In this document: in pieces, positions 1 to 64,000 of the stretch
Layout of the letters: every line of letters begins with the position of its first letter
Numbering within the stretch: position 1 is the first letter of the stretch
The notes under the pieces: model-generated
What the model was told of the DNA's origin: nothing
Databases searched by the model: none
Seen by the model: the letters and a program-made list of their open reading frames with translations, nothing else
Position numbers and translations under genes: made by a program
DNA from: Sabellastarte sp. h YS-2021
Lineage: Eukaryota; Annelida; Polychaeta; Sabellida; Sabellidae
Length of the DNA stretch: 64,000 nucleotides
Assembly (NCBI GenBank): GCA_964017235.1
Contig: OZ024940.1
Coordinates: 2,604,001 to 2,668,000 of the forward strand
Reading direction: 5' to 3'

Positions 1-135
1 GGACCTGATGTATGTCTCTCCGGATTGTGAGTTCCCTTTTGCCTCCCTGAGTGGGCTCTTGCGCCTTAGAGCTTGTCATTTGATAGAGATTAAGCGCTAT
101 GAAAGTGGTCATTACATTACATCATATCTGTAAAT
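1..135 (+). repeat. 3' part of a SINE-like repeat cut by the window edge
   Basis: Ends GAGATTAAGCGCTATGAAAG and ATTACATTACAT, a typical SINE 3' end. A shorter relative (GAGATTAAGTGCTATAAAAG) lies at about 14757-14776. Confidence 0.4.
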
Positions 136-379
136 GTATTGTATCGGTTGAGTGTGGGAGGGCCTTAAATAAGTCATTTTTGGTCGAGACCACCTATAGT
201 TCGGCAGTGGCTTGCTCGATATAGTTTAATGTTGTTTCTGATACTTATTTCCTGCAATTTTGTCATTAGTCAACGTATTTTGAAATTCTTTATTGATGTC
301 TTTCCAATAGTTTATTTTTCCCCTTGTGAAATTGTGCAGTACAACAGCAGCATTTTAAGTTATTTAACTACCAAAACAA

Positions 380-630
380 ATGCTTAGAGGAGGGGTTATG
401 ATAGAGCAATGGTAGCACCCTAACCTCCCAACTCTAAGGTTGGTGGTTCAAACCCCGGAACTTATATGGGAAAGTTGGTAGTTGCTTACCGATGGTTGGC
501 AGTTTACAGTACAGAACCTTCACACCAACTGTATGTACTGGTTTCCTCTGCCCATAAAACTACCCATCGTGATATGACCTGTACAATGTTGAAAGCAAAG
601 AAAAAGCCCAAATAAATAAATAGATAGAAA
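380..630 (+). mobile_element. tRNA-derived SINE, family A
   Basis: Head with an A-box-like GCAATGGTAGCACCCT and a B-box-like GTGGTTCAAACCCC, then the body (CAGTTTACAGTACAGAACC, CTGGTTTCCTCTGCCC) and the tail CCCAAATAAATAAATAGATAG. Family A recurs many times in this window. Confidence 0.8.
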
Positions 631-655
631 ATGTTGTACAGAATGACAAGCAACA

Positions 656-1000
656 AATAGAAGCTGAATATATTGGATTGTATAGTTGCATTTAAACTAG
701 CCAATGAAAATCCTTGTAGCAATGAGGCAGTGAGATGATTGGTTCTTTTAATAGACAAAAGCATCTAAACTAACCAATGAAAAACTGTCTTATACTGAGG
801 CTGCAATAAAGCAGTGCTGTGATTGGTTATTTGAAAAACCCCCATAGCATTTTAACTGGCCAATGAGAGAGCAGCTGGCGCAGAGGCTTCAATAAAGCAA
901 TGCCGTGATTGGTCCGTTTCCAATAAGCCAAAGAACTGAAACTTACCAATAATAAACTATTTAAAACAGTAAAACAGTGCTATATGATTGGTTTATTTGA
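656..1000. repeat. tandem array of alternating CCAAT and ATTGG motifs
   Basis: CCAAT near 700, 773, 861 and 945 alternates with GATTGG near 736, 821, 907 and 988, within a degenerate unit of about 85 bp that also contains CAATAAAGCAGTGCTGTG. The same unit recurs at 1780-2110 and a related one at 32120-32420. Confidence 0.7.
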
Positions 1001-1194
1001 ATAATAAGCCCTTGACAAGCTTAAGCTGAACTGAAGTTTATTTCCAGTCAATAAATTGGTTGGCAAGCCATCTGAAAATATCTTGATAAAATTCGCAAAG
1101 GCAGGATTAGATGTTGTGAAATAAACTAATTAAAAGCACTCAAAGAGCACAAATCTTCACCGAGTCATGTATATATATATATATTTTTTGAAAA

Positions 1195-1325
1195 TGACTC
1201 AATTATAAGTAAATGGGAAAATTCGGATCTTTGATCTTTTGTGTATCCAGACAGTGATCCGGATCGCCCTCAACATTCGATTTGACCTAAGTTGGACCAA
1301 GACCTATCTTCCAATTATTTTCAGG
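1195..1325 (-). repeat. dispersed repeat G1
   Basis: Minus-strand copy of a repeat carrying CTTGGTCCAACTT, then ATCCGGATCACTGTCTGGAT and AGATCCGAATTTTCCC. Other copies: 14232-14365, 33700-33825 and 53930-54040, all plus. Confidence 0.6.
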
Positions 1326-1492
1326 AAGCTCCAACCATTAATATTACTGTAATCTTGCTAACAAACAAACAGACAACTAAAAGAGGCAGAAATTCAATAC
1401 CTCCCTGGTGAGAATGAATAAGTGTTGAGTGGAAAATATGGATGGATGGGTGTCATGAAACCAGTAATTTTCCATAAGCTCTGCAGTCTATG

Positions 1493-1506
1493 GTTTCCAT
1501 GGCAAC
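1493..1506. promoter_or_regulatory. isolated X-box-like palindrome GTTTCCATGGCAAC
   Basis: A near-perfect RFX-type palindrome standing alone in non-coding sequence, identical to the one at 15214. No nearby transcription start is visible, so a regulatory role is only possible. Confidence 0.3.
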
Positions 1507-1779
1507 ATAATATCTTTTGAAGAGGCCTTTTGTCGTCAACTATCAAAAACAAGGAGCCAGGGTTTTGGTTGGCTGAGAGATTATATGGATTCTAAAGATA
1601 TACAAGAGCAATGGAATAATTTCAAATCGTGAGGATATTTGGATAAGCTAACATAAAGCTTGAAATTTAAATATAACAGCTATTAAGACAAGATAAATTG
1701 TTTGTGTTATTTTTATCAACAAGCTGAACTGCTCAACTTGGAAGGAGAGCTTAGTGCCATCTCAATTGGAAAAGACACT

Positions 1780-2110
1780 TAAATTTAAAACTAGCCAATA
1801 GAAAACTGGCTAACACTGACGGAAATGGAAGGAAACAGAAATCTGATTGGTCTATCCATATATTTAAACTGGCCAATCAGAATGCCGTGAAGGTATTTTA
1901 CAGCTAGACAATGATACATGGTCAATATAACTATAAGAACATATAACTACTCAAATCAGCCAAATGCAATATTTTCTGAAGGTAATTTAAAAATAGTTAA
2001 TGGGAAAACTGGACAACAACAGTGGAAACACCAATTTCAAAGAAAGAAACATCTGATTGGTTTACTCGTTTTTAAACTGACCAATCACAGACTGCAAATA
2101 AAAAACTGGC
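1780..2110. repeat. second block of the CCAAT/ATTGG tandem array
   Basis: CCAAT near 1795, 1873 and 2080 alternates with GATTGG near 1845 and 2056 in the context TTTAAACTGGCCAAT. The ORF at 1918-2124 lies inside it and is not believed to be coding. Confidence 0.6.
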
Positions 2111-2199
2111 AAACATTGAGGTAACCATTCTGGAGTTATCTGATTCATTTTATACACTACAGAACTTCAGTCTAGTTATCTCCCTGTGTCCATAATCTG

Positions 2200-3330
2200 G
2201 TGTTGTTAGACTTTCATGAAGCATTTGATAGAAATAATACTTAACAGATAATAGATAGTCAGACAGTTTTTCCAGTATATTATGTTGGAATTGAGTTTGG
2301 GCACCAAAATTGTGCAAGAATTATGCTTGGATGACAATACAAGCAGCCACTGGGGGGAATATATGTAATGAAATCTGATATTGTTGGACTTGCATAAAGC
2401 ATTTGATAAAATAATATATAATAGATAATCGTTAGATAGTTGGAGAATTTTTGTTCTATTATGCAAGCATATGTTTGGATACCAAACAAAGCAACCACTG
2501 GCTTAAATATATAAAGAGATTTGTTATTGTTGGACATTTGTAAGACATTTGACAGGAAATAATGCCGCGATATATCTCCCATATACAGATTGTGCAAGAA
2601 TATGGAGTTGAATAATCAATTATTGTGGATAAAATATGTAGCTTCTGATATTGCAACACTTTCATGAAAAATATTTGATAGAAATTAACCGACTGATAAA
2701 CAGATATTCCAGTCCATTAAAATAATTCAGATTTAAAGCCAAACAAACAATTAGGGGATAATATACAGAAGGAATCTGGTTTTGTTAGACATTCATAAAG
2801 TATTTGACAAGAAATAAACATGGTTTGCTTCATTATTTGGTGCTTTGACGGCACCTCAACAATATTGTACATGTAGTTTATATCAAAAAGGGTATATGAG
2901 GGGTGGAGGAAAGCAGAGCATACTGATTGGTGTTAACCTTCTGTAATAAAATCCAAGGGACACCAGGAAGTAACTACCCTTTTGGGCCACGAACTGAACC
3001 AAAAATTCTGAGGGCTGGAATGCAATTGACAATAAGTCCTGGAAATAAATATTCTAGCTCTTCACCTAGAAGTGTATAAATGTAAAGAATAGAAAGTCAA
3101 TAAAGCATAACATAGTATCTTAAGACTTTCATAAGGTATTTGATATCAAATGAACATCATGCCAACGAAAATACCTTCATGTGTATTTTGTAAGGAGTCA
3201 AAAGATCAATTGTTGTGGGTACAATGTAAAGATAAGTGATTAATAGCTACTTCTCTACACGGATCCATAATCCATTAAAATTAGACATTGAAAAAGCATT
3301 TGACAGCAAGTAAACCCTGATGCATGAAAA
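2200..3330 (+). repeat. degenerate tandem repeat with TTAGACTTTCATAAAGCATT core
   Basis: Cores near 2204, 2383, 2529, 2652, 2783, 3121 and 3281, spaced 120-180 bp with one longer gap. In one frame most cores read L-D-x-x-K-x-F-D, which resembles motif A of LINE reverse transcriptases, but no longer ORF surrounds them. Confidence 0.6.
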
Positions 3331-3559
3331 TGCTTACAGGATCTATATGGAGGTCAAAGGTCATCAGTTTTGTAATACACATCTGCGGAATGACAGATTC
3401 ATTCTAACTAGATCATCTTGTCAGCTTATGTCGTCTCAACGCATTGAAAACTACAGAGCACTCATGGAACGCAGGCCTCCTCCAAGTCAGCTGAGTATCG
3501 ACATATTGCAATTTTCTTCAAAATACTGTCTTTCTTCCAATTTTAACTCTCGTAATGGG

Positions 3560-3850
3560 ATGGCACGACCATTATGAAAATCCTTGGAAATGGGACGCTT
3601 TTAAATTCGGCATTTTTTTTTTTGTATCCAGACTACGATGCAAATTGCCCCCCCCCCCCCCCAAACTTAGCCACTTCTTCCTTTGAGTTAGGTCCTACCC
3701 ACAAAAAAATTCATATGTATGTGTTCATTAGTGTTGAAGCAATTGCAAACTCATCCAAACGGACGGACAAACAAATAAACGTGCCCACAAAAATGACTAA
3801 GTTTAGAAAAATAACACGTTTCGGCTGTCAAACGGTTAATGGTTTAAAAA
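3560..3850 (+). repeat. dispersed repeat G2, fragment, with a poly-C run
   Basis: TTGTATCCAGACTACGATGC, then a C12 run near 3650, then GGACGGACAAACAAATAAAC. Related fragments: 13200-13390, 24640-24720, 36280-36890 and 53140-53290. Confidence 0.45.
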
Positions 3851-4249
3851 GTGCATTGCTAATTCCTGCAGGAACTATATAATCTGGTATTTAAGCTTTT
3901 TGAGGAAAAACAATGTATATATATATATATATATATATATATTCTAGAAATGTTTATTTCAAAAATAAACATGATTTGATTGGTTGAAAATTGTTGGAAT
4001 ATCTGTACCTTTGCAGGAAGTAAAATATTGGTCTGCACAAACAATCAGATGTCACAGGAAGTTTGAAAGTGGCATTTAATCCCGTCTTGCCAACAGAAAA
4101 TTCCCTCTGTTTGAAAATAGCTTTAGCCCAATAGATTAATCGCTGACGTCAGTTAGGAGATCTTGTGTACAGTAAAACCGTTGACATTTTAGACAGTGTT
4201 TATAGTTAGAAATATGATTAGGAAAAGTTAGAAATACCTCCAGAATGAC

Positions 4250-4362
4250 ATATACAGAAAAAAATAATAATCATAAATTAAGATGACAATAATATACGAG
4301 TGTATAACATGAGTATTGTTAATCTTCATGAGCGATATATTTTTTCTGTATATATCCATTGA
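4250..4362 (+). repeat. dispersed repeat R, copy 1, left part
   Basis: ATACGAGTGTATAACATGAG, then TTAATCTTCATGAGCGATAT, matches 9740-9850. The copy is split by a SINE insertion and resumes at 5170. Confidence 0.6.
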
Positions 4363-5155
4363 TTTATTTTATTTATTTATTTGGGGTTTTACGTCGCTTT
4401 CAACACTATACAGGTCACATCATGACGGGTAGTTGGAAGGGCAGAGGAAACCAGTACATAGAGTTCGCTAGGGTTCTGTACTGTAAACTGCCGACCAACG
4501 GCAAGGAACTACCAGCTTTAAAATATTACGCAGACTTGAGCTGGTTGTGTTCGGTTGGTACTTGCATTGTTGACTTTTTAATTTTAGATTAACATCATCC
4601 CGCATATTGTCAATTGAAAAACTTCGGGAGATTAATCATTCTAAAACCCCAAGCGAACACGCCTTCAGTGATACGTGTGTTTGATTGGTAATGCATTGTT
4701 GACGTCTTTTCTTTTCTACACGTTGTCAGTCTGTGAACCTACTCCGGGAGATTATAAATTTGCGAAACGCAATCGAACACACTTTCATTGATTGGCGCAT
4801 TATCAAAGAAGTTGTGTAGCGGGGTTGTGTAATTGAATTAATCCCTCCCCTATTGTAACAATGGTGATAAAGATGAAAGAAGTTAGGCGTCTCTGTGAAT
4901 GGTACGTTTTACAAAGCACTGCAATTCATCGTTTCCGAGACTGTGTAAAATCTTGTATTATCGCTCACGCTTGACCGTGCATTATATATAGGGAGACATG
5001 ATTTCGGTTCGGTTAATCCGGAGATTCGGATAATAGAAGGCCGGATAAGCGAGGTTCTACTGTACCAGTTTTCCTACTTGAGGCCATGACGGGGATCGAA
5101 CCCCGGCCTCAGAGGTGGGAGGCGAGAGTGTTACCACTCTGCCACCGTGGCCCCC
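4363..5155 (-). mobile_element. SINE family A copy, split by a DNA element, with perfect 14-bp target duplication
   Basis: Tail at left (TTTATTTATTTATTTGGGG), head at right ending CCACCGTGGCCCC. The target duplication TATATATCCATTGA is at 4349-4362 and 5156-5169. SINE sequence covers 4363-4519 and 5063-5155; the rest is the inserted element. Confidence 0.85.
4520..5062 (-). mobile_element. pogo/Tc1-like non-autonomous element inside the SINE
   Basis: Right terminus (minus strand) reads CAGTAGAACCTCGCTTATCC next to a TA, typical of pogo-type ends, and continues with CCGAATCTCCGGATTAACCG. A homologous element is at 29964-30323. The left terminus is not recognisable. It contains a tandem duplication of about 130 bp (GCATTGTTGAC near 4563 and 4692). 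No transposase ORF. Confidence 0.6.
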
Positions 5156-5169
5156 TATATATCCATTGA

Positions 5170-5500
5170 GGAATCTTTTACTTTTATTATCCACCATTTA
5201 AATGCTTTGTGAGTATAATAAAGCTATCCTAAAGACGAAATGCTAAAAAAAAAAGTCTGTCTTATACAAATGTGCAAAAATGAATATAAAACTTGAGTAT
5301 TTTTAACTTGAAATTTCTCGGCCATTTCTGCATGGATTTTTATGCAACAAAAACGAGCAGAAGCTCTGTAAACAGACCTTTCTACTGAAATATTATACAT
5401 ATTTGTAGGTTACACCGTTTCTGAAATATTAGTGAAAAACTGGAAGTTTTTGACACTGATTATCCATGGTACGGGATATCTAGCTCTAGCTGTATATCCC
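5170..5500 (+). repeat. dispersed repeat R, copy 1, right part
   Basis: CCATTTCTGCATGGATTTTT, ATGCAACAAAAACGAGCAGA and TTTGTAGGTTACACCGTTTC are shared with 9980-10150. Nothing coding seen. Confidence 0.6.
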
Positions 5501-6560
5501 CCCTTTTGGGTCAAATATGAGATGCGGAGGAAAATAATATGCATTACAAATCAGTTTTGAATATATTTTCCAAAAACGAAAACAAAAATCCTTTGAAAAT
5601 AGAACATCTTGATAATACGATAATGCTCGAATCCAACGAATGACCCCCAAATTCCACGTCTAGTTTTTTGAGTGAGACAAATAGACCAACGGACGCGATG
5701 ACAGTACAATCACCCTAGCTCTTACCTTTGGAAGGCGAATGGGCAATGACTAGTACCTGAGGGATCGCAAACCTTCGCCAGTCAATTTGAAGCCAAAAAT
5801 TTTACCAACGAGGGTCAAGGTCATCCCTAGGGGGAACTCAAGTAGAAGTAGATCCCCACCTTGTATGATAGTTAGACACCCACCCCCCCACACACCCCCG
5901 CACCCATCCCCACCCCCCATGTCAGTTTGTTGAGTGTTGGAGGGGATATTACTCGGAAAATCCCCAAACAAAATTCTCAAATCTCGAACCAAAGCGTTTT
6001 CGAAGAGGGCTGAGCGAACATATATAGACCCTACCTTGAGTCATATTAGGATCCCAATCTGGTATATAGTTTTTGAGTTAGATAAACAAGTTTATGCTCC
6101 CTCCCAACTGTAAGAATATTCCCCCCAAAAACTTGAGCTATTAGTTCTGATATAAAATAACAAGTAAATGTATTACTTTTCCCGAGTGTCTCTGCCCTTT
6201 TAAAAGACTATTCTTGTTAAGGCATGTACAGGAGTGGTTCAAGTACACCGGATGTTTACTGTGACCCCCCCCCCCCTCCCCCCAACTTTGCACCTAGTTT
6301 CTATGGAAGTTTCGCTTGCATTTTCTGGTAAATGACGACAAAGATAAATAGAAATTTGTACAAATATTTCCCAGGGGAGCCGTGATCTCATATAAAGGTG
6401 CAGTTGGACTTCCCCGATTGTTGTAAAGACCTACCACTGCGCTTCCCCCGACCCAGCAACCAACCCCCATGGCCTATAATTTGGCTACGAAAGAGTATTA
6501 GCGTCACCACTGGTGTTGTTTTTGTTGGAAATATCTGTGTTGGCGAGTTACAATATAAAG
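5500..6560. other. no gene seen; poly-C tracts
   Basis: Unassigned sequence with C-rich runs near 5880-5920 and 6268-6285. The ORFs here are short and of biased composition; none is supported. Confidence 0.4.
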
Positions 6561-6561
6561 A

Positions 6562-7210
6562 TATTTTCGCCACCACAGATGAAAAATTCACCAACGCAGA
6601 TGACTTTTTCGCCAACACTGATGATATTTTCACCAACACACATGAAATTTCAGCCACCACAGATGAAATTTTCGCCACCACAGATGAAAATTTCAGCCAA
6701 CACAGATGATATCTCCGCCACCACAGATGAAAATATAGCCAACACAGATGATATTTTCGCCAACGCAGATGATTTTTTTTCACCAATACCCGTAGATAAA
6801 AGTTCGCCACCACAGACAACTTTTTCGCCAACGCACATGATATTTCCGCCAACGCACATGCTATTTCCGCCAACGCACATGATATTTTCGCCAACGCACA
6901 TGATATTTTCGCCAACACAGATAAAAACAATATACATAGTTTCCCACCAACACAGATTATATTTTCGCCACCACAGATGATAATAACACCAATGCAAATG
7001 ATATTTTCACCAGTACTTGTAGATAAAAAAAAATTGCCAACGCAGATGAATATATAGCCAACACAGATGATATTTTCGCCACCACAGATGAAAATAACAC
7101 CAACACAGATTATTGATTTTTTTCATCAATACTTGTAGATAAAAAATTTTAGCCAACGCAGATGAAAATATAGCCAACACAGATGATATTTTCGCCAACG
7201 CAGATAAAAA
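6562..7210 (-). repeat. 21-bp minisatellite, left arm
   Basis: Units GATGATATTTTCGCCAACAC and variants (CACCAACGCAGATG, GCCACCACAGATG), interrupted by three variants carrying AGTACTTGTAGATAAAAAAA-type inserts near 6785, 7015 and 7130. Because 21 is a multiple of three, several frames stay open; these are not genes. Confidence 0.85.
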
Positions 7211-7285
7211 TGCTGCAAGTTACTATAAATAGAATGTTTACTGTACATAGAATGGTCTGCCCTGAATAGAAGTAGGGACAGTTCA

Positions 7286-7941
7286 CTTCTTTGTATCAGG
7301 GTATGTGCAAGCTACTACATACACACACAGAATATGTAAAAGATCAAATATAGGTCACTGACCCTAAATGGAGTGACAATACGAGTACAATGACTATGAT
7401 TACATATAAGTGAATCTTTACGTGTTAATGTTAAATTAACTGTACAAAAGTTAAGCTAGGGTCACCTCGAACTGCCAGAACTACTACAGACCCAGATATT
7501 AGAGGACCCTAAAGTCAATCATGCCAAATACCCCAGTTCAGAATGAGGAGACCCCAGCATGACTTCAGTTATCCAATTTTTCATTGAACTTTATACATAA
7601 AAATTCCCTAAAATTAAATATTACCTTAAAGTATGTTATGGTCACCTTAACTTGTAATGTACAAACTCTTAACTCATTTGCTATTAATATTGTGGTGACC
7701 TTGATTATGAACTATTGAACTTAAACTTATGTTATGGTCACCTTAACTTGTAAATATATTCCGTAAACTCATTCATTATTCATATGTCTTTACGTTAGCC
7801 TGACACTACTGTATAGACTTTGTTAGGACATAACTCAGTAGAAGTCAAATTTATAATTTATGTATTTCATAAATACATTTGTAATACTGTATTTAACAAA
7901 TAAAAAAATGTGAACTGTCATCACTTGTTAATTGCTATTGA
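7286..7941. other. interior of the Foldback-like element
   Basis: AT-rich, no ORF of note. A partial duplication of 97 bp is seen: TATGTTATGGTCACCTTAAC at 7632 and again at 7729. Confidence 0.5.
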
Positions 7942-7994
7942 CCTATTCAAGGGCAGGCTATTCTATGTACAGTAGACTATTTATAGTAACTTGC

Positions 7995-8379
7995 AGTATT
8001 TTCATCTGCGTTGGCGAAAATATCATCTGTGTTGGCTATATTTTCATCTGTGTTGTTGAAAATATCATCTGTGTTGGTGAAAATCTCATCTGTGTTGGCG
8101 AATTTTTCATCTGTGTTGGCGAAAATACCATTTGTGGTGGCTATATTTTCATCTGTGTTGGCGAAAATATCATCTGTGTTGGCGAATTTTTCATCTGTGT
8201 TGGCTAAAATATCATCTGTGGTGGCGAAAATATCATCTGTGGTGGCGAAAATATCATCAGTGTTGGCGAAAATATCATCTGTGTTGGCGAAAATATCATC
8301 TGTGTTGGTGAAGTTTTCATGTGTGTTGGCGAAAAAGTCATCTGCATTGGTGAATTTTTCATCTGTGGTGGCGAAAATA
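7995..8379 (+). repeat. 21-bp minisatellite, right arm
   Basis: About 18 units of AAAATATCATCTGTGTTGGC plus G with variants; bounded by TTGCAGTATTTTC at 7991 and its complement GAAAATACTGCAA at the right edge. Confidence 0.85.
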
Positions 8380-8399
8380 CTGCAAACAACATTTATCCC

Positions 8400-9430
8400 C
8401 CCAAACAATAGGATTTAGGGGGGTTAGAATATTGCTTGCAAGATACTCACCCCCCATTCAGAAACTGACTCCCCTCTATTGTTTCTGCACCTATTCAATT
8501 GGGGGCAAATGGGGAGGGGTGGTGTTATTGTCTGTCCACATTGAATCAGGTCAATTGCACTTAGAACAAGTCATTTTCAGCTTTTTTAGTTTAGGTTGAT
8601 CAAAGGCACACACACACTTTTCTTTGAAAATTTTATTTACAGGAAAAAAACATAAACAATATGCACAGTAATAATTTGATACATAAAGATAAACAATAAG
8701 CACATTAATAATTTGATACATTTATGAAAAACAAAAAGAATTGTAATTGAATGGCTTCTACCTTTTTATTGATAAATTTCCACAGCCACCTATTAAAAAG
8801 ATTAGCTAATTCATTCTATTGAGAATTAATAACAACTAGCCAAAGGTAATTCAAAGCCCATTCTATACTATTTTACAATATAGCTAACATAATAGTTTTC
8901 ATTTTAAAAATATTAATAATAAATAATTTATTGCTCAGAAGTCCATGCTGTACTATTTACATGATATTCAATATTGATAATGATGTCTATTTTTTAAAAT
9001 ATTAATTGCTGTAATACTTCATTGTTATAACAGTATTAAATGTTTATAAACATGAACATATTTAATGACTCTGTGTGATTATTATTTTGTATTGGAAAAA
9101 CAACCACATGTATGACTATATCTTCATGTTAAAAGTGACTTATAAGCCCATATATTGTTGGTGCATGTCACTATAATAAATGAATAAATAATATTAATAA
9201 CTTATTGCTCAGCACACAAATGAGTACACAACCCCACCAATATGTGCTTTAATGGCACTCAATTAAGTGGGAAGTGGGGGGTAAAGGGGGAGTCATAATC
9301 TTGCAGGGGAGTCAGAATATTTCAACCCCCCTTGCAAGATACTGACCCCCCAGTCAGTAATCTAGGGGAGTCATTATCTCGCGCTACACCGGGAAAGACT
9401 ATCCTCCACTTTGTATGAATAATAGATAAA
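8400..9430. other. AT-rich intergenic sequence, no gene seen
   Basis: No supported ORF. Two purine- or C-rich stretches with GGGGGAGTCA-type words occur near 8410-8520 and 9265-9370, the second resembling a duplicate of the first. Confidence 0.4.
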
Positions 9431-9432
9431 CT

Positions 9433-9672
9433 AGGGGGCTCGGTGTTGTAGCGGTTAGAGTGCTCGCCTTCAACCTCTGAGGTCGCCGGTTTGGATCTCG
9501 GCCCGGACACTTCACGTTGGAAAGTTGGTAGTTACTTGCTGATGCCCGGTGGTTTACAGTGCAGAATCTTGACCAACTAGTATGCACTGGTTTCCTCCAC
9601 CCGTAAACTACTTGTCGCAATATGACCCTGGCTGTTGAACACAACGTAAAACAAAAAAATAAATCTAAATAA
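9433..9672 (+). mobile_element. tRNA-derived SINE, family B
   Basis: Head GGCTCGGTGTTGTAGCGGTT with GTGCTCGCCTTCAACC and a B-box-like GGTTTGGATCTCGG; body GCCCGGTGGTTTACAGTGCA; tail AAATAAATCTAAATAAG. Family B differs from A in head and body but shares the CTGGTTTCCTCC 3' region. Confidence 0.75.
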
Positions 9673-9734
9673 GTCAACTAACTTCACAAACTTACCTTGA
9701 AGGATGCATAAAGTTATATATTAGGAAACCTTTC

Positions 9735-10180
9735 CGAATGACCTATACTGGAAAAATATATCAATAAATGAATTTAACAATTATATACGAGTACGTAACA
9801 TGAATATTATATCGTTAATCTTCATGAGTGATATACATTTTTTCTGTATATGTCTAATAAGGGATGTTTTATTTTTTATTATAAACCATTTTATATGGTT
9901 TGTGAGCTAAATAAATGAAGATTTAATGAGGGAGAATGTGAAAAAAGGCTGTCAAAAAGCATGGGCACCAGTGAATTTAGAAAAACTCCAATCTTTCACT
10001 TGCAATATCTCTGTCATTTCTGCATGGATTTTTATGCAACAAACACGAGCTGAAGCTCTGTAAAAAGACCTTTCTAACGATACATAACACATGTTTGTAG
10101 GTTACACAGTTTACAAGCTATTAGTGAAAATCCGAAAATTATTGACACATATTATCCATGGTACGGTGACCCCATTGTTT
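9735..10180 (+). repeat. dispersed repeat R, copy 2
   Basis: Near-complete copy: ATACGAGTACGTAACATGAA, TTAATCTTCATGAGTGATAT, GTCTAATAAGGGATGTTTTA, CCATTTCTGCATGGATTTTT, TTTGTAGGTTACACAGTTTA. Uninterrupted, so it shows the empty site of the SINE seen in copy 1. Confidence 0.65.
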
Positions 10181-10299
10181 AAAAAATATATATCTTGCTC
10201 CGTATATCTCCTTATATGGGTCGTATACGGCTCCAGGTGGATAATAAATTGGAGTATACATGATAAGGGGCGTCCAAAAAATATATATAAAATATTAAA

Positions 10300-10450
10300 A
10301 AAAAAACATTCAAACTTTGAACTCCAGATTTCTCCGCCATTTCTGCGTGGGTTTTAATACAATATAAAACGGGAAGAGCTTTGTAAACAAACTTTTCTAA
10401 TGGGAAGATTAGGACACATTTGTTTTGTAGGTTACACAGTTATATTAAGA
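10300..10450 (+). repeat. dispersed repeat R, partial copy 3
   Basis: Shares CAGATTTCTCCGCCATTTCT, GAGCTTTGTAAACAAAC and TTTGTAGGTTACACAGTTAT with copies 1 and 2. Confidence 0.55.
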
Positions 10451-10507
10451 TATTCTTCCCCAAAAGAAATGTATTTATCTGCTTGGCCTTGTGTGGTAAA
10501 TGGTTCC

Positions 10508-10532
10508 TAACCCCCCCCCCCCCCCCCCCCGA
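10508..10532. repeat. poly-C tract
   Basis: A C run of more than 20 bases, one of many such runs in this window. Confidence 0.8.
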
Positions 10533-10694
10533 CACACAAAAATGGCCGTCTTCAATGAATATATATCTGTAAATAAAAACCAAATTGAATGTCTCATATA
10601 CGTGAAACTTGGTGCTGAAACCAAAATTGAAACTGTTTAATAAGTTGTACAGAGAAATCTGTTTGATTATTTACAAGATTAAAGTTGTGACTAT

Positions 10695-10772
10695 GGCTGT
10701 GTGTGTGTGTGTGTGTGGGTGTGGGTGTGTGCGTGCGTGTGTGTGTGTTCGCATGTGTGTGTGTGTGTTTTA
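10695..10772 (+). repeat. TG microsatellite
   Basis: Imperfect (TG)n with GG and GC interruptions. The 10701-11123 ORF starts here and is an artefact of the repeat plus the adjacent SINE. Confidence 0.85.
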
Positions 10773-10857
10773 AATATATGTATAACTAATATCAGTACTA
10801 TACTTCCATATGTTAAGTATATTCACTACAAAAACTGTGTCATGGCTAACCCAGTAT

Positions 10858-11118
10858 TTATTTATTTATTTTATTTATTTATTTATTTATTTGGGGTTTT
10901 ACGTCGCTATCAACACTGTACTGGTCATATCACGACGGGTAGTTGGAAGGGTGGAGGAAACCAGTACATACAGTTGGTGTGTCAAGGTTTCTGTACTGTA
11001 AACTGCCGACCAACGGCAAGCAACTACCAGCTTTCCCACTTGAGGCCGTGCCGGGAACAGAACCCCGGCCTCAGAGGTGGGAGGCGAGAGTGTTACCACT
11101 CTGCCACCGTGGTCCCTA
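10858..11118 (-). mobile_element. SINE family A, full length with target duplication
   Basis: Tail (ATTT)n at left, head CCACCGTGGTCCCT at right. Target duplication GCTAACCCAGTAT at 10845-10857 and GCTAACACAGTAT at 11119-11131 (one mismatch). Confidence 0.85.
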
Positions 11119-11404
11119 GCTAACACAGTATAAAAAAATCATATGTTAATTATATGTATATACATTGTATATTGCTTAATGATACTATAAATGTAATATT
11201 ATGTGCTTCAATGTGACTAGTTTGTGTAAATATGCCACTGTAAACTGTACTCTACTACAAAAATGTTAATAATTCCAAACAAAAAAAGATATTTATCATA
11301 AAAAATCATGACATAAAAAATTCAGCAAAACAACATGTCCTCTGTAAGGGGCGCCGGGGGGGGGGGGGGAATAAACAAATATAGTGCCCCAGGCTGTATT
11401 TCTA

Positions 11405-11615
11405 TATGGATTGATGGTGATGGAGCGGTTAGAGTTCTCGCCTCCAACCTCTGAGGCCGCGGGTTCGAACCTTGTGCCGGGCGCTTCATGTTGGAAAGTT
11501 GGTAGTTACTTGCCGATGCCCGGTGGTTTACAGTGCAGTGTACACTGGTTTCCTCCACCTGTAAACTACCCGTCCCAATATGACCCTGGCTGTTGAACGC
11601 GACATAAAACAACAA
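11405..11615 (+). mobile_element. SINE family B
   Basis: GGTGATGGAGCGGTTAGAGT, B-box-like GGGTTCGAACCTTG, body GCCCGGTGGTTTACAGTGCA, tail CAACAAATAAAAC. A short internal deletion follows GTGCAG. Confidence 0.7.
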
Positions 11616-12232
11616 ATAAAACACATATATGTATTAAGGTCAAATACATCACGTGATAGACAAAAATAAAATCCAGTGTGGAAATTCCCAGAGGAGTAGC
11701 CAACAGTACCACAATGTACCCTTATAGTTTGTTTGTCATGATGTACACATGTATACTGCTAAAACAACAGTAAATTGCCAAAAACCTAAATTATAATTGT
11801 TATTTTCGAAATCCTTCGAAGTATGTTGGCCAGTCAGTTTGTATGTTTGTTTGTTGCCGTTTTCTAGGTCACAATCTAGCAGCTAGGATTAATCTCATTT
11901 TTGCCCTATAACATTGCCATTGGGCAGAATAGAGAAGGGCCAAATTTCGACAAAATCGGTAGCATTTTGCACATAGCTATGACCATTTTAGCTACTTAGC
12001 TACTGCAGTCACAAATATGCCTTGAGATTTCGAAGTATGCAACTTGGACGAGTGGATTTATTTCTTTATTGTTTTGCTGCAATTGTTTGTTTATTTTTAC
12101 TTGCAATTTCATTTCATATATCCTCTTCTTAATTCAGGTGGTACAAAGGTCACGTAAACTCCTAGGGGTCAGTTTAAGGTCAAGCTGACTGAAAGATTTT
12201 GTCCTGTTGACATTAGCTCTATTTGTAAACCA

Positions 12233-12960
12233 GGGGGTTTGGTGGTGTACTGATTAGACCCAGTAAACATTAGAAACGTTTTAAATTGGTTTAAATGTTT
12301 ACAAAACGTTCTTAAAACCTATTTAAACCCTATCTTATGTTTTTCTGTACATTTCCAAGTAAACGATTAAGCTGTAATGTTTAAAACATGTTTTGTAAAC
12401 ATTCTTTAGACAAACATTTTTACCTGAAACCATTATTAAAAGCTTATAAGCTAGGTTTGAGTGGAAATGTTTTTAAAACATTTATAAAATGAACCGTACA
12501 CATAAAACGTTTAAACAACATTGTTTATTAAGTGTTTTTAAAAACATCCTATCAAAAACGTTTTTAAACCCATATTTCATTACATTTTGGCACAATTTCT
12601 GAGGTACTATCTTACAATTTCAGACATATAGAATAATATTTTCAATAATGAGCAACCATACAAAGATATTAAATTTGACCTCTGACCCCATTATTATTCA
12701 GACATTATTATGTCCATTTGTAACATTTTTTAACCTTTGCCAAACGTTTCCTTCTGAGGTCACCGGTTTGAATCCCAGCCCGGGCGCTTCATGTTGGAAA
12801 GTTGGGTAGTTACTTGCCGATGGCCCGGTGGGTTTACAGTGCAGAATCTTGACACACCAACTAGTATGCACTGGTTTCCTCCACCCGTAAACTACCCGTC
12901 ATCGCAATATGACCCAGGCTGTTGAACGCGGCGTAAAACACAAAATAAATAAATCAAAAT
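12233..12960 (+). mobile_element. SINE family B interrupted by a palindrome-rich insert
   Basis: Head GGGGGTTTGGTGGTGTACTG at about 12234-12259; the SINE resumes at 12754 with CTGAGGTCACCGGTTTGAAT and runs to the AAATAAATAAATC tail. The intervening 494 bp is unrelated to the SINE. Confidence 0.65.
12260..12753. mobile_element. palindrome-rich insert in SINE (MITE-like)
   Basis: Dense alternating AAACGTTT, GTTTAAACA and AAATGTTTT words in both orientations from 12260 to 12570. Likely a non-autonomous DNA element or hairpin-rich satellite; terminal repeats are not clean. Confidence 0.4.
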
Positions 12961-13596
12961 CTGGAAGATTTTGTCATAGCGGCCGGCTCTCAGAATATAG
13001 ACCTCCGACAAGAATGTAAGTTTTGTATAATAATTGGTCACGTGTGTGTTTGTTTATTTCTTCGTTTGCAAACTAACTCAAAACACTGTGGACGGATTTT
13101 GATGAAATCTTCATGTGAAATGTAAAAAAAAAAACTTGGAGAGTGCAAAACCTCCTCCAAAAGACCCAATATCTACAGTACTGCTTTAGGAGGGGCAATG
13201 ATAACAATAAAATCTGTTTAAAAAATATTCCTGGATCCAGACGGCGTGATCCGGATCAACACCAAACTATCTAATCATCTGTTCCTTGTGTCATCGTTGA
13301 CACGACCGGAAAATTTGATTAAAATCCGTCCACAATTTTTCGACTTACTCTTGCAAACTAACTGAACAAAAAAACAACCCATATATGGTCTCAAAAGTAT
13401 ATATATCTTGAACAGAAGTCATAAGGCTTGTGTAAATGGATATTTCAACTGAAATCTCTCTTTATGCCCCCCCCCCTCAAAAAAAATAATAAAATAATAA
13501 TATAATAATACATAAATAACAAGTGTAAAATATTAGCAATCTGTTGTTTGCACATTTTTGCCAAATTAGGGCTTTTCTGACCGTCCGAAACCACTA

Positions 13597-13972
13597 CTAC
13601 AGGATTGAATGGTCTCGCATGTAATGAGTGAAGGGCCCGTGTACTACTTCCTTTCTCAAAACCACGTCACTTCCTGTCTTGGACCGTCTCTTCTTGATCA
13701 CCGTGACCCTCGGCATTTGCAAATCCACCGTTGGCAAGTCCCTCGCTTCCGGGATCGCCACATCCAACAGACCTTTAGAGAGGGTCTCGCAGACGGAGCA
13801 GGCTTCCGATTTAAACACGTGGCTCGTTTCTAGGACTTTGCAAACCGGACATTCCCTCTGCTTTGCCGGCCTGCTAGGCGGCTCAGGCTCTGGAGTCGTG
13901 TCTGGCAGTTCTTGAATTTTGGGAGATTTCGGAAATGGCGAAGCGTTGCAATGGTAGCAGTGTTGAAAATGG
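13597..13972 (-). CDS. His/Gly/Cys-repeat protein, exon 2
   Basis: Acceptor TATTTCAG before 13972, stop TAG at 13597. It holds three CxxC-type pairs (CYHC, CPVC, CSVC), a Pro/Glu linker (TPEPEPPSRP) and a basic C-terminal segment. An AATAAA on the minus strand lies about 540 bp downstream near 13058. Confidence 0.72.
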
Positions 13973-15738
13973 CTGAAATACAAGAAGGAGAAGGTATTGG
14001 CTTTAAAGACTGATAATAGGTATATAATGGGAAAATCTATGCGACTGTCATATATTTTAAATTATTATCACAAGTAAACATGTGTGTGTGTGTCGGGGGG
14101 GGGGGGGGGGGGGGGGGGGGGAAGGTTAAACAAACTTTATTTACCTTCACTAAGGAGTTCTTATATTCATGGCCGTCTGTCTGTCTGTTTGTTTGTTGGC
14201 AGGATTACTCAAATACTACTGCTTAGATCTTTATGGAGAAAAATAATAAGTCAGAAGGTGGGTCCTTGGTCCAACTTGGATCCCATTAAAATTTGAGAGT
14301 TATCTGAATATCACCGTCTGGATAGAAAAATATATATATCATATATCCGGGTTTTCCCATTTACTCAGTACGGAGCTGTTCGGCTTTAGAAAAGAGAGAT
14401 AAGGTTCCGATATAAACTGTACATGGCTTGGTGGAGCTCTACGCTGAAAAAATTACAAAGGTACATTCTGTTAGAAATATATAAATTAAAAAGTAATAAC
14501 TTTAAAGAAAATCATAAATTAAAAGTAATTCTGCTAGAAATATATAAAATAAAAAGTAATAACTTTAAAGAAAATCATAAATTTAGTAAGGGCTGTATTA
14601 AATACAGAGACTAATATAGCATCCAATATTTGAAAGTAATGGATTGTTGAAAATAATGGATATTTACTAGGACAGCTAAAGGCCAAGGAATTGTCACTAA
14701 CACCCATCTAGGTATCAAATACAACGGATCTTGGCCTTAGAATCCTCGTTTTTGCAGAGATTAAGTGCTATAAAAGTAGTCACATATTAGTTCGCAGTGG
14801 GAGAGTGCTTATAAGAGGCTTGTGGTTCTCAACCACTAGCCTCTCAGAACTGGTGTGCTGCGTTTAAATCTTGCTTATGGTAAAGAATGTGCAATCTAAT
14901 GAGGGCCTTTGGCCTAAGAACGTAGCGCCCCCTCCCCAACTTTGACCTCCGATACGACCTTATATGAGGTGTTTAGTCGGATGCCAATTCTGTGTATAAA
15001 TGTAATAGATTAATTTAGCGAGGAATCTAATATAAGTATCTCATATAAAAAGTAGCTTGTAAAAGTATAAAAAGTAACTTCCTACCCGTTTCCACAGCTA
15101 CTTTGGTTGCCAAGGCAACAGGTACTAATATCACATCCTGTGAAGCTTGGATGACACCAACACCTTTTACGATGGTCGTGCAAATGATGGATATTGCCCC
15201 AAGTATGTCCCGAGTTTCCATGGCAACCATGGCAGTTGCCATATCCCTGGTTGCTATGGAAACCATGGTGCGTATATTGGTGATGACAGTTTCCATGGTA
15301 ACCCTGATGAGTTTTACAGTTGCCATGGAAGTATCCAATGTTACGTCCTCGAGTATGCAAATCAACCGGGTTACCAGGGTGGTTTCCGTGGTAACCGTGC
15401 ATCCCATAGCAACCGTGATTATATCCATACATATTGTGATGGTTGCCATGGTAATAACCCAAATGATTCTCAAGATTTCCTGCATGATGATAACAACCGC
15501 CTTGCCTTATGAGAGGAAGCGGTTGGACGGTTGCCGTTGAGTAATGGTTGCTCAATGTTTTCCCAACCATACCATCTCTGTATAAGATAGTTTGCGGGGT
15601 CCCATATTGTACGTCACTTCCTCGATCATTTTGATCGCCGTATTTGCCAACATTCATCCGCGTCACAAAGGTATTTGCGGCGGGGTGATTCTTATTGTAT
15701 ACCCTATGTTCGGTTAAGTGTGAATCCGCGTCAGCCAT
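13597..15738 (-). CDS. uncharacterised His/Gly/Cys-repeat protein with C-terminal CxxC pairs (342 aa, 2 exons)
   Basis: Exon 1 is 15738-15086 and exon 2 is 13972-13597; the 1113-bp intron is GT-AG and the phase-2 junction keeps frame (653 + 376 nt = 343 codons). Residues 1-75 are ordinary in composition (MADADSHLTEHRVYNKNHP at the start). Residues about 80-217 are a degenerate repeat built on [GC]-[YFC]-H-G-N-[HC], very rich in His, Gly, Asn, Cys and Tyr, so metal binding or an extended structure is conceivable. Exon 2 has CYHC, ECPVCK and ACSVCE pairs, which resemble zinc-ribbon ligands, and then a basic stretch (VIKKRRSKTG) and a Thr/His/Tyr end. No signal peptide is evident. I do not recognise the family. 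Exon 2 looks constrained, and the joining frame supports a real gene; expression is unproven. Confidence 0.7.
14096..14121. repeat. poly-G tract in the intron of the His/Gly/Cys-repeat gene
   Basis: About 25 G in a row, following a short TG microsatellite. On the gene's own (minus) strand it is poly-C. Confidence 0.8.
14232..14365 (+). repeat. dispersed repeat G1, copy in intron
   Basis: CCTTGGTCCAACTTGGATCC, CACCGTCTGGATAG and TCCGGGTTTTCCCATTTACT match the copies at 33700 and 53930. Confidence 0.6.
14468..14583 (+). repeat. 63-bp tandem duplication
   Basis: TAGAAATATATAAA with AGTAATAACTTTAAAGAAAA repeated at 14468 and 14531, nearly identical. Makes a short false ORF. Confidence 0.75.
15086..15738 (-). 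CDS. His/Gly/Cys-repeat protein, exon 1
   Basis: ATG at 15738, donor GG/GTAGGA after 15086. It encodes the N-terminal region and the whole GYHGN-type repeat domain. The repeats coincide with palindromic DNA motifs (see 15106-15455). Confidence 0.7.
15106..15455. repeat. array of RFX X-box-like palindromes inside coding sequence
   Basis: Palindromes near the GTTGCCATGGCAAC consensus at 15106, 15214, 15250, 15289, 15319, 15382 and 15442, plus half sites near 15235, 15370 and 15404. Start-to-start distances are 108, 36, 39, 30, 63 and 60, all multiples of three, so each falls in the same codon phase and encodes [GC][YFC]HGN on the minus strand. Confidence 0.8.
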
Positions 15739-15759
15739 TTTTTCGGCAGCAGAGATAGA

Positions 15760-16400
15760 TATATTCTGTATTCTCTTTTGGAATTAAGAAAAACAAAGTT
15801 GTAAAACTAAGAATATCCGTCCCTAGCTGGATCCTCTAGTTCTTTCGGTAGGTTAAACGTTGGTAGTTACGTGGCGTATTACCTGTCCATTTTAAGAAGC
15901 TCAAAAAAATGAACTCTGTGTAAGAAATAGATCGTCTTTATATTGTTCTTCTACATAAACAAAGTTATATACACATACAGTATATGTACAGTATTATAAA
16001 TTATATATATCATATATGTATAAAGTATATTTATATATACTTTATTTTAGACTTTATATTGCATTTATTCTTAAAGAAACATATTACACATTTGTCCAAC
16101 TTCCTGGCAAGATAATTAATTATATTCACGCCTACAAATATATTTTCCCAACTGAAACAACATCAGTTAAAACACAAGTGCTGGTTAGGTCTTTATTGAC
16201 AACTAAATATATCCTAATTGGTGAGGTTTGAGCAGTTTTAAAAACAAATGTTTGCAACACAAAAATAACAGCAAATAAACCTAATGTCTAATTAATCGAA
16301 TACCACGACTTAATCCAAGGTTTCCACACAAGCGACCAGCGAGACTTGCTCTGATATGTGTGACCTCAACTGTTTGAAGTCGATCACAAACCTTAAGCAC
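15760..16400. other. AT-rich region upstream of the His/Gly/Cys-repeat gene
   Basis: No gene seen. If transcription starts near 15760-15800, the promoter should lie here; I could not identify a convincing core promoter. Confidence 0.3.
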
Positions 16401-16414
16401 TATAAACCTAAATT

Positions 16415-16655
16415 TTACGGTGGCAGAGTGGTAACACTCTCACCTCCCACCTCTGAGGCCGGGGTTCGGTTCCCGGCACGGCCTCAAGTGGGAAAGCTGG
16501 TAGTTGCTTGCCGTTGGTCGGCAGTTTACAGTACAGAACCCTTGACACCAACTGTATGTACCGGTTTCCTCCACCCACAAAAATACCCGTTGTGATATGA
16601 CCTGTACAGTGTTGAAAGCGATGTTAAAACCTAAATAAATAAATTAATTAAACGA
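16415..16655 (+). mobile_element. SINE family A, full length
   Basis: Head CGGTGGCAGAGTGGTAACAC, B-box-like GGGGTTCGGTTCCC, body TTTACAGTACAGAACC, tail AAATAAATAAATTAATTAAA. It abuts the left end of the tandem duplication. Confidence 0.85.
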
Positions 16656-17671
16656 GTGGTACACGTCTTTAATATATGTCTAATGAGGGGTGTTTTACTT
16701 TTATTATCCGCCATTTTCCGTGAATAATAAGCAGGATCGATAAATACATATTTTAAGGAAAATTTTAAGGAGATTTCTCCGACATTTCTATGTGGACTTT
16801 AATGCAACGAAAATGAATGGATGCTCTGTAAAAAAATACCTTTTTAATGACGTAGTATCTTAAAGTATTTGTAGCTTTCAGAAATATTAACCTAAAATTC
16901 TCTGACCCATTTGTTATCAGAGATTTTTTTTTGCCAAATTAATACACCGGCTCAAACGCTTAACACATTGAGGACACAAAAACTGCGATCGCCAAATCGC
17001 AGATCGCGTATACGTGTATATGCCTTACGTATACTTAGTATCTGCTATCTGTTTAATCCTATACCAAAAAGTATATACAAATATTTTTTTTGGGCCAAGT
17101 TACTACAATAGTTCAAAAATGGATAAGCTCTGTCACACTCCACAAGTTGAGGAACACAAAAACTGCGATCGCCAAGTCACAGATCGCGTATATGTAGAAA
17201 TGCCTTAAGCAGTCCTAGACGTCTGTGTAATCCTATAGCCAAACAAACACACTCACACATTTCATTTCCACGAAAAAGGATCAGTAATCAATGTTAGTAA
17301 TATGCTGTCTCCTGACAAAATATACATATAGAGTTCTATTAAAAGGATTACCGTAAACTCACAAACGTGTGGCCTTAAATATATACAGTACTTGCCTCCA
17401 CAAATTGTGCTTGGTGCCTCTATCAAGGAGGTTATGCAATCAGCAGCGTATGTTTGTTTGTGTGTTTGTTTGTGGAGGTCCTCGGTGACCCGTGTGAGAT
17501 CGACTCCCACATGTGACAAAATACTGACAGACCCTAATTGATAAAAGTCTGGCGACAAAAAACGAACTCCAAGTCAGTTACATCCCATATCTGACCCAGA
17601 ACTCAGACGGTCACCCATCCCAGTGCTAACCTAGTCCATTGCTGCTTAACTTCAGTGAGGAGACAGGTACT

Positions 17672-18075
17672 CAGACTAGTTGGTGTCAAGATTCTGCACT
17701 GCAAACCACCGGGCATCGGCAAGTAACTACCAACTTTCAAACATGAGGCGCCGAGGGCGGAGATTCGAACCGGCGACCTCAGAGGTTGATTTTGTTTTAT
17801 TTGGGGTTTTACGTCGCTTTCAACACTGTACAGGTCATATCACGACGGGTAGTTGGAAGGGCAGAGGAAACCAGTACATAGAGTTCGCTAGGGTTGTGTA
17901 CTGTAAACTGCCGACCAACGGTAAGCAACTACCAGCTTTCCCACTTAAGGCCGTTACGGGGATCGAACCCCCGACCTCAGAGGTGGGAGGCGAGAGTGTT
18001 ACCACTCTGCCACCGTGGCCCCTCCTCAGAGGTTGAAGGTGATTGCTCTAACCGCTACACCACCAAGCTCCCCCC
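17672..18075 (-). mobile_element. SINE family B in unit 1, interrupted by SINE family A
   Basis: Body AACTACCAACTTTCAAACAT and head GCTCTAACCGCTACACCACC on either side of the insertion. The uninterrupted twin is at 19225-19376. Confidence 0.8.
17790..18023 (-). mobile_element. SINE family A nested in SINE family B
   Basis: Short tail TTTTGTTTTATTTGGGG at left, head CCACCGTGGCCCCT at right. Perfect 13-bp target duplication CCTCAGAGGTTGA at 17777-17789 and 18024-18036. Confidence 0.9.
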
Positions 18076-18218
18076 CCCCAGCTTGTGGTTAAAAAAGACT
18101 TCAGTGACTGCGTGGTTGTATTACAAGGTTTTGGGCATTCACAATCACTTGTGTCTCGCCGTTGAGGCCATGGGTTCAAGAAAGTAGCTCATGACTAAGA
18201 CGTGTGTGGGGATGATGC

Positions 18219-19529
18219 ACGTCTTTTTTATATGTCTAATGAGGGGTGTTTTACTTTTATTATCCGCCATTTTCCGTGAATAATAAACAGGATCGATAAA
18301 TACATATTTTAAGGAAAATTTTAAGGAGATTTCTCCGCCATTTCTATGTGGACTTTAATGCAACGAAAAATGAATGGAAGCTCTGTAAAAAATACCTTTT
18401 TAATGACGTAGTATCTTAAAGTATTTGTAGCTTTCAGAAATATTAACCTAAAATTCTCTGACCCATTTGTTATCACAGATTTTTTTTGGCCAAATTAATA
18501 CACCGGCTCAAACGCTTAACATGTTGAGGACACAAAAACTGCGATCGCCAAATCGCAGATCGCGTATACATAAATATGCCTTATGTATACTTAGTATCTG
18601 TTATCTGTTTAATCCTATACCAAAAAGTATATGCAAATATTTTTTTTGGCCAAATTACTACAATAGTTCGAAAATATATAAGCTCTGTCACGCTCCACAA
18701 GTTGAGGAACACAAAAACTGCGATTGCCAAGTCACAGATCGCGTATATGTAGAAATGCCTTAAGCAGTACTAGATGTCTGTATAATCCTATAGCAAAACA
18801 AACACACTCACACATTTCCACGAAAAAGGATCAGTAATCATTGTCAGTAATATGCTGTCTCCTGACAAAATATACATATAGTGTTCTATTGAAAGGATTA
18901 CCGTAAACTCACAAACGTGTGCCCTTAAATATATACAGTATTTGCCTCCACAAATTGTGCTTGGTGCCTCTATCAAGGAGGTTATGCAATCAGCAGCGTA
19001 TGTTTGTTTGTGTGTTTGTTTGTGGAGGTCCTCGGTGACCCGTGTGAGATCGACTCCCACATGTGACAAAATACTGACAGACCCTAATTGATAAAAGTCT
19101 GGCGACAAAAAACGAACTCCGAGTCAGTTACATCCCATATCTGACCCAGAACTCAGACGGCCACCCATCCCAGTGCTAACCTAGTCCATTGCTGCTTAAC
19201 TTCAGTGAGGAGACAGGTACTCAGACTAGCTGGTGTCAAGATTCTGCACTGTAAACCACCGGGCATCGGCAAGTAACTACCAACTTTCAAACATGAGGCG
19301 CCGAGGGCGGAGATTCGAACCGGCAACCTCAGAGGTTGAAGGTGAGCACTCTAACCGCTACACCACCAAGCCCCCCTCCTCCTCCCCAGCTTGTGGTTAA
19401 AAAAGACTTCAGTGACTGTGTGGTTGTATTACAAGGTTTTGGGCATTTACAATCACTTGTGTCTCGCCATTGAGGCCATGGGTTCAAGAAAGTAGCTCAT
19501 GACTAAGACGTGTGTGGGGGATGATGCAC
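18219..19529 (+). repeat. 1.3-kb tandem duplication, unit 2
   Basis: Begins ACGTCTTTTTTATATGTCTA and ends GGGGGATGATGCAC. Lacks the family A SINE and so preserves the empty site (CCTCAGAGGTTGA once, at about 19327). The same internal 180-bp duplication is present near 18533 and 18712. Confidence 0.9.
19225..19376 (-). mobile_element. SINE family B in unit 2, intact
   Basis: Continuous from AGCTGGTGTCAAGATTCTGC to the head GCTACACCACCAAGCCCCC. No A/T-rich tail is seen at left, so the element is 3' truncated. Confidence 0.75.
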
Positions 19530-20040
19530 TTGAGTGACCTTTTATTCATATGTGACCTCAACTCTTTGAAAGGGTGAGGTTAAAAATCCCCCCCCCCCCT
19601 ACCTTTTGACCCTTAATTTGCAAGCAGAAACAATAGTATAATAAAGATGGCAGGGGTGGTATTCATTGACATGGATTATGATTAGATCAAGGTCTGGGGC
19701 CGAATTCTACAACAACACTTAGATAAGGTGACCTTAGATCTAAGTGAGGGAAAAGGTTTTTCAACTTAACTTTTTCTTGCACTTTGTATTCACGAAACAA
19801 AAGTTAGGAAATGTTCAGTTTTCATCATTTCCTACTTGAAATCTATTAAATACTTGAAATCTATGTTAGACATGATTCAAATTACAAAGATCATTACATT
19901 TGGATTCCTTATATATATAATTTTCAACAAACACCACAGCTTACTGGGATATAACATAGCACCTTTTGCACATGGCACAGATGAACTCTTCCTTCCAGAT
20001 CCGGATTTATCCGGATCACCAGCAAAGTTGAAACATCTCT
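19530..20040. other. non-coding; fragment of a palindromic repeat
   Basis: GGGGCCGAATTCTACAACAA followed by CTTAGATAAGGTGACCTTAG and ATTCACGAAAC near 19697-19800 resembles ends of the palindromic MITE at 32600-33177. No gene seen. Confidence 0.35.
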
Positions 20041-20042
20041 CT

Positions 20043-20372
20043 CTGCCACTGTGGCCTAGCGGGTAACACACTTGTCTAGGAACTCAGAGGACGTGGGTTC
20101 AATCCCAGGTACAGGCAGATACATAGTGGCTTGGATGACCCACTTAAAATGGCAGTCCTCTGTCATTGGGTTCTATCTCCAGTGGCAGGCTAAAGAACCT
20201 CAAGGACGTTGATAAATGGTCTTCCTTGAGCCTCTGTCTTCCAGTTAGGGGGGAATGTCAGTTACTTGTGAGTTTGGGCTGTACCTGTGCAGTGGATTGG
20301 TTAAATAGCACTTTGAGTCCTGTAGTATATGGAGATATTGCGCTGAGTATAAATACACAATACAATACAATT
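20043..20372 (+). mobile_element. tRNA-derived SINE, family C
   Basis: A-box-like TGTGGCCTAGCGGGTAACAC and B-box-like GTGGGTTCAATCCCAGG, then CACTTAAAATGGCAGTCCTC, TTAAAGAACCTCAAGGACGT and the tail ACACAATACAATACAATT. Other copies: 27600-27875 and 31266-31390. Confidence 0.8.
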
Positions 20373-20374
20373 GT

Positions 20375-22330
20375 GCCATTATTTCCTGACAAATCTCGCC
20401 AAACTATTTGGCAAGCAAACAAACAGACGAATGTTGCACCTTACATAACTCTCACAGTGAAGGTAAGGATTTAATAGCTTGACGTAACAATTTTACGAAT
20501 TTTTATTTTAGCTGAGAATCTAGATGTCAGTTGTTTATTGTCACAGTGAAATGCTTTTGAAAATGAATCATTATGAATCTGCGTATAAGCCACCCAGTGG
20601 AAATTCATTGCAAACCATTTCTGAAATGACTGTGCCTAATGAAACGGATGGACAAACCCCCATCTCCCACTTCAATCTAAATCTCTATATAACCTATAAA
20701 CTTCCTATAACCAGTCTTTTTTTAAAAAGCACTCTTCTTGTTTTCAGATCCAGGGTCCGGGGGATTCTGTTTTTGCTAATCCAGGTCATTCAATTACCAA
20801 GCTGTTTTGCGAGGCGCCAGAAATGAAACCTACATAGTGACAAGCAATTACCTGAAATATCAAAGGTCAAGTTAGTGTTCATGTTAAGGTCACCTTAAAC
20901 TGACATTTCTTTGTATGCAATGAACTCTACCAAAAAAATTGTAAATCTACAGGCCAACTGACTTAATACTGACTTATAATATATTTCTGGTAACTTATTT
21001 TTGCACAAAATTTATAGCAAATTGTTTTCAAAATTTAAACAGATAGTTTACAAATATATTTTACGTTTTTGCCTCACAAAATGTTTTTATTTGCAAAGTG
21101 TAGAAAAAAGGTGATTTTTTTGTTATAAATAGATTTTTATTCAACCATTTTTTTCTCTTTCAAAAGTTATGTAAATTTCTAATGTAATCTTAATTGCTGT
21201 GTATTACTTTACTCTAAGTGGGCACCTTAATTTCACCAACAAAAAAATAGTGGGCACCTTAATTTTCAACAGCAAAAAAAATAGTACTTTTAAAGAAGAG
21301 ACTTTGTATTTTTGGGGAACAAATATGAATTTTTTTCTTTTAAAATATAAAAACATATCATTTAAATTTTTTTTCAAGTATCTGGCTTTCAAATATAAGT
21401 TTGGCAGTGTCAAGCTTTATAATGTTACTAAATGAAATTCTTTTTTTTTCCATACAATATCTACACAAATATATTTTGCAGGCGTCGAATTAACAATAGC
21501 TGGAGCCGACATTTCATTAATTTCATTAACTTATTCCCTGGAATGGAAATGCATTTTGTAATAAATATGTGTTGCGTTCTTGTCCCCCCTCCCCCCCTCC
21601 ACCCGTAATTACTGTCACGCGATACCAAGCCTAATACCGCTGTTCGACTTTCACGACTCATGTCGTGCAACAGTAGCCATTAAAATTAAACATCTAAACA
21701 TTCTGGCTTTAAATGACCCCTGTTCCCAGTTATAAAAACTTGCGCCCCCCCCCAAAAAAAAAATAAATAAATAAATAAAATAAAATAAATAATGCAATTC
21801 CACCCCCTCAGACTGATGGCTGTGTGTGCAAGAAGTTGTATTTAAACATTAAGCAATTGCTTTGGAGTTGTTGTGGCTTATTGTTGCGAGTTATTTCTTC
21901 CCGAGTCGGAGCAGGTCGTGAGGCCAATCTGCTGAGCAGTCCCTGAAAACACATCGTGTAATTCATCAGCTCTTCCCACCCTTCTCCCAACAGGGTCGGC
22001 TGTGAGTTCCACAACACCCCCCCAGACAGCCCACCCCCACCCCCACCCCCCCCCCCCCCCCCATCCCAATCCACGAAACTTTGACATCATCTAGATCTCA
22101 CATCAACTCGTAAAAACGGGACAGCCGTGTAAGTAGATGGATGTTTCTGCTCCTTTTAAGATTCAGCAATGTATTAATCATAGGTCAACTGGATAATTCC
22201 TAGTTCCCACTATCCCGTGCAGTCACATTTGTGCTTATTTAATTTCAGCTAGACGACCTTGCCCCTTATTGCTGAGAAGAGAGACCTCATCTCTTAGTGG
22301 TGCAGGTTGTACTGTTAAGAGAAATGATTG
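20375..22330. other. intergenic, no gene seen
   Basis: AT-rich with poly-C/poly-G runs (21585-21605, 21745, 22030-22062). Two adjacent copies of GTGGGCACCTTAATTT near 21218 and 21251. No supported ORF. Confidence 0.4.
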
Positions 22331-22335
22331 ATTGG

Positions 22336-22430
22336 TTCTGTGGGGAGTCGATCCCACGGCCTTCTGATTGCACGCAGAGATAACCACACTAGTCTAGCTC
22401 TTTAACCAGCTGGGCTAAAGGGGAATCCCC
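22336..22430 (-). repeat. tRNA-like relic (SINE head)
   Basis: On the minus strand TAGCCCAGCTGGTTAAAGAG resembles an A box and CGTGGGATCGACTCCCCAC a B box, at tRNA-like distance. The acceptor stem does not pair, so this is a SINE relic and not a tRNA gene. Confidence 0.5.
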
Positions 22431-24860
22431 TGATGCCAAGGTATTGACTGATATGCATGAGGTTAATACAACTTTGAGGAGCAAGTCCCCCCTCCCCCTT
22501 ATGGAAAACACTCCACACTCCCACCCACCCCCCACCCCCCACCTCATGTGTGTAGAGTTTAAAACAGCTTGTTACAGGTCACAGGAGGTCTTTCAAATTC
22601 TTAAAATACTGGTCCCGAACGCAAGTAGCTATCCGACCTGTTACAGGCGCCTCCTACCCAAAATGCCAATTCCACAGAATTGTGCCGAAGACTTCCCACA
22701 AAGATAGTAAGCGGTGGGCCATACCACAGCAACCGGCCAACTGGCGGGTCGCCAGTGTCCATTTCTTTGTAGCCTGTGACCCCCCGCACCGACAGGTGGG
22801 GACCTAGGTTAAATACTCCCTGCCCCCCCACCCCCTGTACTTGGGGCAAAAACACCCCACTTAATAAAAAGGAGGGGGATACGGGGGATTGGCTCGTTAT
22901 AAGATGTTGTAAAACAACCTTATCTGCTAATAATGTAATCCCCTGGTTATCGCTCGCGAGATTGTGTTTTTTGTTCTTATATTTACTGACATTATTCGAT
23001 AGCTGATAAGAGTTTTTTCTTGTCAACCTCTCTCCCTCTCTCTCCTTGAGAGCTGTGACATTTCAAAATCTGGTGTTAATTGGAAAATCAGCCCTTAAGC
23101 GGTGGTCGCACTTGTGTAGTAGGACACAGATTTTTTTTCCTTAGCCAATGGCCTCCTTTTCAACTGAAAAGACCAAAGAGGGCCGTAAAGGGCCAAAAGA
23201 AAGGAGATTATTTATACCAAATATACCTCTGTGCATGTCTTTGAAAAAAGATATCGTGCAAATTATCGTGCAAATTTGAGCCTAAAGACTGTTAATGAAT
23301 CAATAAACTAAGACCTCCACACGGGGGGGGGAGGTGTTTCCAAAAATTTGGAGATTAGCTTGTATACAGAATATATAATACATATATATATATTTAACCA
23401 ATTCGGGACGGGCCCTTCCCCCCCCTCCCCAACCGCACCCCCGAAAAAAAAATTGGCTTGGCGTACATATGGAACAGGTTTTAAAACGTCCTAAACCTTG
23501 ACCTTTGACTTTGGCCATGGTCACCGGAAAATAACCATCCGCCATATCAGCCACTGTAGGCCTGAAAGACCGACCTTACCTCTCTATATATACGGGGAAG
23601 TGGGAACAACGCATTAGCCTTATAAGGTATGGAACCAGTTGATAATGTTAACAGCTATTCACTGTAATTACAAGATTACCATTCATTTTGTTTTTTGTGG
23701 ATTTTTTTATGTTCAGCTAGAAATGCTTGCAGTTTTTTTTTTGTCTGAAGGTTTTAAAACATATACTTTTGTAAATGGAATGTCTTCTGTTTGTACACAT
23801 GTTTATATATTTTGCGTTGTTTACCTCTAAACTGGGCAGATTGTGTATCTAAAAAGACATATATTTTTATTTTAACTGAAATACGTATAAACACATATGT
23901 ATATGTGTTTTTATACTGTTATATTTGCTAAGATGGATGTTAATTCTATGGAGCTATATAAAAAAGAAATAGAAAGCCACCCAAATGTCCAGTTTTTATG
24001 GATGTTTCCAAATGTGTTTTTTAAAGGATATACTTGTGATATACGTGGAATTAATATCCCCACTTAAAACTAAATTGGTAAATACTGGATCTTTTACAAA
24101 TATAAAAATTGGATAGTAATTAGTAAATTAATTATATACTACATATATATATATATGTTTTAAACATGTGTTTATTATTAAACAAAGTATAGTATATAAT
24201 ATAGTATATATAGTAAATATATCAGTATGTTTAATATTAAATGCTTTATATAGTGGATCTGTAACAGCTTTTGATACGATGAAATGAAAATACTATGTAT
24301 ACACGACATATAAAGACAATTAACATAGATTAGCCTGGACGTTTGAACTTTGACCTTTTTAAATCCAAAGGTCGCAAGGTGAAGGACTGATCTTGTCACT
24401 TGGGAAAAATCATTTTGGTTTATCGATTTTTACCGCCATTTTTGGACTGGATCCCGGGTAGAATCACGTCTGAGCCTAAAACGGGCGACTGTAGTCGCAA
24501 CTGTGTGCACAACGACATAACAATAAATAAATAACATTTTAAAAACATAGGATATATTACGGATGTATATTATTCAGAATAGAATGTTATTTACAGCTGC
24601 CATCAAGAAGGTTATGCCACTGACGGCGTGAATTTGTCCGTCTGTTTGTCGAACAGATGATTAGATAGCTTGGTTTTGATCCGGATCACCGTCTGGATCC
24701 AGGAATTTATGAAGTGATTATTTTTTTTTAATTTATTGAACTCACACAAGCACACAACTTAAAATTAAAACTTAAATGGATATTAGCGTTTCTATAACGC
24801 AAAGGTACTTTTTGAGTTGAAATTGATGTCAGTGTGACCAAGACATAAGTGATCTAGCAA
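22430..24860. other. intergenic sequence upstream of the coiled-coil gene
   Basis: No supported exon. Contains TATA-type repeats near 23380 and 24130-24240, and a G2 repeat fragment at 24600-24720. Additional 5' exons of the downstream gene could lie here but I cannot identify one. Confidence 0.35.
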
Positions 24861-24862
24861 GC

Positions 24863-25100
24863 ATGCAGGCGTCGGGGGAAGCCGGCTGCGCATGCGCCGA
24901 TCAAAACAAAGCGGCCAATGTGCGGAAGATTTTCAATAAGAACGAACGTGCACGGATCTCGTGCGACCAACGCACCAAAGTCATCGACCTTGAACGCAAG
25001 GTCACATGTGCACGAATCTCACGGGAAGAGCGAGATCTGAGGAGCCAGCTGGGCAGACTGGAGGAGCAGAGGAAGTTTGCTGCAACAGATGAAACTGCAG
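24863..25100 (+). CDS. coiled-coil protein, first recognised exon
   Basis: Opens MQASGEAGCACADQNKAANV and continues into the coiled coil; donor CAG/GTACGA. The start is chosen as the first ATG after an in-frame stop; splicing in from upstream is the alternative. Confidence 0.65.
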
Positions 25101-28100
25101 GTACGACATAATATTGGTTACCCCAGCCCACCCCCACCACCTCCCACCAAATGCTTTAAACTGGCAAACCAAATTCTGTAAACATCAAATTCAACATCAG
25201 CTAACCAATGTCACTGATACACCAACAGAGCTTTGTAAGCTGTGAGCTGATTGGTCATATATGTGTCCTTTTAGAGAACATGGTTATTCCTTTAAAGTGT
25301 CAATGTGTAATTAAATCAAAAGAAATTCATCATAAAGTTGCACAAAAGTACGCTCAAGAAGACAATTTTTATTGCCAGACCCCTTTGTTTAAATGCCAAG
25401 GCTTAGGCTCAACTTTTGTACACATAACCAATTTAAGCCTAAGATATGACTTAGACCTTTCTCAAGTATTACACGAGAGTAAGATTAAACAGGGCACTTG
25501 GAATGACTTGATCATATACTGTTACATATAAGGGCACTGGATTATTGTTGTTCCATATTAGAAGGGGCCATGGTGGAGCAGTGGTAGACACTCGTCTCCC
25601 ACCTCTGAGTTCAGGGTTTGAATCCCGACCTCAGCTGGGAAAACTGGTAATTGCTTGCCCTTGGTCGGCAGTTTACAGTGCAAAACCTTGACACCAACTG
25701 TACGTACTGGTTTCCGCCATATAAAATGTTAAATAAATCTTCCATATAAGGACATTGGAGTATTGATTTTTTTCTGTACTCTGCAGAGGTGGCCTAGTTA
25801 TTATTTCCAGAACCTTCTCTGTGTTTCTAGTGGCTGCACAGTTATTTAATTGTGGTACTGCTCTTCCTAGAATCTTCTGGGCATATCCCTGGCTGTGTAG
25901 AAATATATTGGGAGGCCTGACCAGCAGTGTCAGTGTGGAACTCGAGACCTATAAGGACACTTGTCCTATGCTTAATTGCAGATTTATTTATCTGGGTTTC
26001 AAGTAAATACAAGCTTCTTGTAATCTACATTTCTGTGATGAACTCTGTTACTGGGGAGAACTGGATTTAGTGCCTGGATATACCATACAGTAAATAGCTG
26101 AACGGCAGATATTGCTGGCATGCCTCAGTGGTCCATCTCTGAAATTTTTTAGATATATACTTAATAATAATAATAACACTGGAATCTTATATAGTCCTTT
26201 CTCTATTATTAACTCAAAGAGCTTTATACAGTATTTGTACATGATTTTACACAGTAACCTTACCTATTGCTGCCATGCAAGGCAACAGAAGCCAGTCTGC
26301 CTTATAGCTGTATACCAATATTTCCCCCTGGGGTGGATAGAGAGGCACAGTCCAGGTTGACATCTTGCCCAAAGATGTTATCCCACATATGAAACAGTTG
26401 GCATCAGTGGGGATCGAACCCACGACCCTTGGATTATGAGTCCAACAACCTACCCACTGAGTAACATGAGATACAGAGCTTTTGTGCCAGATCATTTAAA
26501 AAGATTACTGGAAGTGTTGAAAAAACTAGCTTTAACCGTTAGTTGGGTGGATAAAATACTGTGGTCAGGTCAGATTGGTTTCATTACTGTGTGTACCACC
26601 ATATAATAGTTCAGCTGACTACAATTGGTAATTTGATTCTTCAAATGCTTTGCAGAGTACCTGACTAGATATCTGGCTGACTCCCTACACGTTGACGACG
26701 GTAACAATGAAGCCGCCATCCACATCTGCCTCGACAGCACTAGCGAAGTGGTGAATCCTTATCCAGTTACCATTGGCCGGGCCAGGAAGCTTTCCGTCAC
26801 GGCCAGTACAGAAAGTAGGTTATATTGTGTGGCTAGCCTGTCTAAATATACCCTCGTAAATACACCCGGGAGCCACAATTCGGCCGTCCAATGATATAAA
26901 CACTTGCATGAACTACAAATATGCTGCTTTTCTGTGTTACTGTAAGGTCATGACATAATACAAACAACTAATCGTTATTTTCTAAATGTTTTTTGTTCAA
27001 AAATTTGTTTTATTTATATTTAATGGGGTCAATTATTATGTCACCTGAAGAGTAAAATTTTCAAACTAAGGGATCCAACTTTTGGCCCCCTATATCAAAA
27101 TTAAGGTACAATTAAAAATAATGTGTTTTGAGTTATTTTTTCCAACGTTTCACTGAATAGACCTGAAAGCATTTTGATGGTACATTTGATGGGCAAAATC
27201 TTTGTAAATTGTACATTTATAAACCAAATTCTTGTCACAGCCTGCTGCCTGTTTGAAAAAACAGTTTAAAACAAATGATGTAAGATAAAACAAATAATAA
27301 TATGCACAGGGACCGCAAACATGATAATTATGATCCTAATTGTGACACTTTATTCATGAATAATCACGACATAGGCTTATGAAGATTGATGTCATGATCA
27401 TGTGATAAATCTCACTAGGTGGCCAAATCGTGGCTCCCGGCCGAATTGTGGCTCCCCGGTGTATATCTGAATGATAGGTATGTGTTTTAAACAAACATGC
27501 AACTTCTGGATTAATAATTCTGTGACTATTTCATCTCCAACAGGGCAATTACATTATTAACTGTTTTGTGTTATTTTCCCCCACAACATAAATAGGACTA
27601 AGTGCATCTAGGAACAGAGGATGTGGGTTCAGACCCAGGTACAGGAAGATACATAGTGGCTCAGATGACCACTTAAAATGGCGGTCCTCTGTCATTGGGT
27701 CCTGTCCCCAGTGGCAGGTTAAAGAACCTCAAGGACATTGATAAATGGTCATCCTTGACCCTCTGTCTTTAAGTTAAAGAGGGGGGATATCAGTCACTAG
27801 AGAGTTTGGGCTGTACTAGTGTACAATCAGGAAAATATTACATTGATTATAAACATACATTACAATACATAACAATGTGATGTGATTATAAAGTTCTCCG
27901 TGGAATTGTGAGATAAAAAATGTGAAATATGATGATTAATAAGTAGGGGTGCGACGGTGCCAGATTTTCTAGTTCGGGATTCCGCCAATGCCAAACCGTC
28001 CCGATTCCGGGATACCGAAAAAGTTCATGTTTCAGCATTTCTCCAATCGAAGAGACCCACAAACAGGAAGTGATTTCCCGTAAGCCAAAACATGGCATTT

Positions 28101-30977
28101 TTTCTCAAAGAAATCGCAATAAATGCTTTAAAATCTAGTTAAAAATGAGATAATAGTTTATATTTTCTTCAGATTAAGGTTTGGTATTTACTAGTTTACG
28201 TTTCCCAATAATTATATTAGCTGACATTCGAGATTCCGGTTCTGAAAGTGGTCACGGTATTTCAGTATACTGCTCAGCTACTAGTACCCAACTTCGTCAC
28301 TTGCATTTTTAACAATGTAAAAGCCTCTTCACAATTGTCTATCCTTGTCGAGTTGTGCATTATCATTATTAGTATGTATTCCATTTGTTTTGGTATCAAT
28401 ATTGCTTGTCCTTTTCAGTTTTTAAGGCAGGTGACGAACATGGGTAGGAGACGAACTTGGGTAGCTGAGCAGTAATTGTCTTGATACCGGTATCCCACCA
28501 CTACGTACTCACCCTTATTAATAAGAAAATTCTATAGCAGCTAAACAATTTGAACTCCATAGCAGTATGCTTTGAATACAAATATTTTGCGCCTTTCTCG
28601 AAAATATTCAAATTTGAATATAATTCTTTAAGAACAGTGTATGCAAATACTACATGAATACAAAATAAAATTTTAAGTAATATTTTAAGTTTTGCAGAAT
28701 TTACAAGCCAACCACTAAACACATGACCTACATTTTCTCTTTTCTCTCTCTCTCTCTGTGGCGTAGGGATATCCCCGGCCACCTCCTCAACTCGCCTGAG
28801 CAGAGAAAGTCAGGACTTCGAAGAAGCCTACCTCGCCTCCCCTAGTGGCAGACAGCTCCTTCCGCCGATCGGATGCCAGTCCCGAAACAACCTTGTCAGT
28901 GGCAGTACTTATACAGCCCTCCGGAAAAATAGTTCCGGCTCCTGCGTCAGCGGCCAGCTATCTCTCGCCACAGCAGGAGCCAGAGGGGATCAGGAAGCCG
29001 AGACTCCCGAGATCTGGGTCGGGGATCCGGAGGCGATTTCCTCCGTGCGACGAAACAGGAAGTCCCCAGCCCGCCAACGATTTGAGCGCTGTGAGAAGAA
29101 TGCCAACAGGTAAGTCTTTTTCTGCATTACTATCGAAAGATATGCACTGCTCAGGTACTGAGGAGGGGGGGGGGGTCAGTTTCATGCAAAGGGCTAAAGG
29201 CTGGTCTCGGGTTCAAATCTGAGAGCTTTGACACCTATAAACATTGGACACCCTTTGGCTGAGTTCACAGACGCGGCCTAAAGTGGTTTCACAAAGAGAC
29301 CACTAACTTGAAATTTGGCAGAGTTATGAGCTTGTCAAATTTGAGTCCCTTCCAAGGAGGTGACTCAGGTTTTTGAGCCCAGTGTTGTGAAAACGTCTTT
29401 TCCTGTCAATCTTTTATGACTGTTTATAATGGTAAACCACGTATATTATTCCAAAGTATAGGTCCTGTAAACAAACTTCAATCAATGCAATTCACATATA
29501 ATTTCTAGTTGAGACTTTTTGGCTTCAACCTGCGTCTGTAAGCTGATTCAGCATTTTTGAAAAAAACAGATTTTGAGCCAAACTCGGCTGAGACCATAAA
29601 CTCAGATTTGAGCCAGTGACTCAGCCTGAGTCTGGGCTCAGTCTAAGACCTCTCGTGAAATTGGCCCTTGGCAGTGTACCAAGTTTAATGGTAAACTTTC
29701 CATGTCTAGCGACCTCCTACTCAAAACAGTTACTGGTCCATAATAGAAGTTGCCAGTCCTTATTTAAATGTAGGCTAAATCAATGTTCAGTTTCAAAAGT
29801 AACCAAATGGGAATTGTTATTTATTTATTTGGGTTTTAACAGCGCCTTCAACACATTGTACAAGTCATATCATGACGGGTAGTTTTATGGCCAGAGGAAA
29901 CCAGTACATACAGTTGGTGTCAAGGTTCTGTACTCTAAACTGCCAACCATCAGTAAGCAACTACAGAAGAACCCCACTTATCCGACCTCCGTGTAACCGA
30001 ATCTCCGGCTTATCCGACTTCAAAGCATGTCCCCCAACATTTTACACACTACGCATCGGAATTGGGTGGGCGATATACAGGGATATTATAAAATTTTATA
30101 AAAGTCGCCATCAAAAATGCCTGCATACACAGCACACATCTTTCGGTTATCTTACCTTTGATCTTTTATTGTTTATACAATGAAAAGACGCGGATTAGTG
30201 CAGTATTTATTGAATGCCGCCATTTAGCATATTTCTGTTGATCAACACTTGAAAGGGTCTATTCGATTGGCTGATTGCAATTCTAGAAACCTAACAAGGT
30301 GTCACTTCATTGCCCGGAGTAGTCCAACTTTTCCACACATAGGGTCCGGGGTTTGAACTGCCGACCTCAGGGGTGGCATGCGAGTGTTATTAAACATTCT
30401 TTGAAGGAGACTTCCTTAAATCTAAGGTAGGTCCTTAGTTTTGCTGTGAGATTTAAGTGAGTTTTACAGGTCTCCTTTAAGGAAGGAGGCTTTGTGAAAT
30501 TCAGATTTTTTAAACGAGGGAGAAATTCAAGGAAATCCTTAAAGTTAAGGTGACCTTTATCTAAGGGGGATCCATGAAACATGCTCCCTCATATCTCAAA
30601 TATGTGTTTTGGATAATAAATTAACCAGATTCAATAAAAAGACACAAACATTTGATGTTAATTTTTTTCAGCGTAATTTTTTCGTTTAGTACTAGCAAAA
30701 TAATTGCTAAACCGTTGTATAAACTCTTTGTTTTTGAACAATCTAATCCAGGTGGGCTCGATCTAGAAGTCTGAAGGAAGGCGCGAACATCCATAGAAGA
30801 GACGCATCCAGTTCGAGCTTGTCCAGATCACATAGTATGAAAGACCCCACCAACTTCACCATCGGCAACCTTGTCGCCCGACGCCGGTCCGTACCGCGAT
30901 GTGGAACTGCCCTGTCTCGAACCTCCAGCATCGGGAAGACCTCCTCCGAATGTTCACTGGATGAAGACCAGATATGA
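24863..30977 (+). CDS. uncharacterised coiled-coil protein (at least 4 exons, 321 aa as modelled)
   Basis: Exons 24863-25100, 26656-26814, 28767-29109 and 30752-30977; all three introns are GT-AG and the phases (1, 1, 2) join without a stop, giving 966 nt. Residues about 15-75 are charged with heptad-like spacing (RKIFNKNERARISCDQRTK, then LRSQLGRLEEQRKFA) and should form a coiled coil. Exon 2 is acidic and then basic (VTIGRARKLSV). Exons 3 and 4 are Ser/Arg-rich with many basophilic phosphorylation-like sites (RSHS, RRRS, SRTSS), and the protein ends SECSLDEDQI. An in-frame TGA lies about 40 bp before the ATG, but CTAG just upstream could be an acceptor, so a further 5' exon is possible. No family recognised; no domain of known function visible. 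Confidence 0.7.
25563..25742 (+). mobile_element. SINE family A, 3' truncated
   Basis: Head GGGGCCATGGTGGAGCAGTG, B-box-like GGGTTTGAATCCC, body GGTCGGCAGTTTACAGTGCA, then TGGTTTCCGCC and an abbreviated tail TTAAATAAATC. Lies in intron 1 of the coiled-coil gene. Confidence 0.75.
26160..26472 (-). mobile_element. tRNA-derived SINE, family D
   Basis: Minus-strand head: CTCAGTGGGTAGGTTGTTGG, an anticodon-arm-like GGACTCATAATCC, then a B-box-like GTGGGTTCGATCCCCAC; 3' end GAGCTTTATACAGTATT toward (TTA)n. A second copy is at 55535-55850. Confidence 0.8.
26656..26814 (+). CDS. coiled-coil protein, exon 2
   Basis: Acceptor TTTGCAG, donor GAAA/GTAGGT, phase 1 at both ends. Encodes EYLTRYLADSLHVDDGNNEA and then CLDSTSEVVNPYPVTIGRAR. 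The exon is much more GC-rich than the flanking intron. Confidence 0.68.
27600..27878 (+). mobile_element. SINE family C, 5' truncated
   Basis: GTGGGTTCAGACCCAGGTAC, CACTTAAAATGGCGGTCCTC, TTAAAGAACCTCAAGGACAT, tail ACATTACAATACATAAC. In intron 2 of the coiled-coil gene. Confidence 0.75.
27949..28495. mobile_element. hAT-like MITE candidate
   Basis: Begins TAGGGGTGCGACGG and ends GGTATCCCACCACTA, similar to hAT-type ends seen in MEIOC introns. It contains a second inverted pair (GTACCCAACTTCGTCAC and GTGACGAACATGGGTA; CTGCTCAGCTAC and GTAGCTGAGCAG). No clean 8-bp target duplication. Confidence 0.4.
28767..29109 (+). CDS. coiled-coil protein, exon 3
   Basis: A CT-rich tract and GCGTAG acceptor precede 28767; donor CAG/GTAAGT. 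Only the frame dictated by the previous exon is open throughout (ISPATSSTRLSRESQDFEEA to RQRFERCEKNAN), which supports the model. Confidence 0.72.
29262..29665. mobile_element. palindromic MITE-like repeat, degenerate
   Basis: Ends resemble GGCC-N-TTTCAC: GGCCTAAAGTGGTTTCACAA at left and CTCGTGAAATTGGCCC at right, with GAGCC/GACTCAG words in both orientations between. Related to 32600-33177. Confidence 0.35.
29815..30390 (-). mobile_element. SINE family A split by a pogo-like element
   Basis: Tail TTATTTATTTATTTGGG at left; SINE sequence to 29963 (AGTAAGCAACTA), resuming at 30324 (CCAACTTTTCCACACATAGG) and ending near the head at 30390. In intron 3 of the coiled-coil gene. Confidence 0.75.
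29964..30323 (+). mobile_element. pogo-like element inside the SINE, second example
   Basis: Starts CAGAAGAACCCCACTTATCC after a TA and continues CCGAATCTCCGGCTTATCCG and CATGTCCCCC, homologous to the minus strand of 5062-4980. The right end is not a recognisable inverted copy. No transposase ORF. Confidence 0.6.
30395..30600. repeat. palindromic repeat with CCTTAAATCTAAGG-type words
   Basis: CTTCCTTAAATCTAAGGTAG and its inverse CCTTAAAGTTAAGGTGACC; CTTTGTGAAATTC in the middle. Likely a fragment of the same palindromic family as 32600-33177. Confidence 0.35.
30752..30977 (+). CDS. coiled-coil protein, last exon
   Basis: Acceptor ATCCAG; stop TGA at 30975-30977. Ser/Arg-rich: RWARSRSLKEGANIHRRD, SSLSRSHSMKDPTNFTIGN, ARRRSVPRC, then an acidic end. 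No nearby AATAAA was found downstream. Confidence 0.7.
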
Positions 30978-31117
30978 GTTACTGTTCTGGGACAGTGAAT
31001 AGCTGTATACCTATCGGATTAGGTGAACGTGATATAATAATTGGTTTGCACAATTGGTCCGCCCACCATAATTGGTTGATGTATTTGGTGAACTTGCCAT
31101 AATTGGTATTTAATCCC

Positions 31118-31262
31118 TTTTTTATTGATTTTTTTATAACCTCGCTTTCAACACACTCTATATGGGGAGGGGGTCATATCACGAGGGGCAGTTGAGGAGG
31201 TGGAGCAAAGTAGTGTGTACAACTTGGTGTCCAGAAAGAAAACCATCGAGCAACAGTAAGAA
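31118..31262 (-). mobile_element. degenerate SINE family A fragment
   Basis: CCTCGCTTTCAACACACTCT, GGTCATATCACGAGGGGCAG and CAACTTGGTGTCC are recognisable; the rest is rearranged. Confidence 0.5.
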
Positions 31263-31265
31263 CCT

Positions 31266-31390
31266 ACCGCTGTGGCCTAGTGGGTTATACACTCGCCTGT
31301 AAATACAGAGGACACGGGTCTGATCCCAGATATAGGCAAATACAGAGTTAAGTGACCACTTAAAATGGCTGTCCTCTGTCCTGTGAAGCA
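31266..31390 (+). mobile_element. SINE family C, 3' truncated
   Basis: CTGTGGCCTAGTGGGTTATA, B-box-like CGGGTCTGATCCCAG, CACTTAAAATGGCTGTCCTC; breaks off after CTCTGTCC. Confidence 0.65.
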
Positions 31391-31683
31391 CATACTAGCT
31401 GGTCAATTGATTGATTTGGGTTTATAAAGTTACTTTTCGCACACTTTTATGCAGGGGGTTTATGGGTAGGGGAGGGGGATAACGTCTGTGCCGTTGTAGC
31501 AACTTTCCAACAGGGGTGGAGGAAACCAGTGCATACTAGTTGGTCCCCACACTTCAGCACTGACAATAACTTTACTGTAAAATGGGAAGGAAGATTTTGA
31601 CAGCACAACAGAATAGCCGCACGATACAAGACATAGTTCAATAGAGAAACACAAATATGGGAAGGAGGGGGCGATAAGTGGAC

Positions 31684-31905
31684 AAAAATTTATTTGGGTT
31701 TAACATCGCTTTCAATACATTGTGTAGGTTATATCACGATGGGTAGAAGAAGCCAGTTAATACTCTAGTTGGTGTCAAGATTCTACACCCTAAACTGTGG
31801 GGCATCGTTAAGCAATCACCAGCTTTCTCACATGGGGTTGGGTCGGGGTTTGAACCCTAGACCTCAGAGGTGGGAGGCAGAAGGGTTACCCACTGCACCA
31901 CCATG
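31684..31905 (-). mobile_element. SINE family A, diverged
   Basis: ATTTATTTGGGTTTAACATC, TATATCACGATGGGTAGAAG, GGTTTGAACCCTAGACCTCA and the head ACTGCACCACCATG. Confidence 0.7.
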
Positions 31906-32119
31906 TGAGGTCAGGAAATTGAATGTTTGAAAAATAGATTAAATGATAGAGGCTTAGGTTGGGATTGATAAATGAAAAGTAAAGCTTTAGTAAAAAGATA
32001 TTATCTTCAACTCTAGTTTGTTGGGTTTTTTTTTTTCCTGTGTACTGAATCCTTCAAAAATGTGATCGAGAATGAAAATGGTATGCATTGTTTAATTCTT
32101 TTTTTTTTTTTTTTTTGAT

Positions 32120-32425
32120 TACCTCATCATCTGATCTGATTGGCTGATTCAGACTGTAACATGCCATCTGATTGGTGGATTTCAAATTTCCTTCTATCAA
32201 CAAATCCCACTGGCATATTCATATTGTTAAAAACTACCAGTTTATTTCAAATTTTCAAATTCCCTTGCACCAACAAATCTCATTGGCTAATTCAAACTGT
32301 TCCAAGCTTCCAGATTGGCGGATTGTAACTTTTTAAATCTCATTGGCTGATTTCAAACTGTTGCCCAGCTATATGAGTGGTGGAACCATTAAACAGTCTC
32401 GAGCTATTTCATTGGCTACAATTCA
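32120..32425. repeat. tandem repeat with ATTGGCTGATTCAAACTGTT core
   Basis: Cores near 32139, 32170, 32205 (diverged), 32281, 32340 and 32410, spaced 30-70 bp. Like the arrays at 656-2110 it concentrates ATTGG boxes, here mostly in one orientation. Confidence 0.6.
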
Positions 32426-32599
32426 AACAACAATAATAAGGTCAAAGATTTTATTTTTTTGAATTGTAAAGTTAAGGGCCTTTTAAGGAGAAATAAATAT
32501 CTGCCGTCATTGCTTGGTCAAAGGTCAAAGTTCGGGGTTTCACTTCCAGTTCAGCAGCCGGGGTCCTATTGGGACAGGTCCTCAGCATTATCACCAGGT

Positions 32600-33177
32600 G
32601 GCCGATTTCACTAAAGGACTTAAACTAAGTCCCTTTATTGGCTAAGTCAGGGACTTAAATCTAAGACTTTGGTCTTAGCTAGGTCTGGGACTTAAATGGA
32701 TTTCACAAAGGGTGACTTAGCTAAGTCCAAGCTTATCAAATAACCACAGTGGTTTTTCTGTGTCATGTGACCTTTTATTTTTGTTCAAAATATAATCTTG
32801 ATGATATATATCCTTCATTTCATACATTTTATTTAAGGATAAGTGCTGTTTTGAAATGGAAAACCTTGCTACCACATATAACCTTCCCAAAGACTGCTTT
32901 AGTGAGCTGTTCTGTATAATTATAATTTATTTACAGCCCTTTCAAATTTTGAAGTGAAGAAAAGTTTATGGCAGCCATGTTTAAGTCTTTTTTACAAAAT
33001 TTAAGCCCACTACCTCCCAGACTTAAAGTTAAGTCCACTGACTTAGCAATTTCATGGACTGCTTTGTGAAGTCCATTAAGTCGAAGACCACAAACTTAGC
33101 GTTCTGTTGACAAAATTTAAGACCAAAGTCTCAAATTTAAGTCTAAATCTGGGCTTAAGTCCCTTTGTGAAATCGGC
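32600..33177. mobile_element. palindromic MITE with GGCCGATTTCAC ends
   Basis: Left end GCCGATTTCACTAAAGGACT, right end (complement) GCCGATTTCACAAAGGGACT. Between them GACTTAAAT, CTTAGCTAAGTC and AAGTCCACTGACTTAG words alternate in both orientations, so the whole can fold. No ORF. Confidence 0.6.
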
Positions 33178-33699
33178 CCCTGTGGATTGCCCTTATTGCT
33201 TGGGATAAAAATTTGACGTCTTTTTTTTTGTGCTTGTTAACTGTGAACTAGGACTGTGAAATTGTTTTGTATTGTGGGTTTGATGTTTGAAAAGTCCCCA
33301 CACTAGCGAACTCTGATTTAGTTCGATCACTCAACTGGTGCTTTCAGAATAAGTTAAAATACCACAACACGTTTTTTACAGTTTTGGGCAAAAACAGCAC
33401 CTTTAGTGCCACGTTAGCAATTTTTTAAACATTTTTCTCAAGTCCAAATGGTCAACCTCTGAACCGAACTCTGCTTTCTGGGTTCCTGTTGAGCGAACGC
33501 TCAAACTTCTACAAACATTCTTGCAGTTCTCGTGTCGACACGGGTGAATTTCTTTTCGGGGAAATTTAGAGTTGGGGGGGGGGTCTTACGTCCCGTTCCA
33601 ATAGCCAGGGTTATATTTAGAACAGGTCCTCGGCACCCATCACTTGTGGGAGTCAAACCCACCCTGACAAATAGTAGTGCTTACAACTTCAAGAAAATA

Positions 33700-33895
33700 A
33701 AACTCCAGACTCGGAGCTTGGTCCAACTTTGATCCCATTAAATTGTGAGATTGAGGTGGATCACCAATTGGATACAGACCAAAAAGGATAATCAAAGATC
33801 CAGATTTTCGCCATTTGCTCATTATTAAATGTACTGGCAGAGGCGTTGCACTCTCCCGAGTGCCCTTGTTTTTGTTTGTAACCCAATTCAAGTGA
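33700..33895 (+). repeat. dispersed repeat G1 plus a GTACTGGCAGAGG-type end
   Basis: GCTTGGTCCAACTTTGATCC, AAAGATCCAGATTTTCGCCA, then TACTGGCAGAGGCGTTGCAC and CTCCCGAGTGCCC. The last part resembles 53240-53280. Confidence 0.55.
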
Positions 33896-33899
33896 ATTC

Positions 33900-35155
33900 A
33901 GTCAATCTGCTCGAAAACCAGAATATTTTCCCTTTGAAAACACAGAAAATACTTTCTTTTTTTTTTTTTTTCCAAATTCCTTTATTTCATTCCAAGCATT
34001 TGTCTGCACACACACGAAGAAAAAGAAGAAACACTCTTAATAACTACAGAGACTAAGAAATTATTGATCTCGATGTCTAAAGTCACGTGTATATTTACAC
34101 TACCAATGTAAACAACAACAAAAAAAAAACGAAAAAAAAAAACGTCAACAGAGGACCCGCCGCTAACTACACCCTACGCATCCTTTTTTTTTCTTCAAAA
34201 ATTAGCATTTTAGAAGCAACGAGACACTTTTAACTTTATACAGAAGAAACCTCCATCATACAACATTCTATTATCCAAATATTCTGTTTTACGAACTCAT
34301 TTTTCCCCCGATCAGAAATTTGTGACATTTTACCATTGTCATTTGTATTATCCACCGCGAGCCATATCTGACCTACATAGGGGTGTGACGTACAGACTGG
34401 GAAATATTTTATGTTTAATGCCCCGGAATTACTTGCTATGGGTAGCAAGACCACTGCGGTGGTGTGGTCTCCTGCCGGGGGAGTAAATACTAGAGATGGG
34501 GTCGGTAGGCCCGGAGGTCTCGGTATCGAAAGCATTTTTACTGAAATACCCTGTCGAGATTTTTACTAACCGCCATTTTGCCTGTCAACGTGTAGAATCG
34601 GAAAGAAAACTTACAATATTGGCATCAGAAACCCCCCAAATCGGAAGAAAATTGCTTTCATCTCATATTTCTGTGTATTTTGCCGATTTTTATACTGTAA
34701 GTAATTTCATTGGGCAGAACGGCCATGTTTTGCTAAATTAAGGTAGCGACATTTATATAGCCTCAATCTCGCTTGTGAACACACGGAATTTAAGGTTAAA
34801 ACTTAAACTATTGGAAAGAAAACCACAAATTTAAACAAACTGAATGCGTTTATCGCATATTTTTTGCGCATTTTGGGAAACTTTGACTGCGATTTCATTG
34901 AGATGATACGTCCATGTTTGATTGGATGGTTTGTACTAAAACCTCATAGTCTGAACGGTTTTGGGGGTGTACTTAAACGCGGAATCTGAACGGCTTTGCA
35001 TTGGCCGCCTTAGGGACCTATACATTTTCTCATTCCGACCAATCCCTTTTAAATACTAAGCGATATAGATAAAAAACCTATTTAGTTTCAACACCTGCCA
35101 AAGAATCAGCTCACGTCGTAATCCAGACACGATGTGCAAATGTCTGAGCAAATGT
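33900..35155. other. intergenic, no gene seen
   Basis: AT-rich with homopolymer A/T runs; nothing assignable apart from short biased ORFs. Confidence 0.4.
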
Positions 35156-35171
35156 CCCAAGGAATCTGCAA

Positions 35172-35400
35172 GTTTTAAGTTTATTTTGGGTTTTAACGTC
35201 GCTTTCAACACACTGTGCAGGTCATATCACGACGGGTAGTTTTGTGGGCGGAGGAAACCAGTACATACAGTTGGTGTCAAGGTTTCTGTACTGTGTAAAC
35301 TGCCAACTATAGGTAAGGCAACTACCAGCTTTCCCACATAGGGTCCGGGGTTTGAACCACAGACCTCAGAGGTGGGAGGCGAGTGTGTTACCACTGCCCC
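35172..35400 (-). mobile_element. SINE family A, full length with target duplication
   Basis: Tail TTTAAGTTTATTTTGGG at left, head ACCACTGCCCC at right. Target duplication CCCAAGGAATCTGCAA at 35156-35171 and CCCAAGGAAGCTGTAA at 35401-35416 (two mismatches). Confidence 0.8.
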
Positions 35401-35419
35401 CCCAAGGAAGCTGTAATAT

Positions 35420-36270
35420 CACCGACTTACTCAAAAATGGACGTACATCTCTGAAACGTAGCCACGATACCGCCCATCAAAAAGTAGGTTAACCGAGTAT
35501 TTCGAGGAAATTTTGTAAAAATTTAATAGCAAAAATGTTGTGCGACAGAAGCTAGTACTCAGTCAGCTTTTTAAATTTTTACTGGTTACAAATGACATCA
35601 AGAAACTGACAAGAATGGCTTCCACTGAAAATATACCATAACATAAAAACCTATCAAGAAAGTTTGACTGACAAATAAATCGACAATAGTGTATCAACAA
35701 ATCCACAATTTTTCTTTAACTTTCTTTAAAAAAAAAAAAAAACAAACAAATAAACAAACAATATACTTTTACTCTATTGATAATATTCACACTTTATTTC
35801 GATGAGTTGCTCCGAGGTAGCGACGTCTTTCACAAAATGGGGTCTCTGCAAAAGCGGGATTTGAAACGATCAGATTTTCCAGAATTTTCTTATATTATCA
35901 TAAACCCAAATTGATCCAAACAATTTTCTTAAAGGTGTTCGACTTCAAAGGAAATTGTATTTTTAACCAAGAGAAAAATTGCCAAGGGCAAAATACTCAT
36001 GTTTTATTGTTTATTTATTTCAATTTTTTTATTTAAAGTTTAACAAAGTAGATTCTTCTGCAAAACTCTAACAATAGTACGAAATCTTGCTGACCAAATT
36101 TAAAGTATTTTAAAAAAAATAAATCAGAAATTTCTGCCAGATTTAAAATGAAAAAAGAAAAACACAAAAAAAAAAGAAGTTTTAAATAAACACACGAGAT
36201 ACCCTGCAATAAACGTCATAAGCTAAATAAGAACTAGGAAGCACTCGAAGAGGGCCGACCTCCACCGGGG
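35420..36270. other. intergenic, no gene seen
   Basis: AT-rich, with an A-run followed by AACAAACAAATAAACAAACA near 35730-35760. Confidence 0.4.
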
Positions 36271-36279
36271 GACATTCCA

Positions 36280-36890
36280 AAAACCTTGAGGATTATTTAT
36301 CTGCCATCCGGAATACAATATGGATTTCTCCCCCCAAATGCAATCGTGTCTCCCTTTGGCCGGGACCCTCCCCACGTAAAACATTTCAAGAAGATCCGCT
36401 AATTAATTTTTAAGTTATGTCAAAAAGAAAGCCAAATTCACTTGAAATACACTGAAATAAAAATGAGACCTTAGAAAATTTGGGATTTTTTTGGTATCCA
36501 GGAATATGATCTGGATCTATCCCAAAATGCAATCACATCAAGCTCTCCCCACGTAAAACATTTCGGGAAGATCTGCTAATTAATTTTTTAAACTAACTCA
36601 TTTTTTAAGTCGTTGTCAAAAAGAAAGCCGAAGTCATTGAAAATACACTGAATAAAAATGGAACCATTGGAATTGGGAAAAACTGGGATTTTTCTTGTAT
36701 CCAGACAATACGATCCGGATATTTCTCAAAATGCAATCACGTCTCCCTTTGGCCGGCACCTATCCACATAAAACCTTTCGTGAAGACCCGCCGGTTACTT
36801 TCCAGAGCAATTGTGAAGACGGACAGACAAACGCACCCGAAAAAAACCGTAGCCGCCCCAATGGAGGTCCAACTCCCAAACTCCCAAAAC
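36280..36890 (+). repeat. tandem repeat of a G2-type unit, about 180 bp, three copies
   Basis: Each unit carries an ATGCAATC word, CCACGTAAAACATTTC or similar, GAAGATC[CT]GCTAATTAAT, GTCAAAAAGAAAGCC and AATACACTGAA. Units start near 36300, 36490 and 36690. The last ends in GGACAGACAAACGCACC. Confidence 0.65.
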
Positions 36891-37069
36891 TAACTTAATT
36901 ATTAAATGCTACACAAACTCACAAACATGCCTACTATAAACTCGTCAGAAGTATTATAAATATACACATATATATACTTATGTTAAATATATATATATAG
37001 ACTCCCACAATATATATATAAGCAGTCGGACACGCTTAACTGAATACTGTTTTATTTTTTGTGTGTTTT

Positions 37070-37177
37070 AACTATTGAACCCCTTTGCGAGGAAAAAACT
37101 CTTTTCAAACTGCAAATCCCCCAAACTATTGAACCCCTTTGCGAGGAAAAAACCCTTTTCAAACTGCAAATCCCCCA
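37070..37177 (+). repeat. 54-bp exact tandem duplication
   Basis: AACTATTGAACCCCTTTGCG begins both 37070 and 37124; the copies differ at one base. Confidence 0.9.
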
Positions 37178-37179
37178 AA

Positions 37180-39380
37180 AAAATAAATAAACAAAATCAA
37201 AAACAGCTTACTTTGTTTATTTTCCTTATTTAGACGTCAAGACATGTAAACAAATCCCTACAATCAAAGATTATGAATTAGTGTAACCATTTGTGACCAC
37301 AAAGATCGATATCGGATTTCTGGGGGGGGGGGGGGGGGGTGTCCTTGAATGAATAAAATAAGATAAATTTGGTGTATTTAAGGATATCCGGTGAAATCGT
37401 ATTCAAAAGTATACACAAGACATACTTAAAAATTATAAATTTTTATTTATTTAATTTTTTTTTGGGGGGGGGGGTGGGGGGTGGGGGGAACTGCTAATAA
37501 AATTAATTCTCCATTTATCCCACATTGAGTCAAACTTGTGAGATGTTCAATTAATCAATCAACTGTGTACAAAAATAAAAATGATAAAAGCATCCAAGGC
37601 TACACCAATTCAGTGAATCGTCAAATTTATAACCTCTCCGACAATAATTTTACTGAAATTCTCACAGAAAACCCAGCCACAGAAATCCATACTTAATACT
37701 GAATCTAACACAACCGTTTTCCTTTTTTTAAATGCTCAAAACCGGTTGTTGAGATTTTTTTTTTTCACATTCGAAACAACCGATAAGGATACACCAACTT
37801 TAAACCGATTTAAACTGCAATACATTACACATAATTAATATACATATATATTATATTCTATTAACGTACCTTAGACTAAAATAGGCCAATAGGAAACACT
37901 TACATACACCAATCTATATATACATACATATCACGACTATATTTTATAGGAGTCTACACCGATTAATCTAACGGGACTAAATGATACTCGGTAAAATACT
38001 CAATTATCACTCACTGCCACACGAAATAACCCGTCCGCCCTGACAAAACCCACGTCCGATTTGACATCGGAGAGGAGACATCCCGGACAAGTGTGAAACT
38101 AGCCTAAATACTACGTGTACATTATATATATATGTATCATAAAATCAACTACGGAAACAAGACGCCATTATTGAAGCCAAATATATATATATAATACACA
38201 TATTTTTTTCTGCCAATACTAGGTATCCCCCTGCCATGTGATATATCGACTAAATAACTAAAAAAAAATTGCCGTTTTTTTAAAAAATTAGCTAAATGTT
38301 TCCTTTATACAAAGCGGTTAAGACTAAAGGTCGACAGGGTTGGTATTATAATACTGTGTTCTTAGAATCGACTTAAAAAAACCCCCCCGAAAATCTTATT
38401 TTTTATATATCGATCAACGTAATCATTTTCAATCTTATAATAACGTTCATCGCTTTTTCAACTAAAAACTCGCTCTTAATTTGCCGATTTTTTAACAGCA
38501 AATAAACATTCACGACCTTTTCAGCAGGATTTACAAGCCGACTTTGAAACCTCAGGTTGTACCTTTAAAAATCGACTGTTTATAAAAGTTTTGAATTGTA
38601 GAATTTTTTTTAAAAAAAACAAAAACTCATGGCCCACTTGAAAGCTCTAGATGGAATTGATAGTCAAACTTTGGAAACTTTTAATATTGACATATTGAAA
38701 ATATTGAAACCATTATCGACCGACACTATAAACACACACCGATATATGTGTACGATACAATATACAATATTATAACACCAACACTGATCGATATTACCAA
38801 TACCTACGTCCTAGATCAATAATATACACCACCTCAATTAGTTCATCGGGGAATAAATAAATAGATCTATAGATATTTATATATATGCAGTAATATTTAT
38901 ATATATTTATTTATATATTAGATTACACAGATTATCGACAGATATTCGATTTTTTAAATGCAACAACTCAACTGAGCAAATGAGACGAAAAAAAACCAAA
39001 AAAACACTGAAAAAACATGAAGACATCTTGAAAAATGTTCTTTTTCATACAAAGAAATCGATATGAGAAGAGTTGAAATCCTGGAATTTGATTTGCTGAC
39101 TAAGATTATTATTATTATAATAATATTATGCGCTGAGTTAGAATGCATTAAATACCTTTGCACACATACCTACGCACTGATAATTATTGGTCAACGAACA
39201 AAAAATCGCATATACATATAGTTTTCTGTTAGAACTACTGAACATTGTTAGGTAAGGCACGATTGTAAGAACTACTTCAATTAATTGTCTTTTTCTTTCC
39301 TTCTAAAGTTTATTCACTAAAGCAATTAAAATGTAGTTAGCAATAAAACACTTTTGAGTTTAACCTTTGCCTAGAAGATT
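37180..39380. other. intergenic, no gene seen
   Basis: AT-rich with poly-G runs at 37322-37339 and 37466-37475 and ATAT microsatellites near 36965-37020, 38120-38200 and 38880-38920. No supported ORF. Confidence 0.4.
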
Positions 39381-39384
39381 CTAG

Positions 39385-40035
39385 ACAGTCAAATACTTTT
39401 CTGGGGATGCCAAAGTGAAATTGTGGGAAGTGTATTTTCAATGGGCAATTCCTCTAAATCAAATACTTTATTAGGGTCACCAAAGCAAATTTTTGGGAAA
39501 TAAGTTTGACTATCAAATACCACTGTGTCAAATACTTTATTTATTAATTTGGGGTTTTAAGTCGCCTTCAAAACTGTACAGGTTATTTCCAGTACATACA
39601 CTTGGTGTCGAGGTTCTGTACTGTAAACAGCTGGTCATCGGTAAGCAACTACCAACTTTCCCACATGGGGTCGGGGGTTTGAACCACTGACCTCAGAGGT
39701 GTGAGTAGAGTGTTACCACTGCACCACAATACTTTCTTTGGGTCAATAAAATATATTTATGGTCGGTGATTTTCAATGAAAAATTTCCCTCCGAGTCAAA
39801 CTCTTTGGGAGGATCACTAAAATAATGTGCTTCTAGCTTGTTTTTAACAAGTATTATACTGAAAAGGAATTGCCCACTACAAAATCACTCTACAGTGTCA
39901 AACACGCCATTTGGATCACCAAAAGGAGAGAGATTTAGAAGATGTAGTTTTATCTATTTTACTGAAGCAATTTATTCTCCCAAATTATCACTCTACATTG
40001 TCAAACACTTTACTAGTGTCACTAAAAGGGTGGAC
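39385..40035 (+). repeat. degenerate tandem repeat with GTCAAATACTTTATTAGGGT core
   Basis: Cores near 39388, 39459, 39528/39729 (split by a SINE), 39796, 39897 and 39998. Adjacent words TCACCAAA and GGGAAAT recur with each core. Confidence 0.6.
39542..39728 (-). mobile_element. SINE family A inserted in a tandem repeat unit
   Basis: AATTTGGGGTTTTAAGTCGC at left, head GTTACCACTGCACCAC at right. Target duplication AATACTTTATT (39531-39541) and AATACTTTCTT (39729-39739). Confidence 0.75.
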
Positions 40036-40039
40036 TTGT

Positions 40040-42920
40040 AAGCTGTCATTTGTTGACTGAAAGGGTGCAGGTGGGTTGGGGGGATTTAAATTATAAACGA
40101 AAAATTATTATGTCATAATATTTGCAAATCTATTTCCTAGTTTTACAACTAACAAAACTGGGGATTTCCCCCATTTTCCAGGTCGTCACTATATCAAGTT
40201 TTGGCAGACAGGGATACTGTTAGATTCTGGTAGATCGATTCAGACAACTGGGAAGCTAAAGCCTTTTACACCGCAACAAGGAATCTGGTCAATTTTTCAC
40301 ATAACTAATATGGTTTGAAAAAATATGTAGGGTGTCTGTAACTAAATGTATTGTACCGATATTTTGTTCAGACATGGTAACATTTTGAGGTTTACATGAG
40401 CGAGAACGTAAATTTAACTAAGAAATCATTAACCTACTGTCACAAATTGAAACCACATAATACATAAACAAACAAACAAAATAAACAACAAACACATGCC
40501 CCCCCCCCCCCCCCCCCAACTTATCCCCCCCCCCCATAAAAGTAACAACATTGAAACCAAAAAAATGTTATAAAAAACCGGATTCCCAAAGTAAACACAT
40601 CACAGAAAATTCATTTTTGATAAGAAAAAGAAGTGTTTTTTTTCTTTGTTTTAAGCACACTGGTCACACACTAACAAATAAACAAGTAAACAAATAAAAC
40701 AAGTAAACAAACAAGCAAACAATGAACACTGTGTCTTGCCCTTAAGCAAATCGGTTGTTTTATTATTTTTTTCGAAGGATTTCTTTACATCCCCCCCCCC
40801 TTCTTTCCATCAATGTAAACAAGCATATATAATAAATAAACAAATAATAAATACACCTGTACAACCCCTTTTGAAGCAGGGTTGGGTGTTAAGCTGAATA
40901 GTGCCATTTTAAAGGAGAAGTTAAATACAGATCGGGGTCCTTAGATGGAGCCTTTTCAAGTGACATTTTAAAACCCTGTTACTTGGAATGCGTGCTTAAG
41001 TAGAAAATTCATGTTCCCTTCACAAAAAAAAAAAAACCTCTTTCAGGACTTTAAAACGGGGGATTTCAATGCCATGAACAAAATCCGACTGAAATTACAT
41101 TATGGACGGGAGAATGATATGAAGCGGCCAACACATGGGGGGGGGGGGGGAGTAACTATCCCCAAGCAATTGCTAATAATTTTTACGGCCATTGTTTAGA
41201 GATTTGCCAAACGCCTTCGACACCGTGGGCTCCTTTGTGAAGAAAAATGCGAGTTATTTCAAAATCGCGCATTTAAGTCGCCTTTAAGCCTCTTTTTCTA
41301 AGACGCTCGACTTAAATACACTGCCTTAAGCCCAAGCCGTCTTAGTGTATGGCTTAAGTTAAGCCTCTGGCTAATTTTCTCAACTGAAATTCACTCGGGT
41401 GGAAACCTTTTTCCAGGGATTTTATATTTTATTTTTACACATAGGTGTTTTTTTTGCAATTCATGTATATTTCAGAGATTAAAATGGAATAATAAATAAG
41501 CAAGTATTTACAATTCTGTAATAAATAAATCAATTAAGTACACATTTTCCAGATTTCCTAACCTAACTCACTAAACTAACTCTGGAATATACAAAAAAAA
41601 AACAAAATTTGGCAGCAAATATGTAATATTTTTTAATTTAATTTTTTTCAATTAAAATACTTGGGTAGTAATTTTTTGTGATTTTTAACTCCTAAACTAA
41701 ATGGAGAATTCGACCAATCCGTGTACAGCTTACAAAATCCTACTCCGCTTTTGTCTTGGCAAACCTGATTGGCTCGATTTCAATTTCAATGTTTTCCTGC
41801 CATTTTAAGGCACTTGCCAAATTATGGCTGCGTGCAGTGCCAAATTTAACTAAATTCTCAAGATTTGCTATCTCTGATTAAAATCTTTACAAAAATTCTG
41901 GCTATATAAGAAAAATTCTGGTTAAATTAGTTAATTTATTAGTAATTAGAAATAGATTAGTAAAATCACAAGTTGGAATATTATTATATTCGTAAATACA
42001 CAAAAAAAATGCAAAAATGAGACCATAAATTATGTTAATTAGTACAGGTGTGTGAATTAATTACACAAAATTTATATTTTTGTTTCAACGGATAAAAATG
42101 ATTGAAAACCTCGTCGTAGTGTTAAATTAATCGTGTATAAAAAAAGAGTTAATTATTTTATTAATTAAGCACGTTAACATAATGTTAATTAAAACTTTTG
42201 AGTTTGATTTTCATTCGTTATTGACACGTAAAATAATTACGGAATGTGATTACAATTTATATAATTATTACGATATTAGTCTTTTGTCAAGTAAAAAAGT
42301 TCAAAATCATTATTTTCATTATTAGAAATGAACAAAAAAAAGACACCAAAATTGAACAGTACAGAAAAAAGAAATTTACAAAATAATTATAAGGAATAAT
42401 ACTTTTGAGCTTGTAAATGCGTTTTTTCCTGTTTTGACAAGATAAAATAAATAAATAATTAAAAAAACAATCACAAGAACCGACCTCTGTTGAAAGACAA
42501 AATATATCGATATGCGATTGTTTCAAACCAAAATACACCCGACCCAAACTAACCTCCTCTCCAAAAAAAAAAATTATTTTTAAAAAATGATTTTCACCTA
42601 TGAAGCAATTTCCTAAACGTACAATATTCAACGGATGCGTTCCTGTATCCATTGGCCACGGTTGTCGGCCATTTTGCATTTTATTCTGTAATTTTGTCCG
42701 AAGAAACCCAAGTCTACAGTTCCTATATACATGCATAATAGCCCCTTCTGTTTGTGTAGAACTATCCTGGCTGGAGGGACGAATTACTGTAAAAATGTAA
42801 ACCGCTCAAAGGGCTAGCCTGAACATAAACATTCATTTTTATCCCTGCACAGTTTCAAAAATTTAGAAATCATTTTGACAATAGTTTTCCACAAATACAA
42901 ACAAGACTCGATGTAGACTT
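40040..42920. other. intergenic, no gene seen
   Basis: AT-rich with poly-C (40500-40535, 40790) and poly-G (41138-41150) runs. 41195-41400 has alternating CTTAAG/TTTAAGTCG words resembling the palindromic MITE family. The 149-aa ORF at 42287-42736 lacks any feature of a real exon. Confidence 0.4.
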
Positions 42921-42929
42921 TTGCCCCCA

Positions 42930-43112
42930 AAAAAGTACTTGTGGGTTTTTCATTAAGTACTTTTTCAAAGAGTACCTGAAAAAAAATAGTACTTTTCTAC
43001 AAGTACTTCTTTAAGGAGTACTCAAAGTAAACAGGTACTTCTAAGTAGGTACTTCTCACAACTACTTCAAGAAAGTACTTTTACCGAAGTACTTCTTAAA
43101 AGTACCTCAAAA
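42930..43112. repeat. cluster of AAGTACTT palindromes
   Basis: About ten AAGTACTT, AGTACTT or GAGTACC words in 180 bp. The same word clusters appear at 52983-53042, 54482-54530 and 62610-62670, probably termini of a DNA element family. Confidence 0.5.
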
Positions 43113-43114
43113 AT

Positions 43115-45245
43115 TCAATTCTATACACAAACTAAGATTTCAACAACCCTGTACACATATTTTGTTTTAGATGTACACTCGTATACACAGTTTAATGCTC
43201 GGAAATAAATTCACATGCATAAATCCTGTTGGCCTTTTTATATCCTTTTTTTGGCATTGTCAATACAGCTTAAATAACATACTGTGTCTTATAAATTCAT
43301 GCATTATTTTGCAATTTGAGAAAAAAAAAACCTGGAAAAAAAACCCCAAATTGACAAAGCATCACTAAATACTAGAGATGGGTTGGCAGAGACTCATTTT
43401 CCCACGTCGGCGCCCAGCGGACACAAAACCGTACCGATTTCATGAAAGCGGCCAAAACATTACATGTTCTGGATCGAGGGGTGAGAATTGAGAGACACCA
43501 GTCAAGAATTGAGATCAAATTTGAAGTTGATATAAATGCATGTTTTCCTTCTTTTGGGGGTGGGGGTGTTGTTGCGAGGGGGGGGGGGGGGGGGGCGGCG
43601 GTATATTTGTCCCGACAAAGTGAAGGCTGCCAACCCATCTCTACCAGTTTCTGTATACAGTAAACCCCGTTCAAACGGATCTCCACAGGCCACACCCCCA
43701 CCCCGAAATCCCCACCCCCCATACAAGCAACTACCACTGCCGATTTAGGTAATTTTTATTTCACCCACTGAAACAGAATTTTTAGCACAAATTGCCGGAT
43801 TATTTCATGTCAGTTTTAAAGGATCTTCCACCACCCCCAGCCCCACCCCCACCCCAAGAAATCCTACCCTTCTCCTCACCCAACCGACTCCCACCCCCGG
43901 TTTGTGACTTGTGTGATTTTTATCTCTCGGTGAGGCAACATTTGGTTCAAATTGCTAGATTAGTTTGTCCCACTTTTGATCGGTTCCTCCCCCCCAAACC
44001 CCCCTCCCTTCCCCCCCCCCCCCGCCCCTCTAACCACTCCCAAGTGGTAAATTTCAGAAATACTGTGGCAAATTTTACACTCGTCAAACATTACAGCGTT
44101 TACTGTATTACTCACAAAAAAAAAAAAAAAAAAATTGTCGAGTTTTATGTACATTTTGTCGATAATTCTGCTCTTGTGTTTTTGCATTGATACGCGCTTT
44201 TTAAAAAATCGCCTACAAACATTTAAAAGAAAAAAAAGAAAAAATTTGCCCTAGGTCAACAATAACAAACAGACAGACACACAAACAAACAAACAAACAA
44301 TTCCAACAACAACGGTTAAAAACTCTCGAATCACAAACTTTGTCGAAATACACATGTTGAAAAATACTTGAGTTCATTATCTCATTACATACGGCAGAAA
44401 ACAAAAAGCCCTTCTTACTAGAAATCCATTAAGAAGAAATCCCCCCCCCCCCCCCCCCCTTTTATAAAATTAGTGAAAGCAAAAACATCTTTCCTTTTTA
44501 AGGCCCGAGGGTAGCAAGGGGGGTGTTATGGGGGGTGGGGGGTTAGGTCACCCCCACCAGTATCGACTGGTTTTTTTTGTTTTTTCAAATTCTCTGAAAT
44601 GTATTTTCTTCCTGTTAAATGGGGCTTCTAATTAACAGATTTCTAAGTCCGAAGGGCGGGTTTCCCACCGTATTCAAGCATATACTTTCAGAAAACGAGC
44701 CTATTTGCAAAACACACACACAAAAAAACAAAATGGCTGCCCACTTTTGTTTTTTTTTTTTGTATCGTGGATAATAATATATAAATATAAGCACACACAG
44801 CAATTTGACCTTGATCAAAAAGGTCAGGAATGAAACAGTTTATCAATTACAATCATTTTACCAATATATATATATATATGTAAGTATATGTATAATTTCT
44901 TTTCACAGATTTGCCGGGACAAAAAAACAAAACCCCGCTTGGGATTTCCTTTTTTTTGCTTTCTGACTAATTATGATACATTATTTCTAGCGAGAATCCT
45001 TGAAAATCTACCTTCTACTAACTTGCATGCACAAATATACCGTCGACATTCGTATCTAATTATCTTCCCCCAAGAGACAAATAATAAACAAATAATAAAC
45101 AAACGGTAATAAGTTACCTAACTAATCCATAACTACACACTTCCTTTTTCTCAATTTCAAAAAAAAAATTTAAGAAAAAAAAACCTTCTACGAGTCTCGG
45201 ATAATGTATCTACACACAAAGGTTTTATGTACATCAAAAAGTGTC
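43115..45245. other. intergenic, G/C homopolymer-rich, no gene seen
   Basis: Long poly-G at 43579-43597, poly-C at 44007-44023 and 44442-44458, and G-rich 44515-44545. The Pro-rich and Gly-rich ORFs (for example 43372-43737 and 43792-44190) are by-products of these runs. Confidence 0.45.
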
Positions 45246-45249
45246 CACA

Positions 45250-45605
45250 TAATCCTTCCACGTACAAAGTTTGACTAAAATCTCTTCAGTACCTTTCTCA
45301 CAAAGAAACACCGTTAACAAAACGCACTTTTAACTACTAACACCACATCACAAAGTTTGACTAAAATCGATTTAGTACCTTGCTCACAAAGAGACACCGT
45401 TAACGAACGTGCTTTAACTACCAACGCCACATCACAAAGTTTGACTAAAATCACCTGAAAATCCTGTCCTTAACTCCTTACATAATTCCTCCAACAAACA
45501 CCAAACCAGAACACACACAAACTTCAACTACGAGTCCACAAACAATGACTTTTTTATCTACGTACAAAGTTTGACTATAATCGCCTTAAATCCTGTCAAC
45601 AAACC
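45250..45605 (+). repeat. tandem repeat with ACAAAGTTTGACTAAAATC core
   Basis: Cores at about 45264, 45350, 45435 and 45566. The middle units share CTCACAAAGAGACACCGTTA and a CACTTTTAACTAC-type end; period about 86 bp, then longer. Confidence 0.7.
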
Positions 45606-46539
45606 TACACAAAACACAGAACACGGTCACCTTGGCAAACTCTTCAACCAAAGACCGCAAATTCTGGCCACAAGACCACCTAAGAAGGCCGATAACACAC
45701 GCGGTCTTTATTTGAAAATACATTCAGTCCATTTTCCTATGAAAGACCTTGACCCGGATATTCTCCAAACTTGGTTTTAACGCCATGAACTATAGCTTGC
45801 CTATCTTTTCTCAAAAAACGACCTCACAGAGACTCAATTGTTTTTTTCCAACCTGCTTAAGTGGAAAACTCTTTAAGTGAAATTACCGTGGAATCTACAT
45901 ACACACAAATCAATATCAGGGTTTGGGTTCTTTTTTTGTATATTCAGCAAAAAAAAAATTCAGATCCTTCAACGGGGATCCTTGTCAATCAAATGCTTAT
46001 CCTACGTGGATATCTTGGATAATATTTCTTATCTTTTGAAAATCCCACAAGGTTTTTATCAAACCGCACTGCAATTCCAGATTTTTTCCAAAATTAAAAG
46101 AAACACCAGCGAGACATACATCAAATACTACAGGTGGGCCGGTAACCAGACCGTTTCTTTTTTGAACATCTGTTACACAAACCCTCTGTAACCTCAAGCG
46201 TTAATTTTTACAATTTTACACACATTTCTTTAATTCTTATTTACGTTTGAACAACCATTTTTTTTTTTCTTCTGTACGATAGTCTATCTTAATAACCTGT
46301 TCTTTCGGTCACATGACCTCCACAATTCTAGTCGCGAGTTAGCCCGATGGCTACACGCTCGCGACCAAAATCGAAGTTGTCACACGACCAAAATTTTCAC
46401 TGGCAAAACTCGACTCAAAGCCTTTTAGAATTCAAGGAATTTTTCCACAATGAGGCTGAAATTGGAAATGCGCCATTATATTCAAAGGCAAATGAAATCT
46501 TTTGAAACTTCCGCAACAATATACCATTCATTGGTTGCA

Positions 46540-46545
46540 TTTATT
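46540..46545 (-). promoter_or_regulatory. candidate MEIOC polyadenylation signal AATAAA
   Basis: AATAAA on the minus strand about 350 bp after the MEIOC stop codon, just past the last unit of the 3' repeat array. Position is plausible; nothing else confirms its use. Confidence 0.3.
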
Positions 46546-46896
46546 TTGCCCAAAACTAAGTTCCCACAATTCCTTGCTATCTGAACAGGAAATACAATCA
46601 TAAATACAGCCTCGCAATCAAAAACCTTTCTAGCCTTTCTTTGTTCCAAACTAAACACTTGTACAATCGAACATTATCGAATCATATGACTCCTTCCACA
46701 GGAAGTACCTCCATTTTTGCTTCCCACAATTCCTTGCTTCATTTCTACTTTTGTCACTTCCTCCTTTCCCCCTACAATCCTTTTCTACAGGAAGTGCCAC
46801 TACTCTCCTTCCCATAATCCCCTTCTTTAACACAGGAAGTCACTGTATTTGTTCATACCCACAATCCCACTCTCCCTCCGGCTCCTCAATTCTCCT

Positions 46897-62835
<15,939 letters not shown>

Positions 62836-63185
62836 TGTTGGTTGATTTTGGCTTCTTCTCCTGTCTTGGATGCAGAAATAACTCTTGTCTTTAGTCCATA
62901 TATGGTATGGTTTTCATGCTTGACTGTCTGGCTTCATGAATATCTACAGTCGTCATCAAACTTCATTTCCTGTGGACAGAAAACGACAAAGTGGGCATAT
63001 AACAACTCAAGCTGGCAGAAGTGAAGGGGTTTATATATCGATACTTCGAGTGTCAATTTCAATTATAGCTTTTGCTGAGTTTTTGCGGACTATCCCGCTT
63101 TTTGGATTCCAGCGCCTCATAGAGGATCCTCACCAATTTTGCACTATACAAATGGTTCTATTATTATTTTTATTATTATTATTTA
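62836..63185. other. region 5' of the MEIOC start codon
   Basis: Should hold the 5' UTR, the promoter, or an intron leading to a further 5' exon. No convincing core promoter seen. Confidence 0.3.
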
Positions 63186-63189
63186 CTGT

Positions 63190-63445
63190 TGGGGGGGGGG
63201 GTCGGTGGTGTAGTGGTTGGTGGTGGTATGGCGCATCAAACAGCCAGGGTCATATTGCAACAGGTAGTTTACGGGTAGAGGAACCAGTGCATACTTGTTG
63301 GTCAAGATTCTACACTGTAAAATACCGGGTATCGGCAAGTAACTACCAACTTTCCAACATGAAATGCCCAGGCCCAGATTCAAACTGGTGACCTCAGAGG
63401 GTTGAAGGCGAGCACTCTCACCGCTAAACCACCAAGTCCCCTCAT
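63190..63445 (-). mobile_element. SINE family B with a second, inverted head
   Basis: Minus-strand element: head complement ACCGCTAAACCACCAAG at right, body GGCAAGTAACTACCAACTTT, 3' end AGTTTACGGGTAGAGGAACC. At left a plus-strand head-like GGTCGGTGGTGTAGTGGTTG follows a poly-G run. Confidence 0.65.
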
Positions 63446-63449
63446 CAAT

Positions 63450-64000
63450 ATTCAAAGTCATACCAGAGTTTAATATCAAGATCAAATATTCTATATCCAT
63501 GCAAGTGAGAATTAACTGTCAAAAATGGCAAGTATATGAAATATATGAGAATATTTCCTTATTAATAGTTGTATAGCTATAAGCTACATGTGAATTTGGC
63601 AATTCACTAGAGTAATACATGTGTATACAAATTCTACAGTAACAGTACTTACAATATTTGAAATATGTACACAAAGCAAATTTTTATGTATTTATTTTAT
63701 TGTAAGCTTAATTCTGTTACTTATAATCCCATCACATATTGAAATGTGTCTTTCATTTGATCCACTTTACATATATCAAGTATGTACAAATACAACTGAT
63801 AAATTGGTAATAACAGTCCATCATAGAATTACCCACTTGCACACATCAATATCAATAGTAAATATTTAAAATTTAAAAATGAATTAACAGTTGTATTTTT
63901 TTTTCTCAAAATTACCAAATGCAATCATTCTCAAATTTAAGGCTCAAAACACACACAAAACAGTACTTGTGAGGATACTACAATTTCAGTTTTAAGTTTA
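63450..64000. other. AT-rich, no gene seen
   Basis: Short biased ORFs only; no splice-bounded exon candidate. Confidence 0.4.

Follow-up and report, generated by a model that had tools for sequence, protein, structure and literature searches.

Motif array in a predicted two-exon gene

All positions given here are those of the window, the whole stretch of 64,000 nucleotides that was analyzed. On its minus strand we predict a gene with two coding exons and 342 amino acids. Predicted exon 1 (15086-15738, minus strand) starts at an ATG at 15738, with A at -3 and G at +4 in an open frame, and houses an array of X-box-like motifs. The 218-codon frame from this ATG runs to a TAG, and the donor sits at that stop (AACGG/GTAGGA; last exon base, 15086). 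The predicted GT..AG intron (13973-15085, minus strand; donor GGGTAGGA, acceptor TTGTATTTCAG) keeps the phase; splicing to the acceptor TTTCAG/CC, with 13972 as the first exon base, would restore the frame into predicted exon 2 (13597-13972, minus strand), which ends at a TAG stop. Exon 2 opens with HFQHCYHCN, so that the motif is in phase across the predicted splice, and then carries a CPVC..CSVC pair. The G+C content of the exons is 0.46 and 0.52, that of the intron is 0.36, and that of the adjoining kilobase on either side is 0.36 to 0.37. Codon scoring trained on a small set prefers the predicted frame in exon 1. The same scoring ranks a rival frame of exon 2 above the predicted one (0.022 versus -0.041). 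An overlapping second reading frame was considered and rejected, as the open lengths of the other frames equal the synonymous-permutation expectation (P 0.25-0.54).

The predicted exon 1 protein is an irregular repeat of [YFC]-H-G-N units, rich in His, Gly, Asn, and Cys, and the coding sequence (CDS) has 13 G/S/C-N dipeptides beyond codon 80. No Pfam or NCBIfam model matches the predicted protein at its curated cutoff; below cutoff, the Pfam Spt4 zinc finger is found in exon 2 (E 0.008-0.017), and two NCBIfam matches lie far under theirs (E 0.14 and E 0.36). Among PDB sequences the best match is at E 3.9, and AlphaFold2 applied to the exon 1 protein alone gives an uninformative mean pLDDT of 33. 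The predicted gene is single copy in its own genome of 1,785,957,881 bases (1.79 Gb). In searches that score the best candidates only and, for the exon DNA, skip very common words, each of four queries (the exon 1 protein, its repeat region, the exon DNA, exon 2) finds itself as its sole significant match; further matches (E 0.65, 4.4, and 8.9) are not significant. A transposon or multicopy family is unsupported, since every significant genome match in these searches is to self.

Seven sites in exon 1, given here in minus strand letters, resemble the X-box GTTGCCATGGCAAC. Reading along the gene, these are ATTACCATGGCAAC at 15442-15455 (YYHGN, 2 mismatches to the X-box), GTTACCACGGAAAC at 15382-15395 (GYHGN, 3), ACTTCCATGGCAAC at 15319-15332 (YFHGN, 3), GTTACCATGGAAAC at 15289-15302 (GYHGN, 2), GTTTCCATAGCAAC at 15250-15263 (GFHSN, 2), GTTGCCATGGAAAC at 15214-15227 (GCHGN, 1), and GTTGCCTTGGCAAC at 15106-15119 (CCLGN, 1). 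Two weak sites with 4 mismatches each lie in the same phase, GTTGCTATGGGATG at 15400-15413 (GCYGM) and GTAGCTGTGGAAAC at 15088-15101 (SSCGN), as does a site with 3 mismatches in exon 2, GCTACCATTGCAAC at 13945-13958 (CYHCN). A first-pass annotation had placed the array within exon 1 of a minus-strand gene, and this holds for the two-exon, 342-amino-acid model; its seven sites and their start spacings (108, 36, 39, 30, 63, and 60, each a multiple of three) are exact. Its description of the copies was too tidy. Every copy was said to read [GC][YFC]HGN, yet 3/7 do so and YYHGN, YFHGN, GFHSN, and CCLGN do not, and the sites are palindromes in a loose sense, with 8 to 12 of the 14 bases self-complementary per site and none of the seven perfect.

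The array occupies a single codon phase. This is true of all 10 CDS 14-mers within 4 mismatches of GTTGCCATGGCAAC, including the one in exon 2, and of all 12 within 5 mismatches. Were phase free, a single phase for 10/10 sites would have a chance of (1/3)^9, about 5e-5, and none of the three frames of the consensus 14-mer contains a stop. Shuffling the codon order of the repeat part leaves on average 0.37 sites within 3 mismatches, versus 8 observed, and none of 2,000 shuffles reaches 8. For comparison, 16 such sites occur in 18 further 10-kb segments of this genome, chosen at round coordinates, and 12 of the 16 lie in arrays judged by eye to be satellite-like.

Codon choice within the motif

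Does the peptide alone account for the DNA of the repeats? Two sets of sites were defined by their amino acids: six that read x[CYF]H[GS]N and a wider set of 13 G/S/C-N sites after codon 80. Third positions fit the X-box at 25/30 places in the six sites, versus 14.2 (standard deviation, 2.5) under synonymous permutation and 12.3/30 expected from external codon usage, the latter taken from a thin source, a 408-codon open frame at 57828-59051 of the window with 1 Cys and 6 Tyr codons. In the 13 sites the fit is 47/65, versus 28.0 under synonymous permutation. Neither 25/30 nor 47/65 was reached in any of 20,000 permutations or 20,000 external-usage draws. A test that makes no use of the consensus gives a pairwise third-position identity of 0.75 versus 0.41 among the six sites (P 0.00015), and the CDS holds 5 sites within 2 mismatches versus a mean of 0.83 under synonymous permutation, with 0/2,000 permutations reaching 5. 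Asn is encoded by AAC in 11/13 cases after G/S/C versus 2/10 elsewhere in the gene (P 0.003). Given the permutation, external-usage, pairwise, and AAC results, the motif DNA shows more uniformity than its peptide calls for, on the understanding that the codon, mirror (see below), and consensus tests all draw on one small set of sites and are not independent of one another. The first-pass annotation had offered, as one of two possibilities, that the RFX sites are a chance by-product of a protein repeat; this is now disfavored, as the motif codons exceed what the peptide and codon usage would lead one to expect.

The uniformity has limits in space. In the 14-mer core identity is 0.79; the 12 bp on either side give 0.33 and 0.28, versus a null of 0.31 from random in-frame stretches of the exon. 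Around the six peptide-defined sites, third-position identity is 0.13 to 0.40 at 8/9 flanking codon places, codon +7 being at 0.67. What is conserved spans about 14 bp, with sharp edges. Self-complementarity as such is not in excess of the synonymous expectation (P 0.07 and 0.38), and self-palindromicity as a selected trait was rejected on that ground.

X-box consensus and X-box copies in the genome

The human RFX1 consensus is GTNRCC N0-3 RGYAAC (PMC3414849), and the fly X-box has a restricted form, GYTRYY N1-3 RRHRAC, and a broad form, RYYNYY N1-3 RRNRAC (PMC2375033). All seven sites fit the broad fly consensus (8 CDS sites versus 4.58 expected; P 0.025), and 5/7 fit the restricted one (5 CDS sites versus 1.46 expected; P 0.0013). 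The form RTNRCC N1-3 RGYAAC is matched by 2 CDS sites (P 0.07). The strict human RFX1 consensus is matched by 1/7 sites, which is not above expectation (P 0.21); the site at 15106-15119 is its sole CDS match. According to the fly study, an upstream broad-consensus X-box does not predict a gene's RFX dependence (PMC2375033).

That the sites tolerate mismatches in a mirror-symmetric way is partly shown. Over 10 sites, mismatches per position are mirrored across the dyad (2,2,1,6,0,2,2 / 1,1,0,5,0,2,1; r 0.97, position-permutation P 0.0095), and the counts are alike even though the codon position differs in 5/7 mirrored pairs. Against synonymous permutation the symmetry has a P of 0.0014 in the 13 G/S/C-N sites and 0.014 in the 6 peptide-defined sites; by position permutation it is not significant in the 7 sites (r 0.80, P 0.11) or in the 6 peptide-defined sites (P 0.14). 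The variable positions, 4/11, coincide with the N of RYYNYY N1-3 RRNRAC, the broad fly form (PMC2375033). This variability is not an RFX signature by itself, because satellites vary most there too, jointly with another pair: in 91 sites within 4 mismatches at satellite loci, 4/11 are joint most variable with 1/14, with 20/94 mismatches. The share of mismatches at 4/11 is nonetheless greater in the exon than in the satellites (Fisher P 0.008 for 7 sites and 0.038 for 10).

The perfect X-box GTTGCCATGGCAAC has 7443 exact copies genome-wide, versus 0 copies of a control palindrome, GTTCCGATCGGAAC. Because that control contains a CpG, a CpG-free control palindrome of the same composition as GTTGCCATGGCAAC was added, and it has 3 copies. 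We sampled 23 X-box loci (L001 and L003-L024), a non-random set in that all lie in the first 12 Mb of C1; they are mostly dispersed satellite-like arrays with sites about 90 to 175 bp apart, often near 155 or 120, and 4/23 have a single site within 2 mismatches. By consensus lines drawn by eye, the arrays fall into two related satellite-like groups of repeats, or families, with 81% identity over 57 bp. Between these lines and the exon the best match is 15 to 16 bp, and flank identities are mostly low. The other possibility raised in the first-pass annotation, that a palindromic DNA repeat was taken over as protein sequence, thus finds no support in its simplest form: exon flanks are unlike those of the sampled X-box satellites, for which reason capture from them was rejected, and capture at random is disfavored because 10/10 sites share one phase.

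Two copies of GTTNCCATGGNAAC occur 4 to 65 bp apart at 23 places in the genome. At 16 of these the linkers are satellite-like by eye; the other seven comprise five with 4-bp linkers too short to judge (AAGT in 4/5, as in family B), locus L045, and exon 1, the last two being the places whose surroundings were read. L045 (G000:C3:144475744-144476785) has, at its positions 501-666, 5 X-box-like sites in about 170 bp, with 2, 2, 4, 2, and 5 mismatches and spacings of 28, 59, 28, and 37; as these are not all multiples of three, the sites are not in one phase, and there is no sign of coding at the locus.

Three further observations concern repeats. A related core, ATTGGCATGGCTAC, recurs every 168 to 169 bp in L032 and L041 as a satellite-like array. 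At window positions 1493-1506 there is a solitary GTTTCCATGGCAAC, one mismatch off the perfect X-box, which matches the satellite consensus over 11 bp only. Window positions 6560-7211 and 8002-8379 hold two arrays built from a 21-bp unit and oriented oppositely to each other; their best alignment shows 81% identity over 362 bp, and the pair could make up one large inverted repeat.

Interpretations and known systems

The exon may encode both a protein and regulatory sites, because its codon choice fits the motif beyond what the protein repeat needs. We therefore posit, tentatively and as the best of several doubtful readings, that exon 1 is in dual use, being an in-phase His/Gly/Asn/Cys repeat and at the same time a cluster of degenerate, candidate RFX-type exonic regulatory sites. 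In this model, the protein layer would be an irregular repeat, possibly metal-binding, without recognized relatives, while at the DNA level the identical codons would form a degenerate X-box cluster, most likely bound by RFX, and the putative exonic regulatory element would serve the predicted gene or a neighbor. Transcription of the gene, RFX binding and its regulatory effect, and metal binding by the protein are what we infer from the sequence; what statistics on few sites do show is that the sites keep to one phase, that their third positions match the X-box in excess, and that the 14-bp edges are sharp. A further proposal, possible but doubtful, is that an array of putative transcription factor sites, all of one type, coevolved with a protein repeat on common codons, so that the domain would be the regulatory array. 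The exon would then keep an RFX-site array as DNA, and phase would turn each site into a [YFC]HGN-like unit.

There are several other explanations. Our confidence in dual use and in coevolution was lowered, and that in two of these alternatives, a DNA relic and a role in RNA, was raised, because of the result for positions 4/11 in the satellites and the thin fit to the strict consensus. The array could be a relic in which a 14- to 15-bp X-box-like unit was spread within the exon by a templated or slippage process, selection against frameshifts kept the phase, and the common codons are leftovers of descent without a present function as DNA. The uniform motif codons and the second cluster at L045, out of phase and with no sign of coding, speak for it. 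The linkers, however, show no common ancestry, their identity being at the in-frame null; the sampled X-box satellites match the exon over 15 to 16 bp at most; and mismatches at 4/11 are denser in the exon than in the satellites (P 0.008 and 0.038, as above), though these positions vary in both. We consider a relic possible but doubtful. That GYHGN-like repeats were selected as peptide only, with codon uniformity due to codon-pair or context bias or to luck, seems unlikely. It would explain the strict single phase of 10/10 sites and the irregular linkers, such linkers being frequent in low-complexity proteins. It does not sit well with a third-position match that 0/20,000 permutations and 0/20,000 external-usage draws attain, with the use of AAC for Asn after G/S/C (11/13 versus 2/10 elsewhere; P 0.003), or with the 8/9 flanking codon places that lack comparable identity.

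The motifs are also mutually complementary and might act at the level of RNA, by folding the mRNA or as signals for splicing or RNA-binding proteins. The fold has a z score of -3.44 versus 100 dinucleotide shuffles, but against 150 synonymous permutations its energy is not significant (P 0.073); in addition, pair 4/11 is mismatched in 6/7 sites, so single-site hairpins would be imperfect. We judge this reading improbable. Least probable of all is that there is no gene here and that the open frames are incidental to a noncoding cluster of X-boxes. In exon 1, open stretches in the other frames reach 150 codons, a length that synonymous permutation predicts from the composition; no protein family is matched at its cutoff; and an alternative frame of exon 2 scores higher than the predicted one. 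Yet ATG, donor, acceptor, and phase all fit, the motif carries on into exon 2, 10/10 sites lie in one phase, and the G+C content exceeds that of the flanks.

With about ten aligned sites in one exon, where synonymous choice and sharp edges indicate a single DNA motif and the strict phase indicates the protein, the locus would be a small natural experiment on the sharing of codons between a protein and its overlapping binding sites. It also draws attention to the thousands of perfect X-boxes in this genome, mostly in satellite-like arrays where sampled, and to the reason for their presence. Literature searches on the X-box palindrome, RFX repeats, bivalve satellites, the GYHGN peptide, and exonic X-boxes returned no instance of this feature among the matches listed, and the available text of PMC5139131, PMC2375033, PMC3414849, and PMC13216554 has nothing on this exonic X-box repeat.

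Each of the known systems resembles the array in part. The X-box satellite arrays of this genome carry the motif GTTGCCATGGCAAC, as does exon 1 in degenerate form, but, in the loci sampled, with a spacing of about 90 to 175 bp, different flanks, and no monomer in common with it. The RFX X-box is matched in its fly forms (broad, 7/7; restricted, 5/7), with the variable positions 4/11 at the N of the broad consensus (PMC2375033); RFX factors, however, are said to act typically via a single upstream X-box (PMC3414849), whereas the sites of exon 1 are clustered in a coding exon and match the strict human consensus in 1/7 cases. A third parallel is with exonic enhancers and dual-use codons, in which coding DNA may carry transcription factor sites and synonymous choice follows (PMC13216554), as may be the case here. 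Exon 1 differs in that its putative sites form one homotypic array whose phase is tied to that of a protein repeat.
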